NCBI GenBank assembly: GCA_001464055.1
Contig: LNET01000026.1
Span: forward strand, 1 to 64,000
Source: Burkholderiales bacterium Ga0077543
Lineage (GTDB): Bacteria > Pseudomonadota > Gammaproteobacteria > Burkholderiales > Burkholderiaceae_C
Reading direction: 5' to 3'
Length of the DNA stretch: 64,000 bases
Under the pieces are notes generated by a model. It made no database searches, was not told the origin of the DNA, and saw only the letters and a list, made by a program, of their open reading frames with translations. How positions within the stretch are numbered: the first letter of the stretch is position 1; each line of letters opens with the position of its first letter. This document shows, in pieces, positions 1 to 64,000 of the stretch. Position numbers and translations under genes: made by a program.

Positions 1-425
1 GTCTCGAAGCCGTGGATGATGCCCCGCCCGCCGCAGCCGCGGCCCACCTCGGGCCCGCCCAGCTCCATGGCGTAGACGCCGTCGCGCTTGAAGCACACGT
101 CGCCGATGGCCACCGCCTCGCCGGCCAGCTTCTTCTTGCTGCTGGTCTCGATGATGGTGGGGCAGGCCTTGCCGCCAAACAGCAGGCTGGTGGTGTCGCT
201 CTTGGGGTCGCAGCCGATCAGCAGCACCTTCTTGCCCTGCTGGGCCATCATGTAGCTCAGGTTGGCCAGCGTGAAGCTCTTGCCGATCCCGCCCTTGCCG
301 TAGATGGCAATGATCTGGGTCGTCTTGGCCGCCGGCGAGGTCGAGACCGGATCGGGTTCGATCGCGGCTTCGGCCTTCAGGCGCTCGTCCCGCATGAACA
401 TCACGGTGTTGGTGGGCGCATTCAT
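1..425 (-). CDS. bchX: Chlorophyllide a reductase iron protein BchX (5' part; runs off window edge)
   Basis: BchX is the ATP-dependent electron-donor (iron protein) subunit of chlorophyllide a reductase. With BchYZ it reduces ring B of chlorophyllide a during bacteriochlorophyll a synthesis. The first 141 codons are visible. They include the NifH-like P-loop GKGGIGKS (residues 43-50), the GCDPKSDTT motif and a cysteine-containing GRGCGGRG segment. The N-terminal part AAIEPDPVST is typical of BchX rather than BchL. The ATG overlaps the bchC stop codon (ATGA), so the two are translationally coupled. The rest of the gene, and presumably bchY and bchZ, lies beyond base 1. Confidence 0.95.
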   Translation of the reverse strand, partial: MNAPTNTVMFMRDERLKAEAAIEPDPVSTSPAAKTTQIIAIYGKGGIGKSFTLANLSYMMAQQGKKVLLIGCDPKSDTTSLLFGGKACPTIIETSSKKKLAGEAVAIGDVCFKRDGVYAMELGGPEVGRGCGGRGIIHGFE

Positions 426-1375
426 TGGCAACTTCTCCAGTCGAGGACCATCTTCAGGCAGTCGGAATCGCCGAACGCGGTGCGGTAGGCACTGTCGGCG
501 TGCATCGGTTCACCCTGGTGGGTGATCAGGCCGTCCAGCGACAGCCGGCCGGACTCGGTCAGCTCCTTCACCGCCAGCAGGTCCGGGCGCTGCCATTCGG
601 CGGCGCAGCGGAAGGTGGCTTCGCGCATGAAGGCGGGTGCAAAGGCGAAGTTGATGGGGTCGGTGTAGAAACCGGCCAGCACCACTTCACCACCGGGCGC
701 CAGGCGCTGCACCAGACGGTCGAGGATCTGTGAGTCACCGCTGACGTCGTAGATGGCGTGGTAATCGCGCCGCGAGTCTTCATCGGGGTGGACGACGGCG
801 TAGCCCTCGCCGCCCAGGGCGCGGCGTGCGTTGGTTTCCCAGACCGTGGGCGGCGCGAAGCCGGCCACCACCGTCATGCGGGCCAACAGGCGCCCCAGCA
901 CGCCGTGGCCGACGATCAGGTCGGGGGCGACGATCTTTTCGCGCTTGCCGCCCACCGCCACCGCGTGATATGCCGTCGCGGCCAAGGCCAGCAGGACGGC
1001 TTCCTGGCCCAGTTGTTCTGACACCGGCACCACGCGCGCATCGGCCACCACCACCTTGGAAGCTGCACCGCCGAACAGGCCGCGTACTTCGCCATAGCAG
1101 CGGGCGCCGGGGACGAACACCCGCTCGCCAACACTGTGGCGCGCATTCGGGCCAGCCTGCACGACGCGGCCCACCGATTCATAGCCCGGCACCAGCGGGT
1201 AGCCCATGCCCGGGAACTTGGGCATGCGCCCGTTCCAGAGCAGCTTCTCGGTGCCGGTGCTGATGCCGCTGAATTCGATGTCGACGACCACGTCGTCGGC
1301 TCCGGGCGGCGTCAGGTCGAGGCTGCTGAACGCGATGTGCTCGGGTTCCTCGAGCACGATGGCCATGGTCTTCAT
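422..1375 (-). CDS. bchC: Bacteriochlorophyllide a dehydrogenase BchC
   Basis: BchC oxidises the 3-hydroxyethyl group of the bacteriochlorophyllide precursor to 3-acetyl, a late step of bacteriochlorophyll a synthesis. The 317-residue protein has the medium-chain dehydrogenase layout, with a GroES-like N-terminal half (TGTEKLLWNGRMPKF, PLVPGYESVG) and a nucleotide-binding half (DLIVGHGVLGRLLAR). An AGGAGG ribosome-binding site lies 5 bases before the ATG. The gene overlaps bchX by four bases. It is the first gene after a promoter region with two PpsR/CrtJ-like palindromes, so repression by oxygen or light is likely. Confidence 0.95.
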   Translation of the reverse strand: MKTMAIVLEEPEHIAFSSLDLTPPGADDVVVDIEFSGISTGTEKLLWNGRMPKFPGMGYPLVPGYESVGRVVQAGPNARHSVGERVFVPGARCYGEVRGLFGGAASKVVVADARVVPVSEQLGQEAVLLALAATAYHAVAVGGKREKIVAPDLIVGHGVLGRLLARMTVVAGFAPPTVWETNARRALGGEGYAVVHPDEDSRRDYHAIYDVSGDSQILDRLVQRLAPGGEVVLAGFYTDPINFAFAPAFMREATFRCAAEWQRPDLLAVKELTESGRLSLDGLITHQGEPMHADSAYRTAFGDSDCLKMVLDWRSCQ

Positions 1376-1476
1376 GCGGTCCTCCTGACAGCGGGGGCTC
1401 CGGCAGCGACGGAGCGCAGCGGATTCGTGGGGGGCAGTGGGTTCAGGGACTGGGACATGGACAGGTGCAGTGACAG

Positions 1477-1520
1477 CGTCAGTTTAAGGTGACGCTCCAA
1501 AGTGTCAATAGAAATGGACA
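1477..1520. promoter_or_regulatory. Tandem PpsR/CrtJ operator pair upstream of bchC
   Basis: The site at 1503-1520 is TGT-N12-ACA, the PpsR/CrtJ consensus, with TGTC/GACA arms. The site at 1477-1494 is CGTCA-N8-TGACG, a perfect palindrome that deviates from consensus at the outermost base on each side. The centres are 26 bp apart and the sites are separated by 8 bp. CrtJ is known to bind pairs spaced this way cooperatively. Binding here is inferred from sequence only. Confidence 0.75.
1481..1508 (-). promoter_or_regulatory. Putative sigma-70 promoter of bchC
   Basis: On the minus strand a perfect -35 element TTGACA (1508-1503) is followed after 16 bp by a weak -10 element TAAACT (1486-1481). 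The -35 lies inside one PpsR-like palindrome and the -10 inside the second. This is the usual arrangement for repression by PpsR/CrtJ. The start codon is about 105 bp downstream. Confidence 0.55.
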
Positions 1521-1537
1521 CTTTTGTTTTCGAGGGT

Positions 1538-2713
1538 TTACGCTGCACGACACCGTGCGACGAGGACGCTGGTCTGCAGCGGCTGATGCGTGGGCACCAC
1601 GCGAGCCGGTTCGAAGCCGGCCTGTTCCATCAGCGCCGAGAGTTGTGCGGCGGTCCGCGGCCGCCCCCGGCCCATGGCCAACAGGTAGAAACCGAAATAG
1701 GCGTCACCCATGGCTTCGACCCCAGGCACCTGGGCCATCGGTTCTGCCAGCAGCAGCGTGCCGTCGTCGGGCAAGGCGCGGCGCACGCGCTGCAGCAGGC
1801 GCAGCACACGTTCGTCGGGGTGGTCGAAGGCCACGCGCACCAGGCTGACGATGTCAGCGCCGCGCGGCAGCTCGTCGTTGAAGAAGTCTCCGCCATGGGT
1901 GCTGGCACGTTGCCCGAGACCGTTGGCGGCAAGGCGCACCCGGGCGCGTTCAGCGACGGCGGGCAGGTCGAACAGCATCAGCTGCAATTGCGGCGCCTGG
2001 GCGGCCACGGCAGTGATGAAACTGCCTTCCCCGCCACCCACGTCGAGCAGACGGCGATGGCGGTCGAAGCGGTAGGCCGCGACGACCTCGCGCGTGACCA
2101 GGGGCTGCGAAGCCGACATCAGGGCCGAGTACTCGGCCACCCTTTCGGGCAACAGTGCTGCAGGTGATTCCAGCTGCGAAGAGGCCGCAGCCTCATATGG
2201 CCAGTAGCCGGCCATCGCGGGCCGCCCTTCGCGCCGCAGCAGGGCCACGGGGTCGCTCAGGTCGGCGTAGAGCGTAGCGTGGTGTTCCACCATGGACGCG
2301 ATGGCCCGGTTACCCACCATCGGCGCGCCCAGGCGGCCCAGGGCCACGCGGCCGCCGCTGCGGCGTTCCAGCAGTTCGATGGCCACCGCCGCCGCCACCA
2401 GGCGTTCGGCGCCCTCGACGCCCAGCCCCAGACGTTCGGCCAGATCCGCGGCGGCCATCGGCCCGGGAGCGAGCAGGTCGAAGATGTTCAGACGCACGCA
2501 GGCCAGCAAGACCTGCGAGTAGACGAAGCCCGCGACCAGGTCGAACAAGGCCATGGCCTCGCGCCGCGCCACCGGGCGCGTGAGCGGGAAGGCGGCAGCC
2601 CAGCGCTGGAAGCCAGGCCTGGCCACCGTGCGGTGACGCCAGTCGCGCAGCCGCTCCAGCCAGGTGCCACGCGCCGCCGCGCCGGGTTCGGCCGGGCCTG
2701 GCACAACGGGCAT
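1538..2713 (-). CDS. crtF: Demethylspheroidene O-methyltransferase CrtF
   Basis: CrtF transfers a methyl group from SAM to the C-1 hydroxyl of hydroxylated carotenoids in the spheroidene/spirilloxanthin pathway. The 391-residue protein has the winged-helix dimerisation region of class I O-methyltransferases (about 50-140) and the SAM-binding motif DVGGGEG (224-230). The ATG at 2713 gives a family-typical length. In-frame GTG (2737) and a TTG overlapping the crtE stop are alternatives that would couple it more tightly to crtE. It follows crtE, as in the conserved crtE-crtF-bchC-bchX order of purple bacteria. Confidence 0.9.
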   Translation of the reverse strand: MPVVPGPAEPGAAARGTWLERLRDWRHRTVARPGFQRWAAAFPLTRPVARREAMALFDLVAGFVYSQVLLACVRLNIFDLLAPGPMAAADLAERLGLGVEGAERLVAAAVAIELLERRSGGRVALGRLGAPMVGNRAIASMVEHHATLYADLSDPVALLRREGRPAMAGYWPYEAAASSQLESPAALLPERVAEYSALMSASQPLVTREVVAAYRFDRHRRLLDVGGGEGSFITAVAAQAPQLQLMLFDLPAVAERARVRLAANGLGQRASTHGGDFFNDELPRGADIVSLVRVAFDHPDERVLRLLQRVRRALPDDGTLLLAEPMAQVPGVEAMGDAYFGFYLLAMGRGRPRTAAQLSALMEQAGFEPARVVPTHQPLQTSVLVARCRAA

Positions 2714-2748
2714 CGGCCGGGGTTGCGCCTGGTCCACGCCGGTGCCGC

Positions 2749-3720
2749 TCAAGGCAGGCTGGGGGTGATGGCCGGTGCCTGCCCGGAGGCTGCCACTCGC
2801 GGCTTGCGGGGAGCGCGCGGCGGGGCCTTGGGCAGCGCCGCGCGTTGCAGGCCTTCGACCTGATCGCACCAGCTCTTGGGCACCAGGCGCTCCGACTCCA
2901 GCCGCACCAGCTGCCGCAACTGGGCAGATCCGCGGCAAGGCGGAATGGCCTCGATGGCGCAGGCCACCAGCCGGTCGAAGTGCTGGATGGCACCGGACAG
3001 GCCATGCTCGCTGGCCGAACTGGGCCGGCCCAGCGCCACGTCGCGACCCACCGGCTTGCCCAGGGCAATCGGGTCGGCCATCACGTCGCGCACATCGTCG
3101 GCCACCTGATAGGCCTCGCCCAGCCATTCGCCCAGGGCCCGCCAGGTGTTGCCGTCCATGCCGGCGGCTTCTGCGCCTGCACAGGTGGCTGCCGCAAACA
3201 GGGCGCCGGTCTTGGCGCGCTGGTAGTCGCCCAGGGCGACCCGCGGCTCACATTCCCAGGCCTGGCCGGCAGTGATGCCGAAGGGCATGCCCACGCCGTG
3301 GCTGATGGTGGACATCAGCCGCGCCAGCCGCGCCGGCGACCGGCCCGAAGCCACGGCCAGTGCCTGGAAGGCCAACACGATGAGGCCGTCTCCGGCCAGC
3401 ACCGCCAGGCGCTCGCCATAGGCAAGGTGCACGGAAGGCTGGCCGCGGCGCGTGGGCGCGTCGTCGAAGCAGGGCAGATCGTCGTGAACCAGCGATGCGC
3501 AGTGCAGCAGTTCGATGGCAGCCGCCGCGGCGTTGGACAGCCCCGGGTCGTCGTCGCCGCAAGCGCGGGCCACGGACAGGCACAACATCGGTCGGATCCG
3601 GGCGCCGCCAGGGAAGACAGCGTGCCGCATGGCGGCCGCCAGTCTGGGCGGACAGCCCGGCGCCTCGGTCGTGGTGATGGCCGCAGCCAGCGCCTCTTCG
3701 ATTCTTGCCAGGGTTTCCAT
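2749..3720 (-). CDS. crtE: Geranylgeranyl diphosphate synthase CrtE
   Basis: CrtE condenses isopentenyl and farnesyl diphosphates to geranylgeranyl diphosphate, the precursor of carotenoids and of the phytyl tail of bacteriochlorophyll. The 323-residue protein has the first aspartate-rich motif (DDLPCFDD, 80-87) and the second, DDVRD (208-212). A basic, proline-rich tail follows the catalytic core. The ATG at 3720 was chosen because GAGG lies 6 bases upstream; a GTG seven codons earlier is possible. It is followed by crtF and preceded by PpsR-like palindromes. Confidence 0.92.
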   Translation of the reverse strand: METLARIEEALAAAITTTEAPGCPPRLAAAMRHAVFPGGARIRPMLCLSVARACGDDDPGLSNAAAAAIELLHCASLVHDDLPCFDDAPTRRGQPSVHLAYGERLAVLAGDGLIVLAFQALAVASGRSPARLARLMSTISHGVGMPFGITAGQAWECEPRVALGDYQRAKTGALFAAATCAGAEAAGMDGNTWRALGEWLGEAYQVADDVRDVMADPIALGKPVGRDVALGRPSSASEHGLSGAIQHFDRLVACAIEAIPPCRGSAQLRQLVRLESERLVPKSWCDQVEGLQRAALPKAPPRAPRKPRVAASGQAPAITPSLP

Positions 3721-3760
3721 GCGTGACCTCGATTCGTGCACCAGTTTGGTGCCATCGCAA

Positions 3761-3835
3761 TGTCATAGACCGCTGACATCTCAATGTGTCACGAAGAATA
3801 GACACTTGCGCCACTGCCGTCAATCCGGAGTGACG
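3761..3835. promoter_or_regulatory. PpsR/CrtJ-like operator cluster upstream of crtE
   Basis: Two TGT-N12-ACA sites lie at 3761-3778 (TGTCA/TGACA, five-base arms) and 3787-3804 (TGTC/GACA). They are 8 bp apart with centres 26 bp apart, exactly as upstream of bchC. A third palindrome, CGTCA-N8-TGACG (3818-3835), matches the variant arm seen at bchC and lies further upstream of crtE, toward bchD. A GTGACA within the second site could be the crtE -35 element, but I see no clear -10. Confidence 0.75.
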
Positions 3836-3877
3836 CCTGGCGTTTCGGAAAGCGTGTCTCAGCGCCCCGACAAAGCT

Positions 3878-5812
3878 TCAGTCGGCTGCAGCGGCCCGAA
3901 CCACGCGCGACAAAGCCTGGGCCCCGGCATGCGGCAAGGGCAGATAGGTGGCTGCCGCGGCCTCGGCCACGCGCGCAGCTTGGGCGCTGGGCTGCGGCGC
4001 CGTGTCAATCACCAGGACCGCCGCCCCCAGCGCGCGCAAGCGCCGCGCCGCGGCCAGGGCGTCGGCCTCGGCGCGGGCGCGGCCGCCGGTGCCGTCCAGT
4101 GCCACGTTGGCACGGCCGTCGGTCAGCACCACGACAACGGGCGTATCGCCACGGCGGCGGGCCGCTGCAGCCAGTGCGGCCAGCGCGTCCAGCGCCGCAG
4201 CCAACGGCGTGCCACCCCCGCCGGGCAGCCCCGACAGCGCACGCTTGGCGCGCACCAGAGAACGGGTCGGCGGCAGCAGCAGCTCGGCAGCGCGCCCACG
4301 AAAGGCCAGGACCGCCACCTTGTCGCGGCGCACGTAGCAGTCTGCCAGCAGCAACTCGACTGCACCTTTGGCCTCGGCCAGGCGCTGCAACGCCGCCGAA
4401 CCCGAAGCGTCGACGGCGAACAGCGTGGTCGTCTCGCGGCGCTGACGCAACCGCGTCACGTGAAAATCGTCTGCGCGGACTTCGACACGGCGCGGGCCGC
4501 CAGGCCCTTCGACGCCCGCAGCCGTGGTGACACCCGGCTTGCGGCGCAGCTTTTGCCAGGGCACGGCGGCGCGCAAGGTCTCGATCACGTTCAGGCGCTG
4601 GCCGGCACGGGGCTCGCCGCGGCGCACACCCACCGGGCGACCGCGGCGCGCGGCTTTCTGCATGGCGCCAGACACGCCGGCGGCGCGGCTGGCCTCGCGT
4701 CCGGCCTGGCCAGCCTCCAGGCGCGCCAGCAGATCGGGCGGCAGCGCGGCCAAGGCCGCCTGAAGCACCAGGTCGTCGATGGCGCCGGGCGGCAACTCGG
4801 GCTCGTCGTCTGCCGGCGGTGGCGGCTTTTCGGCATCCCCCGCCGGCGGTGGCGGCGGTGGCGGTGGGGCCTCGGTTTGGGCGGCGCCTGGGTCCTGCGG
4901 CGGCGCTTCTGGCGGGTCCTGCTGCTCAGGCGGCGCCGGCATGCGGGTGGCGCGCGGCGCCAGCACCAGGCGGGCAGCCAGCGCGGCGTCCTCGTCCTGG
5001 ACTTCATCGTGGCCCTGCAGCGCTGCATGCGCACGCGCCACGTGCAGGGCCTGAAGCACGGCACGAAAGGAATCGACACCCAGCGCCGCAGCAGCATGGC
5101 ACAGCGCCTGCAGCAGTTCGTCGGGCACCTGCAGTTCGGCGAAACGAAGCCGGGCTGCGGTCAACTCGGCGGGCGCCAGCAGCAAGGCGTCGTCGGTGTC
5201 CGCGGCCAGCCGGGGCGGCACCGCCGACAGGTTCAGCCGAAAAGCCAGTCGGTCACGCAGCGGCGCGGGCAGGGCTTCCTCGGAACCCGCGACGGGGGCA
5301 CCCGGCGGACCTGGCGGCGGGTCTTCGCTTTCGTCCAGCGCCACGACGCCGAAGCGCGCCGGGTGGGACAAGGCCACGCCATCGCGCTCGGCCACGACTT
5401 CACCACGGTCGATGGCCGCAGCCAGGCGCGCGGCGGTGCCGGCATCCAGCCGCTCGGCCATGGCCAGCAGCAGCACGCCTCCGTGGCTGTCGGCGAGCAG
5501 ACCGCGCTGCGCCACGGCGCGGCCGGCTTGCAGGGTGGCGGCCAGGTCCAGGCCGCCGAGCAGGCGGTCGTCACGGATGTGCAGCGGCAGCCGCCGCACC
5601 GGCATCTCGCCCAGTTGCAGACGCAGCAGGCCGAGCCAGCGGTCGCGCACCGGGCCGGCTGCGGCGTGCAGTTCGACGCCGGTGCCCGGCGGGTCGATGG
5701 CAAACAGCAGCGCCGCCAGCACGGCGTCGGCCCAGGCGTCACTGCCGGCGTCACTGCCGGCGTCTTCGCTGGCCTGGGCCGCCAGGGCTGCCGCCGGGCC
5801 CGGAGCAACCAT
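3878..5812 (-). CDS. bchD: Magnesium chelatase subunit D (BchD)
   Basis: BchD forms the AAA+ double ring with BchI that drives Mg2+ insertion into protoporphyrin IX by BchH. The 644-residue protein has a degenerate AAA+ N-terminal domain without a Walker A motif, as usual for BchD. A proline- and acid-rich linker follows (about 293-343, with eight consecutive prolines). The C-terminal von Willebrand A domain has the MIDAS motif DASGS (468-472). The start ATG overlaps the bchI stop (ATGA). A 12-bp tandem duplication (5736-5759) repeats DAGS near the N-terminus. No bchO follows; the next gene is crtE. Confidence 0.93.
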   Translation of the reverse strand: MVAPGPAAALAAQASEDAGSDAGSDAWADAVLAALLFAIDPPGTGVELHAAAGPVRDRWLGLLRLQLGEMPVRRLPLHIRDDRLLGGLDLAATLQAGRAVAQRGLLADSHGGVLLLAMAERLDAGTAARLAAAIDRGEVVAERDGVALSHPARFGVVALDESEDPPPGPPGAPVAGSEEALPAPLRDRLAFRLNLSAVPPRLAADTDDALLLAPAELTAARLRFAELQVPDELLQALCHAAAALGVDSFRAVLQALHVARAHAALQGHDEVQDEDAALAARLVLAPRATRMPAPPEQQDPPEAPPQDPGAAQTEAPPPPPPPPAGDAEKPPPPADDEPELPPGAIDDLVLQAALAALPPDLLARLEAGQAGREASRAAGVSGAMQKAARRGRPVGVRRGEPRAGQRLNVIETLRAAVPWQKLRRKPGVTTAAGVEGPGGPRRVEVRADDFHVTRLRQRRETTTLFAVDASGSAALQRLAEAKGAVELLLADCYVRRDKVAVLAFRGRAAELLLPPTRSLVRAKRALSGLPGGGGTPLAAALDALAALAAAARRRGDTPVVVVLTDGRANVALDGTGGRARAEADALAAARRLRALGAAVLVIDTAPQPSAQAARVAEAAAATYLPLPHAGAQALSRVVRAAAAD

Positions 5813-6897
5813 CAGGCGGCGGCGCGGATGGGCGTGGCGCCAGGCGCTGCTTCGGGCGCGGTTGCCGGACCCGGCGCGAACAGCTCTGCCATCGCCCTTT
5901 CGACCCGGGCGCTGGAGCCGGTGTCGTCCAGCGGGTTGCGGCGCAGGCGATGGCGCAGGGCCGGCGCCGCCACGCGCTGCAGGTGCACGCTGGTGACGAG
6001 GCTGTCACCGTCCAGCGCCGCCAGCGCACGCGCCGCGCGCATCAGCGTCAGTTCGCCACGAAGGCCGTCGGTACCCAGCGCCAGGCACAGGGCCGAGGCC
6101 TGGGCCAACACCTCATCGGGCAGCACGACATCGGGCAGGCGCTTCTTCGCGGCCACCAGCCGCTTGCGCACACGTTCGTCTTCGGCGTGCCAGGCGCGGG
6201 TGAAAGCCTCGGGGTCACGCTCGAAGGCGTCGCGGCGCTTGACCACTTCGATGCGGGTGGGCACGTCGTTCGGCGTCTTCACCTCGACGCTGAGGCCGAA
6301 GCGGTCGAGCAGCTGCGGCCGCAGTTCGCCTTCCTCGGGGTTGCCACTGCCCACCAGCACAAAACGCGCGGGGTGGCGCACGCTCAGGCCTTCGCGCTCG
6401 ACCACGTTCTCACCCGAGGCCGCGACGTCGATGAGCAGGTCGACCAGGTGATCTTCGAGCAGGTTGACTTCGTCGATGTACAGGAAGCCGCGGTGGGCCC
6501 GCGCCAGCAGCCCGGGTTCGAAAGCCTTCACGCCCTGTGACAGGGCGCGCTCCAGGTCGAGCGCGCCGACGACGCGGTCTTCGGTGGCCCCCAGCGGCAG
6601 GTCGACCACCGGCACCGGCACGAGCTCGGTCTTCGGCTTCTTGCCGGCCGGCTTCAGGCTGGGGCATTGCTCGCAGGCGCCGGCACCGCCTTCGGGTGCG
6701 CAGTGGTAGCGGCAGCCGACGACGGCGCGCATCGGCGGCAGCAGCGCGGCCAGGCCGCGCACGGCGGTGCTCTTGCCGGTGCCACGGTCGCCGAAGACGA
6801 GTACGCCGCCAACGCTGGGGTCGACGGCCGCCACCAGGATGGCGAGCTTCATCTCGTCCTGGCCGACGATGGCAGAAAAGGGGAAGGTCAGTGGCAT
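5812..6897 (-). CDS. bchI: Magnesium chelatase ATPase subunit I (BchI)
   Basis: BchI is the AAA+ ATPase motor of Mg-chelatase, acting with BchD and BchH at the first committed step of bacteriochlorophyll synthesis. The 361-residue protein starts MPLTFPFSAIVGQ. It has Walker A GDRGTGKST (36-44) and Walker B with IDEVN (141-145), followed by the arginine-finger and sensor regions. The frame stays open upstream, but only this ATG gives the family N-terminus. It overlaps bchD by four bases and sits 37 bp after the DUF3422 gene, so all three may be co-transcribed. Confidence 0.95.
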   Translation of the reverse strand: MPLTFPFSAIVGQDEMKLAILVAAVDPSVGGVLVFGDRGTGKSTAVRGLAALLPPMRAVVGCRYHCAPEGGAGACEQCPSLKPAGKKPKTELVPVPVVDLPLGATEDRVVGALDLERALSQGVKAFEPGLLARAHRGFLYIDEVNLLEDHLVDLLIDVAASGENVVEREGLSVRHPARFVLVGSGNPEEGELRPQLLDRFGLSVEVKTPNDVPTRIEVVKRRDAFERDPEAFTRAWHAEDERVRKRLVAAKKRLPDVVLPDEVLAQASALCLALGTDGLRGELTLMRAARALAALDGDSLVTSVHLQRVAAPALRHRLRRNPLDDTGSSARVERAMAELFAPGPATAPEAAPGATPIRAAA

Positions 6898-6934
6898 CGG
6901 GTTCGCTCTTCGGTTGGGCTGCAGTGGCGCCGCT

Positions 6935-8242
6935 TCAGCCCATGACGGCGGCGCGTTCGCGCGCCTCGGCGTCTTGGATGCGGCGCCGCGCGCGCCGGAT
7001 GGCCAGCAGTGCTGCCACCGCCACCAGCGGCACGGCGATGCCCACGACCAGGTCGGCATCGACCGGCGCGCCAGCCGCTTTCGCCGCCTTGGCAAGGTAG
7101 CCCACCAGGCCGGCAACGTAGTAGCTGATGGCCGCCACCGACAGCCCTTCCACCGTCTGCTGCAGGCGCAGCTGCAGCTTGGCGCGGCGGTCCATGCTCG
7201 TCAGCAGGGCCTGGCTCTGCTTTTCGCGGGCAATGCCCACGCGCGTGGCCAGCAGGCCGCTGGCCTGGGCCACACGCTCTGACAGGTCGTGCAGGCGCTG
7301 CGACACCGTCTGGCAGGTGGTCACTGCCGGGGCAAAGCGACGGGCCATGAATTCCTCGATCGTCTGCAGACCGGGGATACGCTGCTCGCGCAGCTCGGAA
7401 ATCCGCGTTCGCACCAGGTCGCTGTAGGCGCGGCAGGCGCCGAAGCGGAACTGGCTGGCGGCCAGGCCGCTTTCGACCTCGGCGGCCAGCCGCGTCAGCT
7501 CGTGCAGCAAGGCCTCGTCGGCGCCGTCTTCGCGGGCAATGCCGTCGGTCAGCTGGGTAAGGCTCTTTTCGATGTCGACGATGCGCGGGCTCTGGCGGCG
7601 GGCGATGGGCAGCGCCAGCAAGGCCAGCATGCGGTAGGCGTCGATCTCGAAGAGGCGCTGCAGCATGCGCCCGGCCTGGTTCGGCGTGAAGCCGTTGTCC
7701 AGCAACACGAAGCGCGCGCGGCCGTCGGCGTGAATGCGGAAATCGGTGAAGGCGTGCCCTGCCCCACCGCCGATGGTCGCGCCGACCACCGTGTTGCCGT
7801 TGAAGTAGCGCGCCAGGGTTGCGGCCTCGGGCGGTTGCGACTGGCCCCGGAGCAGAAGACCGTGAGCCGCGGCCACGGTGCGCCCAGGCAGGCCCTCAAG
7901 CCAGCCCTCGGGCATGAGGCTGGCTGCGGATTCGTCGAAGCTGTCCTCGCCTTTGCCAGGCGCGAACATGGTGTAGCCGGAAAACTCGCCATGCCGCTCC
8001 CACTTCAGCCGCACCGGGCCGAGCTGGGCGCGAAACTGGGTGGTGCCGGCAACAGGGGCCGGTACACCGAACTGGCTGCACAGGCTGGCGAGATGGCCCA
8101 GTTCCAACACCCTTTCATCGGCGTCCATCAGCACGGCCACATAGCTGGCGTGCATGGGTGTCTGCAAGGGCTCGGGGGGCCGTGCGTGCACCTCGTCGGC
8201 CAGGGAGAGGCGGTCGGGGTGGTCTGACGGCAGCGTCGGCAT
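6935..8242 (-). CDS. DUF3422 membrane-anchored protein
   Basis: A 435-residue protein of the DUF3422 family (COG4949), whose function is unknown. It begins MPTLPSDHPDRLSLADEVHAR and continues with a conserved HASYVAVL segment. Coiled-coil-like helices occupy about 250-380. Two hydrophobic segments near the C-terminus (about 380-395 and 405-425) are followed by an arginine-rich tail, suggesting a membrane hairpin. The frame is open to 8512, but the family N-terminus starts at this ATG. It lies directly upstream of bchI on the same strand. The neighbourhood suggests a link to the photosynthetic membrane or simple read-through, and the sequence does not decide between them. Confidence 0.8.
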   Translation of the reverse strand: MPTLPSDHPDRLSLADEVHARPPEPLQTPMHASYVAVLMDADERVLELGHLASLCSQFGVPAPVAGTTQFRAQLGPVRLKWERHGEFSGYTMFAPGKGEDSFDESAASLMPEGWLEGLPGRTVAAAHGLLLRGQSQPPEAATLARYFNGNTVVGATIGGGAGHAFTDFRIHADGRARFVLLDNGFTPNQAGRMLQRLFEIDAYRMLALLALPIARRQSPRIVDIEKSLTQLTDGIAREDGADEALLHELTRLAAEVESGLAASQFRFGACRAYSDLVRTRISELREQRIPGLQTIEEFMARRFAPAVTTCQTVSQRLHDLSERVAQASGLLATRVGIAREKQSQALLTSMDRRAKLQLRLQQTVEGLSVAAISYYVAGLVGYLAKAAKAAGAPVDADLVVGIAVPLVAVAALLAIRRARRRIQDAEARERAAVMG

Positions 8243-8426
8243 GGGCACATGGGCTGCGGCAACGCGGCAGCGGGGCTTGAACAGGCCCCGAAGTATGTCA
8301 TCGCCCTGCCGGGTCGTACGCTCTGGGGGGGGGCCGGGCCTGGCCCGGGTACGAAGCGTTCTGAACTCTGGGACAATACTTGCTTCGCGTTGATCGGGGT
8401 GCTTCCCTCCCTGCCTGCCAGCCGCC

Positions 8427-8741
8427 ATGACCACACGCCGCACCAACACCCAAGCCGCTGCTTCTCCCACCACCCCGGCAGCCTCCGCGCCGACCGCCGC
8501 CTCAGGGCCCAAGCTTCGCCAGACTCAGGCCGAGTACACCGCTGCACGGCCGAATGCCGAGCCCGGCGTCAAGCCCATGATGTCCAGCTCGAAGATGTAC
8601 GTGTGCATCAAGTGCCACGCCAACTTCAAGACCGGCGACGGCAAGCCCGACCCGCGACTGCGCGGACTGGGCCGCTGCAACAACTGCCTGGGCGTGGCAG
8701 CAGGCACCAGCGCACCGACCAGCACCACGCCCACGGCCTGA
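8427..8741 (+). CDS. Small protein with a two-CxxC zinc-ribbon-like motif
   Basis: A 104-residue protein of unknown function. The first 30 residues are rich in Ala, Thr and Pro and look disordered. Residues about 55-90 contain CIKC and CNNC separated by roughly 25 residues, a spacing compatible with one zinc ion. Residues between the pairs are basic (FKTGDGKPDPRLRGLGR), so nucleic-acid or protein binding is possible. It is divergent from the DUF3422 gene, and a terminator-like hairpin follows at 8766-8785. No named family is recognised. Confidence 0.7.
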   Translation: MTTRRTNTQAAASPTTPAASAPTAASGPKLRQTQAEYTAARPNAEPGVKPMMSSSKMYVCIKCHANFKTGDGKPDPRLRGLGRCNNCLGVAAGTSAPTSTTPTA

Positions 8742-8765
8742 CCCGGCCCGGCCACAAGCCAGCAA

Positions 8766-8785
8766 GACGGCCCTTCGGGGCCGTC
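8766..8785 (+). terminator. Hairpin terminator-like element after the CxxC gene
   Basis: An 8-bp perfect stem GACGGCCC/GGGCCGTC closes a TTCG tetraloop. It is followed by GTCGTTAG rather than a clean T run, so termination may be weak. Confidence 0.5.
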
Positions 8786-8841
8786 GTCGTTAGCGGACGC
8801 CGCGCGACGGAAAGAGGCGTCCCTTCCGGGCCCTGAACCCG

Positions 8842-9246
8842 TCAGTGCGCCGCGAGCGCACGCAACAGCCCCAGCGCCGAGGCCGCCGTCATGGCGTGCG
8901 GTTCGAAGCGGCCATGACCGCCAAAGCGAAGGAACAGCTCCCGCCCCTGGGCGTCGGCGGCTGCGAAACCCATCGACCAGCGCGAAAACAGGCGCTCGTC
9001 CACGGGCACCACATCCATCAGCAGCACGCGCCGATGGCGGCTGTCGCGGGCAATGCGGCAAAAGGTCTCGCTGACCGCTTCGCGTCGGCCCTCCAGCACC
9101 TGCAGGAAAGCAGAGCTGTCGAAAACGAGCATCCCGGTGAGCTGGCTGCGTTCGTTGGCCATGCTCGCGTGGTCGACGATGGTCTGGACCGACTCAGGGG
9201 CCAGCGGCTGGCTGGGTTCACTGGCATAGATCAGGCGGGTGAGCAT
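8842..9246 (-). CDS. Single-domain BLUF blue-light photoreceptor
   Basis: A 134-residue protein that is essentially one BLUF domain (FAD-binding blue-light sensor) plus a short C-terminal helix. The residues of the flavin photocycle are all present: Tyr7 (LIYAS), Asn31, Gln49 (FLQVLEG), and Trp90/Met92 in WSMGF. There is no output domain, so it must signal through a partner, as PixD/Slr1694-type proteins do. The ATG at 9246 has GGAG 8 bases upstream. It is divergent from the chemotaxis operon and close to the bch/crt block, so light control of motility or photosynthesis is a reasonable guess. Confidence 0.93.
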   Translation of the reverse strand: MLTRLIYASEPSQPLAPESVQTIVDHASMANERSQLTGMLVFDSSAFLQVLEGRREAVSETFCRIARDSRHRRVLLMDVVPVDERLFSRWSMGFAAADAQGRELFLRFGGHGRFEPHAMTAASALGLLRALAAH

Positions 9247-9368
9247 GGCATGTCTCCAGGGGACAAAACAGGACAGCGGCCACAGAACGGGCCGCTGCCG
9301 GCAGGGTAGGCGCACCGGGGCCGGCCCGACTGCCCGATAGGCCAGGGAATTCCAGCGGTGATCGTGAC

Positions 9369-9395
9369 TTCAGTTTGTAAGCGGTTTTCCGATAC
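9369..9395 (+). promoter_or_regulatory. Sigma-28 (FliA)-type promoter of the chemotaxis operon
   Basis: TTCAGTTT, an 11-bp spacer, then TCCGATAC. The FliA consensus is TAAAGTTT-N11-GCCGATAA, so each half matches at 6 of 8 positions with exact spacing. It lies about 46 bp before the ATG of the first receptor gene and suits flagellar-class control of the cluster. Confidence 0.6.
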
Positions 9396-9440
9396 TGCAG
9401 AAGTCAAGCCTCTGACAGCCCCGGAACCGAAACATTTGTC

Positions 9441-10622
9441 ATGGACAAAGACTGGACAGCGAGGGAATCCACGACCATCGGGTCGGCCGGCAGCCTCCGT
9501 CAGGCACTGCCGCTGGCAAGCGCCGGCCTGCTCTGGGCCACGGCTGCGGGCGCAGCCCTGGCGGGCCATGGCGTGCTGGCGGGCTGCGCCTGGGCTGCCA
9601 TGGCAGCCGTGCCTGCCTGGGCGGCGTGGCAGAAGCGGCGCAGCGGCAGGGTTGGCGCCAGCGGCGCACGCAGCCAGACGCCGGCTGAAACAACCACCGC
9701 GCTGTTGCAGCGCCTGGACGAGGCTGCCCGCACCTGGACCAGCCACCTGGGCACTGCCCAGACGCAGATGCGCGAAGCCACGGACCAGCTTCTGCAGGGC
9801 TTCGCCCAGATCCTGGACCAGCTCGACACCATCGTCAGCCCGGGCGACAACGCCGGCCACGACAACATCGACGCCCGCGCTGCCGTGCTCGAACAGTGCG
9901 AAACGCAGTTGCGCGGCCTGATCGAGCGCTTCCACGACTTCGTGCGCTCCCGTGAGGACATGATGGGCTCGGTGCGCTCGCTGTCGGGCGCGTCGTCGGG
10001 TCTGCGCGACATGGCCGAAGACGTGGCCAAGCTCGCACGCCAGACCAACCTGCTGTCGATCAACGCCGCCATCGAGGCTGCACGCGCCGGCCCCAGTGGC
10101 CGCGGCTTTGCCGTCGTCGCCACGGAAGTGCGGCGCCTGTCGGCCTAGTCGGGCGACACCGGCAGGCGCATCGGCGAACGGGTCAACGACTTCGGCGCCC
10201 ACATGCAGACTGCTCTGGACCAGGCCGCCCAGCACAACGAACACGACGCCAAGGTCATCCACGAAAGCGAAGCCACCATCCACCGCGTGGTGGGCCAGGT
10301 GGACGAGGCGGTCGGCGCCCTGAACCAGCGCGCCGCCGAACTGAGCGAACGCGGCAGCCTCGTCAAGGCCCAGGTCGAACAGCTGATGGTGGCCTTCCAG
10401 TTCCAGGACCGCGTGCACCAGATCGTCGACCAGGTGAATGGCTCGATCCACTCGGCCGTGGCTCGCCTGAGCGAGGCCCTGCCCCAGGGCCAGACCCCCG
10501 CCGCGGACGAGTGGCAGGCGCTGCTGAGCGCGGGCTACACCACGGACGAGCAACGCGCCATTGCAAGCGGCGCGGCTCCGAAGACGGCGCCACAGGCCAC
10601 CACCGAAACCACCTTCTTCTGA
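9441..10622 (+). pseudogene. Methyl-accepting chemotaxis protein gene interrupted by an amber codon
   Basis: First gene of the chemotaxis operon. The N-terminus has a hydrophobic hairpin (about residues 20-65). A methyl-accepting signalling domain follows, with the conserved hairpin tip around [20 protein letters not shown]. Codon 236 (10146-10148) is TAG where homologous receptors have Gln (EVRRLSA-Q-SGDTGRRI). A single C-to-T change from CAG would create it. The same frame then stays open for 157 codons to 10622 with clear receptor sequence. As read, the product lacks the second half of the signalling hairpin and should not couple to CheA. A sequencing error cannot be excluded. Confidence 0.85.
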
Positions 10623-10643
10623 ACCGGAACACGCCGCAGCGCC

Positions 10644-11015
10644 ATGCCCAAGACCATCCTGATCGTCGACGACTCCAGTTCCCTGCGCACCGTGGTGAAG
10701 ATGGCCCTGGTGCGAGCCGGCTACGACGTTGTCGAAGCCGGCGACGGCCGCGAAGGCCTGGCCGCGCTGGAAAAAGCCGGCAAGGTGAACCTGATCGTCA
10801 GCGACGTGAACATGCCCAACATGGACGGCATCACCTTCGTCACCCAGGTCAAGCAGCACCCGCGCCACAAGTTCGTGCCCGTGATCATGCTCACCACCGA
10901 AGGGCAAGACGCGAAGAAGCAGGAAGGCCGGGCTGCAGGCGCCAAGGCCTGGATCGTCAAGCCCTTCAACCCGCCGCAATTGCTGGATGCGGTGTCCAAG
11001 CTGATCCTGCCTTGA
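10644..11015 (+). CDS. cheY: CheY-type single-domain response regulator
   Basis: A 123-residue receiver domain that takes phosphate from CheA and acts on the flagellar switch or serves as a phosphate sink. Visible features are the acidic pair Asp9-Asp10, the phospho-acceptor Asp54 (SDVNMPNMDG), Thr84 (MLTTEG) and Lys106 (IVKPF). It is the second gene of the operon, 21 bp after the interrupted receptor gene. There is no output domain. Confidence 0.93.
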   Translation: MPKTILIVDDSSSLRTVVKMALVRAGYDVVEAGDGREGLAALEKAGKVNLIVSDVNMPNMDGITFVTQVKQHPRHKFVPVIMLTTEGQDAKKQEGRAAGAKAWIVKPFNPPQLLDAVSKLILP

Positions 11016-11050
11016 ACCGGCTGTGACGGAAGCAACCCAGAGAGGTCTCC

Positions 11051-11395
11051 ATGGCCAAGCGCAGTAAAGCCAACACCCCGGCCACCACCCCAGCCGCAAG
11101 CCCGCCGCTGGCGCTGCCGGCAGAACTGACGATCTACACCGTCGGCGAATTGCATCCCCAGTGGCTGGGCTGGCTGCAGCAGGACGGCGTGGCGGTCGAG
11201 GCCGCTGCCGTCGATCAGGTGGACGGCGCCGGTCTGCAGATGCTGCTGTCGCTGTCGCACGCGCTCGATCGGCGAGGCCGCCAGCTGCAGTTGCATGCGC
11301 CCAGCCCGGCGCTGCGCGAAGGCTGCCAGGCCCTGGGCCTGCAGGACTGGCTGGCCAGCCGCAGCACCCCAGCCGCCGCAGGAGCCTCCGCATGA
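11051..11395 (+). CDS. STAS-domain protein in the chemotaxis operon
   Basis: A 114-residue STAS-fold protein similar to anti-sigma-factor antagonists. The loop that normally carries the phosphorylatable Ser/Thr (DSxG) reads D58-G-A-G61, so the phospho-acceptor is missing. Regulation by a serine kinase is therefore unlikely, and a structural or partner-binding role is more plausible. The stop codon overlaps the cheA start (ATGA). STAS proteins between cheY and cheA occur in related chemotaxis operons, but their role is poorly defined. Confidence 0.8.
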   Translation: MAKRSKANTPATTPAASPPLALPAELTIYTVGELHPQWLGWLQQDGVAVEAAAVDQVDGAGLQMLLSLSHALDRRGRQLQLHAPSPALREGCQALGLQDWLASRSTPAAAGASA

Positions 11396-13704
11396 AAAAG
11401 ACACCAACCGCCGCGGCCACAGGCGCTTCCGACGCCGACCTGGACTTCATCCGCGCCGCCCTGCCGGCCTTCATCAGCGAAGCCCAGGAACAGATCGAAA
11501 CCCTGGAGCAGTTGCTGCTGCAGCTGGAAGACGCTCCGGGCGACATGGAACTGCTGAATGCGCTGTTCCGCTGCGCCCACACCGTGAAGGGCTCGGCCGG
11601 CATCTTCGGCCTGGACCGGGTCGTGGCCTTCACCCACCATGTCGAGACCTTGCTCGACCTGCTGCGCGAAGGCCGGTTGGCGCTGACCCCGGACTTGAGC
11701 ACCCTGCTGCTGCAGTGCAACGACCAGATTCGCAACCTGATCGCCCAGGCCCGGGGCGACGATGCCGACGAGAGCCCGGAACTGCAGGCCGAGCGCGCCG
11801 CCCTCGTCGAACGGCTGCAGCAGGCCGCTGGGAGTCGGGAGTCATTGGCGACAGCAGCCGCGCCTGCGACGATGGCTGCACCCAGCGCCACGTCGGCAGG
11901 CAGCGAGCTGCAGGCCGCTGCGCCAGCCCCCGAGGCCCCCTGCCGCGCCTGGCACGTGTCGGCCGCCTTCGGCAAGGACACCTTCCGCAACGGCATGGAC
12001 CCGCTGGCGCTGCTGAACTATCTGCGCGGCATGGGCGAGATGCCCTGTCTGGCCTGCGACGCCCCGGCCGTGCCGCCTCTGGACCAGCTGGATCCAGAGA
12101 GCTGCCATCTGGCCTTCGAACTGCGCCTGCAGACCGAGGCCACCCGCGACGAGATCGAAGGCGCCTTCAGCTTCGTGCGCGACGACTGCCAGTTGCAGGT
12201 GCTGGAGCCCGGTGCCACCGCCGAAGACTATGTGCGCCTGATCGAAGCCCAGCCCGGCAACCCGCGGCTGGGCGAGATCCTGGTGAGCTGCGGCGCGATC
12301 AGCCGCGCCCAGCTGCAACAGGGCCTGCGCGCCCAGGCGACGTCCAAGGCCGCCGGCGCCGCCCCGACACCGCTGGGTGAAGTGCTGCAGGCCACCGCCG
12401 GCATCAGCCCGCTGGTCGTGAGCGCGGCGCTGGAAAAGCAGCAACGCGCCCGACCCGCCGCCACGCGTGACGCCGCTGCCGCCGGAGCGGCCGGCGATGA
12501 AGGCCGCTTCATCCGGGTACAGGCCGACCGGCTGGACGATGTCATCAACCTGCTCGGCGAACTCGTCATCGCCGGTGCCGGCGCAGCGCTGCTGGCCCGG
12601 CAGACGCGCCAGAGTGGATTGATCGAGGCCAACGGTCAGATCAGCCGGCTGATCGAGGAAATCCGAAACGGCACCCTGCAGCTGCGCATGGTGCCCATCG
12701 GCGAAACCTTCTCGCGCTTTCGACGCGTGGTGCGCGACACCGCCAGCGAACTGGGCAAGGACGTGCACCTGGACATCGTCGGCGGTGACACCGAGCTCGA
12801 CAAGAGCGTGGTCGAACGCATCGCCGACCCGCTGATGCACCTGGTGCGCAATGCCCTGGACCATGGACTGGAAACACCGGGGCAGCGCCAGGCCATCGGC
12901 AAGCCTGCCCAAGGCCGGCTGACGCTTTCGGCATGCCATGAATCAGGCAGCATCCTGATCCGCATCGACGACGACGGCCGCGGCATCCAGCGCGACAAGG
13001 TGCTCGAACGCGCCTGGGACCGCGGCCTGGTCGAACGCGGCGTGGTGCCGGCCGACGAGGACATCGATCGCCTGATCTTCGAGCCCGGCTTCAGCACCGC
13101 CGAGAAGGTCACCAACCTGTCAGGCCGCGGCGTCGGCATGGATGTCGTGCGCCGCAACATCGAAGCGCTGCGCGGCAGCGTCACGCTGTCCAGCACGCCT
13201 GGCGCGGGCTCGCGCATCGAGATCCGTCTGCCACTGACCCTGGCCATCATCGACGGCTTCCTCGTCGGCGTGGGCAGCTCGAAGTTCATCTTCCCGCTCG
13301 ACGCCGTGGTCGAGGTGATCGAGGACCGCGACACCACCGGCAGCCTGGACGCACACGGCCGCCGCCTGGTGGAACTGCGCGGCCAGGTGCTGCCCGTGGT
13401 CTGTCTGCGCACCCTGTATGCGCTCGATTCACCCCCTCCGGCACGCAGCAGCGTCGTCGTCATCCAGACCGGCGGCCGCCGCTTCGGCGTGCTGGTGGAC
13501 CAGCTGCTGGGCCAGCACCAGACCGTCATCAAGCCCCTGGGTCGCATGTTCCGCAGCCTTCGTGGCATGAGCGGCTCGTCGATCCTGGGCAACGGCGAAG
13601 TCGCCCTGATCTTCGACGTGCATTCCCTCAGCCAGCTGGCTGCAGAACCCGCGGGCGCAGTCGCCCCCACACCCCGAGCCTCTACCGAAGGACACACCTC
13701 ATGA
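11392..13704 (+). CDS. cheA: Chemotaxis histidine kinase CheA
   Basis: A 770-residue CheA that phosphorylates CheY and CheB in response to receptors. The domains in order are an N-terminal HPt with phospho-His63 ([13 protein letters not shown]), a linker with a second regulatory region (about 180-345), the dimerisation and HATPase core with the N-box [12 protein letters not shown] and the G-box GRGVGMD, and a C-terminal CheW-like domain. The ATG overlaps the STAS stop codon, and the cheA stop overlaps the next receptor start. All kinase motifs look intact. Confidence 0.95.
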
Positions 13705-15914
13705 ACACGCCGCAACTCTCCTGGCTTGGCCGTCTCTTCGCAGGCCAGGTGCTGGACGACACCGTCCAGGCCATGACCGCCACCCTGAACCAGGCCGCCA
13801 GCGCGCATGCCGCCGCCGAGGCCGCCCGAGCCGACAGCGAAGCCACGCTGGCCCAGGTGAAACAACGCCTGGATTCGGTGGAGGCCGAACTGAAGGTACG
13901 CACCGACATCATGAACCTCACGAGCATCGTCTCCGAGGCCGACAAGAAGGGCGACATCCTCTGCGTCAACGAGAAGTTCCTGGAGGTGTCGAAATACCCA
14001 AAGAGCGAGCTCATCGGGCACGGCCACAACACCACGCGCCACCCCGACATGCCCAAGGAGGTGTTCAAGCAGATGTGGTCGACCATCGGCCGCGGCGACA
14101 TCTTCCGCGGCAAGGTGAAGAACCGCGCAAAGGACGGCACACCCTACTATGTCGACGCGGTGATCGCCCCCATCCTGGGCGAGAACGGCAAGCCCATGAA
14201 GTACCTGGGCGTGCGCTACGACATCACCGAAGCAGAGCTGGAACGTCACAACGCCAAGGGCATCCTCGACGCCATCGACCAGAGCTATGCCTTCATCGAG
14301 TTCGATCTGGGCGGACATGTCCTCCATGCGAACAAGAATTTCCTGGCGACCCTGGGCTACGGGCTGGACGAGATCAAGGGGCGCCACCACCGCACCTTCG
14401 TCGACGCCGCCTACGCGAATTCGAGCGAATACGCCCAATTCTGGCGAGACCTGAACGCCGGAACGCCGAAGAACAGCACCTTCAGGCGCATCACCAAGTC
14501 CGGCAGCGAGATCTGGATCCAGGCCGTCTATGCGCCGGTGAAGGACGAGATGGGCCGCGTCGCCAAGATCATCAAGATCGCCACCGACGTGACGGCCCAG
14601 GTGCAGGCCCGCCAGATGCTCGAGCAGGCCGTCGAACAAGCCCAGGCCGTGACCACCGCAGCCAAGCACGGCGACCTGTCGCAGCGCATTCCGCTGGAAG
14701 GCAAGAGCGGCCCGATCAAGCTGCTGTGCGAAGGCGTCAACGGCCTGGTGGAGACGACTTCGGTGATCTTCGACGACGTCGGGCGTGCCCTGGGCGGCCT
14801 GTCTTCCGGCGACCTGAGCCAGCGCATCACCCGCGACTACGAAGGCGTGTTCGCCCAGGTCAAGAACGACGCCAACGCCACCAGCGAGAAGCTCGCAGCC
14901 ATCATCGAAGACGTCGGCCGTGTGCTCAGCGGCATGGCCAGCGGCGACCTGACGCAGCGCATCACCCGCGACGCCGAAGGTGTGTTCGACCAGGTCAAGA
15001 CCGATGCCAACAGCACCGGCGACAAGCTCGTGGCCATCATCGAGGAAGTGCGCGCTGCCGCCGACGCCCTCACGGGCGCTGCCAACCAGGTCAGCGCCAC
15101 CGCCCAGAGTCTGAGCCAGAGCGCCAGCGAACAGGCCAGCTCGGTCGAGGAGACCACGGCGTCGATCGACATGATGAGTGCTTCCATCACCCAGAACAGC
15201 GACAACGCCAAGGTCACCGACGGCATGGCCACCAAGGCCAGCAAGGAAGCCAGCGACGGCGGCGCGGCGGTGACGCAGACGGTGCAGGCCATGAAGCAGA
15301 TCGCGCAGAAGATCAGCATCGTCGACGACATCGCCTACCAGACCAACCTGCTGGCCCTGAACGCAGCCATCGAGGCCGCCCGCGCCGGCGAACACGGCAA
15401 GGGCTTCGCGGTGGTGGCCGCCGAGGTGCGCAAGCTGGCCGAACGCAGCCAGGAAGCGGCCAAGGAAATCGGCGACCTGGCCGGCAACAGCGTGAGCACG
15501 GCCGAACGCGCCGGCAAGCTGCTCGACGAGATCGTGCCCAGCATCCAGAAGACCAGCGAACTGGTGCAGGAGATCGCCGCCGCCTCGCAGGAACAGAGCC
15601 AGAGCGTGACACAGATCGGTGGCGCCATGGGCCAGCTGAGCAAGGCCACGCAGCAGAACGCCTCGGCCTCCGAGGAACTGGCCGCCACCAGCGAGGAACT
15701 GAGCGGCCAGGCCGAACAGCTTCAGCAGTCGGTGGCCTTCTTCAACCTGGGCGGCGAGCTTGCCGCACCGCACCGCCAGGCGCGCAACGACACGCCGGCG
15801 GACCGCCGCTCGGCCGGCTCGGCCGGGGCTTCGATGCGCGGCGGTGCCAAGTCGGCCGCAGCGCAGCCGCGCCACGCGGCCAAGGTCGCCAACGGCAACT
15901 TCAGGCCCTACTGA
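13701..15914 (+). CDS. Cytoplasmic PAS-PAS-HAMP chemoreceptor
   Basis: A 737-residue receptor with no membrane segment. A short coiled coil (about 35-65) is followed by two PAS domains (about 70-190 and 190-310, the first Aer-like with [12 protein letters not shown] and RHPDMP). HAMP-like repeats lie at about 320-450 and the methyl-accepting domain at about 460-690, with intact [32 protein letters not shown]. Two of the HAMP units are tandem 45-codon repeats. A low-complexity basic tail follows. The PAS pair suggests sensing of redox, light or an internal ligand. The start overlaps the cheA stop. Confidence 0.9.
14775..15044 (+). repeat. Tandem 135-bp repeat coding two HAMP units of the receptor
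   Basis: Units at 14775-14909 and 14910-15044 each encode 45 residues of the form DVGR.L.G..SGDL.QRITRD.EGVF.QVK.DAN. They are very similar at protein level, which indicates internal duplication of a HAMP module. Confidence 0.8.
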
Positions 15915-15936
15915 AACCCGCACCGGGAGCCCCAGC

Positions 15937-16467
15937 ATGAGCCGCAATCCCCCCGGCAGCGCCGCTGCCACCACCAGCCTGGAAGAACCGCCAGCCCAGT
16001 ACCTGACCTTCGCCCTGGGCGAGGAGGTCTTCGCGATGGACATCCGCACCGTGCGCGAGATCATCCAGTACGGTGCCATGACCACGGTGCCGCTGATGCC
16101 CGACTTCGTTCGCGGCGTCATCAACCTGCGCGGAGCGGTCGTGCCGGTGATCGACCTGCACGCGCGTTTCGGCCGGCCGGCGGCGCTGGTGGGCAAAAAG
16201 ACCTGCATCGTGATCTTCGACGCCATGCGCGAAGGCGAACGGGTCGAGCTCGGCCTGCTGGTGGATGCCGTCAGCGAGGTCATCGACATCCCCCAGGCGC
16301 AGATCGAACCGCCGCCCAGCTTCGGCGGTGCGGTGCGCCGCGACTTCATCCGCGGCATGGGCAAGGTGGCCAGCCGCTTCGTCATCATCCTGGAGCCCGA
16401 CCGCGCCTTCGACATCGGCGAAATGGCCCAGCTCTGCGAGGCTTCTCAGGACGCCCTGGCCGCCTGA
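15937..16467 (+). CDS. cheW: Chemotaxis coupling protein CheW
   Basis: A 176-residue CheW that bridges receptors and CheA. The SH3-like double barrel is recognisable from YLTFALGEEVFAMDI, the central GVINLRGAVVPVIDL motif and VDAVSEVIDI. The ATG at 15937 is used because the domain starts shortly after it and GGGAG lies just upstream. It follows the PAS receptor by 22 bp and precedes cheR by 20 bp. Confidence 0.94.
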   Translation: MSRNPPGSAAATTSLEEPPAQYLTFALGEEVFAMDIRTVREIIQYGAMTTVPLMPDFVRGVINLRGAVVPVIDLHARFGRPAALVGKKTCIVIFDAMREGERVELGLLVDAVSEVIDIPQAQIEPPPSFGGAVRRDFIRGMGKVASRFVIILEPDRAFDIGEMAQLCEASQDALAA

Positions 16468-16487
16468 GGGAACGACGACACGACGCC

Positions 16488-17315
16488 ATGCCCGAGTTCA
16501 GCCTACGACCCCAGACCTTCGAGCGCATCACGGCGCTGATGCATGCCAGCATCGGCCTGTCGTTCGCACCCAGCAAGATGTCGCTCGTCAGTTCACGCCT
16601 GGGTCCGCGCATCCAGCGGCTGGGGCTGGGCAGCTTCGAAGCTTATGCCGAGCTCATCGAGGGCCACGGCCCCGAAGGCGACGGCGGCGAATTCCAGATG
16701 GCCGTCGACCTGCTGACGACCAACGAGACCTACTTCTTCCGCGAGCCCGCGCACTACGATCTGCTGGAACGCGAACTGACCGCCCAGCGCCCCCAGCGGC
16801 TGGCGGTGTGGAGCGCGGCCTCGTCATTCGGCGACGAGGCCTACAGCACGGCGATGCTGCTGGCCGACATGGCGCAGCAGGGTCGCATCGGCAAGGACTG
16901 GCAGGTGCTGGGCACCGACATCAGCGACCGGGTGCTGACCAGCGCCGCGCAGGGCATCTACCCCGAGGAAAGGCTGCGAAACGTCAGCCCGGAACGGCTG
17001 AAGCGCTATTGCCTGCGCGGCGAAGACGAGGCGCAGGGGCTGGTGCAGATTCAGCCGCGTCTGCGCGAGCAGGTGCGGTTCGGGCAGCTGAACCTGTGCG
17101 CGCCCATCGACGCGCTGGGCCCGTTCGACGTGGTCTTCCTGCGCAACGTGCTGATCTACTTCGACCCGCCCACCAAGCGCGCCGTGGTCGACCGCGTGCT
17201 GACGCAGCTTCGCCCAGGGGGCCTGTTCTTCATCGGCACCGCTGAAGGCCGGGTGCCCTGCGAAACGCCACTGACGGTGCTGGCGCCGGGTGCTTTCCGC
17301 AAGACGGCCAGCTGA
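16488..17315 (+). CDS. cheR: Chemotaxis receptor methyltransferase CheR
   Basis: A 275-residue SAM-dependent methyltransferase that methylates glutamates on chemoreceptors for adaptation. It has the CheR N-terminal helical domain, LTTNETYFFRE, the SAM-binding segment SAASSFGDEAYS (the usual cysteine is Ser here) and the late motif FLRNVLIYFD. It is followed by cheD and cheB, completing the adaptation set. Confidence 0.93.
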   Translation: MPEFSLRPQTFERITALMHASIGLSFAPSKMSLVSSRLGPRIQRLGLGSFEAYAELIEGHGPEGDGGEFQMAVDLLTTNETYFFREPAHYDLLERELTAQRPQRLAVWSAASSFGDEAYSTAMLLADMAQQGRIGKDWQVLGTDISDRVLTSAAQGIYPEERLRNVSPERLKRYCLRGEDEAQGLVQIQPRLREQVRFGQLNLCAPIDALGPFDVVFLRNVLIYFDPPTKRAVVDRVLTQLRPGGLFFIGTAEGRVPCETPLTVLAPGAFRKTAS

Positions 17316-17328
17316 AGGCCGGGGCGTG

Positions 17329-17811
17329 ATGTTGGACCTGGGCGGCGAGCTCCACAACCTGCACCCCGGCGACCTGGCCTGCGGCGGCCAGGGCGACCGC
17401 TTCACGACCCTGCTGGGCTCGTGCGTGGCGGTGGTGCTGACCGACCCGCGCCGCACCGTGGGCGCGATGTGCCACATCGTGCACGCCGCCCAGGCGGGGC
17501 GCGGCTACGCAGAAAACCTGGTGCGCAACAGCGCCTGGGGCGACATCGCCCTGGACCTGATGTTCGCGCAGCTGCGCCAGCGCGGCATCCAGCCCCAGCT
17601 GTGCGAGGCCTACGTCTATGGCGGCGGCAACATGTTTCCCGGCCAGTTCGGCGGCTCCCACGTCGGCGCGCACAACGCCCGCTGGGCTCTGGACACCCTG
17701 GCCCACAACGGCATCCGGGTGCTGCACCAGGACGTGGGCGGCTCCTGCTACAGGCGCATCGGCTGGACGGTGGGCCCGGGCGCACCCGAAGTCACGGCGG
17801 TCGAGGTTTGA
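17329..17811 (+). CDS. cheD: Chemoreceptor glutamine deamidase CheD
   Basis: CheD deamidates glutamines in receptor methylation regions. The 160-residue protein has the CheD catalytic pattern: Cys in LGSCVAVVL, His in MCHIVH, and the later EAYVYGGGNMF block. The ATG at 17329 is 13 bp after the cheR stop. A GTG immediately before it is an equivalent start. cheB begins 22 bp downstream. Confidence 0.9.
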   Translation: MLDLGGELHNLHPGDLACGGQGDRFTTLLGSCVAVVLTDPRRTVGAMCHIVHAAQAGRGYAENLVRNSAWGDIALDLMFAQLRQRGIQPQLCEAYVYGGGNMFPGQFGGSHVGAHNARWALDTLAHNGIRVLHQDVGGSCYRRIGWTVGPGAPEVTAVEV

Positions 17812-17833
17812 AGACCGCGACGGAATCCCTTCC

Positions 17834-18895
17834 ATGAGCATCAAAGTCTTCGTCATCGACGATTCGGCCGTCGTCCGCCAGACCCTGGCCCACCTGCTGC
17901 AGGGCGACGCCGAGATCAGCCTGGCCGGCAGCGCCCCCAACCCCTTGATCGCCGCGCCCCTGCTGCGCAAGAACCGGCCCGACGTGCTGCTGCTGGACAT
18001 CGAGATGCCCGGCATGGACGGCCTGACCTTCCTGCGCCAGCAGATGGCCGAAGCACCCATACCCACCGTCATCTGCAGCACGCTGACCACCGAAGGCAGC
18101 CGCATGGCGCTGGAAGCCCTGGCCGCTGGCGCGGTAGGCGTGGTGGCCAAGCCGCGGCTGGGCCTGAAGCAGTTCCTGGAGGACTCGCGCCGCGAACTGG
18201 TGACGGCCTTGAAAAGCGCGGCCCGCACCCATCCCCACGCCCGCCGCAGCCCCGCGGCGGCGCCTGCCGCCAAGCCAGGGTCGGCGGCGCGCCCCACCCT
18301 GCCCGGCCTGCACGCGCTGTCCGTGAACAAGCCGGTCGTCATCGGCAGCAGCACCGGCGGCACGCAGGCGCTGGAACTGGTGCTGACCGCCCTGCCCGCA
18401 GACAGCCCGGGCATTGCCATCGTCCAGCACATGCCCGAGAAGTTCACCGCCATGTACGCCCAGCGCATGGACGGCCTGTGCGCGATGAACGTGCGCGAAG
18501 CCCGTGACGGCGACCGGCTGGAACGGGGTGTCGTGCTCATCGCCCCGGGCGGCCGCCACATGCAGCTGCGCAAGGCCGGCGGCCAGTACTTCGCGGTCGT
18601 CATCGACGGCCCGCCCGTGAACCGCCACAAGCCCAGCGTCGAGGTGCTGTTCCGCTCGGTCGCCGACTGCGCCGGCAGCGACGTGCTGGCCATCATGCTC
18701 ACCGGCATGGGCGACGACGGCGCGCGCGCCATGAAGCAGCTGCACGACGGCGGCGCGCGCACATTGGCGCAGGACGAAGCCAGCTGCGTGGTCTTCGGCA
18801 TGCCGAAAGAGGCCATCAAGCTGGGGGCGGTCGACCAGGTGCTGCCGCTGGACCGCATGGCCAGCGCCATCCAGCAGTTCGACGCTCGCGGCTAA
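17834..18895 (+). CDS. cheB: Chemotaxis methylesterase/response regulator CheB
   Basis: A 353-residue CheB that removes receptor methyl groups after phosphorylation by CheA. It has an N-terminal receiver domain (Asp9/10, phospho-Asp55 in LLLDIEMPGMDG), a proline/alanine linker (about 130-160) and a C-terminal esterase domain. The catalytic triad is Ser173 (GSSTGG), His199 (VQHMPE) and Asp295 (GMGDDGA). It is the last gene of the operon. I see no convincing terminator in the 190 bp that follow. Confidence 0.95.
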   Translation: MSIKVFVIDDSAVVRQTLAHLLQGDAEISLAGSAPNPLIAAPLLRKNRPDVLLLDIEMPGMDGLTFLRQQMAEAPIPTVICSTLTTEGSRMALEALAAGAVGVVAKPRLGLKQFLEDSRRELVTALKSAARTHPHARRSPAAAPAAKPGSAARPTLPGLHALSVNKPVVIGSSTGGTQALELVLTALPADSPGIAIVQHMPEKFTAMYAQRMDGLCAMNVREARDGDRLERGVVLIAPGGRHMQLRKAGGQYFAVVIDGPPVNRHKPSVEVLFRSVADCAGSDVLAIMLTGMGDDGARAMKQLHDGGARTLAQDEASCVVFGMPKEAIKLGAVDQVLPLDRMASAIQQFDARG

Positions 18896-19085
18896 GACGG
18901 GCGCGGGCCGGGTCCGGGCCGGGTGTGCGACGTCGAACAGACGGGGTCGGCGTGCTGCCCCACGACCGGGGGTCTGCCCTTCGTCCAGCCCCTTTGCAGC
19001 CCTGCGCCCAAGGGCTGTAAGCCGCCGGTACGGGGAGGGCGAGCACAATGCCCGGATCGACCCTGCCCCAGCCTGCGACACATCC

Positions 19086-20117
19086 ATGACCATCCGCCTG
19101 CCAGCCACCTTGATCGCCGGGGACGGCATCGGCCCGGAAATCGTCGACGCCACGCTGGCGGCGCTGGATGCGCTTCAGGCCCCCTTCGACTGGGACCACC
19201 AGGCCGCCGGCCTGGCCGGGGTCCAAGCGGCAGGCGACCCCTTGCCCCCGGCCACCCTGGACAGCATCAGGCGCACGCGGCTGGCGCTGAAAGGGCCGCT
19301 GGAAACGCCCTCGGGCGGTGGTTACAGGTCATCGAACGTCAGGCTGCGTGAAGCCTTCCAGCTCTATGCCAACCTGCGTCCTGCGCTGAACATCGTTCCC
19401 GGCGGGCGCTTCGACAACATCGACCTGGTGGTCGTGCGCGAGAACCTCGAAGGCCTGTACATCGGCCACGAGCACTACGTCCAGATCGACGACGACCCGC
19501 ATGCGGTGGCCATGGCCACCGGCATCAACACCCGCGCCGGCGGCCGCCGGCTGCTGGAATTCGCCTTCGAGCACGCCGTGGCCACCGGGCGCAGGAAGGT
19601 GTCGATCGTGCACAAGGCCAACATCATGAAGGCGCTGACCGGCATCTTCCTGGAAACCGGGCTGGAACTGTACGAACGCAAGTACAAGGGCAAGTTCGAG
19701 CTCGACACCGTGATCATCGACGCCTGCGCCATGAAGCTGGTGCTGAACCCCTGGCAGTTCGACATGCTGGTGACGACGAACCTGTTCGGCGACATCCTGT
19801 CCGACCTGGTGGCCGGCCTGGTGGGCGGGCTGGGCATGGCCCCGGGCGCCAACATCGGCGCCGACGCCGCCATCTTCGAAGCCGTGCATGGCTCGGCCCC
19901 CGACATCGCCGGCAAGGGCATCGCCAACCCCACTGCCCTGTTGCTGGCCGCGGCCATGATGCTCGACCACGTCCGCCTTACCGAGATGGCCACCCGCCTG
20001 CGCCAGGCCCTGCACGCCACCCTGAACATCGACCTGGTGCGCACCGGCGACCTGGGCGGCAGCGCCAGCACCTCGGCTTTCACCCAGGCCCTGGTCAGGC
20101 GCATCCGCAACGGCTGA
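19086..20117 (+). CDS. NAD-type isocitrate/isopropylmalate dehydrogenase family protein (probable isocitrate dehydrogenase)
   Basis: A 343-residue beta-decarboxylating dehydrogenase that probably converts isocitrate to 2-oxoglutarate with NAD+. Visible features are the N-terminal GDGIGPEI, the substrate-binding stretch SSNVRLREAFQLYANLRP, the catalytic Tyr in GLYIGHEHY, Lys in VHKANIMK and the metal-binding FGDILSDL. The short length and SNVRLR pattern resemble the NAD-dependent isocitrate dehydrogenase subunit more than LeuB or the larger NADP enzyme. It stands alone, followed 49 bp later by a thiolase. Confidence 0.8.
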   Translation: MTIRLPATLIAGDGIGPEIVDATLAALDALQAPFDWDHQAAGLAGVQAAGDPLPPATLDSIRRTRLALKGPLETPSGGGYRSSNVRLREAFQLYANLRPALNIVPGGRFDNIDLVVVRENLEGLYIGHEHYVQIDDDPHAVAMATGINTRAGGRRLLEFAFEHAVATGRRKVSIVHKANIMKALTGIFLETGLELYERKYKGKFELDTVIIDACAMKLVLNPWQFDMLVTTNLFGDILSDLVAGLVGGLGMAPGANIGADAAIFEAVHGSAPDIAGKGIANPTALLLAAAMMLDHVRLTEMATRLRQALHATLNIDLVRTGDLGGSASTSAFTQALVRRIRNG

Positions 20118-20166
20118 ATCGCCAGCGTTCAACCCGTTCTTCCCACCACCCACTAGGAGCACATTC

Positions 20167-21351
20167 ATGAAACAACGCGACGTCGTCGTCCTGGGCGCAG
20201 CCCGTTCCGCCATCGGCACCTTCGCCGGCAGCCTGGCCGACATCGAACCGGCCGAACTCGCTGGCAGCGTGATGAAGGAAGCGGTGCAGCGTTCGGGTGT
20301 CGACCCGAAGGCCATCCAGTACGTCACCGTCGGCAACACCATCCCCACCGAAAAACGCTTCGCCTATGTGGCGCGCGTCGCGTCGATCCAGGCCGGGCTG
20401 TCGCACGACAGCGTGGCAATGGCCGTGAACCGGCTGTGCGCTTCCGGGCTGCAGGGCATCCTGACCACGGCCCAGAACATCCTGCTGGGCGACTCCGACT
20501 ACGGCATCGGCGGTGGCGTGGAAGTGATGAGCCGCGGCGGCTACCTGTCGCCGGCGATGCGCAGCGGCGCACGCATGGGCGACACGCAGCTCATCGACAC
20601 CATGGTGGCCACCCTGACCGACCCCTTCGGCGTCGGCCACATGGGCATCACGGCCGAGAACCTGGTCACCAAGTGGGGCATCACGCGCGAGGAACAGGAC
20701 GCGCTGGCCGTCGAATCGCACCGCCGCGCCGCAGCCGCCATCGCCGAAGGCCGCTTCAAGTCGCAGATCGTCCCCATCGTCAAGCAGACGCGCAAGGGCG
20801 AAGTCGTCTTCGACACCGACGAACACGTGAAGGCCGGCACCACGATGGAGACGCTGGCGAAGATGAAGCCGGCCTTCAAGAAGGACGGCTCGGTGACCGC
20901 GGGCAATGCTTCGGGCATCAACGACGGCGCCGCCTTCTTCGTGATGGCCGACGCCGCGGTGGCCGCCGCCGCCGGCCACAAGCCGATGGCGCGCCTGGTG
21001 TCCTACGCCGTGGCCGGCGTGCCGAACGACGTGATGGGCGAAGGCCCGATCCCGGCGACCAAGGCCGCGCTGAAGCGGGCCGGCCTGACGCTGGACCAGA
21101 TGGACGTGATCGAAAGCAACGAAGCCTTCGCCGCCCAGGCCATCACCGTGGCCCGCGCGCTGGAATTCGACATGAGCAAGGTCAACCCGAACGGCGGCGC
21201 CATCGCCCTGGGCCACCCCATCGGCTGTTCTGGCGCATTCCTGGCCACCAAGGCGGTGTACGAACTGCACCGCACGGGCGGCCGTTACGGGCTGGTGACG
21301 ATGTGCATCGGCGGCGGCCAAGGCATCGCCGCGGTCTTCGAACGGCTCTGA
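20167..21351 (+). CDS. bktB: Acetyl-CoA C-acyltransferase (BktB-like beta-ketothiolase)
   Basis: A 394-residue thiolase of the biosynthetic, polyhydroxyalkanoate-related branch. It condenses two acyl-CoAs or cleaves 3-ketoacyl-CoA. The active-site Cys lies in NRLCASGLQ, the His in GHPIGCSGA and the second Cys in CIGGGQGIA. The N-terminus RDVVVLGAARSAIGTFAGSL is closer to BktB than to PhaA or FadA. An AGGAG ribosome-binding site precedes the ATG. No phaB or phaC is adjacent, so its pathway is not fixed by context. Confidence 0.85.
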   Translation: MKQRDVVVLGAARSAIGTFAGSLADIEPAELAGSVMKEAVQRSGVDPKAIQYVTVGNTIPTEKRFAYVARVASIQAGLSHDSVAMAVNRLCASGLQGILTTAQNILLGDSDYGIGGGVEVMSRGGYLSPAMRSGARMGDTQLIDTMVATLTDPFGVGHMGITAENLVTKWGITREEQDALAVESHRRAAAAIAEGRFKSQIVPIVKQTRKGEVVFDTDEHVKAGTTMETLAKMKPAFKKDGSVTAGNASGINDGAAFFVMADAAVAAAAGHKPMARLVSYAVAGVPNDVMGEGPIPATKAALKRAGLTLDQMDVIESNEAFAAQAITVARALEFDMSKVNPNGGAIALGHPIGCSGAFLATKAVYELHRTGGRYGLVTMCIGGGQGIAAVFERL

Positions 21352-21424
21352 GCCTGCCCGGGCCGCCCGCGCAGGTTCCGGAATTCGTCATCTGGCGCGG
21401 CCAGGGCGGCCTGGTGCTGCGGCT

Positions 21425-21440
21425 CGCCGGTGCACCGGCG
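21425..21440. terminator. Perfect 16-bp palindrome between convergent genes
   Basis: CGCCGGTGCACCGGCG lies in the 105-bp gap between the thiolase (+) and the membrane protein gene (-). It could form a bidirectional hairpin but has no T tract. Confidence 0.35.
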
Positions 21441-21456
21441 CGGCCGTAGCCGGCAA

Positions 21457-22173
21457 TCAGCCGCGGGCGGGTGGCACTGCCAACCCCGCGGCCTCACCTG
21501 GGCCTGGCCGGCATCGCAGCCGCAGCACCAGGGCGCAAAGCGCTGCGATGGCGGGCACCCAGCCCTGGCTGGAGCCCATCGTCCACAGGGTGGCAGCGCT
21601 CAGGGCACACCAGCCTGTTGCCACGAGCCAGGATGTCCACCACAAGCAGCGCCAGGCGCCCGAGGCCGGTGCGGTGCACAACAGCAGGCCGAAGGTCGCG
21701 ATGACCGTTGGGTCGGGCGCCAGGCCGATGATCTCGGCCTGCATCATGGGCCGCCCCGCCAGCACGGCCAGCATGGGTTGGCCCAGCACGGCCCAGGCCA
21801 GCAGGAGCAGGCCGCCCCGGCGCCGCGGGCCTGCAGGCACCGCCTTCAGCGCAGGCGAAGCCACCAGGGCCAGCAGCAGCAGCGCCTGCGCCAGGAAGGC
21901 CCAGGCCCACCAGTGCATCACCCAGAACACCGCGGCATAACGCCCCTGCAGAAAGTACCAGCCTACGCCAGCCCAGGCCATTGCCAGGCCCAGGGCAAGC
22001 ACGCGCCAGGACGCCGGCCTGCGCCACAGCAGCCACAGGGCTGCCAGACCGGCCAGGCCCAGCAGCCAGGGTGCCGGCCAGCTGGCCTGGTTGTGCAGTT
22101 CGAACAGCCGCCAGTAGGTGCGCGGCGCGAACATCAGGAAGTCGCCGGGCCGGTAGGCCCACCATTCGCTCAT
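21457..22173 (-). CDS. DUF6064-like multi-pass membrane protein
   Basis: A 238-residue protein with about six hydrophobic segments. The N-terminal signature WWAYRPGDFLMFAPRTYWRLFELHN resembles the DUF6064 family, which has no known function. The remainder is Trp-, Leu- and Ala-rich. It lies 26 bp downstream of the aldo/keto reductase gene on the same strand. Assignment to DUF6064 is from memory of the N-terminal motif. Confidence 0.7.
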   Translation of the reverse strand: MSEWWAYRPGDFLMFAPRTYWRLFELHNQASWPAPWLLGLAGLAALWLLWRRPASWRVLALGLAMAWAGVGWYFLQGRYAAVFWVMHWWAWAFLAQALLLLALVASPALKAVPAGPRRRGGLLLLAWAVLGQPMLAVLAGRPMMQAEIIGLAPDPTVIATFGLLLCTAPASGAWRCLWWTSWLVATGWCALSAATLWTMGSSQGWVPAIAALCALVLRLRCRPGPGEAAGLAVPPARG

Positions 22174-22199
22174 CCGGCCGCCGCGGGTTCAGCCCGGGC

Positions 22200-23153
22200 T
22201 CACAGCGCCGCCACGTCGGCAGCCATGCGGGCGCGCAGGGTGGCGTCGGGCAGGCGCCCGCGCGCGGCGCCCATGTTCTGGCGCAGGTGCGCCACCTGGC
22301 TGGTGGCCGGAATGGCACAGGTCACCGCCGGGTGCGACACGGCGAACTTCAGCGCCACCTGCGCCCAGTTCTCGCAGTCGATCTCGGCCGCCCAGCCCGG
22401 CAGCTTGTGACGCTTCAGGGCGTCGAGCAATGCGCCTTCGCGGAACGGACGGTTGACGATGACGGCAATGCCGCGCTCCTGCGCCAGGGGCAGCAGACTC
22501 TGCTCGGCCTCGCGGTCCAGCAGGTTCAGGCTGAGCTGGACGAAGTCGATGGTCTGGGTGCGCATGATGCGTTCGAGCTCGGCGTGGCGCCGCCCTTCCG
22601 AAGTCGAGATGCCCACGTAGCGCAGCTTTCCGGCGGCCTTCATCGCCTGCAGGCGCGGCAGGTGTTCCTGCCAGGACAGCAGGTTGTGGACCTGCATCAG
22701 GTCGAAGCGCGGCACGCCCCAGAAGGCCCGCGAAGCCTCGATCTGCCCCGGCCCGCGCGCTGCGTCGCCGACCCAGACCTTCTCGGCCGAGAACAGCGCC
22801 GCCGGCCGCTTCAGCTGCGCCAGCGCATGACCGATGGCGGGTTGCGACGAGCCGTACATCGGCGAACTGTCGATCATCCTGCCGCCGGCATCGAAGAAGG
22901 CCCGCACGACCTCGGTGCAGCCGGCCAGCGCTGCCGGGTCGTTGCCGACGTTGAAGGTGATCCAGCTGCCCAGGCCGACCACCGGCACGGTCTCGCCGCT
23001 GGACGGGATGCGGCGGGTCAGCAGCGGCGGGCCGGCTGCCGTGGCGCCGGCCTGCCAGCCGGCCGCGGCCGTTGCGGCTGCGGCCGCGAGCAGCCAGCGA
23101 CGGCGGTCGAGCCCGCCACCGGAGGAAGTCGCGCTGTGTAGTGGCTTGGCCAT
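22200..23153 (-). CDS. Exported aldo/keto reductase family protein with TAT-like signal
   Basis: A 317-residue aldo/keto reductase. The N-terminus LDRRRWLLAAAAATAAAGW (about 15-33) looks like a twin-arginine signal, which would place the enzyme in the periplasm with cofactor loaded before export. The AKR barrel shows GLGSWITFNV, IDSSPMYGSSQ (with the catalytic Tyr), the lysine segment SAEKVW and VGISTS. AGGAG lies 7 bases before the ATG. The substrate is unknown. TAT-exported AKRs occur in many Burkholderiales without assigned roles. Confidence 0.85.
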   Translation of the reverse strand: MAKPLHSATSSGGGLDRRRWLLAAAAATAAAGWQAGATAAGPPLLTRRIPSSGETVPVVGLGSWITFNVGNDPAALAGCTEVVRAFFDAGGRMIDSSPMYGSSQPAIGHALAQLKRPAALFSAEKVWVGDAARGPGQIEASRAFWGVPRFDLMQVHNLLSWQEHLPRLQAMKAAGKLRYVGISTSEGRRHAELERIMRTQTIDFVQLSLNLLDREAEQSLLPLAQERGIAVIVNRPFREGALLDALKRHKLPGWAAEIDCENWAQVALKFAVSHPAVTCAIPATSQVAHLRQNMGAARGRLPDATLRARMAADVAAL

Positions 23154-23245
23154 GGCTCGCTCCTGAGGAAGACCCCACAGTATCGCGAGCAGGGCGCAGT
23201 CCCGGTCGGACCGGGGGAATCCGGCGGCTTGCAGCTGCAGCGGGT

Positions 23246-24400
23246 TCAGTCGTCGGCCGGTTCGACCAGTTCGCTGTCGTGCTGACCCAAGGCTGGCGCG
23301 GCAAAGGCTTCGGGCCCGGGTGTGCGGCCGAAGACGATGGACTGCCGCACCCCGCGGTAGGGTCCGATGACCGCATGGTCGAAGTTGCCGACGATGTCCT
23401 CGGCCAGCACTTGCGGATGGTCGAACATGTCCTCGACCTTGCGCGCGGCGGCACAGGGCACCTCGTCGCCGAACAGGGCCTCCCACTCCAGCGCAGTGCG
23501 CGTGGCCAGCGCCGCATGCAGCCGGGGCACCACCTCGGCGGCGTGTTCGGCCCGCTTCTTCACGCTGTCGTAGCGGGGGTCTGCGGCCAGATCGGTCAGG
23601 TCGGTCAGCCGGCACAGCGCGGCCCAGAAGCGCGGCGTGTTAGCCGACAGGTACAAGTGCCCCTCACGCGCCGGGTGGATGCCGGTGACACCACCAGAGC
23701 GCATGTCGCGGCCGATGTCCAGCGGTTCGCCGCCGGCCCAGATGAGCCGCGCCGACTGCATCGTCAGCGCACTGCGCAGCAGCGAGACGCCCACGGTCTG
23801 GCCCAGGCCGCTGCGTTCCCGCTCGTACAGGGCCGCGGCCACCCCGGACGCCACCAGCGCCGCGGCGTAGTAGTCGACCACCGAGCCGTACAGGATCTCG
23901 GGCGGGCCGCCCCGCTTGCCCTGCAGGGCGCACATCCCGGTCAGGGTCTGCAGCACCTGGTCGTAGCCGGCCTTGTCCTTCATCGGGCCCGAGTCGCCAT
24001 AGCCCGTCACGGCGCAGTAGATGAGCCTCGGGTTCAGGAGCTCCAGCTGTTCATGGGCAATACCAAGGCGGCGCGGCACGCCCGGGCGGAAGTTGTGCAC
24101 CAGCACGTCGCTGTCGCGCACCAGGCGCAGCAGCTTGGCCAGGTCAGCGGGCTGCTTCAGGTCGAGGACCAGGCCGCGCTTGCTGCGGTTCACGCCGATG
24201 AAGGCGCGGCTTTCGGCCTGCAGCGTCGACGGGTAGTTGCGCAGGTTGTCGCCGCCGGGCGGCTCGACCTTGACGACGTCGGCGCCCTGGTCGGCCAGCA
24301 GCGCGCAGCCGTATGGGCCGGCGATGTAGGCGCTGAGGTCGAGCACACGCACGCCGCTCAGCGGTCCGCTGCGGTGCAGGGGTGGGACGGATGCAGCCAT
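23246..24400 (-). CDS. Family III (CaiB/BaiF) CoA transferase
   Basis: A 384-residue family III CoA transferase. The N-terminal LSGVRVLDLSAYIAGPYG and the ADVVKVEPPGGD motif are characteristic, and an Asp in YGSVVDYYAA is placed like the catalytic aspartate. It lacks the Gly-Gly-Gly-Gln loop found in the formyl-CoA transferases at 49-51 kb, so its acyl substrate differs and is not predictable. It lies downstream of the GH127 gene with about 130 bp between them, and it may not belong to that operon. Confidence 0.85.
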   Translation of the reverse strand: MAASVPPLHRSGPLSGVRVLDLSAYIAGPYGCALLADQGADVVKVEPPGGDNLRNYPSTLQAESRAFIGVNRSKRGLVLDLKQPADLAKLLRLVRDSDVLVHNFRPGVPRRLGIAHEQLELLNPRLIYCAVTGYGDSGPMKDKAGYDQVLQTLTGMCALQGKRGGPPEILYGSVVDYYAAALVASGVAAALYERERSGLGQTVGVSLLRSALTMQSARLIWAGGEPLDIGRDMRSGGVTGIHPAREGHLYLSANTPRFWAALCRLTDLTDLAADPRYDSVKKRAEHAAEVVPRLHAALATRTALEWEALFGDEVPCAAARKVEDMFDHPQVLAEDIVGNFDHAVIGPYRGVRQSIVFGRTPGPEAFAAPALGQHDSELVEPADD

Positions 24401-24527
24401 GGCAGGTGGGACGGCGTGATGGGGGCCTACGTTCAGGCGTGAAGCCTGGCTTGCAGTCTGCGTGCCAGGCTGTCGCCTGCCAAGCAGCGCGGCCTATGCT
24501 CTGTCAACACGGAAACTTGCCTGTGGT

Positions 24528-26360
24528 TCATGGCTTCGGCGCCAGCGAAAACCAGGTCAGCCGCCAGGCACCGTCGACACGGCCGCCGGCGGCGTAGTAG
24601 GGGCGAAAGTCCAGCGGCGCACGGTCGCAGGGGCTCAGGCGCAGCACGGGTTCGGGTTCGTCGGCCACCCGCTGCAGCCAGCCCGACTGCGGGCCGGCTG
24701 GAAGACGAAGGGTTTCCTGTGTCTTGAAACCGTCGACCAGGGTCGTGGCATAGACCAGCGGGCCGCAGGTCAGCGCGATGTGGCTGTCGTCGAGCACCTG
24801 CTGCAGCACCGGTGTGCCGTCGGGGGCGCGCGACTCCTGCACGTTGCGGTGATGGCGCTGGTGCAGTTCGATGGCCATGGGCATCTGCAGTTCGACGCGG
24901 TCACCCGTCTGCCAGCGACGCCGCAGCGTGGTGTAGCCGTCTGGCGTCAGGGGCTGGGCGGGCTCGTCGTTGAGCCGGAGACTGGCGCCACGTGCCCAGC
25001 CCGGGCCGCGCAAGCGCAGCGCGAAGTCCACGGGATGCGCAGCGCGCACATGGAGGTGCACGACACCGTCGAACGGGTAGCGCGTGCGCTGCTCCAGCTG
25101 CACGGCACCGGCCGGGCCCAGGTCGAACTCAGCCGATCCGGTGCCGTACAGGTGCACCGTCAGCACCGGCCCGTCGGCCCCGCTTTCCTGGCCGTAAGCC
25201 AGTGCCGGCAGCTCTTCCAGGGCCATCGCGCCACTGCTCTTGCAGCAGCGCCAGTAGGTGGTGTGCACCCTGCGGCCGTTCGGGAAGACGTAGTAGCACC
25301 AGTCTTCGCCGTTCGGGGCCAGCGCGCCCAGCAGGTCGTTGTAGGCCGATCGTTCGATCTCCTCGGCATGGCAGGCCTGGCCGCTGATGGCCAGGAGTTC
25401 GCGGTTCAGCTGGATCCAGGCCAGGGTCGAGCAGGTCTCGACGTAGCCTTGCGGGCTGAACACCCCGGCCGGGTTGAAGACTTCGCGCGAACGGTTCGCC
25501 ACCCCGCCCCAGGGCCCGCCGCCGAGCGTGAGGTGGTGCTCGCGGATGGCGCGCCACAGCCCGGTGACGGCAGCGCGCAATTCGGGCCGCCCGGTGGCGC
25601 GGTGCAGCTTGGCCAGGCCCACCAGGTTCCAGGCCAGCTGATAGGCTTTGCCGGTGGCGATCTGGGAAGGGTCGGCCCCGGCCAGCGCCTGGCGCAGCAG
25701 GGCCAGCGGCGCATGGGCGTCGGCCTGGGCCAGCACCTGTTCGGCCAGTGCCAGGTAACGGGTCTCGCCGGTGGCGAAGAAGAGTTCGCAGGCCGGGTCC
25801 ATCAGAACCGTGGCCGACAGCCCGTGGTGGTTGCCGAGTTCGGTGATATCGATGTCGCCCCGCGCCAGCGTGCGGACGCAGAGGTCGCCGATGCGGCAGG
25901 CGGCCTGCAGCCAGCGCGCTTCGCCGAAGGCGCGATGGGCTTCCAGCAGGCCCAGGATCAGGTAGCTGTGGGTCCAGATGTCCCAGCTGCGCACGCTCGG
26001 AGCACCGTCCCAGGTCCAGGCCCTGGCCGGCTGCTTCTGCGTGAAGCGATGCGTGGGGGCATAGGTGCCTAGGTAGCCGTCGGCTTCCTGCTGCGAACAA
26101 AGAAAGTCGGCGACTTCGCGTACCTGCGCGGCCAGGGCATCGTCGCCTTCCCGCGCCGCCGCGCGCGCCGCGGCCACCAGCCACTTGCCGGCATGTTCGC
26201 CATACCAGTCGCCTTCGGTGTTGCCCAGCGCCCGGGCGCGATCGAAGAGCCGGATGGCCGGGCTGTCGGCACCCTGGATGAAATGGCTCAGCCGTCCGCG
26301 CCGGCTGGCGGCCAGCGCATCGCCGAGCAACCCGCCCAGAGCGACTCGCGGCAGCCTCAT
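24528..26360 (-). CDS. GH127-family glycoside hydrolase (beta-L-arabinofuranosidase-like)
   Basis: A 610-residue protein of the GH127/DUF1680 family, an (alpha/alpha)6 barrel plus beta-sandwich. The Glu-x-Cys motif (Glu308, Cys310 in VETCST) and the Cys pair Cys372-Cys373 in YWRCCKSSG match the zinc-thiolate catalytic centre known from HypBA1. GH127 enzymes release beta-L-arabinofuranose, though related families cut other sugars. No signal peptide is visible, so it probably acts in the cytoplasm. The ATG overlaps the stop of the fusion gene upstream (ATGA). It is the last gene of the sugar operon. Confidence 0.88.
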   Translation of the reverse strand: MRLPRVALGGLLGDALAASRRGRLSHFIQGADSPAIRLFDRARALGNTEGDWYGEHAGKWLVAAARAAAREGDDALAAQVREVADFLCSQQEADGYLGTYAPTHRFTQKQPARAWTWDGAPSVRSWDIWTHSYLILGLLEAHRAFGEARWLQAACRIGDLCVRTLARGDIDITELGNHHGLSATVLMDPACELFFATGETRYLALAEQVLAQADAHAPLALLRQALAGADPSQIATGKAYQLAWNLVGLAKLHRATGRPELRAAVTGLWRAIREHHLTLGGGPWGGVANRSREVFNPAGVFSPQGYVETCSTLAWIQLNRELLAISGQACHAEEIERSAYNDLLGALAPNGEDWCYYVFPNGRRVHTTYWRCCKSSGAMALEELPALAYGQESGADGPVLTVHLYGTGSAEFDLGPAGAVQLEQRTRYPFDGVVHLHVRAAHPVDFALRLRGPGWARGASLRLNDEPAQPLTPDGYTTLRRRWQTGDRVELQMPMAIELHQRHHRNVQESRAPDGTPVLQQVLDDSHIALTCGPLVYATTLVDGFKTQETLRLPAGPQSGWLQRVADEPEPVLRLSPCDRAPLDFRPYYAAGGRVDGAWRLTWFSLAPKP

Positions 26361-28486
26361 GCGGCGTCCACCACGCAGCGGAAACCCAGCATGCCAGAGC
26401 GGTCCTTGCAGGGCGCCATCAGCAGGACCTTGCCATGCTGGTCCAGCCGGTAGGCCTGCGGAAAGTACCAGTGCGAGGTCTGGGGCTGGTAGCGGCTGCC
26501 ACCGCGCAGCACTGCAGCGCGGGTGTGGCTGTCGTGGAATTCGTCGGTCCACTGCCAGACATTGCCCACGAGGTCGACGACGCCGAAGGGGCTGGCACCC
26601 AGCGGGTACGCATCGACGTCGGCCGGCGGCGGCAGGCTTCGCCCGGTGTGCGGCTCGGGTACCGCGGCAGCGTCCCAGCGGTCGCCCCAGGGATAGAGAC
26701 GGCCGTCGCTGCCCTGGGCCGCGTACTGCCACTCCCATTCGCGCGGCAGGCGCTTGCCGGCCCATGCCGCGTAGGCCCGGGCGTCTTCCAGCGCAACCCA
26801 TGTCACCGGCTTGTTCTCCCAGCCCGGCAAGGGAGCGCCGCCCTGCCAGTGGCGCAGGAAGTTGTGGGCATCTGCAGGGCGGTAGCCGCTGCCGTCGACG
26901 AAGGCCTTGAACTGGGCGTTGGTCACGGGCGTGCGGTCGATGAAGTAGCGCCTCATGGCCATGCGTTGGCGGTGGCCGCGGCGTGGACTGTCCTCCCAGG
27001 GATATTGCACGTCCAGGCCGGCCCAGGTCTGGCCTTCGATCTCGACCCCGCAGACGACGAAGTCGAAGTCGCCGGCCGGAATCTCGACCATGCCTTGCGG
27101 TGGCTCGGACCGTGCCGCCGTGGCCGCCACTGGCACCATCTGCTGCGGCAGCGGCTGCCAGCCTGCAGACAGGGACTGCAAGGGCACGGTGGCCCAGGCC
27201 TGCATGCGCGCCAGGAACTCGGCCAGGCCCGCGGTGTCCGCAGCCGCATCTGCAGCCAAGGCCAGCAACGCGCCGAAGCCACGCGGCTCCAGGGCTGCGC
27301 TGAACACGGCCTGGCCGCCGGCGAGCCTGGGCAGGACTTCCTGGCCATGCCACAGGTCGAAGTAGCGCGTGCCTTCGGTGTGGGGCACGGCGATCTGCTC
27401 GCCCTGGACACTGCATTCGTTGCGGTTGACCAGGGTCCACAGGGTGCGGTCGGCACCGGGGAAGCGGCTGGCGAACACACCGGCCTGCAGCGTGGCGGCA
27501 TAAGGCCGCCAGTCAGCGCTGACGAGCAGCGGCGCACAGAAGCGGAACACCGCCGCCACCCGCCGCAGGGTTTCGGCATCACGGGGCGTCAGGCCGTTCC
27601 AGATGCCCCAGACGTTTTCCCAGGCGTTGTAGCCCACGCCATTGAAGAAACAGTACTGCAGATCGTTGTTGCGGTCGCGGCTCCAGCGGTTCTCGACATT
27701 GATCATGTGGCGCGGTTCCAGCCACTTGAACTTGGCGACCACGGGCACGACGTCGGGCGGCACCTTCTTGCCCCAGCTCTGCACGTTCCAGATCAGCTGT
27801 TCCTCGCAAGAGATGGTGCTTTCGGGCTGCAGCACCACGGCCCGGCCGCGCTCGAGGCAGGCGTCGAAGAATGCGCGCGGCACGCCGTTGTAGGTGTCGC
27901 CGTTGATGCCGTCGGCGCCCACCGCCTGCACGATGTCGGCGATGGCGTCCCAGTCCTTCTGCGGGTGCTCGCGCGTGCCGTGGTCCCAGGGCTTGGTCGG
28001 CAGGAAGACCTTCACGCCGCGGCGGTGGAAGTCGTCCACGGCCTGCTTCAAGCCGGCCAGGCCGCCCGGCAGGTCGTGGGCCAGGTCGGTCTGGTTGCGG
28101 TCGTCGATGCCGATGTTCGGATAGACGTACCAGATCAGGACGCTGTCCAGGCCGCCGAAGCGGGCCTCGAGGTCGTCGAGGTAGCGGTCGACGGTGTAGC
28201 TGGCGGTCACCGGGTCGTAGAAGAACCGGTCCTCGACCATCATCTGCGCATGCACGAAGTTGCGCTGCGCCCACTGCAGTTCGGGCCGGCGGTAGTTGGC
28301 GTCGTCGTAGCCGATGCGCACCAGGTGTTCCCGCCGCCAGTCCAGCAGGTCGCGCACCCAGTCCTCGGCGGTGCCGTTGACGTCCATCTTCCAGTGGCCG
28401 ATTTCGGCAAAGGGCCAGCCTGGCGCCTTGCCCGGCGTGGGCAGGTAGCGCTGGGTCGTGACGTGCGAGAACTTGAATTCGGCCAT
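26357..28486 (-). CDS. Fusion of a TIM-barrel glycosidase-like domain and an FGE-sulfatase domain
   Basis: A 709-residue two-domain protein. Residues about 1-410 look like a TIM-barrel glycoside hydrolase, with Asp197 in GINGDTYNG and Glu222 in LQPESTIS as possible catalytic acids and a small beta domain at its end. Residues about 464-709 are an FGE-sulfatase (SUMF1-like) fold, with FIDRTPVTNAQFKAFV, LPREWEWQYAAQG, YPWGD, VGNVWQWT and GFRCV. The Cys-x4-Cys copper site of true formylglycine-generating enzymes is missing. It is translationally coupled to GH127. No Shine-Dalgarno precedes the ATG; a short repeat lies there instead. Confidence 0.8.
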   Translation of the reverse strand: MAEFKFSHVTTQRYLPTPGKAPGWPFAEIGHWKMDVNGTAEDWVRDLLDWRREHLVRIGYDDANYRRPELQWAQRNFVHAQMMVEDRFFYDPVTASYTVDRYLDDLEARFGGLDSVLIWYVYPNIGIDDRNQTDLAHDLPGGLAGLKQAVDDFHRRGVKVFLPTKPWDHGTREHPQKDWDAIADIVQAVGADGINGDTYNGVPRAFFDACLERGRAVVLQPESTISCEEQLIWNVQSWGKKVPPDVVPVVAKFKWLEPRHMINVENRWSRDRNNDLQYCFFNGVGYNAWENVWGIWNGLTPRDAETLRRVAAVFRFCAPLLVSADWRPYAATLQAGVFASRFPGADRTLWTLVNRNECSVQGEQIAVPHTEGTRYFDLWHGQEVLPRLAGGQAVFSAALEPRGFGALLALAADAAADTAGLAEFLARMQAWATVPLQSLSAGWQPLPQQMVPVAATAARSEPPQGMVEIPAGDFDFVVCGVEIEGQTWAGLDVQYPWEDSPRRGHRQRMAMRRYFIDRTPVTNAQFKAFVDGSGYRPADAHNFLRHWQGGAPLPGWENKPVTWVALEDARAYAAWAGKRLPREWEWQYAAQGSDGRLYPWGDRWDAAAVPEPHTGRSLPPPADVDAYPLGASPFGVVDLVGNVWQWTDEFHDSHTRAAVLRGGSRYQPQTSHWYFPQAYRLDQHGKVLLMAPCKDRSGMLGFRCVVDAA

Positions 28487-28488
28487 GG

Positions 28489-28526
28489 GGCAGTGGGCAG
28501 AGTGGGCAGTGAGCAGTGAGCAGGCA
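28489..28526. repeat. Short direct repeats (GGGCAGT/GAGCAGT) before the fusion gene
   Basis: Five imperfect 7-base units lie between the sugar kinase and the fusion gene and replace the usual ribosome-binding site of the latter. This suggests slippage or loss of an older leader. Confidence 0.5.
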
Positions 28527-28536
28527 GGGGGAAGGC

Positions 28537-29421
28537 TCAGGCGGGCCCGGTGTTCAGGAAGGCCAGGACTTCGTCGTGACGGGGAATGCTGCTCTGCGCC
28601 CCGGCCCGGGTGCAGGCCAGGGCTGCGGCAGCACAGGCCAGGCGCAGCGCGGCGGACCAGTCATCCCCCCGGGCAAGGGCTGCGACGAACACACCGCAGA
28701 AGGTGTCGCCGGCCGCTGTCGTGTCGACGGCGTCCACAGCGAAGCCGGCTTGCACGAACTGGGCCTGCCCGCAGCGCGCGCGCGCGCCCCGGGCTCCGAG
28801 CGTGACGACCAGGTTCGGCACGGCCATGGCGGCCAGCGCTGCGTCGACGTCGCCGACGATGCCGCTCACGGCGGCCAATTCGCCTTCGTTGACGATCAGC
28901 ACGTCCAGCGCCGCAAGCAAGGTCGCCGGCAGGGGTGCCGCCGGAGCAGCGTTCAGCACCACGCAGAGGCCCGCAGCAGCCGCCGCCTGCGCGTAGGCGG
29001 TGACGGTGTCCAGCGGTGTCTCCAGCTGCAGCAGCAGATGGCTGACACCCGCCAACGGCGGCAGGTCCTGCGGGCGCAGGCAGGCGTTCGCCCCGGGCGC
29101 GACGGTGATGGCGTTCTCCGCGTCGTCGGACACGCAGATGAAGGCCGTGCCGGTGGGCGTGACGGCCTGGCGGCGCACATGCAGGCCGACGCCGGCTTCG
29201 CGCAGAGAGGCTTCCAGCGGCGCCGCGTAGGCGTCTTCACCCAGCGCCAGCAGCATCTGCGTGGCCACGCCGCCAGCCCGCGCACAGGCCAGTGCCTGGT
29301 TGGCTCCCTTGCCCCCCGGATAGGTGCGGAACTCGCGGCCGAGCACGGTTTCGCCGGGTGCAGGAATATGGGCGGCGCGCACCACGAAATCGAGGTTGGC
29401 AGAACCGGCGACCAGGATCAT
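28537..29421 (-). CDS. PfkB-family sugar kinase (ribokinase-like)
   Basis: A PfkB carbohydrate kinase of 294 residues from the ATG at 29421. A GTG at 29436 overlaps the upstream stop and would add five residues. Visible motifs are GSANLDFVVRA at the N-terminus, GGKGANQA (first PfkB signature) and DTTAAGDTFCG (second signature with the catalytic Asp). The pattern is that of ribokinase, so a pentose released by the neighbouring hydrolases is a likely substrate. It belongs to the minus-strand operon from the TonB receptor to GH127. Confidence 0.88.
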   Translation of the reverse strand: MILVAGSANLDFVVRAAHIPAPGETVLGREFRTYPGGKGANQALACARAGGVATQMLLALGEDAYAAPLEASLREAGVGLHVRRQAVTPTGTAFICVSDDAENAITVAPGANACLRPQDLPPLAGVSHLLLQLETPLDTVTAYAQAAAAAGLCVVLNAAPAAPLPATLLAALDVLIVNEGELAAVSGIVGDVDAALAAMAVPNLVVTLGARGARARCGQAQFVQAGFAVDAVDTTAAGDTFCGVFVAALARGDDWSAALRLACAAAALACTRAGAQSSIPRHDEVLAFLNTGPA

Positions 29422-29432
29422 GGCGGTCTTCT

Positions 29433-30734
29433 TCACTCCAGCGCTTGGTAGACGAGATTCTGGAACTTCACGCCGGGCTTGGGCAGTTCGCCGGGCAGGT
29501 CGTCCTGGGGCAGATGCTGCATCAGCAGGATGGCGATCAGCTGCTCCTGCGGGTCGACGGTGAAATAGGTGCTGGCCGCACCCGACCAGCCGTAGGCCCC
29601 GGCAGACGCCAGCCGGCCGCGCCGCGCCGGGTCGACCACGACCGACACCCCCAGGCCGAAGCCTTCGCCCGCTGCCAGACCGGCCACCGGGTCCAGATGC
29701 GCCAGCTGGTTGAGCTGCATCAGGGCCACGGTCTTGCGGCCCAGCAGGCGTCGGCCCGCGAGCTCGCCGCCGGCCAGCAGCATGCGGGCGAAGCGCAGGT
29801 AGTCGTCTGCGGTCGAATACAGGCCGCCGGCACCGCTGGGGTAAAGGTTCAGGGCCAGGCCTGGTGTCAGCGACGACGGGCCCGGCGCCTGCACCAGGCG
29901 GCCCCCCGGGCCCAGCGCGCTGAGCTCGGCAATGCGGTGGCGCTGCGCTGGCGGCACCGCGAAGGCCGTGTCCTTCATACCCAGCGGCGTGAAGATGCGG
30001 GCTTGCAGGAATCGACCGAAGTCCTCGCCCGCAACGACCTCCACCACCCGGCCCAGCACTTCGGTGTTGACGCCGTCGTAGGCGAAGCGGGTGCCCGGGT
30101 CGGCCGCCAGCGGCACGCTGGCCACGCGCCGGGCGAAGTCCTGCAGGCTGGCCGCGTCCGAAGGTGCGGCCGCTTCCAGCAGCGCGTGGGCCGGGTCGGC
30201 GCCGCGCGTGGCGAAGCCGGCGGTGTGCGTCAGCAGGTGGCGCAGCGTCAAGGGCCGGGCCGGCGCCCGCCCGGCAGGGCCGCCGGCAAGACCCGGGCTG
30301 CCGCCGGCCCAGACCTGCTGGCCCGCGAATTCCGGCAAGTGCTGCGCGAGCGGGTCGTCCAGGCTCACACGGCCTTCTTCGAGCAGCATCAGCAGGGCCA
30401 CCGAGGCGATGGGCTTGCTCATCGAATAGATGCGGAAGATGGCGTCGAGGGGCATCGGCGCCTGGCGCACCAGGTCGCGGTGGCCGTAGGCCTGGCGCAA
30501 GACCACGCGGCCCCGGTGCGCCACCAGCGCCACGGCACCCAGGTGCCCGCCAGGCTGCGTGCCGGCTTGCAGGAACCGACCCAGGCGCGCCAGGCGCTCG
30601 GCCGACACACCCCGGCCAGCGGCCCCGACCGTGCCGGCCAGCCCCAGCCCGAGTCCGAGCAACAGCGCGGTCGCGGCCGTGCGCCGGCGGACGAGGCCCA
30701 CCCCGGCCAGCACTCGGGTGCTTGGCGGGTTCAA
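29433..30734 (-). CDS. Exported serine hydrolase (class C beta-lactamase family)
   Basis: A 433-residue serine hydrolase of the beta-lactamase/esterase EstB type. The catalytic SxxK motif is SMSK, followed by the YxN-like YDGVN and a late GWSG segment. A basic, Leu-rich N-terminus (RRRTAATALLLGLGLGLAG) is a signal peptide, so it acts in the periplasm or outer membrane. The start at 30734 is TTG; GTG codons at 30713 or 30701 are possible. It begins 8 bp after the TonB receptor stop and may remove acyl groups from the imported glycan. Confidence 0.83.
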   Translation of the reverse strand: MNPPSTRVLAGVGLVRRRTAATALLLGLGLGLAGTVGAAGRGVSAERLARLGRFLQAGTQPGGHLGAVALVAHRGRVVLRQAYGHRDLVRQAPMPLDAIFRIYSMSKPIASVALLMLLEEGRVSLDDPLAQHLPEFAGQQVWAGGSPGLAGGPAGRAPARPLTLRHLLTHTAGFATRGADPAHALLEAAAPSDAASLQDFARRVASVPLAADPGTRFAYDGVNTEVLGRVVEVVAGEDFGRFLQARIFTPLGMKDTAFAVPPAQRHRIAELSALGPGGRLVQAPGPSSLTPGLALNLYPSGAGGLYSTADDYLRFARMLLAGGELAGRRLLGRKTVALMQLNQLAHLDPVAGLAAGEGFGLGVSVVVDPARRGRLASAGAYGWSGAASTYFTVDPQEQLIAILLMQHLPQDDLPGELPKPGVKFQNLVYQALE

Positions 30735-30742
30735 GATCCCGG

Positions 30743-32899
30743 TCAGAACGTCAGCGTGTGCGTCAGCGACACCACGCGTCCGCGGCCCGACCAGAAGTTG
30801 CGGAAGCCCACCACCTGGGACCAGCTGAGCACGTAGAACTTGTCGGTCAGGTTCTCCACACCCAGGGTGGTCTTGCCGCGCTGGCCCCAGTCGTAGTTGG
30901 CGCTCAGGTCGAACAGGGTGTAGCCCGAGGTACGTTCGGCAGCACTGGTGCCCTGGTTCAGCGTACGCGAGTAGAGCTTGGTGGCACCGAGCTGCACGTC
31001 GGCATTCGGCATGAACTTCCAGGTGGCCGACAGGCCCAGCTTGTCGGGGTTGATGTCGAGAACGCCCAGCTCACGCGTCAGCGGGCCGCCGGCCGTGAAC
31101 CAGGTTTTGCCTTCGGTGTGCGAATACAGCGCATTGAGCTTCAGGTCACGGTTCACCCTCAGTTCGCCGCTGAGTTCATAGCCTTCGATGTTGACGGGCT
31201 GGCGGTTGAGCACGAAGTCGTTGGTCACCGGGTCGACCGACAGCGACTGGCCCAGGGTCGACTTCGACCGGTAGTAGGAACCGCCCAGCGAGCCCATCGC
31301 ACCGCGCCAGTTGAACCCGATCTCGTTGTTCTTCACGACCACGGCCTGCAGGTCCAGGATGCCCTGCACCGATTGCCCGGGGAAGTTGATGTTGCGCAGC
31401 GGGATGCCCACGTTGGGCAAGGTGAAGCCCTTGCCGGTGGACGCGAACACCGACCAGCCGGCCGGCAGGCGCAGCACCGCGCCGAAGTTGGGCAGGTCGG
31501 CGGTGTAGCTGAGTTCGCCCCCCTGCACGAACACGCGGTTGCGGAAGAAGGTGGTGGTGTAGTCGTCCACCTGCAGCTTGCCGTCTTCGCGACGGAAGCC
31601 GCCCGACAGTGTCAGCGGCCCGATGTCGTAGGACGCCTGCAGCCAGGGCGCCACGCTGCGGTACTTCATGGGCGGCACCCACAGGCGGTTGGTCAGCGCC
31701 AGCCACTGCGACGCGGTGTCCTGGGTCAGGTCGACGCCGCCCCGGAGTTCCAGGCCGGTGACACCGAACACGTCGGAGCGGGCATACGAATTGCGCAGGC
31801 CCTGCTTGCGCGAACGGATCTCCGACTGGTCGACCAGGGTGCCGAGCGGTGCGATCAGGGGATCCTGGCGGTCGCTGCCGTCCTCGGCCGGGTAGCGCAT
31901 GAACTGGTCGGCGTAGTAGGCGTCCAGCGTCAGAGTGCCGCCCCACAGGTTGTCGTGCCGGTAGGAACCGGTGACCTGTGAGAAGTCGTTGATCTCGGAC
32001 AGGGTACCGAACAGGCCAGGGCGCTCGGAAGTGTTCGTGGTGCCGGTGGCGCGGTCGCCGTCGACGAGACGGTAGTTGCCGTTGCCCTTGATCTTGAAGT
32101 TGGTCGCCGAGACCTGCACGCGCTGCTCGTTGTCACGGCCGAAGTTGAATCCGGCTTTCACGAAGACGTTGTCGGCCTGCGAGTCGGCCACCGAGCCGCT
32201 GGTGTTCAGGCCGATGCGCCGGCCGTTGCCGTCGTAGGTCATGCCGCGCTCCACGCGCGAGAGGGCAGCGAGGAAGTCCCAGCTGTCGCCCTTGTAGGCG
32301 TGGTTGATGCCGAGCTTCCAGCCGGCGCTGTCGTCCTCGAACTGCGAGCTGTAGCGTGCGGTCAGCGTGGTTTCGTGGCCGGGCTTGGTCGGCACCTTCG
32401 ACAGGTAGTTGATGATGCCGCCGGCGGCACCGATGCCCTCGGAGGCCGACGGCCCGTTGATGACCTCGATGCGGCCGATCAGGCCCATGTCGGTGAAGGT
32501 GGCGTTGCGCGTGCCTTCACGCAGCGGCGAGCCCTGGGGCACGCCGTCGAACAGGCGCAATGCGATGCGGCCGCGCAGGTTCTCGCCGGTGTTGCTCATC
32601 GCCTGAGATGCTTCGGCATAACCCGGCACCGTGCGCGCCAGCACGGCCGTGGCGTCTTCGGTGACGGCCAGGGTGTGCTGGATCTCTTCGCCGGAGATGA
32701 GGGTGATCGCGCCTGGAATCCTGTCCACCGCCTTCGGACTGCGCGTGCCGGTGACGACGATGCGCTGTTCCTGGGGCGCACTGGCTGCGGCTGCAGGCGC
32801 GGCGACCTGCTGCGCAGCGGCAGGCAGGGCCAGCATCGTTGCCAGGGCCAGGGCGATCGGGGTCGCCGTGAAGGGGGTGGCTGCCAGGGCTTGTCTCAT
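30743..32899 (-). CDS. TonB-dependent outer-membrane receptor
   Basis: A 718-residue TonB-dependent receptor. A signal peptide (about 1-30, ending PAAAQ) is followed by a TonB-box-like region (QRIVVTGTRS), a plug domain (about 50-170) and a 22-strand barrel that ends in Phe (HTLTF). The start at 32899 is chosen because GGAAAG lies 8 bases upstream; two earlier ATGs lack this. The plug resembles siderophore receptors, but the operon context (serine hydrolase, kinase, glycosidases) favours an oligosaccharide or glycoside ligand. No FecR/FecI pair is present. LysR lies just upstream. Confidence 0.9.
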   Translation of the reverse strand: MRQALAATPFTATPIALALATMLALPAAAQQVAAPAAAASAPQEQRIVVTGTRSPKAVDRIPGAITLISGEEIQHTLAVTEDATAVLARTVPGYAEASQAMSNTGENLRGRIALRLFDGVPQGSPLREGTRNATFTDMGLIGRIEVINGPSASEGIGAAGGIINYLSKVPTKPGHETTLTARYSSQFEDDSAGWKLGINHAYKGDSWDFLAALSRVERGMTYDGNGRRIGLNTSGSVADSQADNVFVKAGFNFGRDNEQRVQVSATNFKIKGNGNYRLVDGDRATGTTNTSERPGLFGTLSEINDFSQVTGSYRHDNLWGGTLTLDAYYADQFMRYPAEDGSDRQDPLIAPLGTLVDQSEIRSRKQGLRNSYARSDVFGVTGLELRGGVDLTQDTASQWLALTNRLWVPPMKYRSVAPWLQASYDIGPLTLSGGFRREDGKLQVDDYTTTFFRNRVFVQGGELSYTADLPNFGAVLRLPAGWSVFASTGKGFTLPNVGIPLRNINFPGQSVQGILDLQAVVVKNNEIGFNWRGAMGSLGGSYYRSKSTLGQSLSVDPVTNDFVLNRQPVNIEGYELSGELRVNRDLKLNALYSHTEGKTWFTAGGPLTRELGVLDINPDKLGLSATWKFMPNADVQLGATKLYSRTLNQGTSAAERTSGYTLFDLSANYDWGQRGKTTLGVENLTDKFYVLSWSQVVGFRNFWSGRGRVVSLTHTLTF

Positions 32900-33005
32900 G
32901 TTGTTGCTTTCCATCTGATGGGCGGTCTCGACGCCAGGCCTGCAGGCCTGGTTTTGCACGAGTCTGGTGCAGCCACCTTCGCCGGGAAAGCCCGTGCCGC
33001 TATGT

Positions 33006-33905
33006 TCAGGACGAAGCTTTTGTTGCTTGCGCCGACACCGCCAGCACCGCCTTGGCCTCGCGCAGAAAGACCGCCACCAGGCGGCTGCGGATGGTGGCCC
33101 GCGACCACACCACGCCGATGCGGCGGGGCTCGCTGGGCAGAGGCAGCGGCAGGCTGACCAGTTCCAGGCCCTCGGGCCAGGGACGCGCCCAGTCGGGCAC
33201 CAGGGAAACCCCCAGGCCGCGGTCGACCATCACCGCGATGGCGTTCAGTGCGTTCAGCTCGAAGCGCTCGTTGGGAACGATGCCGGCGCGCTGCAGGTAC
33301 TGCTCGGCCAGTCGGCCGCCCCACTGCGTGCGGTCGTAGCGGATCAGAGGTTCGCTGGCCAGCAGTTCGTGCGGGTCGCGTCCGGCCATCGCCCGTGGCG
33401 CCAGGACCACCAGCGGTTCTTCACGCAGCAGTTCCCAGCCGCAGGTCTTGGGCAGTTCGAAGGGCGCTTCCAGCACCACGGCGGCGTCGAGTTCGCCGCG
33501 CTCCACCGCCCGGTACAGGTCGGGCGAAAAGCCCGGCTGCACGTAGACCTGGATGCGTGGGTACAGGTCGACCAGCCGCGCCAGCACGTCGGGCAGGATG
33601 CCGGTGAGCTGGTTCGTGCCGGCGCCCAGGCGCAGTTCGCCGGCGGTGTTGTCGTCGTTGGCCACCGAGCGCAGGTCGGCCACGCCGCGCAGCAGTTCGC
33701 GGGCACGCTCCAGGATGCGGGCGCCGGGTTCGGTGACATGCACTGAACGCCCGGCCCGGGCGATCAGGGGCGCACCGATCTCGCGCTCCAGCGTGCGGAT
33801 CTGCTGGGCCACCGCCGCGGGCGTGATGTTCAGCAAACGTGCTGCGGCCGCCATCGACCCATGGTCGGCCACGGCCACGAATGACTTCAGGAACTGCGTC
33901 TCCAA
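33006..33905 (-). CDS. LysR-family transcriptional regulator
   Basis: A 299-residue LysR regulator with an N-terminal winged helix (FLKSFVAVADHGSMAAAARLLNITPAAVAQQIRTLE) and a periplasmic-binding-protein-like effector domain. The start codon is TTG, supported by a GGAGG five bases upstream and by the METQFLKSF-type N-terminus usual for this subgroup. It is transcribed in the same direction as the TonB receptor and the symporter, between them, so it probably regulates one or both. Confidence 0.9.
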   Translation of the reverse strand: METQFLKSFVAVADHGSMAAAARLLNITPAAVAQQIRTLEREIGAPLIARAGRSVHVTEPGARILERARELLRGVADLRSVANDDNTAGELRLGAGTNQLTGILPDVLARLVDLYPRIQVYVQPGFSPDLYRAVERGELDAAVVLEAPFELPKTCGWELLREEPLVVLAPRAMAGRDPHELLASEPLIRYDRTQWGGRLAEQYLQRAGIVPNERFELNALNAIAVMVDRGLGVSLVPDWARPWPEGLELVSLPLPLPSEPRRIGVVWSRATIRSRLVAVFLREAKAVLAVSAQATKASS

Positions 33906-33963
33906 GCGGCCCTCCAGGCAAGCCCGGCAGGCTAACCCAGCGACGCAGCCCGGGGCATCGGGA

Positions 33964-36333
33964 TCAGCCCGCCGGTTCGGCGTAGATGGTCAGTCCCTTC
34001 AGCGAACGCTGCGGCGGCGGAAAGAACAGGCTCGCCAGATAACCGACCACGATGCAGATCATGATCGAGAAGCCCAGATAAAAATACGAGTGCATCAGAT
34101 CGAAGAACCAGGCCACCGTCGTCAGCACGATCGCCGAACCGATGCCGATGGCCACCCCCTGGGAATTGGCGCGGCGCGTGAACATGCCCAGGGTGTAGGC
34201 ACCGGCAAAACCCCCACCCAGCAGGCCGGCGAGTTCAATGGACACATCGAACAGCGAGCGGATGTCGAAACGCGCGAGCACCAGCGCCGCACCGATGCCG
34301 ACCAGCCCCGCGAGCACCGTCACCACCTCGGCAAACACGACACTTTGGCGTGGCGTGGGGTTCTTGACGAGCCGGTCATGGAAGTCCACCGAAGCCATGG
34401 TGGCCACGCTGTTGATGATGCTGGACAGCGTCGACATCGCCGCGGCAAAGATGCCGGCGATGATGAGTCCGGTGACACCGACCGGCAGTTCGGCAGCGAT
34501 GAAGAGCGGGAAAGTCGCGTCCACCGACAGCAGCGGATTCATGCGCTCCGGGTGCGCCTGGTAGAAGGCATAGAGGGCGGTGCCGATCAGGTAGAACATG
34601 AAGCCGCCGGGGATCATGATCAGGCCGAAAGTCCAGATCGAACGTCCGGCCTCCTTGTCGGACTTGGTCGACAGCACGCGCTGCATCAGCACCTGGTCTT
34701 TCGGGAATGTCAGGACCACGTCGAACAGCACCAGGAAGATGAAGCCCCAGATCGTGGCCTGGGTCAGGTCGAAGCTGAAGTCGAGGAGCTTGGTCTTGTC
34801 CTCGGCTGCAGCCACATCCAGGAATTCACTCAGGCCGCCGTCGAGCGACAGCACGCAGTAGGCGATGGCCAGCAGGGCGCCGCCGAACATCACGAAGACC
34901 TGGACGAAGTCGGTCCAGATCACGGCCTTCATGCCACCGAGTGCGGTGTACACGATGGTGATGCCACCCATGATGCAGATGCTCCAGACCACGTCCAGCC
35001 CGGTGATGGTGGAGATGGCCAGTGCCGGCAGGAACAGCACCACGCTCATGCGGCTGCCGATCTGCATGACGATGGCCAGGGCGCTGGCGATCATGCGGAT
35101 GGCAGGGTGGAAGCGGAGCTCCAGGTAGGAGAACACCGACATCAGCTCCAGCCGGCGCAGCAGGGGCACCACCCAGGTGGCGACGAAGATCAGGCCGACC
35201 ACGGCCACCAGGTTGTTGGTCAGGTACTGCCAGTTGGTCTCGAAGGCCTTGGCCGGGATGGCGATGAAGCTGATCGAGCTGGTGTTGGTGGCATAGAGAC
35301 TCACGCCGGCGGCCCAGAAGGGAATGCTGCGGCCGCCGACGAAGAAGTCGGACGTGGAACCCCCCTTCTCGCGCAGGTAGAAGTGCAGCCCGATGCCGAG
35401 CATCGCCGCCATGTAGATGGCGATCACCAGCCAGTCCTGCCAGCGCAGCAGTTGCTGGTCGGTCTGCACCAGGGCCAGCGCCACCGCGCCGTCAGACCCG
35501 GCCCAGGCCAGGCCGTCGCCCCAGGGCATGGTCAGGGCGCTGGCGCCGGCACCGGGCGCCGCAGCCAGGGTGTTCCAGGCCCCGGTGATGGTGTGCATGG
35601 TCATCCAGGCCGGGCCAGCGCCTGCAGCCGGTTCGACGAGGAACAGGCTGTGCGCCTGTCCCAGTGGGCGGGCAGCGCCAGCCAGCACCCGGCCCGGGAT
35701 GGCGGGCTTGGCCGTCCAGCCCTGGTCCTCGGCCCAGCGCCACAACAGGTCGGCACCCGGCCCCGGCAGCGTCATGTAGAGCGCGCGGGACTGGGCCAGC
35801 AGCGCGCTCGGCGCGCCGCCACCGGGCCAGCCCGAGCCTTGCACCCAGCTGGCCCTGGCGTCGCGCAGGGCCAGTCGCAGCAGCTGTGGCTGGCCCTGGG
35901 CATTCAGGCCGGCCAGCGTGAGCGTGTCGTCGGTGGTGGCGGCGCGCCATGAATGCAGGGGCTGGGGCAGCGGCGGCAAGGCCGTCGTCAGCACCTGACC
36001 GGCATTCAGCTGAAGGCGCAGGACCTGCTGAACCGTGCCATCGGCTCCTGCCAGCACGAAGGCCCAGCGGGCGTTCGACACTGCACCCAGCACCGGCGCC
36101 GCAGGCTGCCAGGCCAGCGGCGACCACGCCGTGCCGCCGGCAGCCAGGCGCCAGCTGCCGCGGTCACCCAGGGCCAGCGCCTGCCCGTCGACCTGGGCCA
36201 GCGCACGCACTTCGGCAGCAGCGGGCAAGGCGGGCCAGGCGCTGACGCCCATCCGCGCCAGGTTCTCGGCCTGGGCCAGCGCCGCGAATCCCAGCAGCAG
36301 CACCAGCCACAGCGATCGGCGCAGCAGGCTCAT
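33964..36333 (-). CDS. Sodium/solute symporter with N-terminal beta-propeller domain
   Basis: A 789-residue protein. A signal sequence (1-22) leads into about 270 residues of periplasmic, kelch/beta-propeller-like repeats (about 24-294) rich in Trp, Gly and Ala blades. From about 300 on there are 13-14 membrane helices of the SSS family (DFFVGGRSIPFWAAGVSL, ATNTSSISFIAIPAKAF, TALGGMKAVIWTDFVQ). Such fusions occur near sialic-acid and sugar-acid genes, where the propeller may bind or epimerise the sugar before import. The start overlaps the stop of the CitE-like gene (ATGA). Confidence 0.85.
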   Translation of the reverse strand: MSLLRRSLWLVLLLGFAALAQAENLARMGVSAWPALPAAAEVRALAQVDGQALALGDRGSWRLAAGGTAWSPLAWQPAAPVLGAVSNARWAFVLAGADGTVQQVLRLQLNAGQVLTTALPPLPQPLHSWRAATTDDTLTLAGLNAQGQPQLLRLALRDARASWVQGSGWPGGGAPSALLAQSRALYMTLPGPGADLLWRWAEDQGWTAKPAIPGRVLAGAARPLGQAHSLFLVEPAAGAGPAWMTMHTITGAWNTLAAAPGAGASALTMPWGDGLAWAGSDGAVALALVQTDQQLLRWQDWLVIAIYMAAMLGIGLHFYLREKGGSTSDFFVGGRSIPFWAAGVSLYATNTSSISFIAIPAKAFETNWQYLTNNLVAVVGLIFVATWVVPLLRRLELMSVFSYLELRFHPAIRMIASALAIVMQIGSRMSVVLFLPALAISTITGLDVVWSICIMGGITIVYTALGGMKAVIWTDFVQVFVMFGGALLAIAYCVLSLDGGLSEFLDVAAAEDKTKLLDFSFDLTQATIWGFIFLVLFDVVLTFPKDQVLMQRVLSTKSDKEAGRSIWTFGLIMIPGGFMFYLIGTALYAFYQAHPERMNPLLSVDATFPLFIAAELPVGVTGLIIAGIFAAAMSTLSSIINSVATMASVDFHDRLVKNPTPRQSVVFAEVVTVLAGLVGIGAALVLARFDIRSLFDVSIELAGLLGGGFAGAYTLGMFTRRANSQGVAIGIGSAIVLTTVAWFFDLMHSYFYLGFSIMICIVVGYLASLFFPPPQRSLKGLTIYAEPAG

Positions 36334-37202
36334 GCGGCGCTGGAAGAATCGCCGACTGCAGCCAGCAAAGCACGAGCCCGTTCGACGAAAGGTGCGTCGA
36401 CCATGCGGCCGTCGAGGCTGAACACGCCAAGGCCGGCAGCATCGGCAGCATCCACCAGCCGGCGCGCGGCCGCCAGCGCTGCGGCATCGGGGCTGAAGAC
36501 ATCGTTCGCCCAGGCCACCTGCTTCGGATGGATGCAGCTCTTGCCGGCAAAGCCCAGGCGCCGGGCCATGGCTGCTTCGGCCCGGAAGCCGGACTCGTCG
36601 GCGATGTCCGGGCAGGCTCCATCCAGTGCAAACAGGCCTGCTGCGCCTGCGGCCATGCGCAGCGCGAACATCGCCGCATGCACGTTGGCAGGGTCTCGGC
36701 GATCGATGCCCAGCGGCTCGAACAGGTCGGCCAGGCCCAGCTGCAGGCCCACCACCCGGGGGTGGGCGCCAGCGATCTCGGCCGCATGCTGCAGCCCCAT
36801 GGCGGTTTCGATGTTCAGCAGCAGGCCGATCGGGACCCGGCCCGCGGCCTCGCGTTCGGCTGATTCGAGCGCGGCGGCGGCGGCCTGGACGTCGGCGGCG
36901 CTGGCCACCTTCGGCAGGTTGATCCAGTCGGGCCCGGCCGCGGCCATGGCCCGAACGTCTTCCTCAAACCAGGCGCTGTCCAGCGCATTCACACGCACGA
37001 TCATCAGAGGCCTGCGCGGCAGCCGGGCCGCGCCGTTCAGTGCTGCAGCCACCTGCGCACGGGCTTGTGCCTTGTGCGCGGGTGACACCGCGTCTTCCAG
37101 GTCGAAGGACACGGCATCGGCGCCACTGGCCAGGGCCTTCGGGAAAAGCTCGGGCCTTGTGCCAGGCACAAAGAGCTTGCTGCGGACAAAGGGGTTGGGC
37201 AC
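36330..37202 (-). CDS. HpcH/HpaI aldolase / CitE-like lyase family protein
   Basis: A member of the HpcH/HpaI aldolase and citrate-lyase beta-chain superfamily. It contains RSKLFVPGTRPELFPKAL, SFDLEDAVSPAHK (metal-binding acidic motif), LLNIETAMGL and SCIHPKQV. The frame is open further upstream without an ATG. GTG at 37202 gives 290 residues, the family length. It probably cleaves a short acyl-CoA or 2-keto acid. It is coupled to the symporter, suggesting that the symporter imports its substrate or a precursor. It lies 107 bp after aceK. Confidence 0.8.
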   Translation of the reverse strand: MPNPFVRSKLFVPGTRPELFPKALASGADAVSFDLEDAVSPAHKAQARAQVAAALNGAARLPRRPLMIVRVNALDSAWFEEDVRAMAAAGPDWINLPKVASAADVQAAAAALESAEREAAGRVPIGLLLNIETAMGLQHAAEIAGAHPRVVGLQLGLADLFEPLGIDRRDPANVHAAMFALRMAAGAAGLFALDGACPDIADESGFRAEAAMARRLGFAGKSCIHPKQVAWANDVFSPDAAALAAARRLVDAADAAGLGVFSLDGRMVDAPFVERARALLAAVGDSSSAA

Positions 37203-37309
37203 GACCGGCAGTGTGGTGGAAGACCCCGCCCGCCACACGCCGGCCGGCGCATCTTCAGACGATAGCTTTCCTTGCGCCCGGCGAATGGCGATGGCCGCAG
37301 CCAGAGCGA

Positions 37310-39103
37310 TCAGGCCATCGCCGCCAGCCGCCGGTTCACGAAACGTCGTTGAACTTCGTAGGGAAACACGTCCAGGATCGAACCGGCCTGGATGCGCTTC
37401 TTGTGGGCATCCCAGTGGTCGGGGTCGAGCAGTTCGGGGTGATGCGTCAGGAAGGTCTGACGCACCGTGGGGTTGCCCAGCAGGAAGGGACCGAAAGTCT
37501 CGGGGAACACGTCTTTCGGACCGACATCGAATCCGGGATCCTGGGCCGAAGTAGGGGTGCGCTCGGACTGGGTCGGAAGGTGGCGGAAGCGGCAATCGCT
37601 GATGTACTCGATCTCGTCGTAGTCGTAGAACACCACCTTGCCCTGGCGGGTGATGCCGAAATTCTTCCAGAGCATGTCGCCCGGAAAGATGTTCGCCGCC
37701 ACCAGGTCCTTGATGGCGTTGCCGTACTCGATCGTGGCGCGTTCGATGGCTGCGGTGTCGCCGGAGTCCTTTGCGTCGCGCAGGAACAGGTTCAGCGGCA
37801 CCATGCGGCGCTCGATGTACAGGTGCGAGATGATGACTTCGCCCGTGTTGGCCTCGCCCGTCATCTGCAGCAGGCTCGGACAGAAGTGCTGCATCTCCTC
37901 GATCAACTCGGGCTCGAAGCGCGCCAGTGGCAGGGCCACCTTGCTGTACTCCAGCGTGTCGGCCATGCGGCCCACGCGGTCGTGCATTTTCACCAGCCGG
38001 TACTTGTCCTTGATCTGCTCGCGCGTGGTGTTCTTCTGCGGCGGATAGAAGTCCTTGATGATCTTGAACACGTAAGGGAACGAGGGCAGGTCGAACACCA
38101 GCATGACCATGCCTTTCACGCCCGGCGCGATGCGGAAGCGGTCGCTGCTGTGGCGCAGGTGGTGCAACAGGTCTCGGTAGAAGCTGTTCTTGCCCTGCTT
38201 GTGCAGGCCCACGGCGCTGTAGATCTCGGCCCGCGGCTTGCGCGGCATGATGGCGCGCAGGAAAGCCACGTAGGCACTGGGTACCAGCATGTCCACGAGG
38301 AAGTAGGCGCGGGCGTAGCTGAACAGCATCTCCATGTCGTCCTCGGTGTGCAGGACAGTGTCGATGATCAGCCTGCCGTCGGCGCCGTGCAGGATGGGCA
38401 GCGCAATGGGTGTCTGTTCGCCGCCGTTGATGATGCGGCCGACGATGTAGGCGCCCTTGTTGCGGAAGAACAGGTTGGCCAGCACCTGGATCTGGAAGTT
38501 GGTGCCCGGCCTGAAGTTGCCCAGCCGCTTGTGCAGTTCGGTGACGACGTCGGCAACGTCGCGCTCCAGGTCTTCGAAAGGGCGCTGCAGGTCGAAGTCG
38601 CGCACCAGTTGCATCCAGGTGGTGTCCCAGGTGGCGATGCTCGGGTAGTAGACACGGTAGGTGGTCGGCGCCAGCCGCTCGTCGATCTCGATGTAAGACG
38701 TCGAGATCGCCGGTCGCACGAAGATGAACTCGTTGTGGAAGTAGCTGCGATCGAGGATCTGGGTCGTCACCGAATTGAAGAAGGTCTCGGCCAGCTCAGG
38801 CTGGCGGTGGTCGACCAGCAGGCCGATGTACATCAGCTTCACCTGCTGCCACAACTCCATCGGCTGGGCATCGGCCACGAACTCGCTTTGCAGCCGGTCG
38901 CGGGTCTCGTCGACGCGCAGGTCGTAGAACTCGATGCGCTCGCGCGTGGCGCGCTGCTGGCCGGGCCAGTCGGCCTGTTCGAAGCGCTGCTTGGCCGAGC
39001 GGCTGACTTCACTGAACAGTCTGTAATGGCGGTCGAAACCGTCCAGCAGCGCGCGGGCGATGCGGGCGGGCAATGAAGGGCCTGCCGGGGCATCAACATG
39101 CAT
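37310..39103 (-). CDS. aceK: Isocitrate dehydrogenase kinase/phosphatase AceK
   Basis: AceK phosphorylates and dephosphorylates NADP-isocitrate dehydrogenase and so controls flow between the TCA cycle and the glyoxylate shunt. The 597-residue protein has the AceK regulatory domain and the kinase loop APGVKGMVMLVF, followed by IKDKYRLVKMHDRVGRMADTLEY and the catalytic DYDEIEYISDC region. The ATG at 39103 has GGAG 8 bases upstream; a GTG one codon earlier is less likely. No aceA or aceB is adjacent, unlike in enterobacteria. Confidence 0.95.
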   Translation of the reverse strand: MHVDAPAGPSLPARIARALLDGFDRHYRLFSEVSRSAKQRFEQADWPGQQRATRERIEFYDLRVDETRDRLQSEFVADAQPMELWQQVKLMYIGLLVDHRQPELAETFFNSVTTQILDRSYFHNEFIFVRPAISTSYIEIDERLAPTTYRVYYPSIATWDTTWMQLVRDFDLQRPFEDLERDVADVVTELHKRLGNFRPGTNFQIQVLANLFFRNKGAYIVGRIINGGEQTPIALPILHGADGRLIIDTVLHTEDDMEMLFSYARAYFLVDMLVPSAYVAFLRAIMPRKPRAEIYSAVGLHKQGKNSFYRDLLHHLRHSSDRFRIAPGVKGMVMLVFDLPSFPYVFKIIKDFYPPQKNTTREQIKDKYRLVKMHDRVGRMADTLEYSKVALPLARFEPELIEEMQHFCPSLLQMTGEANTGEVIISHLYIERRMVPLNLFLRDAKDSGDTAAIERATIEYGNAIKDLVAANIFPGDMLWKNFGITRQGKVVFYDYDEIEYISDCRFRHLPTQSERTPTSAQDPGFDVGPKDVFPETFGPFLLGNPTVRQTFLTHHPELLDPDHWDAHKKRIQAGSILDVFPYEVQRRFVNRRLAAMA

Positions 39104-39222
39104 CACAAGGTCTCCAATGAGGGCATCGCACAGCCAACAAATGCGGATTCGCGCGACTGTCGATTCTCGTTAACCCGCAACCGGCGGGTGACGGCACAAC
39201 CTTCCGCAGGCAGTCGCTTGCC

Positions 39223-39252
39223 TTGGCAGGTTTTCAGAAGATTCAATAAGAA
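39223..39252 (+). promoter_or_regulatory. Putative promoter of the oxalate-CoA ligase gene
   Basis: TTGGCA (39223-39228), an 18-bp spacer and TAAGAA (39247-39252), about 72 bp before the ATG. An upstream hairpin ACCCGC/GCGGGT (39173-39189) separates it from divergent aceK. Confidence 0.4.
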
Positions 39253-39323
39253 TAGGGGCTTCTGCGCCCGAGCGCCCCGGGTCCCGGCGCACGCGAGTTT
39301 TTCAGCAACCTGCAAACTTCACC

Positions 39324-40859
39324 ATGACACTGCACGAACTTCTGAAAACAGGCGCCGACGACGCGATCGCCCTCGCCGCCCCGGGCCGCCCTTCGCTCAG
39401 CTACGGCGCATTGCGCAGCCTGATCGCCGACACCACGGCAGCGCTGAATGCCAGTGGCATCGGCCGCAACGACCGCGTGGCCATCGTGCTGCCCAACGGA
39501 CCCGAAATGGCCAGCTGCTTCATGGCCTGCGCCACTGCCGCCACCAGCGCGCCGCTGAACCCGGCCTACCGCGTCGACGAGTTCGAGTTCTACCTGAACG
39601 ACCTGCAGGCCAGCGCTTTGATTGTCGAGCAAGGCAGCATCTCGCCCGCCGTGGAAGCAGCCAGCAAGCTCGGCGTCCGGGTGATCGAGCTGCAGGTGGC
39701 CGACGGCGCCCCAGCCGGTCATTTCACGATGGGCGAGCAGCCCGCGGCCACGTGCGACCACGGCGGGCCCTCGCACCCCGACGACGTGGCCATGGTGCTG
39801 CACACCTCGGGCACGACATCCCGGCCGAAGCGCGTGCCACTGTCGCTGGCCAACCTGTGCGCGTCGGCGCGGCACATCGCCGCCACGCTGCAGTTCACGG
39901 CCAGCGACGTCGGCCTGAACATCATGCCGATGTTCCACATCCACGGCCTGATGGCCGGGCTGCTGGCACCGCTGTCGGCCGGCTCGAGGGTGTTCTGCAC
40001 CCCGGGCTTCAATGCCCTGCGCTTCTTCAAGTGGATGGACGAGGCCAAACCCACCTGGTACACGGCCGTACCCACCATGCACCTGGCGATTGCCACACGC
40101 GGCAAGCACAACGCCGAGGTCCTGGCGCGCCACCCGCTGCGTTTCATCCGTTCGTCCTCGTCGGCCATGCCGCCACAGCTGATCCAGCAGCTGGAAACCA
40201 TGTTCAAGGCGCCGCTGATCGAGTCCTACGGCATGACCGAAGCTGCGCACCAGATGGCCTCGAACCCGCTGCCACCGCTGGCGCGCAAGCCGGGTTCGGT
40301 GGGCCGCGCGGCCGGCCCCGAGGTGCGCATCCGTGGCGAGGACGGCAGCTTCCTGGCCGCAGGCGAGATCGGCGAGGTCGTCATCCGCGGGCCGAATGTC
40401 ACCGCAGGCTACGAAAGCAACCCGAAGGCCAACGAAGAAGCCTTCCAGGACGGCTGGTTCCGCACCGGCGACCAGGGCATGCTGGACAGCGAGGGCTATC
40501 TCAGCATCACCGGTCGCCTGAAGGAGATCATCAACCGCGGCGGCGAGAAGGTCAGCCCGCGCGAGATCGACGAAATCCTGCTCGACCATGTCTCGGTGGC
40601 CCAGGTCATCGTCTTCGGCGCACCACACAAGCGCCTGGGCGAAGAAGTGGCGGCCATGGTGGTGCTGCAAGAAGGCCATGAATGCACCGAACGTGAACTG
40701 CAGCAGTTCGTGGCGCAGCGCGTGGCCGGCTACAAGGTGCCGAAGAAGATCCTGTTCGTCGACGAACTTCCCAAGGGCGCCACTGGAAAGCTGCAGCGCA
40801 TCGGCCTGGCGCAGCGCATCGGCCTGGGCTTCGGCTCCTTCGTGTCGGGGGAGTTCTGA
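39324..40859 (+). CDS. Oxalate--CoA ligase (AMP-forming acyl-CoA synthetase family)
   Basis: A 511-residue ANL-superfamily ligase. The phosphate-binding motif is HTSGTTSRPKRVPLS. Ser after the Thr pair, in place of Gly, is typical of oxalyl-CoA synthetases of the Pcs60/AAE3 type. Later motifs are ESYGMTEAAHQM, the hinge ITGRLKEIINRGGEKVSPREID and the catalytic Lys in LPKGATGKLQR. It would make oxalyl-CoA from oxalate, CoA and ATP, feeding the decarboxylase at 47 kb. The gene is followed one base after its stop by a ketopantoate reductase-like gene, so they form an operon. Confidence 0.85.
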   Translation: MTLHELLKTGADDAIALAAPGRPSLSYGALRSLIADTTAALNASGIGRNDRVAIVLPNGPEMASCFMACATAATSAPLNPAYRVDEFEFYLNDLQASALIVEQGSISPAVEAASKLGVRVIELQVADGAPAGHFTMGEQPAATCDHGGPSHPDDVAMVLHTSGTTSRPKRVPLSLANLCASARHIAATLQFTASDVGLNIMPMFHIHGLMAGLLAPLSAGSRVFCTPGFNALRFFKWMDEAKPTWYTAVPTMHLAIATRGKHNAEVLARHPLRFIRSSSSAMPPQLIQQLETMFKAPLIESYGMTEAAHQMASNPLPPLARKPGSVGRAAGPEVRIRGEDGSFLAAGEIGEVVIRGPNVTAGYESNPKANEEAFQDGWFRTGDQGMLDSEGYLSITGRLKEIINRGGEKVSPREIDEILLDHVSVAQVIVFGAPHKRLGEEVAAMVVLQEGHECTERELQQFVAQRVAGYKVPKKILFVDELPKGATGKLQRIGLAQRIGLGFGSFVSGEF

Positions 40860-40860
40860 G

Positions 40861-41868
40861 ATGAAATACACCATCGTGGGCGCCGGCGCCATCGGCGGGT
40901 ACCTGGGCGCGAAGCTGGCCCTGGCCGGCGAGACCGTCACCTTCATCGCCCGCAACCGCAACCTGGCCACCATCAACGCCGAAGGCTTCCGTCTGGAACT
41001 GCCCGACGGCAGCACACAGCACACCCGCGACGTGCGTGCGGTTCAAGACCCGGCCGAGGCCGGTCCGCAAGACGTCGTGCTGCTGACGACCAAGGCCCAC
41101 CAGGTGCGCGACCTGCTGCCTGGCCTGCGCAGCCTGTTCGGGCCGCAGACCATGGTCGTGACCATGATCAACGGCGTGCCCTGGTGGTACTTCCAGCGCC
41201 TGGCCGGGCCCTACGAAGGACGCAGCCTGAGCAGCGTCGACCCCGACGGTGCGCTGGCCGCCGGCATCGAAGTCGACCGCCTGATCGGCAGCATCGTCTA
41301 CCCCGCAGCAGAACTGATGGCGCCTGGGGTGGTGAAGGTCGTCGAAGGCAACCGCTTCTCGATCGGCGAACTCGACAGCCAGCGCACGCCGCGCATCGAG
41401 GCATTGAGCAAGTCGCTGATGGCTGCCGGCTTCAAGGCCCCGGTGGCACGCGACATCCGCAGCGAGCTCTGGGTCAAGCTCTGGGGCAACCTCAGCTTCA
41501 ACCCGATCAGCGCGCTCACGCATGCCACGCTGGAACAGATCTGCCGCTTTCCCGCCAGCCGCGAACTCGCCGCGAACATGATGCGCGAAGCCCAGGCCGT
41601 GGCCGCGAAGCTGGGCGTGGAATTCAAGATCACGCTGGAACAACGCATCGCCGGTGCCGAGGCCGTGGGCGCGCACAAGACCTCGATGTTGCAGGACGTG
41701 GAAAACGGGCGCGCGCTGGAGCTGCAGGCCCTGGTGGGCAGTGTCGTGGAATTGGCGCGGATTACAGACACGCCCACGCCCAGCATCGACGCCATCCATG
41801 CCGCCGCTTCGCTGCTGGCGCAGGTGCTGGCCGAGCAGGGCGGCAGGCTCGAGGTTCGCGCGAGTTGA
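40861..41868 (+). CDS. 2-dehydropantoate 2-reductase family protein
   Basis: A 335-residue member of the ApbA/PanE family. The Rossmann motif is GAGAIGGYLGAKLA, followed by TTKAHQVRDLL, MINGVPWW and the catalytic-Lys region SELWVKLWGNLSFNPISALT. PanE reduces ketopantoate to pantoate for CoA synthesis, and paralogs act on other 2-keto acids. Its place directly after an oxalate-CoA ligase suggests either CoA supply for the CoA-dependent oxalate route or reduction of a related 2-oxo acid. The true substrate is not evident. Confidence 0.8.
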   Translation: MKYTIVGAGAIGGYLGAKLALAGETVTFIARNRNLATINAEGFRLELPDGSTQHTRDVRAVQDPAEAGPQDVVLLTTKAHQVRDLLPGLRSLFGPQTMVVTMINGVPWWYFQRLAGPYEGRSLSSVDPDGALAAGIEVDRLIGSIVYPAAELMAPGVVKVVEGNRFSIGELDSQRTPRIEALSKSLMAAGFKAPVARDIRSELWVKLWGNLSFNPISALTHATLEQICRFPASRELAANMMREAQAVAAKLGVEFKITLEQRIAGAEAVGAHKTSMLQDVENGRALELQALVGSVVELARITDTPTPSIDAIHAAASLLAQVLAEQGGRLEVRAS

Positions 41869-41965
41869 TGTCGTGGCACGTCAGCCACGGTACATCGCTC
41901 AATAGCCCCCCGGGCTGAGTACCCGTTTGCAACGAAGACCCTGAAGCTGGGGTTCACCCTGCTTC

Positions 41966-41979
41966 TTGACTGCGGTCAA
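41966..41979. promoter_or_regulatory. Fnr/Crp-type operator TTGAC-N4-GTCAA upstream of tctC
   Basis: Perfect palindrome arms TTGAC (41966-41970) and GTCAA (41975-41979) around TGCG. The sequence GACCAT/ACCATA starts 24 bp later (42003-42009) and could be the -10. The whole layout is repeated upstream of oxc, where the palindrome has the complementary spacer CGCA. A centre near -42 is the class II activator position. Confidence 0.75.
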
Positions 41980-42093
41980 TCGCGTTCCACTCCGTGTTGA
42001 TCGACCATAGCAATGCGAATTCGGTCACGGCAGGCTTCGTGCGACAGCAACCAGCCACTTCCAATCGTTGAACGAAACCAAGGAGACATCAGC

Positions 42094-43125
42094 ATGAAAG
42101 CAGTTCGAATTTCCACCGGCATGCCCCGCCGCCTGGCCACCCTGGCCCGCGGTCTTGTCGGCGCCATCGCCGCCCTCGGCATGAGCACCGCCGCCCAGGC
42201 CTGGGAACCCACCAAGCCGGTCGAGTTCATCATCCCGGCCGGTACCGGGGGGGGAGCTGACCAGATGGCCCGCCTGATCCAGGGCATCATCAGCAAGAAC
42301 AACCTGATGAAGGGCAACCTCATCGTCGTGAACAAGTCCGGCGGCGCAGGTGCCGAAGGCTTCCTCGGCATCAAGGGCGCCCAGGGCGATCCGCACAAGA
42401 TCATCATCACCCTGTCGAACCTGTTCACCACGCCCATGGCCACCGGTGTGCCCTTCAACTGGAAGGACCTGACACCCGTGCAGATGTTGGCCCTCGACCA
42501 GTTCGTGCTGTGGGTCAACGCCGATAAGCCGTACAAGACCGCCGGCGAGTACATCGCTGCCGTCAAGGCCGCCGGGCCCCTGAAGATGAAGATGGGCGGC
42601 ACGGGTTCCAAGCAGGAAGACCAGATCATCACCGTCGGCCTGGAAAAGGCCACGGGCACCAAGTTCATCTACGTTCCCTACAAGGGCGGCGGCGAAGTGG
42701 CGGTGCAGCTGGTCGGTGGCCACATCGACTCGACCGTGAACAACCCGGGCGAGGCCGTGTCCCAATGGCGTGGCGGCAGCGTGCGCCCCCTGTGCGTGTT
42801 CGACGACGAGCGCATGCCCTACAAGGCCAAGATCACGGAAACCATGTCCTGGAACGACGTGCCCACCTGCAAGGAGTCGGGCATCCCCACCGACTACGTC
42901 ATGCTGCGTGGCATCTTCATGGCCCCGGGTGTCACACCCGCGCAGGTGAAGTACTTCGACGACCTGATGAACAAGGTTCGTGCCACGACCGAGTGGAAGG
43001 AATTCATGGAGCGCGGCGCCTTCAACACCACCAGCATGTCCGGCGATGCCTTCCGCAAGTGGCTGGAGAGCGCTGAAGCGACCCACCGCACGCTGATGAC
43101 CGAAGCCGGCTTCATGGCGAAGTGA
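42094..43125 (+). CDS. tctC: Bug-family periplasmic binding protein TctC (tripartite tricarboxylate transport)
   Basis: A 343-residue TctC/Bug solute-binding protein with a signal peptide (about 1-36, cut near AAQA-WEP). The family segment is PVEFIIPAGTGGGADQMARLI, followed by NKSGGAGAEGFLGIKG. It delivers small carboxylates to the TctAB membrane pair. AGGAGA precedes the ATG. A run of eight G bases encodes part of the glycine-rich loop. Shared regulation with oxc makes oxalate, or a compound converted to it, the likely ligand. A hairpin separates it from tctB. Confidence 0.88.
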   Translation: MKAVRISTGMPRRLATLARGLVGAIAALGMSTAAQAWEPTKPVEFIIPAGTGGGADQMARLIQGIISKNNLMKGNLIVVNKSGGAGAEGFLGIKGAQGDPHKIIITLSNLFTTPMATGVPFNWKDLTPVQMLALDQFVLWVNADKPYKTAGEYIAAVKAAGPLKMKMGGTGSKQEDQIITVGLEKATGTKFIYVPYKGGGEVAVQLVGGHIDSTVNNPGEAVSQWRGGSVRPLCVFDDERMPYKAKITETMSWNDVPTCKESGIPTDYVMLRGIFMAPGVTPAQVKYFDDLMNKVRATTEWKEFMERGAFNTTSMSGDAFRKWLESAEATHRTLMTEAGFMAK

Positions 43126-43202
43126 TGGCTGCTGGCCGGGCCGTCTTTCGACATTCGCCGCCCGGCCCGCTCGACCTCACCCATTTTCCCTGATTGAAGA
43201 TT

Positions 43203-43220
43203 CCGGGCCCATGTGCCCGG
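43203..43220 (+). promoter_or_regulatory. Intercistronic hairpin between tctC and tctB
   Basis: Stem CCGGGC/GCCCGG with a 6-base loop in the 178-bp gap. It could stabilise the tctC message or partly end transcription, giving more binding protein than permease, as is usual in binding-protein operons. Confidence 0.45.
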
Positions 43221-43303
43221 ACCCATCGGCGGGGCCTTTCAGGCCCGCGCCGGGCCGCAGGCTTGCCGACGCTCTGCGCCCTACGAGCAAGAAGGACACC
43301 GAC

Positions 43304-43840
43304 ATGTCAGACCACCAACACGACGAGCAAGACGCCGAGCAAGACGACACCCCGGCCGTTGCCCAGAACAACACGGTCGACGCCGTGGTGGCGGGCCTGC
43401 TGCTGATGCTGGGCGCCTTGGTCATCTGGGAAGCGCGCCGGCTCGGCGCGGGCTGGACGAGCGATGGCCCGGGATCGGGCTACTTCCCCTTCTACATCGG
43501 CGTGCTCATCTGCATTTCCAGCGTCGGCATCATGTACCAGGCGCTGTTTTCTAAATCGCGCGACACCAGTACCTTCGCCACCGTCAAGCAGACCAAGCAG
43601 GTCGCTTCGGTGCTGCTGCCCGCGGCTGCGTACGTGCTGGCCGTCACCTTCCTGGGCCTGTATCTGGCGTCGGCCATCTACATCGCACTGTTCATGATCA
43701 TCCTGGGCAAGTACTCGCCCGTGAAGAGCGTGGCGGTGGGACTGGGCGTGACCGTGTACTTCTTCCTGATGTTCGAGGTCTGGTTCAAGGTGCCGCTGTG
43801 GAAAGGCACCCTCGACCCGACCCGGTTTCTCGGCTATTGA
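43304..43840 (+). CDS. tctB: Small membrane subunit TctB
   Basis: A 178-residue TctB-type subunit with four hydrophobic helices (about 25-45, 65-85, 105-125 and 130-170). The conserved segment is GPGSGYFPFYIGVLICISSVGI. An acidic N-terminus (DEQDAEQDD) precedes the first helix. It pairs with TctA in the inner membrane to move the substrate presented by TctC, driven by an ion gradient. The ATG at 43304 has AAGGAC upstream. Confidence 0.88.
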   Translation: MSDHQHDEQDAEQDDTPAVAQNNTVDAVVAGLLLMLGALVIWEARRLGAGWTSDGPGSGYFPFYIGVLICISSVGIMYQALFSKSRDTSTFATVKQTKQVASVLLPAAAYVLAVTFLGLYLASAIYIALFMIILGKYSPVKSVAVGLGVTVYFFLMFEVWFKVPLWKGTLDPTRFLGY

Positions 43841-43867
43841 CGCGCGCCCGCCCCGGAGTTCCACCTC

Positions 43868-45397
43868 ATGAATGAACTGAATTCACTGTTGAACGGCTTC
43901 GCCGTCATCATGACGCCGATGAACCTGGGCCTGATGGTCCTGGGTATCGTGCTCGGCGTCCTGATTGGCGTGTTGCCGGGCCTGGGCGGCGCCAACGGCG
44001 TCGCCATCCTGCTGCCGCTGACGTTTTCGATGTCGCCCACCTCGGCCATCGTGATGTTGTCCTGCATCTACTGGGGGGCGCTGTTCGGTGGTGCCATCAC
44101 ATCCATCCTGTTCAACATACCGGGCGAGCCCTGGTCGGTGGCCACCACCTTCGACGGCTATCCACTGGCACAGAAAGGGCGGGCCGCTGCCGCCCTGACG
44201 GCAGCCTTCACCTCATCGTTCATCGGCGCGCTGGTGGCGGTCATCATGATCACCTTCCTGGCACCGCTGGTGGCGAAGTTCGCCTTGAGATTCGGGGCGC
44301 CGGAATTTTTCTCGGTCTACTTACTGACCTTCTGCAGCTTCGTGGGCATGGGCAAGGGGTCGCCCTTCAAGACCCTGGTGGCCATGGCCCTGGGCTTCGC
44401 GCTGGCTGCCGTGGGACTGGACACGGTGACCGGCCAGTTGCGCTTGACCTTCGGCTCGTCCGAGTTGATGCGTGGCTTCGACTTCCTGATCGCGGTGATC
44501 GGCCTGTTCGGCATCGGCGAGATCCTGCTGTCTATGGAGGAAGGCCTGAAGTTCTCGGGGAAGACGGCCAAGATCAACCCGAAGGTGGTGTGGGAGACCT
44601 GGAAGGAACTGCCGCGCTACTGGGCCACCTCGTTGCGCAGCTCTTTCGTCGGCATCTGGATGGGCATCACCCCGGGCGGCGCCACACCGGCCTCGTTCAT
44701 GAGCTACGGCCTGGCAAAGAAGTTCTCGAAAACCGGCTCGAAGTTCGGCACCGGTGAAGTCGAAGGCATCGTCGCCCCCGAGACCGCGGCCCACGCCGCT
44801 GGCACCGCTGCCATGCTGCCGATGCTGGCACTCGGCATCCCCGGTTCGCCCACGGCCGCCGTGCTGCTGGGTGGCCTGCTGATCTGGGGCCTTCAACCCG
44901 GCCCGCTGCTCTTCGTCGAGCAGGCGGACTTCGTCTGGGGCCTGATCGCCAGCATGTACCTGGGCAACCTGGTCGGCCTGATCATCGTGCTGACCACGGT
45001 GCCGCTGTTCGCGTCGATCCTGCGCATCCCGTTCTCGATCATCGCGCCTGTGATCATCGTGATCTGTGCCATCGGGGCCTACACGGTGAACACGGCCATG
45101 CTCGACATCTGGTTCATGCTGCTGTTCGGCGTCATGGGGTACGTGTTCAAGAAGCTCGACTACCCGATCGCCCCGCTCGTGCTGGCCCTGGTGCTGGGCG
45201 GCAAGACCGAAGACTCGTTCCGCCAGGCCATGCTGGTCTCGCAGGGCGAACTGAGCATCATGTTCTCGAACCCGCTGGTCGGTTCGATCACGACGCTGGC
45301 GCTGATCATGCTGTTCTGGCCCCTGCTGTCGAAGCTGATGGCCATCGTGCGCAAGCCCAAGGCCGACGAGTTCGCCGCCCAGCGGCCGGTTGACTGA
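43868..45397 (+). CDS. tctA: Large membrane subunit TctA
   Basis: A 509-residue TctA permease with 11-12 membrane helices. It has the family motifs GVLPGLGGANGVAILLPLTF and GAITSILFNIPGEPWSVATTFDGYP, and the second copy GIPGSPTAAVLLGGLLIWGLQPGP. It forms the transport path with TctB. It follows tctB by 27 bp and precedes the kinase-like/BON gene by 15 bp, so all are in one operon starting at tctC. Confidence 0.92.
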   Translation: MNELNSLLNGFAVIMTPMNLGLMVLGIVLGVLIGVLPGLGGANGVAILLPLTFSMSPTSAIVMLSCIYWGALFGGAITSILFNIPGEPWSVATTFDGYPLAQKGRAAAALTAAFTSSFIGALVAVIMITFLAPLVAKFALRFGAPEFFSVYLLTFCSFVGMGKGSPFKTLVAMALGFALAAVGLDTVTGQLRLTFGSSELMRGFDFLIAVIGLFGIGEILLSMEEGLKFSGKTAKINPKVVWETWKELPRYWATSLRSSFVGIWMGITPGGATPASFMSYGLAKKFSKTGSKFGTGEVEGIVAPETAAHAAGTAAMLPMLALGIPGSPTAAVLLGGLLIWGLQPGPLLFVEQADFVWGLIASMYLGNLVGLIIVLTTVPLFASILRIPFSIIAPVIIVICAIGAYTVNTAMLDIWFMLLFGVMGYVFKKLDYPIAPLVLALVLGGKTEDSFRQAMLVSQGELSIMFSNPLVGSITTLALIMLFWPLLSKLMAIVRKPKADEFAAQRPVD

Positions 45398-45412
45398 AGC
45401 AAAGGAATCGAC

Positions 45413-46246
45413 ATGCCCGTCATCGCATTGACCCAGGGAATGGGCTCGCTGGCCCAGGACGTCGCCGAAGCGCTGGCCGACGAGCTCGGCCTGTCGACCC
45501 TGCAGCACGAAGTGGCAGAACGGGTGGCGGAGAAGATGCACGTGTCGCGCAGCCTGATCAACCGGCTGCGCACAGGCAAGGCCGGCGCGATCGAACGGCT
45601 GCGCAGCGACCGCCAGGCCATGGCCCTGTACTCGGCAGAAGAGGTTCTGGAAGCTGCCGCCAGAGGCAATGTGGTCATCCGCGGCTGGGGCGCCACGCAA
45701 CTGCTCCGGCCGGTGCCGCACATTCCCTGCATCCGCATCATGCGGCCTTTCGACAAGCGCGTGCAGTGGCTGATGGACGAGATCGACACCGACGACAGAA
45801 GCGTCGCCGAGGCCGAGATCAGGCGCAGCGACGAGGCCAATGCCACCCGCATGCAGGACCAGTTCGGCGTCACCTGGAACGAGCCGGTGCTTTTCGATGC
45901 CGTGCTCAACACCGACCGCCTGAGCGTGGCCACCTGCGTGGACACCATCCGCACGCTGCTGTCTCGACCCGAATTCGAGGAAACCCCTCAGTCGCGAGCC
46001 CTGCTGCAGGGCCTGGCGCTGAGCGCCAGGGTGCGGGCCTCGCTGCGTGCCCATGAAGACACGCAAGGTGTCGACATCACCATTTCAAGCCACGAAGGCG
46101 CGGTAAGCCTGAGCGGCATCGTTGCCAGCGCCGAGGAAAAATCCGCGACGGTTCAGGTCAGCACGGCCGTGGCCGGTGTCCAGTCGGTCGACGACCAACT
46201 GCGCGTGATGTCGCGTTCGAAGCTCTTCCCCTCGAATCGCCAATGA
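45413..46246 (+). CDS. Cytidylate-kinase-like protein with C-terminal BON domain
   Basis: A 277-residue protein. Residues about 1-190 resemble the cytidylate-kinase-like family (Cytidylate_kin2), with VIALTQGMGSLAQDVAEALADELGL, NVVIRGWGATQLL and FGVTWNEPVLFDAVLNTDRLS. The P-loop region is altered to TQGMGSLA without the usual GKS/T, so kinase activity is doubtful. Residues about 200-270 form a BON-like domain (VDITISSHEGAVSLSGIV). It is the last gene of the tct operon and points towards the regulator gene. The role is unknown; phospholipid or nucleotide sensing linked to transport is speculative. Confidence 0.75.
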   Translation: MPVIALTQGMGSLAQDVAEALADELGLSTLQHEVAERVAEKMHVSRSLINRLRTGKAGAIERLRSDRQAMALYSAEEVLEAAARGNVVIRGWGATQLLRPVPHIPCIRIMRPFDKRVQWLMDEIDTDDRSVAEAEIRRSDEANATRMQDQFGVTWNEPVLFDAVLNTDRLSVATCVDTIRTLLSRPEFEETPQSRALLQGLALSARVRASLRAHEDTQGVDITISSHEGAVSLSGIVASAEEKSATVQVSTAVAGVQSVDDQLRVMSRSKLFPSNRQ

Positions 46247-46266
46247 GCCGTTCCCGCGTCTGCATC

Positions 46267-46285
46267 AGCGGCCGCCCGGGCCGCT
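46267..46285. terminator. Hairpin between convergent tct operon and regulator gene
   Basis: Stem AGCGGC/GCCGCT with a 7-base loop in the 38-bp gap, touching the regulator stop codon. No strong T run. Possible bidirectional terminator. Confidence 0.4.
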
Positions 46286-46893
46286 CAGATCTTGCCGCGC
46301 TGCTTCAGGCGCGACAGCGTCTCGGCCGACAGGTTCAGGTAGGCCGCCAGTTCCTTCTTCGGAATACGTTCTGCGAGCTCCGCGTGCTTGCGCATGAAAC
46401 GGTGTACCCGGCCCGGTGCGTCCAGCAGATGTAGCGTGATCGTATGGGCCATGATCTCGCTCATCAGTCGCATGACCTCGTATTCGAATTCCAGCTTGAA
46501 GCGCGGGTGCCGGTCGAGGAACTCCACCCACTGCGGCATGGGCAACTTCGCCACACGGGCCTTGGTCACGCTGACAATGGCGTAAGGCGTGGGTGTGTTC
46601 AGGCGCCAGGCGGCGTAGCTGGTCTCGATGCCGCGCTCGTCGGTGAAGCGCAAGATCATTTCTTTGGCATCGGCGCTGGTCACCACGCGCTTGAGGATGC
46701 CTTCGAGCAGAAAATACTGCTCCATCGCATGCACGCCCTGGTGCAGCAGGTAGTCGCCCTTGGCGCAGTCCACGATCACCAACTGCGGGCCGAGGTCGTT
46801 CCATTCGGCGTCGCTCATCGTCTTCAGCATGTCGTTCTGCCGAAGCTGCAGTCGGATGATGTCCCTCTCGGTGTGCTGCGCCAGCGGAATCAT
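46285..46893 (-). CDS. Crp/Fnr-family transcriptional regulator (proposed oxalate regulator)
   Basis: A 202-residue Crp/Fnr-type regulator with an N-terminal cyclic-nucleotide-binding-like barrel and a C-terminal winged helix (IPKKELAAYLNLSAETLSRLK). The recognition helix keeps the E-x-x-S-R pattern of Fnr, which reads TTGA half-sites. Only one cysteine (Cys43) is present, so an Fnr-type iron-sulfur cluster is not expected and another effector must control it. The gene is divergent from oxc. Palindromes TTGAC-N4-GTCAA before oxc and before tctC are its likely targets. It may sense oxalate, formate or an acyl-CoA. Confidence 0.85.
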   Translation of the reverse strand: MIPLAQHTERDIIRLQLRQNDMLKTMSDAEWNDLGPQLVIVDCAKGDYLLHQGVHAMEQYFLLEGILKRVVTSADAKEMILRFTDERGIETSYAAWRLNTPTPYAIVSVTKARVAKLPMPQWVEFLDRHPRFKLEFEYEVMRLMSEIMAHTITLHLLDAPGRVHRFMRKHAELAERIPKKELAAYLNLSAETLSRLKQRGKI

Positions 46894-46955
46894 CGGAAAA
46901 AACGTTGCATCGGTCGCTTCATCGCTCGCTTCATCGATCAGTCAATTCTCGAATC

Positions 46956-46969
46956 TTGACCGCAGTCAA
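46956..46969. promoter_or_regulatory. Fnr/Crp-type operator TTGAC-N4-GTCAA upstream of oxc
   Basis: Arms TTGAC (46956-46960) and GTCAA (46965-46969) around CGCA. TACCAT/ACCATA (46993-46999) begins 24 bp after the palindrome and could be the -10. The spacing and the ACCATA element match the tctC site exactly. It lies between the divergent regulator gene and oxc and could also mediate autoregulation. Confidence 0.75.
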
Positions 46970-47034
46970 CAGCCAGGACAAACCGTCACTTTTACCATAA
47001 GCAGCGTCATCATCGCTGTATCCCGGAGCCTGTC

Positions 47035-48783
47035 ATGTCCGCAAATCTCGCCCCTGTCTCGTCCCCCACCGAAGAGTCGACCATGACCGACGGCTTCAAC
47101 CTCGTCATCGACGCACTGAAGCTCAACGGCATCAAGACCATCTACGGCCTGCCCGGCATTCCCATCACCGACCTGACCCGCAAGGCGCAGGCTCAGGGCC
47201 TGCGCGTCATCTCCTTCCGCCACGAACAAAACGCCGGCAATGCCGCAGCCATCGCCGGCTTCATGACCGGGCAACCTGGCGTGTGCCTGACCGTGTCGGC
47301 CCCAGGCTTCCTGAACGGCCTGACCGCGCTGGCCAACGCCACGACCAACTGCTTTCCGATGATCCTGATCAGCGGCTCCAGCGAGCGCGAGATCGTCGAC
47401 CTGCAGCAGGGCGACTATGAAGAGATGGACCAGGTGGCGGTGGCCAGGTCGCTGTGCAAGGCCGCGTTCCGGGTGCTGCACGCCGAAGACATCGGCGTGG
47501 GCATCGCGCGCGCCATCCGCTCGGCGGTCTCCGGCCGCCCCGGCGGCGTGTACCTGGACCTGCCGGCCAAGCTGTTCTCGCAGGCGATGGACGCCGCGGC
47601 TGGCGCAGCTTCGCTGATCCAGGTCGTCGACCCGGCACCGCGCCAGATTCCGGCCCCCGACGCCGTCAAGCGTGCGCTCGACCTGCTCAAGGGCGCGAAG
47701 AAACCCCTGATCCTGCTCGGCAAGGGTGCGGCCTATGCACGCGCCGACGCAGACATCCGCGCGCTCGTCGAACGCTCGGGCATTCCGTACCTGCCCATGT
47801 CCATGGCCAAGGGCCTGCTGCCCGACACCCACGAACTGTCCGCGGCAGCGGCGCGTTCCTACGTGCTGCCCGAGGCCGACGTGGTGCTGCTCGTGGGCGC
47901 GCGCCTGAACTGGCTGCTGTCGCACGGCAAGGGCAAGACCTGGGGCGGCAAGGACCACAAGGCCTGGGGCGGGCAGAAGTTCATCCAGATCGACATCTCG
48001 CCTACCGAGATGGACAGCAACGTGCGCATCGACGCACCGCTGGTCGGCGACATCGGTTCCTGCGTTTCTGCACTGCTGGCCGGCATCGACGCCAAGTGGC
48101 CCAAGCCGCCGGCCGAATGGCTGAACGCGGTTTTCGATCGCCGCAACAAGAACGTGGCGAAGATGGCCGAGACCCTGGCCAAGGACCCCAAGCCGATGAA
48201 CTTCCACAGCGCACTGAACGTGGTGCGCGACATCGTCAAGGCCAATCCCGACGCGATGCTGGTCAACGAAGGCGCGAACGCGCTGGACTTCACCCGTTCC
48301 ATCGTCGACATGTACAAGCCGCGCAAGCGCCTGGACGTGGGGACCTGGGGCGTGATGGGCATCGGCATGGGCTTTGCCGTCGCCGCTGCGATCGAGTCGG
48401 GCGAACCCGTCATCGCCATCGAAGGCGACAGCGCCTTCGGCTTCAGCGGCATGGAAGTGGAAACCATCTGCCGCTACAACCTGCCGGTGTGCGTGGTCAT
48501 CTTCAACAACAACGGCGTCTATCGCGGCACTGATCAAAATCTGAGCGGCGGCGCCGATGTCGCGCCGACGGTGTTCGTCAAGGACGCGCGCTACGAGAAA
48601 ATGATGGAAGCTTTCGGCGGCGTGGGCGTCTACGCCACCACGCCGGCTGAACTGCGCAAGGGCATGGAAGAGGCCATCCGCTCGCGCCGGCCCACGCTCA
48701 TCAACGCCATCATCGACGAGACCGCCGGCACCGAGAGCGGCCGCATCACCAGCCTGAACCCGGCAGCCGCCGCAAAGAAGTAA
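47035..48783 (+). CDS. oxc: Oxalyl-CoA decarboxylase
   Basis: Oxc is a thiamine-diphosphate enzyme that converts oxalyl-CoA to formyl-CoA and CO2. The 582-residue protein has the N-terminal pyrimidine-binding domain with the catalytic Glu in [15 protein letters not shown], a central domain, and the diphosphate/Mg-binding motif [19 protein letters not shown] (from about 464) ending in NN. The segment NNNGVYRG and length match Oxalobacter Oxc. GGAG lies 6 bases before the ATG. It is the first gene of an operon with frc, preceded by the Fnr-like operator. Confidence 0.96.
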
Positions 48784-48848
48784 CCGCCGTTTCTGCATCC
48801 GTTTTCGGCACTCGTTTCCGTCATTTACCCAAGCAAGGAGCATTACCC

Positions 48849-50123
48849 ATGTCTGACAATCTTCCCCTCAAGGGCATCAAGATCATCGACTTCACCCACG
48901 TGCAGGCCGGCCCTGCATGCACGCAGCTGCTGGCCTGGTTCGGTGCCGACGTGATCAAGGTGGAACGCCCCGGCTCTGGCGACGTCACGCGCAGCCAGCT
49001 GCGCGACATCCCCGGCGCCGACGCCCTGTACTTCACCATGCTCAACAGCAACAAGCGCTCGCTGACGCTCGACACGAAGAAGGCCGAAGGCAAGGCCGTG
49101 CTCGAGAAGCTGATCAAGGAATCCGACGTCATGGTCGAGAACTTCGGCCCGGGCGCACTCGACCGCATGGGCTTCACCTGGGAGCACATCCAGAAGCTCA
49201 ACCCCGGCATGATCCTGGCATCGGTCAAGGGCTTCAGCGACGGCCACCACTACGAAGACCTGAAGGTTTACGAGAACGTGGCGCAGTGCGCGGGCGGCGC
49301 AGCGTCGACCACCGGTTACTGGAAGGGCGAGAACTCCGGTCCCACCATTTCTTCGGCCGCACTCGGTGACTCGAACACCGGCATGCATCTGGCCATCGGC
49401 ATCCTCACCGCCTACATCGGCAAGCAGAAGACCGGCAAGGGCCAGAAGGTGGCCGTGTCCATGCAGGACTCGGTGCTGAACCTGTGCCGCGTGAAGATGC
49501 GCGACCAGTTGCGTCTGGACAAGGTGGGCTACCTGGAAGAGTACCCGCAGTACCCGCACGAGATGGAAGCCTTCAAGGACGGCGTGGTGCCGCGCGGCGC
49601 CAACGCCGGCGGCGGCGGCCAGCCGGGCTGGATCCTGAAGTGCAAGGGCTGGGAAACCGACCCCAACGCCTACATCTACTTCACGGTGCAGGGCCATGCC
49701 TGGGAACCCATCTGCGACGCACTGGGCAAGCCGGAATGGAAGACCGACCCGGCCTACACCACCGCACAGGCCCGCCAGCCGCACATCATGAACATCTTCG
49801 CCACCATCGAAGACTTCATCAAGGACAAGACCAAGTTCGAGGCGGTGGACATCTTCCGCAAGTTCGACATTCCTTGCGCGCCCGTGCTGTCGATGAAGGA
49901 ATTGCTGCACGACAAGTCGCTGCGCGCCAGCGGCTCCATCGTCGAAGTGCCGCACAAGGTGCGTGGAAGCTACTTCACGGTGGGCAGCCCGATCAAGTTC
50001 TCGGGCATGAAGCCTGAAGTCACGGCTTCGCCGCTGCTGGGTGAGCACACCGACGCCGTGCTCGCCGAACTGGGCTACTCGGCCCAGGAAATCGCCGCGA
50101 TGCACGAGGTCAAGGCCGTCTGA
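48849..50123 (+). CDS. frc: Formyl-CoA:oxalate CoA-transferase
   Basis: Frc moves CoA from formyl-CoA to oxalate, giving formate and oxalyl-CoA and so recycling CoA for Oxc. The 424-residue family III CoA transferase has [26 protein letters not shown], the catalytic Asp174 (GDSNTGMHL) and the glycine loop [10 protein letters not shown] that covers the active site. It lies 65 bp after oxc and ends before a strong terminator. Confidence 0.95.
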
Positions 50124-50158
50124 TCCAGCCCCGGCCTGCAGGTTTTCGAAGCATGAAC

Positions 50159-50185
50159 ACGGCGCCTTGTAGGCGCCGTTTTTTT
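50159..50185 (+). terminator. Rho-independent terminator of the oxc-frc operon
   Basis: Stem ACGGCGCC/GGCGCCGT with loop TTGTA, followed by seven T residues. It lies 35 bp after the frc stop codon and is the clearest terminator in the window. Confidence 0.9.
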
Positions 50186-50336
50186 ATCGCGAACCGCCCG
50201 GGGCTGCAGCAGACCACCCGGCCGGCCCGTTCAGGTACGGCCGCGACCAGGGGCCTTGGCAGCGACGCCTGAGGCTATCCTGCGGCGCGGCGCCACCCGG
50301 CGTGGCCAGGCATTCCAGACTTCCAGGACCTCCGAC

Positions 50337-51584
50337 ATGGGCAAAGCACTCGACGGCGTTCGCATTCTCGACTTCACACATGTTCAATCCGGCCCCACCT
50401 GCACACAGTTGCTGGCCTGGCTGGGTGCCGACGTCATCAAGGTTGAACGCCCGGGCGAAGGCGACGCCACGCGCAAGCAACTGCGCGACATTCCCGGCGT
50501 GGACAGCCTCTACTTCACGATGCTGAACCACAACAAGCGCTCGGTCACGATCAACACCAAGTCGCCCGGCGGCATGACGGTGCTGGACCGGCTGATCAAG
50601 ACTTGCGATGTGATGGTCGAGAACTTCGCACCAGGGGCGCTGGAGCGAATGGGCATCACCTGGGACCGCATCCAGGCCCTGAATCCGCGCATGATCGTGG
50701 CGTCAGTGAAGGGCTTCGGAGCCGGCCCTTACCAGGACTGCAAGGTCTACGAGAACGTGGCGCAATGCGCTGGCGGCGCCGCATCCACCACGGGCGAGGT
50801 CGACGGCATGCCGATGATCAGCGGCGCCCAGATCGGCGACAGCGGCACCGGCCTGCACCTGGCACTGGGCATCGTCGCGGCGCTGTATCAGCGCCACGGC
50901 AGCGGCCGGGGCCAGCAGGTGCTGGCACCGATGCAGGACGCAGTGCTGAACCTGTGCCGCGTGAAGCTGCGCGACCAGCAGCGCCTGGAACGCATGCACA
51001 CGATGCACGAATATCCGCAATACCCTGACGGCAAGTTCGGCGACTCGGTTCCGCGTGCAGGCAACGCCTCGGGCGGCGGACAGCCCGGCGCCATCCTCAA
51101 GTGCAAGGGCTGGGAAACCGACCCCAACGCCTACATCTACTTCATCACGCAGGCTGCGGTCTGGCCGGCCATCTGCCGGGTGATCGGCGAGCCCGGCTGG
51201 ATCGACGACGAGGCCTATGCCACACCGCAAGCCCGCCTGCTGCACCTGAAGCCGATCTTCGGGCGCATCGAGCAGTGGACGATGAGCAAGGACAAGTTCG
51301 AGGCGATGGACATCCTGAACGAGTTCGACATCCCTTGCGGACCCATCCTGTCGATGAAGGAAATCGCCGAAGAACCTTCGTTGCGTGCCAGCGGAACGGT
51401 GGTCGAGGTCGACCATCCAGAACGGGGCAAGTACCTGAGCGTGGGCAACCCCATCAAGCTGTCCGACAGCCCCACCGAGGTGACCCGCTCACCCTTGCTG
51501 GGCGAGCACACCGACGCCGTGCTGTCCCAATTGGGCTTCAGCGCGTCGGAAATCGAGGCCCTGCGTGCCGAGGGTGCGATCTGA
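50337..51584 (+). CDS. Second formyl-CoA:oxalate CoA-transferase-like protein
   Basis: A 415-residue paralog of Frc. The N-terminal [26 protein letters not shown], the catalytic Asp168 (GDSGTGLHL) and the loop [10 protein letters not shown] are kept; the first glycine of the loop is Ser. It lies behind the terminator of the first frc gene and so needs its own promoter. It may act on oxalate with a different donor such as succinyl-CoA or acetyl-CoA, as the E. coli YfdE/Frc pair does, or may simply be a duplicate. Confidence 0.88.
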
Positions 51585-51622
51585 AACAGTCCCGGCCAGA
51601 GGCAAAAACCGGAACTCCGGCT

Positions 51623-51979
51623 TCAGACCGCGCGCCGTACTTCCATGGTGCCGTTGCTGGTGACCTCGGCGTACACCGCGGGCTGGGTCAGGGCCAGATG
51701 CAGCAGGATGCGTCCCGACTGATGCCGGACCAGGCGGTTGGCGGCGATGCCCAAGGCCACCATCAAGGCACCCACCAGCGCGTAGCCTGTCAGCGCCAGC
51801 ACGGCACCGATGCCGATGACGGCCATTGCTACCAGGTCGACCCGGGTGCGCCTGACGACGAACGGCCGCGCCAAAGCCGGGTTGACGACCACCCGGAACC
51901 GGCCATAAGGCAGGCCGTTGCGGAACTCCTGGTGGGCGACGTAGGGGACGGTGTCGGAATCTTCGGACTGCGTGTTCAC
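51623..51979 (-). CDS. Hypothetical two-helix membrane protein
   Basis: A 118-residue protein of unknown function. It has a polar N-terminus (about 1-45) with an RFRVVVNPALARPFVVRR stretch, two adjacent hydrophobic helices (about 48-82) and a C-terminal region predicted as beta. It is convergent with the second frc gene and lies 39 bp after its stop. No family is recognised. Confidence 0.6.
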   Translation of the reverse strand: MNTQSEDSDTVPYVAHQEFRNGLPYGRFRVVVNPALARPFVVRRTRVDLVAMAVIGIGAVLALTGYALVGALMVALGIAANRLVRHQSGRILLHLALTQPAVYAEVTSNGTMEVRRAV

Positions 51980-52021
51980 GCTCCGAATTTTAGGGCCAGC
52001 ATGGTGCTGGGGCCCAAGCCC

Positions 52022-52222
52022 TCATTCGTCGAGGAAACCGCCCTTGAACAGGCTCCAGGCACGGCCGTCGTGCAGGTAAAAGCAACCGTCGGCGCAGGCG
52101 TCCTTGCCTGGGAAATAGTCACGCCAGGCTTTGGGCACCAAGCGGACGAGTTGCTCGTCGTCGAGCGCCTCGAATTCCAGTGGCGTGATCGGCATGCCGG
52201 AACGCAGACGGCGATTCTCCAT
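52022..52222 (-). CDS. Small hypothetical protein
   Basis: A 66-residue acidic protein (57 residues from an internal ATG at 52195). It contains PLEFEALDDEQLVRLVPKAWRDYFPGKD followed by ACADGCFYLHDGRAWSLFKGGFLDE. No domain is recognised. The frame is open further upstream, but that part reads as non-coding. The sequence is compatible with a small soluble helical protein. Co-directional with its neighbours on both sides. Confidence 0.5.
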   Translation of the reverse strand: MENRRLRSGMPITPLEFEALDDEQLVRLVPKAWRDYFPGKDACADGCFYLHDGRAWSLFKGGFLDE

Positions 52223-52293
52223 GGGAACAGGTGGGCAGGGCCGGGCTGTGAACGAGCCCGGATTCTGACGCAGGCAGCCCCTTGGAGCCAGCC

Positions 52294-52527
52294 TCAAAGA
52301 CCGATGCGGGCGGCGCGCTGGCGCAGACGGGCGGCAGCTGCCGGGTCGGTGGCTTCGAGCCGGGCGGCCTGCAGATACAGTGCTCGCATCTCCGAAACCT
52401 CGGCAATGATGCGGCCGGGAAACATCATCGCGTCGATCATGAACGCGGTGTCGCGCAGCAGGCCCTTCAGGCCCAGGAACAGATCGCCCCGGGGGGCGGA
52501 CGGCAGGGTTTGGCTCAGACGGGACAT
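52294..52527 (-). CDS. Small hypothetical protein
   Basis: A 77-residue protein, helical and rich in Ala and Arg. It starts MSRLSQTLPSAPRGDLFLGLKG and ends EATDPAAAARLRQRAARIGL. One moderately hydrophobic stretch (about 25-42) suggests membrane association or a helical hairpin. It is divergent from the deacetylase gene, and an AGAG ribosome-binding site precedes the ATG. No family is recognised. Confidence 0.55.
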   Translation of the reverse strand: MSRLSQTLPSAPRGDLFLGLKGLLRDTAFMIDAMMFPGRIIAEVSEMRALYLQAARLEATDPAAAARLRQRAARIGL

Positions 52528-52644
52528 GACGTTTCTCTTTCACGATGCGAAGCAATTGACGGAAGTATATAGCGTTAACCCTCATCGGGTTACCACCAAG
52601 TCACCCCAAAAAGTCAACAACGTCTCATCTGCCGCCACACTGCC

Positions 52645-53577
52645 ATGACCACCCTGATCTACACCCACGACGACTGCTATCAGCACCTGCCGGGCGAACA
52701 CCACCCCGAATCGCCTCAGCGCCTGCGCGCGGTGCGGCGCGCCCTGGAGCGGCCGGAGTTCGCCCGCCTGGAGTGGCGCGAGGCGCCACTGGGTACGGCC
52801 GAGCAGATCCAGCGCGTGCACAGCAGCGACTACGTCCAATGGGTGCATGAAGTGGCGCCCGCTCGCGGCCTGCAACCCCTGGACGGCGGAGACACCGTGT
52901 TGTCGCCGGGCAGCTTGAACGCAGTGCTGCGCTGCGTGGGCGCGGCCTGCGCCGGGGTGGACGCCGTGATGAGCGGCGCCGCCAGCAACGTCTTCTGCGC
53001 GACCCGGCCCTGCGGCCACCATGCCGAACGGGGTCAGGCCATGGGCTTTTGCGTGTTCAACCAGGCGGCCATCGCGGCCCTGCACGCGCGCCATCAGCAC
53101 GGCCTGCAGCGCGTGGCCGTGGTCGACTTCGACGTGCACCACGGCAACGGCACGCAGCAGGCCTTTTACGACGACCCCGGCCTCTTCTTCGGTTCCAGCC
53201 ACCAGTCGCCTTTCTACCCGGGCACGGGTTCGCGGCGGGAATCTGGCGTGGCACGGAACATCGTCAACGTGCCGCTGGCCCGCGGCAGCGGTTCAGAAGC
53301 ATTCCGCGAAGGGATGCGCAGCGAAGTCCTGCCGGCGCTGCAGGCGTTTGCGCCAGAACTGCTGATCATCTCCGCCGGCTTCGACGCCCATGAACTCGAC
53401 CCGCTGGGGGGCCTGAAGCTCAGCGACGATGACTTCGCCTGGATCACGCAGGAACTGCTGGCTGTCGCCTCGGCCAGCGCCCAGGGCCGGGTGGTGTCCA
53501 TCCTGGAAGGGGGCTACAGCCTGGATGGCCTGGCCAGCGGCAGCGCGGCCCACGTCAGAACCCTGATGGCCGCCTGA
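52645..53577 (+). CDS. Histone-deacetylase-family protein (acetylpolyamine amidohydrolase type)
   Basis: A 310-residue zinc-dependent deacetylase of the class II HDAC/AcuC/AphA superfamily. The catalytic His pair is in RPCGHHAERGQAMGFCVFN (125-126). Zinc ligands are in VVDFDVHHGNGT (Asp163, His165) and the later SAGFDAHELDP Asp. The likely substrates are acetylated lysines or polyamines. The divergent 117-bp region upstream holds an AT-richer stretch (TATATAG) and a small hairpin (AACCC/GGGTT) but no clear operator. Confidence 0.92.
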   Translation: MTTLIYTHDDCYQHLPGEHHPESPQRLRAVRRALERPEFARLEWREAPLGTAEQIQRVHSSDYVQWVHEVAPARGLQPLDGGDTVLSPGSLNAVLRCVGAACAGVDAVMSGAASNVFCATRPCGHHAERGQAMGFCVFNQAAIAALHARHQHGLQRVAVVDFDVHHGNGTQQAFYDDPGLFFGSSHQSPFYPGTGSRRESGVARNIVNVPLARGSGSEAFREGMRSEVLPALQAFAPELLIISAGFDAHELDPLGGLKLSDDDFAWITQELLAVASASAQGRVVSILEGGYSLDGLASGSAAHVRTLMAA

Positions 53578-53610
53578 GCCCGCCAGCCCGCGGCCAACAG
53601 CCGCCTGGCA

Positions 53611-53632
53611 CACCCCCCTAGTTCTTGGGGTG
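53611..53632. promoter_or_regulatory. Inverted repeat CACCCC/GGGGTG upstream of the PEP-CTERM gene
   Basis: A 6-bp stem with a 10-base spacer containing CTAG, 86 bp before the ATG. It could be a regulator site for the exported protein or a weak terminator of the deacetylase gene. Confidence 0.3.
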
Positions 53633-53717
53633 CATCCGAATGCGGCTTCTCTCCGTCAAGGGGATGCCGGCGCGTCGCGCCCGGCGTTTCCCACTTCAAC
53701 CGATCGGAGAGATCATC

Positions 53718-54356
53718 ATGTCCAAGTTTGCCCTCATCACCGCTGTGCTGGCCCTGAGCGCCGGCGCCGCGCAGGCAGCCACAGATCCCGCTGGCGACTA
53801 CCTCGCCAGCTTCACCGGCACGGCAGTTCCAGCGCTGGACCTGCTGGCTGCCGACGTCAGCTACGACCCAGAAGCCAACAGCTTCACCCTGCATGCGCGG
53901 GTGGCGGGGCCGATCGCCGGGGCCACGAACGCGGCCTACGTGTTCGGCTTCGACCGTGGCGGTGCCGTGAACCAGCCCTTCGGCCCGATCGGCTTCGGCG
54001 ACGTGCGCTTCAACAGCGCCGCCACGCTGCGCGCCGACGGCACCGGCATCCTGAGCGGCAATCCCCTGACCGTGGCCATTTCTGGAAGCGACATCTTCGC
54101 CACCATTCCCGGCAGCCTGTTGCCCAGCAACGGCCTGGCACCCGAACAATTCACGTGGGCGTTGTGGGCGGTGGACCTGGGCGTGGCCGGCCTGCCCCGC
54201 AACGCCGACTTCCTGCAAGCGGGCAACTTCGCGATGGCCGCGCCGGTACCCGAGCCCGGCAGCCTGGCGCTGCTCATGGCCGGCCTTGGCTGCTTTGGCT
54301 TGCTGGCGCGGCGTCGCCAGGCCCTGACCACGGTCTCGACAAAAGGTCCCGCCTGA
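53718..54356 (+). CDS. PEP-CTERM sorting-domain protein
   Basis: A 212-residue exported protein. A signal peptide (1-20, MSKFALITAVLALSAGAAQA) is followed by about 150 residues of beta-rich sequence of unknown fold. The PEP-CTERM tail has VPEPGS (177-182), a hydrophobic helix and RRR (198-200). Such proteins are processed by exosortase (EpsH/XrtA) and often belong to an exopolysaccharide matrix. No exosortase gene is in the window. GGAGAG precedes the ATG. Confidence 0.88.
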   Translation: MSKFALITAVLALSAGAAQAATDPAGDYLASFTGTAVPALDLLAADVSYDPEANSFTLHARVAGPIAGATNAAYVFGFDRGGAVNQPFGPIGFGDVRFNSAATLRADGTGILSGNPLTVAISGSDIFATIPGSLLPSNGLAPEQFTWALWAVDLGVAGLPRNADFLQAGNFAMAAPVPEPGSLALLMAGLGCFGLLARRRQALTTVSTKGPA

Positions 54357-54375
54357 AGGCCAGGCGCAGAAAGCC

Positions 54376-54399
54376 GGGGCTGGATGCGGCAAAAGCCCC
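54376..54399 (+). terminator. Hairpin after the PEP-CTERM gene
   Basis: Stem GGGGCT/AGCCCC with a 12-base loop, 19 bp after the stop. No T run, so termination is uncertain. Confidence 0.3.
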
Positions 54400-54465
54400 A
54401 GGCCTGGCGGGCCGGCAGCGGGGCTGTTCAGCACGCCACGAGGCGAGTTTTGCTACGCTAGGGCC

Positions 54466-54924
54466 GTGAGCACGTTTGCTTTGCCCTCGTCGCTATCGCT
54501 GCACCAGCCTGGCCGGCGTGCCAGGCCGCAACCACTGCCCCGGCGTTCGGCCTGGGTTCTTGGATGCCTGTGGCTGTTGCTGGCGCTGCTGCCGTTGCGC
54601 GCATGGGCATCCGCCGAGATGATGGTGTCGATGGCGTCGCCGCTTGCGCTGCCTGCGCCGATGTCCGACACCCACAGCGTCAGTCACCCGCCCTGCCATG
54701 CTGTGGCCGACACGACACCCGGTCAACCGGGCAGCAGCGAAGACGAGCCTGGCCACGGCGTCGGCACGGCCTGCGGCTGCTGCCTGTTCTGCGCGTCGGC
54801 CCTGGCCACGGTCGGCGAGACCCCGCAGAGCATCATGGTGGCCGTTGACCCCGCCCACACGGCCCTGGCCGTTGTCGCGCCCGCAGGCGAGCCCGACCCC
54901 TTCTTCAGACCACCTCGACGCTGA
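54466..54924 (+). CDS. Small Cys/His-rich exported protein (metal cluster, DUF2946-like)
   Basis: A 152-residue protein from a GTG start. A basic N-terminus leads into a hydrophobic segment (about 28-50) that may be a signal anchor. Then follow a His/Met-containing region and PCHAVAD, with a cysteine cluster TACGCCLFCAS. The layout (one helix plus a CxxxxC/CCxxC cluster) resembles small DUF2946-type proteins found next to copper genes. It precedes an outer-membrane-like protein, an HMA protein and a MerT-like protein, so a role in metal handling is likely. Confidence 0.6.
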   Translation: MSTFALPSSLSLHQPGRRARPQPLPRRSAWVLGCLWLLLALLPLRAWASAEMMVSMASPLALPAPMSDTHSVSHPPCHAVADTTPGQPGSSEDEPGHGVGTACGCCLFCASALATVGETPQSIMVAVDPAHTALAVVAPAGEPDPFFRPPRR

Positions 54925-55075
54925 GGCCAGGGCAGTCCATCGCGGGCCGCCCCACCTTCGTGTGCGCTGCATGCAGTTTGCAGCCCGCGCTGCGACGCCA
55001 CCCCGGCATGTGCATCCGGGGTCGCAATTGGTGGCCCCTCGTGGCCCCCGTCTCCAGCCTTCGAGCCCTATTCTC

Positions 55076-55777
55076 ATGACCCCTGCGTCTTCCTCGTCCA
55101 TGCGCCTGCGGCAACTGGGCAAGCATGTTCTGGCGACCCTTGCACTGACCTGTGCAGCCTCGGCCCACGCGCTGCCCATGGGCAGCGAGGGCGCGCTGAT
55201 GTTGATGGGTGACTTCAACAGCAGCGGCGAGCGCGATCTCGCCGTCAACTACGCCGTGACCGGACGCGATGCCTTCGGTGTCATGGCCACTCGCTGGGAC
55301 GAACCACTGCGGCATGCTGGATTGCATCGCCAGCACCTCGAGCGCGAGGCCGCAGGCCTCACCTACACCCGGCTCGTCAAGCGCTGGAACCTGCCGCACG
55401 CCCAGGCCAACCTGTGGTTCGTCGGCGCCGTGGGCCGGGCACGCGGCCACGCCTGGGCGGGCGATCGCAACTTCTGGTCGCCAGCCGTGATGGCCGACTA
55501 CGAGACCACGCGCCTGTACCTGGGCGCGGGTGTCGAGCCCATGCGCGGCAGCGGGCTGCGCCACGACACCCAGTGGTTGCGCGCCGGCTTCTCGTTCTAC
55601 GAGGTGGACTACGAGCAGGTGCAGCCCTGGTTCATCCTGGAGGCCAAGCGCACGCGTTATGCCAGCGAAGAGCGCAGTGTCGTCACGCCCATGCTGCGCT
55701 TCATCCACCGCGGGCTGTTCGTCGAAATCGGCCGGAACCGCGAGGGCACGCAATTCAACTTCATGTGGGCCTACTGA
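55076..55777 (+). CDS. Hypothetical exported beta-rich protein (metal cluster)
   Basis: A 233-residue protein with a signal peptide (cut near AHA-LPMG), then alternating hydrophobic beta segments ending in FNFMWAY, compatible with a small outer-membrane barrel. Conserved-looking blocks are MGDFNSSGERDLAVNYAVTG and AVMADYETTRLYLGAGVEPM. Its start could also be the ATG at 55100. It lies between the Cys-rich protein and the HMA protein. No family name is recognised; proteins of this kind are seen in metal-resistance clusters. Confidence 0.6.
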   Translation: MTPASSSSMRLRQLGKHVLATLALTCAASAHALPMGSEGALMLMGDFNSSGERDLAVNYAVTGRDAFGVMATRWDEPLRHAGLHRQHLEREAAGLTYTRLVKRWNLPHAQANLWFVGAVGRARGHAWAGDRNFWSPAVMADYETTRLYLGAGVEPMRGSGLRHDTQWLRAGFSFYEVDYEQVQPWFILEAKRTRYASEERSVVTPMLRFIHRGLFVEIGRNREGTQFNFMWAY

Positions 55778-55852
55778 GCCGCAAGCCGGGCCGCCCAAGC
55801 CACGGCGGCGGCGTGCCGACGCCGCCACCCCAACTCACCAAGGAGCTTTTCC

Positions 55853-56236
55853 ATGCAACCGATCCCACGTTCCATGTCCTCCCTGCGCCGCGCCGGCGCT
55901 GGCTTGCTCTGCGCTGCAGCGCTTCTTCTGCCGGCCAGTGCCGCCTGGTCGCAGCCAGGCTCCAGCGTCAAGCTGCAGGTCAATGGCATGGTGTGTTCTT
56001 TCTGCGCCCAGGGCATCGAGAAGAGGCTCAAGGGCATCCCCGAGGCCGGCCCCATCTTCATCGACCTGCGCAACAAAGTCGTTGCCGTCGAGCCGAAGGC
56101 CGGAAAGACGCTCGACTCCGTGCGCGTGGCCAGCGAAGTGCGCGAAGCCGGCTACGACATCGTCGCCACCGAGATGGTGACCCAGACCGTGGCGCAGATC
56201 CGGGCCGAATCGCGCGCCGCGCGCCAGGAGCGCTGA
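55853..56236 (+). CDS. Periplasmic heavy-metal-associated (HMA) domain protein
   Basis: A 127-residue protein with a signal peptide (about 1-33) and one HMA domain with the metal-binding motif GMVCSFC (45-51, Cys48 and Cys51). It is MerP/CopZ-like and would bind Hg2+, Cu+ or a similar soft metal in the periplasm. AAGGAG lies 8 bases upstream of the ATG. The next gene starts one base after its stop, with a GTG. Confidence 0.85.
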   Translation: MQPIPRSMSSLRRAGAGLLCAAALLLPASAAWSQPGSSVKLQVNGMVCSFCAQGIEKRLKGIPEAGPIFIDLRNKVVAVEPKAGKTLDSVRVASEVREAGYDIVATEMVTQTVAQIRAESRAARQER

Positions 56237-56237
56237 G

Positions 56238-56672
56238 GTGTCGGCGCACGACGCTGCCCGCCAGGTCCTGGCGGAAAGCAGCGACGGGCGGGCCGAGCAG
56301 CGACGCAGCGCAGCGTCCTCGTGGCTGGCGCTGTTCGCCGGCACGTCGACCCTGGTGTGCTGCGCCCTGCCGGCCCTGCTGGTCACCCTGGGGGCCGGGG
56401 CGGCGCTCGCGTCACTGGTGTCGGTGTTCCCGCAGATCGTCTGGCTCAGCGAGCACAAGGCCTGGGTCTTCGGCATCGGTGCGCTGTTCATGGCCCTGGG
56501 TGGTGCGGCGCAGTGGCAGCAGCGCTACGCGCCCTGCCCGCTGGACCCGGCCCTGCGCCAGGCCTGCATGGCGCAGCGGCGGCGGTCGGCGTGGATTTAC
56601 GGTGCGTCGGCGCTGCTGTTCGCCGTCGGCGGCTGGTTTGCCTTCGTTCAGCCCTGGCTGGCCGAACTGTAG
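56238..56672 (+). CDS. MerT-like membrane transport protein
   Basis: A 144-residue membrane protein from a GTG start, with CAGGAG 8 bases upstream. The first helix has the vicinal pair Cys41-Cys42 (STLVCCALPALLVTLGAG), as in MerT. Two more helices follow (about 75-92 and 117-140), with CPLDPALRQAC between them. Together with the HMA protein it forms a MerP-MerT-type pair, but merR and merA are missing, so the metal need not be mercury. Confidence 0.78.
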   Translation: MSAHDAARQVLAESSDGRAEQRRSAASSWLALFAGTSTLVCCALPALLVTLGAGAALASLVSVFPQIVWLSEHKAWVFGIGALFMALGGAAQWQQRYAPCPLDPALRQACMAQRRRSAWIYGASALLFAVGGWFAFVQPWLAEL

Positions 56673-56868
56673 GCGCTTGCCGCCGAGGCCGCCGACAAGG
56701 TCGGAACCACCCGGGTCGCAGGGCAGTGCGAACCCTGATCGTCCATCGAAACGGCCCTGGCCAAGCCATGGGCCGAGAAGGGTCTTGCACCGTCTTCGGT
56801 CTCATCGCACCAGAATCGTGCGGTTTCGGGTTCTCTTGCCCGGCACGCAAACCGCAAGCACAGCCGCC

Positions 56869-57648
56869 ATGAACCCCGTCCCGAACGCGCCATCGCTGCT
56901 GCTCATCAACCCCAACACCAGCCGCTCCGTCACTGCCTTGCTCGAAGCCGGCGCGCAGCGCGCCGCAGCCACCCTGCCCCGGCGCGTGCACCTGCGCGTT
57001 GCCACAGCGGCCTTCGGCCCGCGCTACATCACTGGCGAAGTGGGTGCCGCAGTCGCGGCGCATGCCGCTTTGGAAGCCTATGCCCAGTCCGTGCAGCAGG
57101 ACGGCGCGCCTTCGGCCGTGCTGCTGGGCTGTTTCGGCGACCCCGGCCTGTTCGCCCTGCGCGCACTCAGCGCAGCGCCGGTGCTGGGCCTGGCCGAGGC
57201 CTCGATGCGTGCCGCCGCAGCCATGGGCCCGTTCGTCGTGCTGACCGGCGGCGCGTCCTGGGTGCCGATGCTGCATCGGCTGGCCCAGTCCCTGCCCTTG
57301 CCTGCACCGATGCTGGGCGTGCACGCCCTGCCACGGAGCGGCGGCGAGATGGCAGCACAACCGCAGCAGGCCGTGGAATGGCTGGCCGAGGCCGGCTTGC
57401 AGGCACTGCGCCGCTGGCCCGAGGCGCGCTCGCTGTTGTTGGGCGGCGCCGGGCTCGCCGGGCTGGCTGCGCCACTGGCAGGCCGACTGCCGGTGCCCGT
57501 GCTGGACAACGTCGACCTCGCGCTGCACGAGGCCCTGCGCATGGCGCTGGCGCCGCCCGCGGGCGCGGTCGACGGGGTCGAGACAGGACCCTGGACAGGC
57601 CTGGGCCCGGGCCTTGCAATGGTGTTGTCGGGCCCTGCAATCGATTGA
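56869..57648 (+). CDS. Asp/Glu/hydantoin racemase family protein
   Basis: A 259-residue member of the aspartate/glutamate/hydantoin racemase superfamily. The N-terminal LLLINPNTSRSVTALL and the catalytic Cys in VLLGCFGDPGL are clear. The second Cys is replaced: the homologous loop reads LLLGGAGLAGLA. A one-base racemase is unlikely, so a decarboxylase or hydrolase-like role is possible. It lies 58 bp before a peptide/amide ABC transporter and amidase, which suggests shared use of an amide or hydantoin compound. Confidence 0.8.
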   Translation: MNPVPNAPSLLLINPNTSRSVTALLEAGAQRAAATLPRRVHLRVATAAFGPRYITGEVGAAVAAHAALEAYAQSVQQDGAPSAVLLGCFGDPGLFALRALSAAPVLGLAEASMRAAAAMGPFVVLTGGASWVPMLHRLAQSLPLPAPMLGVHALPRSGGEMAAQPQQAVEWLAEAGLQALRRWPEARSLLLGGAGLAGLAAPLAGRLPVPVLDNVDLALHEALRMALAPPAGAVDGVETGPWTGLGPGLAMVLSGPAID

Positions 57649-57706
57649 TGGCACGCGCCTTGCGGCCCTCACTTTGACCACTTTCCCAACCCCACCCCAC
57701 GAGCCC

Positions 57707-59380
57707 ATGAGCATCCAGCCTTCGTTCACCGCCCGTCGTCTCGGCAGCCGCCTCGTCACCACCAGCCTGCTCGCCCTGGCCATGGCCACGCTGGCCGCGC
57801 CGGCGCTGGCCCAGGAAAAGGTGCTGCGCATCGCGATGACGGCCGCCGACATCCCGCGCACGCTCGGCCAACCCGACCAGGGCTTCGAGGGCAACCGCTT
57901 CACTGGCATCCCCATGTACGACGCGCTCACGCACTGGGACCTGTCGAAAGCCGACGCCCCCAGCGTGCTCATCCCCGGCCTGGCGCTGAGCTGGGCGGTG
58001 GACGCCAAGGACAAGACGAAATGGGTCTTCAAGCTGCGTCCTGGCGTGAAGTTCCACGACGGCAGTGACTTCAACGCCGACGCCGTGGTGTGGAACGTGC
58101 GCAAGGTGCTCGACAAGGACGCCGTGCACTTCGACGCCAGCCAGGTGGGCGTGACGGCATCGCGCATGCCCACGCTGCGCAGCGCCCGCAAGATCGACAA
58201 CCTCACGGTCGAGCTCACCACCAGCGAACCCGACTCGTTCCTGCCCATCAACCTGAGCAACCTCTTCATGGCCAGCCCCGCGCACTGGCAGAAGAAGTTC
58301 GACGCCGCCGCCGGGGCCACGCCGGCCGACAAGTCCAAGGCCGCCTGGACCGCCTTCGCCTCCGACGCCAGCGGCACCGGCCCCTTCAGGATGGCCCGCT
58401 TCGTGCCGCGTGAGCGACTCGAGATGGTGGCCAACAAGGCCTACTGGGACCCGAAGCGCACGCCCAAGATCGACCGCGTCGTGATGCTGCCCATGCCCGA
58501 GGCCAATGCCCGCACGGCGGCGCTGCTGTCGGGCCAGGTCGACTGGATCGAGGCCCCCTCGCCCGACGCCATGGGCGTCATCCAGAGCCGCGGCAACAAG
58601 GTCTACTTCAACCAGCAGCCGCACGTCTGGCCCTGGCAGCTGAGCTTCGTCGAAGGCTCGCCCTGGCTCGACAAGCGCGTGCGCCAGGCCGCCAACCTGT
58701 GCGTCGACCGCCTGGGCCTGATGAAGCTGCTGGGCGGCATGATGGCGCCGCCCAAAGGCACGGTGCCCCCCGGTCATCCGTGGTGGGGCAACCCCAAGTT
58801 CGACATCCGCTACGACGTGGCCGCCGGGCAGAAGCTCATGGCCGAAGCCGGTCACAGCGCGGCCAAGCCACTGAAGGTGAAAGTGCAGATCAGCGCCAGC
58901 GGGTCTGGTCAGATGCAGCCGCTGCCGATGAACGAGTTCGTGCAGCAGAGCCTGAAGCAGTGCCACTTCGACGTGCAGTTCGACGTCATCGAGTGGAACA
59001 CCCTGTTCACCAACTGGCGTCGCGGCGCCAAGGACCCCACGGCCAATGGCGCCAACGCCATCAACGTGAGCTTCGCGGCGATGGACCCGTTCTTCGCGAT
59101 GGTGCGTTTCGTCAGCACCAAGACCTTCCCCCCGGTCAGCAACAACTGGGGCTACTACGGCAACGCCACGGTCGACAAGTTGGTGGCCGATGCGCGCACT
59201 TCGTTCGACGAAAAGACGCGTGACGCCGCGCTGGCCCGGTTACACGCCCACATCGTCGAAGACGCGCCCTTCGTCTGGATCGCGCACGACGTGGGCCCGC
59301 GCGCCATGAGCCCGAAGGTCAAGAACGTGGTGCAGCCGCGCAGCTGGTTCATCGACATCGCCACGATGACGATCGACTGA
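57707..59380 (+). CDS. ABC transporter substrate-binding protein (DppA/OppA family 5)
   Basis: A 557-residue family-5 extracellular solute-binding protein with a signal peptide (about 1-36, ending ALAQ). Typical blocks are LRPGVKFHDGSDFNADAVVWN, GTGPFRMARFVPRERLEM and ALLSGQVDWIEAPSPD. It delivers peptides, opines or other amides to the permease pair encoded next (24 bp gap). The context of racemase and amidase suggests an N-acyl or amide substrate. Confidence 0.9.
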   Translation: MSIQPSFTARRLGSRLVTTSLLALAMATLAAPALAQEKVLRIAMTAADIPRTLGQPDQGFEGNRFTGIPMYDALTHWDLSKADAPSVLIPGLALSWAVDAKDKTKWVFKLRPGVKFHDGSDFNADAVVWNVRKVLDKDAVHFDASQVGVTASRMPTLRSARKIDNLTVELTTSEPDSFLPINLSNLFMASPAHWQKKFDAAAGATPADKSKAAWTAFASDASGTGPFRMARFVPRERLEMVANKAYWDPKRTPKIDRVVMLPMPEANARTAALLSGQVDWIEAPSPDAMGVIQSRGNKVYFNQQPHVWPWQLSFVEGSPWLDKRVRQAANLCVDRLGLMKLLGGMMAPPKGTVPPGHPWWGNPKFDIRYDVAAGQKLMAEAGHSAAKPLKVKVQISASGSGQMQPLPMNEFVQQSLKQCHFDVQFDVIEWNTLFTNWRRGAKDPTANGANAINVSFAAMDPFFAMVRFVSTKTFPPVSNNWGYYGNATVDKLVADARTSFDEKTRDAALARLHAHIVEDAPFVWIAHDVGPRAMSPKVKNVVQPRSWFIDIATMTID

Positions 59381-59404
59381 TCCAAGGCTCCAGGACTCCT
59401 CGCG

Positions 59405-60358
59405 ATGCTGGCTTACCTGTTGCAGCGTGTGCTTTACACGCTGCCCATCATGGCCGGCGTTGCGCTGGTTTGTTTTGCCCTGGTGCACCTGGCACCGGGC
59501 GACCCGCTGTTCGCCATCCTGCCGCCCGACGCCAGCGAAGAACTGCAAAACCAGCTGCGCACGCTCTACGGCTTCGACCGCAGCCTGCCAGAGCAGTTCT
59601 TCAGCTGGGTCTGGCGCGCGCTGCAGGGCGACCTGGGCACCAGCATTGCCAGCAACCGCCCTGTCACCACCGAGGTGATGACGGCGGTGGTGAACACGCT
59701 GCGGCTGGCCGTGGTGGCCACCCTGATCGGCTTCTTCTTCGGCTGCCTGTTCGGCTTCGTGGCCGGCTACTTCCGCAACAGCTGGGTCGACCGCGGCGCC
59801 TCGATGCTGAGCGTGCTGGGCGTGAGCGTGCCGCACTACTGGCTGGGCATGGTGCTGGTCATCGTGTTCGCGGCACAGCTCAACTGGCTGCCGGCCACTG
59901 GCGCCGGCCCCGGTGGCAGCGACAACTGGGTCTGGAACTGGGAACACGTCAAGCACCTGCTGCTGCCGGCCATCACGATGAGCGTCATCCCCATGGGCAT
60001 CGTGGCACGCACGGTGCGGGCGCTGGTGGCCGAGATCCTGGCCCAGGAATTCGTGGTCGGCCTGCGGGCCAAGGGCCTGACGCACTTCGGCGTGTTTCGC
60101 CACGTCGTCAAGAACGCCGCGCCCACGGCGCTGGCCGTCATGGGCCTGCAGCTGGGCTATCTGCTCGGCGGCAGCATCCTCATCGAGACCGTGTTCGCCT
60201 GGCCGGGCACCGGCTTCCTGCTCAACAGCGCCATCTTCCAGCGCGACCTGCCGCTGCTGCAGGGCACCATCCTCGTGCTGGCCATGTTCTTCGTGGTGTT
60301 GAACGTGGTGGTGGACATCATCCAGTCGCTGCTCGACCCCCGCATTGCCCGGAGCTGA
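59405..60358 (+). CDS. ABC transporter permease (DppB family)
   Basis: A 317-residue inner-membrane permease with six helices. The N-terminal LLQRVLYTLPIMAGVALVCFALVHLAPGDPL is typical of DppB. The EAA loop is near EFVVGLRAKGLTHFGVFRHVVKNAAP, which contacts the ATPase. It forms the channel with DppC. The next gene starts 4 bases after its stop. Confidence 0.93.
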   Translation: MLAYLLQRVLYTLPIMAGVALVCFALVHLAPGDPLFAILPPDASEELQNQLRTLYGFDRSLPEQFFSWVWRALQGDLGTSIASNRPVTTEVMTAVVNTLRLAVVATLIGFFFGCLFGFVAGYFRNSWVDRGASMLSVLGVSVPHYWLGMVLVIVFAAQLNWLPATGAGPGGSDNWVWNWEHVKHLLLPAITMSVIPMGIVARTVRALVAEILAQEFVVGLRAKGLTHFGVFRHVVKNAAPTALAVMGLQLGYLLGGSILIETVFAWPGTGFLLNSAIFQRDLPLLQGTILVLAMFFVVLNVVVDIIQSLLDPRIARS

Positions 60359-60362
60359 CGGC

Positions 60363-61227
60363 ATGAACACCACCACCGCCTCCGCGGCCCTGCCGTCTGC
60401 CGCCCCCGCCGAGCGTTCACGCGGCTACTGGGGCAACGTGGGTGCGCGCGTCGTGCGCGACCCGGTGTTCTGGGTCGCCGCTTCCATCGTGCTGGCGCTG
60501 CTGGCGATGGCGCTGTTCGGCCCCTGGATTGCCCCGGCCGACCCGCAGACCAGCAGCATGCTGGCGCGTTTGAAACCCATCGGCACCGAGGGCCACCCGC
60601 TGGGCACCGACGAACTCGGCCGCGACATGCTCAGCCGGCTCATCGTCGGCGCCCGCCTCAGTCTCTTCATGGGCATCACGCCGGTGATCCTGGCCTTCTT
60701 CATCGGCTCGGCCATCGGCGTGCTGGCCGGCTATGCGGGGGGCTTCACCAACACCGCGATCATGCGCACGGTCGACGTGTTCTACGCCTTTCCGAGCGTG
60801 CTGCTGGCCATCGCGTTGAGCGGCGCCTTGGGTGCAGGCATCGGCAACGCGCTGCTGTCGCTGACCATCGTGTTCATCCCGCCGATTGCCCGCGTGGCCG
60901 AAAGCGTGACGACCCAGGTGCGCAACCGCGACTATGTCGAGGCCGCCCGCGCCAGCGGCGCCAACGCCTTCACCATCGTGCGCGTGCACGTGCTGGGCAA
61001 CGTGCTCGGGCCCATCTTCGTCTACGCCACCAGCCTCATCGCTGTCAGCATGATCCTGGCCAGCGGCCTGAGCTTCCTGGGCCTGGGCGTGAGGCCGCCC
61101 GAGCCCGAATGGGGCCTGATGCTGAACACGCTGCGCACGCTGCACTGCCGGGCGTGATGATCTTCATCACCTCCATCGCCTTCAACCTGCTGAGCGATTC
61201 GCTCCGCGCTGCCATGGACAACAAGTG

Positions 61228-61228
<1 letters not shown>
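60363..61228 (+). pseudogene. ABC transporter permease gene (DppC family) with frameshifting deletion near the 3' end
   Basis: A DppC-type permease. The reading frame runs to 61157 (264 residues, ending TLRTLHCRA). After LNTLRT the family continues with about nine residues and the segment ALPGVMIFITSIAFNLLSDSLRAAMD. That segment is present in another frame (from 61142), ending in a TGA at 61226-61228 that overlaps the next ATG, as intact operons do. A deletion of 3n+1 bases (about 25) near 61140 best explains this. The last membrane helix is lost, so the permease is probably impaired or inactive. The rest, including the EAA loop, is normal. Confidence 0.85.
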
Positions 61229-62261
<1,033 letters not shown>

Positions 62262-62265
<4 letters not shown>

Positions 62266-63284
62266 ACGCGGCCGTGCAAGCGCCACTGCTGGTGGACATG
62301 AGCGATCTCAGCGTCGCCTTCACCGGCGGCCGCTCGCCGGTGCGGGCAGTGAACGGCGTCAGCCTGCAGGTTCGGCGTGGCGAGACCGTGGCGCTGATCG
62401 GCGAAAGCGGCTCCGGCAAGAGCGTCACGCTGCGCACCATGCTGATGTTGCACGCCGCGCGGCGCACGCAGCTCGGCGGCAGGCTCGTCGTCGCCGGGCG
62501 CGACGTGCTGGGCATGAAGGACCGCGAACTGGCCGACTACCGGGGCAAGGTCGCGAGCATGATCTTCCAGGAACCCCTGCTGGCGCTGGACCCGGTCTAC
62601 ACCGTGGGTGCGCAGATCGTCGAGAGCATCCGCCGCCACGAGAGCGTGTCGGCGGCCGAGGCCCATGCCCGCGCGCTCAAGCTCTTCGAGCGGGTGCGCA
62701 TTCCCAGCCCCGAACGGCGCCTGGCGGCCTACCCGCACGAAATGAGCGGCGGCATGCGCCAGCGCGCGATGATCGCGCTGGCCCTGGCCTGCAACCCGCA
62801 GCTGCTGTTGGCCGACGAGCCCACCACCGCGCTCGACGCCACGGTGCAGATCCAGGTGCTGATCCTGCTGCGCGAGCTGCAGCAGGAACTGGGCCTGTCG
62901 ATCGTCTTCGTCACCCACGACATCGGCGCGGCGCTGGAAGTGGCAGACCGCATCGCCGTGATGTATGCCGGGCGCATCGTCGAAGAAGGCACGGCGCGCG
63001 AGCTCATCCGCGCACCGCGCCACCCCTACACGCTGGCGCTGCTGCGCAGCCGCGCACACGGCGCGATGGACAAGGGCCAGCGGCTCGTGACCATCGCCGG
63101 TTCGCCGCCCGACCTGAGCAAGCTGCCCCCGGGCTGCGCCTTCGCCGAGCGCTGCCCCTGGGCCGACCCAAGCTGCCGCACGCAGCAGCCGCCGGCCGTG
63201 GAGATTGCACCCGGACACCGCGCGCGCTGCCTGCACACCGCACTCACCCAGGCCGCTGCGGCCGAAACACAAGCCTCCGCATGA
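62262..63284 (+). CDS. ABC transporter ATP-binding protein (OppD/DppD type)
   Basis: A 340-residue ATPase with Walker [14 protein letters not shown], the Q-loop [12 protein letters not shown], the signature [13 protein letters not shown] and Walker [15 protein letters not shown]-terminal cysteine cluster ([15 protein letters not shown]) follows. It works with the OppF-type partner as a heterodimer. The start overlaps the preceding stop (ATGA), and the stop overlaps the amidase start. Confidence 0.93.
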
Positions 63285-64000
63285 TCGACGACCGCCACGC
63301 CCACGCCTTCGTTCCCTACCCCGACGCACCCGTGCCGCACGCGGCATCGGGCGTGCTTTCCGGCCTGGACTTCGCAGCCAAGGACCTGTTCGACGTGGCG
63401 GGTTACCCCACCGGTGGCGGGAACCCCATCGTGCTGGCGCTCAGCGGCATCAAGTCGCGCACGGCGCCCACGGTGCAGCGCCTGCTGGATGCCGGCGCGC
63501 GCTTCGTGGGCAAGACGGTCACCGACGAACTGGCCTTCAGCATGAACGGCCAGAACGCGCACTTCGGCGCGCCCGTCAACGGCGCGGCGCCCGACCGCAT
63601 CAGCGGCGGTTCTTCCTCGGGTTCGGCTTCGGCGGTGTCAAACGGCCTGTGCCACCTGGCGCTGGGCACCGACACTGGCGGCAGCGTGCGCGCACCGGCC
63701 AGCCATTGCGGCCTGTATGGCCTGCGGCCGACCCATGCGCGGGTCAGCCTGCAAGGCGCGCTCGATCTGGCGCCCAGTTTCGACACCTGCGGCTGGTTCA
63801 CGCGCGACATGGCCAGCTTCGCCCGCGTGGCCGATGTGCTGCTGGGCGCCGACGCGGTGCCGGCGCCGACGCGCTTGCTGTGGCCCAGCGACCTCTGGTC
63901 GCAGCTGGCCCCGGCCGCCGAGTCCAGCGCGCATGCAGCAGCGGAACAGGTGCAGGCCGTGCTCGGGCGCGCCACGCCGGTGAACGTGGTGCTCGATTCC
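63281..64000 (+). CDS. Amidase family protein (5' part; runs off window edge)
   Basis: The first 240 codons of an amidase-signature enzyme. The Ser-cisSer-Lys triad is visible: Lys34 (FAAKDLFDV), the cis-Ser in RISGGSSSGSASA (about 111-113) and nucleophile Ser135 (LGTDTGGSVRAP). It hydrolyses an amide to acid and ammonia. The ATG overlaps the stop of the transporter ATPase, so amidase and transporter form one operon. The imported substrate is probably an amide or a short N-acyl compound. Confidence 0.92.
   Translation, partial: MIDDRHAHAFVPYPDAPVPHAASGVLSGLDFAAKDLFDVAGYPTGGGNPIVLALSGIKSRTAPTVQRLLDAGARFVGKTVTDELAFSMNGQNAHFGAPVNGAAPDRISGGSSSGSASAVSNGLCHLALGTDTGGSVRAPASHCGLYGLRPTHARVSLQGALDLAPSFDTCGWFTRDMASFARVADVLLGADAVPAPTRLLWPSDLWSQLAPAAESSAHAAAEQVQAVLGRATPVNVVLDS

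Follow-up and report, generated by a model that had tools for sequence, protein, structure and literature searches.

Genes for the breakdown and presumed uptake of oxalate lie side by side in this locus, and the question it raises is how they might be controlled together, and by which protein. The portions of the oxalate degradation literature at hand describe oxc, frc and transporters and name no regulator. The DNA analysed, referred to here as the window, is a stretch of 64,000 nucleotides from Burkholderiales bacterium Ga0077543 (GCA_001464055.1, contig LNET01000026.1, forward strand, 1-64,000), and its relevant features are collected in Table 1.

Table 1. Genes, operators and predicted promoter elements of the oxalate locus, in window coordinates
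Feature	Position	Strand	Basis
Acyl-CoA synthetase neighbour, presumed oxalyl-CoA synthetase by position	39324..40859	+	gene place
panE/apbA-like neighbour	40852..41868	+	domain match
Operator 5' of tctC, TTGACTGCGGTCAA	41966..41979	+	palindrome TTGAC-N4-GTCAA
Predicted -10 hexamer GACCAT, tctC side	42003..42008	+	inferred from sequence
tctC, tripartite tricarboxylate-type transporter receptor	42094..43125	+	PF03401
tctB	43304..43840	+	PF07331
tctA	43868..45397	+	PF01970
Cytidylate-kinase-like + BON-domain protein	45413..46246	+	PF13189
Crp/Fnr-family regulator of 202 aa with a short HTH; ETLSR in the recognition helix	46285..46893	-	ORF + PF00027
Operator between regulator and oxc, TTGACCGCAGTCAA	46956..46969	+	divergent region common to both genes
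Predicted -10 hexamer TACCAT, oxc side	46993..46998	+	inferred from sequence
oxc, oxalyl-CoA decarboxylase	47035..48783	+	NF006721 and TIGR03254 above cut-off
frc1, formyl-CoA transferase	48849..50123	+	TIGR03253 above cut-off
frc2, a further formyl-CoA transferase with a possible start near 50334	50256..51584	+	TIGR03253 above cut-off

Paired palindromes and their predicted promoters

The first-pass annotation had described two palindromes, before tctC and before oxc, with a regulator gene between them. Both TTGAC-N4-GTCAA sequences are indeed present at those places and are reverse complements of each other, the intervening open reading frame was found on the minus strand, and the ACCATA element said to begin 24 bp past each palindrome does so exactly, at 42004 and 46994. 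The conserved -10 hexamer, (T/G)ACCAT, begins one base ahead of that element. Transcript starts are predicted at about 42015 for tctC, with the operator centre near -42.5, and at about 47005 for oxc. The composite of palindrome, a further 22-24 bp and ANNAT has two matches in the window, versus none in 100 dinucleotide shuffles. The oxc-side operator lies 62 bp from the start codon of the regulator gene, which might thereby regulate itself. A palindrome search found no operator directly before the acyl-CoA synthetase or the panE/apbA-like gene. Import of oxalate by the tctCBA transporter is presumed from gene position. The gene for the cytidylate-kinase-like/BON protein recurs in many of the related clusters.

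The suggestion that the site lies near -42, at class II spacing, can be followed beyond this genome as a predicted geometry. In each of six target groups the top-scoring -10 hexamer lies at an offset of 36-37 bases, counted from where the operator begins. The operator would accordingly be centred at -41.5/-42.5, the predicted class II activator position; a class II site has its centre near -41.5 and takes the place of the -35 element. Sequence logos, built solely from sites with at most one mismatch, show two maxima of conservation, one over the palindrome and one over the -10 element, with decay in between; the half-site letters are partly pre-chosen because of that mismatch limit, and the -10 letters are not. 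Among 130 distinct oxc-side sites, likewise picked at no more than one mismatch, TTGA-N6-TCAA occurs in 129 and the full TTGAC-N4-GTCAA in 111.

Simple abundance is less telling. TTGAC-N4-GTCAA occurs at five places in the Ga0077543 genome, versus four for the reversed control, and is not enriched; one of the five sits between reaction-centre cytochrome and HiPIP genes. The tighter TTGACYNNRGTCAA is confined to the two operators in the 5.19-Mb assembly (control, 1). Exact matches to it number 45 in 15 regulator-bearing genomes (reversed control, 9) and 47 (control, 16) in 38 genomes hand-picked from those lacking a full orthologue, eight oxc-only genomes included. The genome-wide excess over control is real but modest, and the case for a regulon depends on the placement of sites, not their number.

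Regulator, operator and targets among relatives

Among 399 genomes of the same order, the regulator (E <= 1e-30) was found in 76 and oxc (E <= 1e-120) in 75, with both in 67, oxc without the regulator in 8 and the regulator without oxc in 9. An operator with at most one mismatch stands 5' of oxc in 63 of the 65 readable genomes that have the regulator (at two of the 67 loci, G180 and G365, the contig ends) versus none of the 8 that lack it (Fisher p 3e-9, a value that overstates independence because the genomes are related). The same division appears within family f32, at 6/6 with the regulator, all of one genus, versus 0/4 without. In nine genomes the regulator is on another contig or more than 3 kb away, and the operator precedes oxc in five of the seven that are readable; upstream of oxc in G216 and G088, where the regulator is on another contig, there are only sites with two mismatches. 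A 398-genome draw from the phylum, its share from outside the order not being given, yielded eight regulator matches including that of Ga0077543, all inside the order, and at E <= 1e-20 no relative was found in a plasmid collection.

A second set of 80 named loci, the top-ranked among 521 or more relatives and partly overlapping the order set, gives a similar picture. At the same mismatch limit, the operator precedes oxc in 70/70 readable loci, tctC in 47/52 and oxlT in 12/12 of these best-matching loci, where shuffles lead one to expect 0.35, 0.70 and 0.15, respectively. The expectation that relatives with the regulator would carry the palindrome before oxc is thus upheld in both sets. For tctC it holds in part, since in the order set 24 of 42 loci carry the site and 18 have none at this limit; the figures for oxlT there are 3 and 8 of 11. 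The operator also precedes the gene for formate-THF ligase (Fhs) in 20/23 order-set loci and, in all seven cases, that for a divergent TPP enzyme found in oxc's stead. Sites within one mismatch are absent before frc2 in 56/71 and 58/64 loci, and before FdsB in 3/4 and 19/22; some targets without a site may sit inside operons.

These counts (n, loci) take, for each locus, the best protein match with 400 bp upstream that begins no later than residue 60, under identity floors of 60% for oxc, TctC and FdsB, 55% for OxlT, 70% for Fhs, 45% for the TPP enzyme and 50% for Frc2. The oxc of G283 (55% identity) falls under its floor, yet is included in the comparison of 63/65 with 0/8. Target family names rest on representatives, namely two proteins for oxlT (oxalate/formate antiporter, TIGR04259), one for Fhs (formate-THF ligase), three for FdsB and four for the TPP enzyme; in G046 a formate dehydrogenase alpha gene (TIGR01591) lies behind the FdsB-like gene. 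Judged by sequence, the representatives are consecutive steps of the oxalate/formate route. A survey of downstream frames left 49 single frames and several clusters unannotated, and many frames were antisense to known genes.

The regulator protein and competing readings

The 202-aa protein matches PF00027 at 32.6 bits (cut-off 27.5), and its model (pLDDT 89.8) has the CRP fold, with strands within residues 39-118, a helix at 130-169 and HTH helices at 179-185 and 190-198. Sequence and model place it in the Crp/Fnr superfamily, with a cNMP-binding-like beta-barrel, a long dimerisation helix and a C-terminal HTH. A fold search returned GlxR, CRP, DNR and FNR and resolves no further than the superfamily. 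The protein is not among the 11 matches to PF13545 (Crp-type HTH) in its own genome, so that its HTH domain is atypical. The top PDB sequence match, the cyclic-nucleotide-type regulator 3dn7 of Cytophaga hutchinsonii (E 1e-7 and 4.8e-12), aligns gap-free through the short C-terminal domain.

In FNR the E-x-x-S-R helix reads TTGA, and the class II position is near -41.5. The first-pass annotation had noted that these residues are kept, and E191, S194 and R195 proved invariant in 15/15 and 45/45 orthologues; together with the TTGA half-site they suggest DNA recognition of the FNR type. FNR also depends on four cysteines, of which three lie close to its N-terminus. As had been remarked, the present protein has one, C43, a column occupied in 15 diverse orthologues by C in 6, Y in 5, G in 3 and V in 1, and 4/15 have no cysteine at all; Fe-S oxygen sensing is ruled out by this single non-conserved residue and the missing FNR set. 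Sensing of cAMP was also rejected: the CRP phosphate-binding cassette includes E72, R82 and S83, which in a profile alignment fall on S92, T102 and P103.

It is unlikely that the protein senses NO, redox state or haem, as DNR and HcpR do, and so ties oxalate use to respiration. Among solved structures DNR (3dkw; E 3.7e-6 and 5.9e-7) ranks second in sequence similarity and aligns with an FNR-type helix, but its targets are denitrification genes; one report gives its motif as CTTGATnnnnATCAAG (PMC1274295). According to two reports, the Crp/Fnr regulator HcpR1 controls an hcp/frdX regulon in deltaproteobacteria and two cyanobacteria, its gene often adjoins its target, as here, and the operator predicted for it, ATTTGACCNNGGTCAAAT / TTGACnnnnGTCAA, has the motif of the oxalate operator (PMC545781, PMC1274295). 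The DNA motif by itself is already known, and the targets differ: hybrid-cluster protein and nitrogen-oxide genes there, oxalate and formate genes here, where these recur (most single, non-recurrent downstream frames were left unannotated). A regulator of the HcpR1 type was rejected, the operator TTGACnnnnGTCAA being present and the hcp target absent, with no Prismane (PF03063) match in the Ga0077543 genome (94.5% complete). Lack of conservation of the regulator's cysteine also speaks against such a sensor. PDB sequence searches with the regulator did not return HcpR at E <= 0.001, and HcpR of P. gingivalis ranks 36th in the fold search.

Repression of the oxalate genes, relieved by oxalate, seems still less probable. 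Crp/Fnr proteins are capable of it, and from the shared divergent region the oxc-side site could serve to repress the regulator's own gene. Against this, the best -10 elements set the operator centre where members of this family usually activate.

We consider it very unlikely that the sites serve a global FNR/ANR/FnrL-type oxygen regulator, or DNR, to which the adjoining gene is incidental. Candidates exist, as at least two of the Crp-type HTH proteins in the genome have an FNR-like E-x-x-S-R helix and one of these has several cysteines towards its N-terminus; the operator resembles the FNR box, and the exact matches in the 38 genomes without the regulator, like the site between the reaction-centre cytochrome and HiPIP genes noted above, could be read in the same way. 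However, the operator before oxc tracks the oxalate regulator, and FNR-type proteins are expected to be common in genomes with and without it. The likeness to FNR, ANR and FnrL lies in the CRP fold and recognition helix; the differences lie in the missing N-terminal Fe-S cysteines, a half-site of TTGAC rather than TTGAT, and the narrow target set. That the palindromes are chance or slow-evolving functionless DNA is scarcely credible, although many of the genomes are closely related and the plain 14-mer is at background, given the conservation that decays between two peaks, the lack of the site before oxc in genomes without the regulator (within f32 too), the placement before unrelated genes of one pathway, and the comparisons with shuffled targets and windows.

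A proposed oxalate regulon and its meaning

The 202-aa protein is thus, with high probability, a dedicated local activator of oxalate use acting through predicted class II operators; the main part of the original proposal, a dedicated regulator with its regulon, finds sequence-level support in co-occurrence, operators, geometry and recognition residues. The protein itself probably binds the operator, and probably activates rather than represses. A dimer would bind TTGACC-NN-GGTCAA and activate sigma-70 promoters from -41.5/-42.5; its local targets would be oxc-frc and tctCBA, joined in some relatives by oxlT, formate-THF ligase, frc and formate dehydrogenase. The signal, the least certain step, would most likely be a pathway metabolite (oxalate, oxalyl-CoA, formyl-CoA or formate) bound in the modified cNMP domain. 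Tentatively, the protein may represent a new Crp/Fnr ligand class, a sensor of oxalate or of C1/C2 CoA-thioesters (oxalyl-CoA, formyl-CoA), under which the whole oxalate-to-formate-to-C1 route forms a single regulon in much of the order.

The literature searched yielded no earlier description of the oxalate regulator; as far as searched, the novelty lies in the pairing of regulator and regulon and in the span of that pair, from taking up oxalate to using formate. The regulator and its 14-bp operator allow a direct test of how oxalotrophs switch this route on, and the pair is a candidate oxalate biosensor. The operator also helps to spot unrecognised oxalate genes, and has already drawn attention to the TPP enzyme found in place of oxc and to formate genes. 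The Crp/Fnr superfamily is known mostly for sensing cAMP, oxygen, NO and CO; if the proposal is true, a metabolite-sensing branch would be added to it.

Operator sites and promoter geometry

Re-reading of the sequence bore out exactly the first-pass description of two 14-bp TTGAC-N4-GTCAA palindromes, one before tctC and one before oxc, in their coordinates, their mutual reverse complementarity and the 24-bp gap to an ACCATA element. The palindrome with a spaced ANNAT matches twice in the window and in none of 100 shuffles. The assembly as a whole has five TTGAC-N4-GTCAA sites versus four for the reversed control, barely above that control; the tighter pattern TTGACYNNRGTCAA recovers only the tctC and oxc sites (control, one). 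One of the other places separates a periplasmic-binding-type protein gene (PF12849) from a Na/H exchanger gene, and another lies between frames, the two tested having no Pfam match. The third, in a photosynthetic locus of the same genome (L005), is probably an ordinary FNR-type site of that system.

When 130 distinct oxc-side sequences were aligned on the operator, conservation peaked at GAAAA-TTGACCGCGGTCAA-TG and then at positions 33-43, the commonest letters at positions 37-42 being TATAAT. This hexamer was scored at offsets 18-59 from the operator for each target group, FdsB (formate dehydrogenase subunit-like) being left out for its few sites, and the best offset was 36 or 37 throughout. 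A centre near -41.5 or -42.5 is the class II activator position; assuming a transcript start 7 bases past the hexamer, the operator centre is predicted at -42.5 or -41.5, in agreement with its earlier placement near -42.

Operator sites before target genes and best TATAAT offsets (counts are loci carrying a site with no more than one mismatch; order set, 399 genomes of the same order; TPP enzyme, oxc stand-in; Fhs, formate-THF ligase)
Target	Named loci	Order set, with regulator	Order set, without regulator	Best offset (n, z)
oxc	70/70	63/65	0/7	37 (129, 4.1)
tctC	47/52	24/42	0/2	36 (65, 2.9)
oxlT	12/12	3/11	0/2	36 (15, 4.3)
TPP enzyme	2/2	7/7		36 (9, 2.3)
Fhs		20/23	0/1	37 (20, 4.2)
FdsB	3/22	1/4	0/2	
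frc2	6/64	15/71	0/7	36 (21, 3.4)

Co-occurrence of regulator, operator and oxc

A full orthologue of the regulator (E <= 1.3e-79; next match 4.8e-8) was found in 15 of 61 genomes (the source genome and 60 relatives), the source genome being one of the 15. The order set holds the regulator in 76 genomes, oxc in 75, both in 67 and neither in 315, and a draw of 398 genomes from the phylum gave eight regulator matches, all inside the order and none outside. Regulator and oxc lie within 3 kb of one another in 58 of the 67 genomes (40 divergent, 3 convergent, 15 same-strand); in the other nine they are farther apart or on separate contigs, perhaps partly through fragmented assemblies.

Within 500 bp before oxc, the best site in regulator genomes is exact in 45, has one mismatch in 18 and two in 2, with 2 unreadable at contig ends, versus three mismatches in four and four mismatches in the other four of the eight oxc genomes lacking the regulator, which are 95-100% complete. 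The association gives a Fisher p of 3e-9, uncorrected for genome kinship. Within family f32 the operator precedes oxc in 6/6 genomes with the regulator (one genus) versus 0/4 without (other genera), and within family f47 in 10/10 versus 0/1. Even where the regulator lies elsewhere (nine genomes), oxc is still preceded by a site with one mismatch or none in five (G044, G093, G038, G355, G173) and by a two-mismatch site in G216 and G088, two being unreadable. One of these genomes, G355 (loci L164, L165, L166, L167), carries three regulator copies on three contigs.

Lineages with oxc and without the regulator seem to control oxc by other wiring: a GntR/FCD gene adjoins oxc in one such locus and a LysR gene in another (L144, L151), and the flanking frames tested in the other six of the eight included no regulator gene.

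Targets beyond oxc

The expectation that relatives with the regulator would carry the operator held for oxc and only partially for tctC. Shuffles predict fewer than one site for each target row; oxc without regulator is counted over 7 loci, not 8, owing to an identity floor. Two representative OxlT proteins match the oxalate/formate antiporter TIGR04259, one Fhs protein matches NF010030, and a formate dehydrogenase alpha gene (TIGR01591) lies behind the FdsB-like gene of G046. Because the operator is found before these genes, the targets span uptake and decarboxylation as well as the oxidation and assimilation of formate; the low rates show that frc2, FdsB and, in the order set, oxlT serve as targets only in certain lineages.

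Of the 9 regulator genomes that lack canonical oxc, 7 have a TPP enzyme in the oxc slot behind the operator (five exact, two with one mismatch). It adjoins frc and often oxlT, and the L041 copy is 26% identical to Oxc. For four tested copies the best NCBIfam match was PRK05858, below cut-off, with 2-hydroxyacyl-CoA lyase second. By sequence it is a candidate stand-in oxalyl-CoA decarboxylase. Several oxalate clusters, three of them without the regulator, also encode a roughly 150-aa PAS-domain protein between or beside the frc genes (Pfam was run on the L076 copy). A further operator in G044 possibly ties the element to the serine cycle, and a LysR-type protein downstream of another (L065) is closest to the CbbR model, below cut-off.

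Coordinates of operators and associated genes (L handles denote loci)
Feature	Location	Remarks
Operator before tctC	window 41966-41979	
Cytidylate-kinase-like + BON-domain protein	window 45413-46246	recurrent between tctA and regulator in many clusters
Regulator gene	window 46285-46893, minus strand	202 aa
Operator before oxc	window 46956-46969	
TTGACAAATGTCAA, source genome	L005:1501-1514	between photosynthetic reaction-centre cytochrome and HiPIP genes
Two operators before oxc, G355	L164:7711 and 7751	exact, 40 bp apart
Operator, G044	L243:4350-4363	exact, 68 bp before succinate/malate-CoA ligase beta gene
Operators, two Lacisediminimonas loci	L064:14115; L065:14795	exact, ~290-300 bp upstream of LysR-type gene
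TPP enzyme	L041:10421-12121; L161:4920-6500; L159:7629-9224; L163:7545-9167	also L160, L162, L180
PAS-domain protein	L041:13628-14038; L076:7363-7821	also L145, L146, L147, L156, L174

The regulator, its setting and its proposed role

The regulator scores above the PF00027 cut-off and was not among the matches of a PF13545 search of its genome; its C-terminus falls just past the recognition helix. Its predicted structure has a CRP fold (mean pLDDT 89.8) with GlxR, CRP, DNR and FNR among its fold-search neighbours, and the closest solved structures by sequence are 3dn7 and DNR, the latter compared by sequence and motif alone. The Fnr-like E-x-x-S-R helix described earlier is upheld by E191, S194 and R195, invariant in 15 diverse and in 45 closer orthologues. 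C43 is indeed the sole cysteine; its column is Cys in 6/15 and 38/45 of these, and cysteine is absent altogether from 4 of the 15. CRP positions E72, R82 and S83 align with S92, T102 and P103.

The motif predicted for HcpR1 (PMC545781, PMC1274295) is the same as this operator; a search of the source genome found no hcp homologue. Among the matches listed, from a mostly open literature, no title or abstract opening connected oxalate genes with this operator or with a Crp/Fnr-type regulator, and the word "regulator" is absent from the main text of three oxalate papers searched by term (PMC12927642, PMC3886118, PMC9476978). We regard the system as an apparently new local regulon within the Crp/Fnr superfamily, distinct from FNR, CRP and HcpR.

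The gene order is acyl-CoA synthetase, panE-like, tctC, tctB, tctA, cytidylate-kinase-like/BON, regulator, oxc, frc1, frc2, with oxc and both frc genes exceeding NCBIfam cut-offs. A C. necator study reports that frc-oxc deletion abolishes growth on oxalate, and its authors conclude that ApbA2, of the PanE/ApbA family, is able to function as a CoA-acylating glyoxylate dehydrogenase (PMC7486775); the panE-like gene here may have the same role. Because a reaction-centre cytochrome is present, the source organism looks like a purple phototroph. The most similar regulators among named records (best 80 of at least 521 relatives) belong to Rubrivivax MAGs.

The ligand could be oxalate, oxalyl-CoA, formyl-CoA or formate, the formate genes among the targets slightly favouring a common intermediate. 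Building on the sites, co-occurrence, geometry and recognition residues, all read directly from sequence, we propose that a regulator dimer would bind the operator and, acting as a class II activator, contact sigma-70 RNA polymerase. Autoregulation is possible, since the regulator gene too has the oxc operator upstream of it. The regulator would in this way turn on oxalate import and catabolism.
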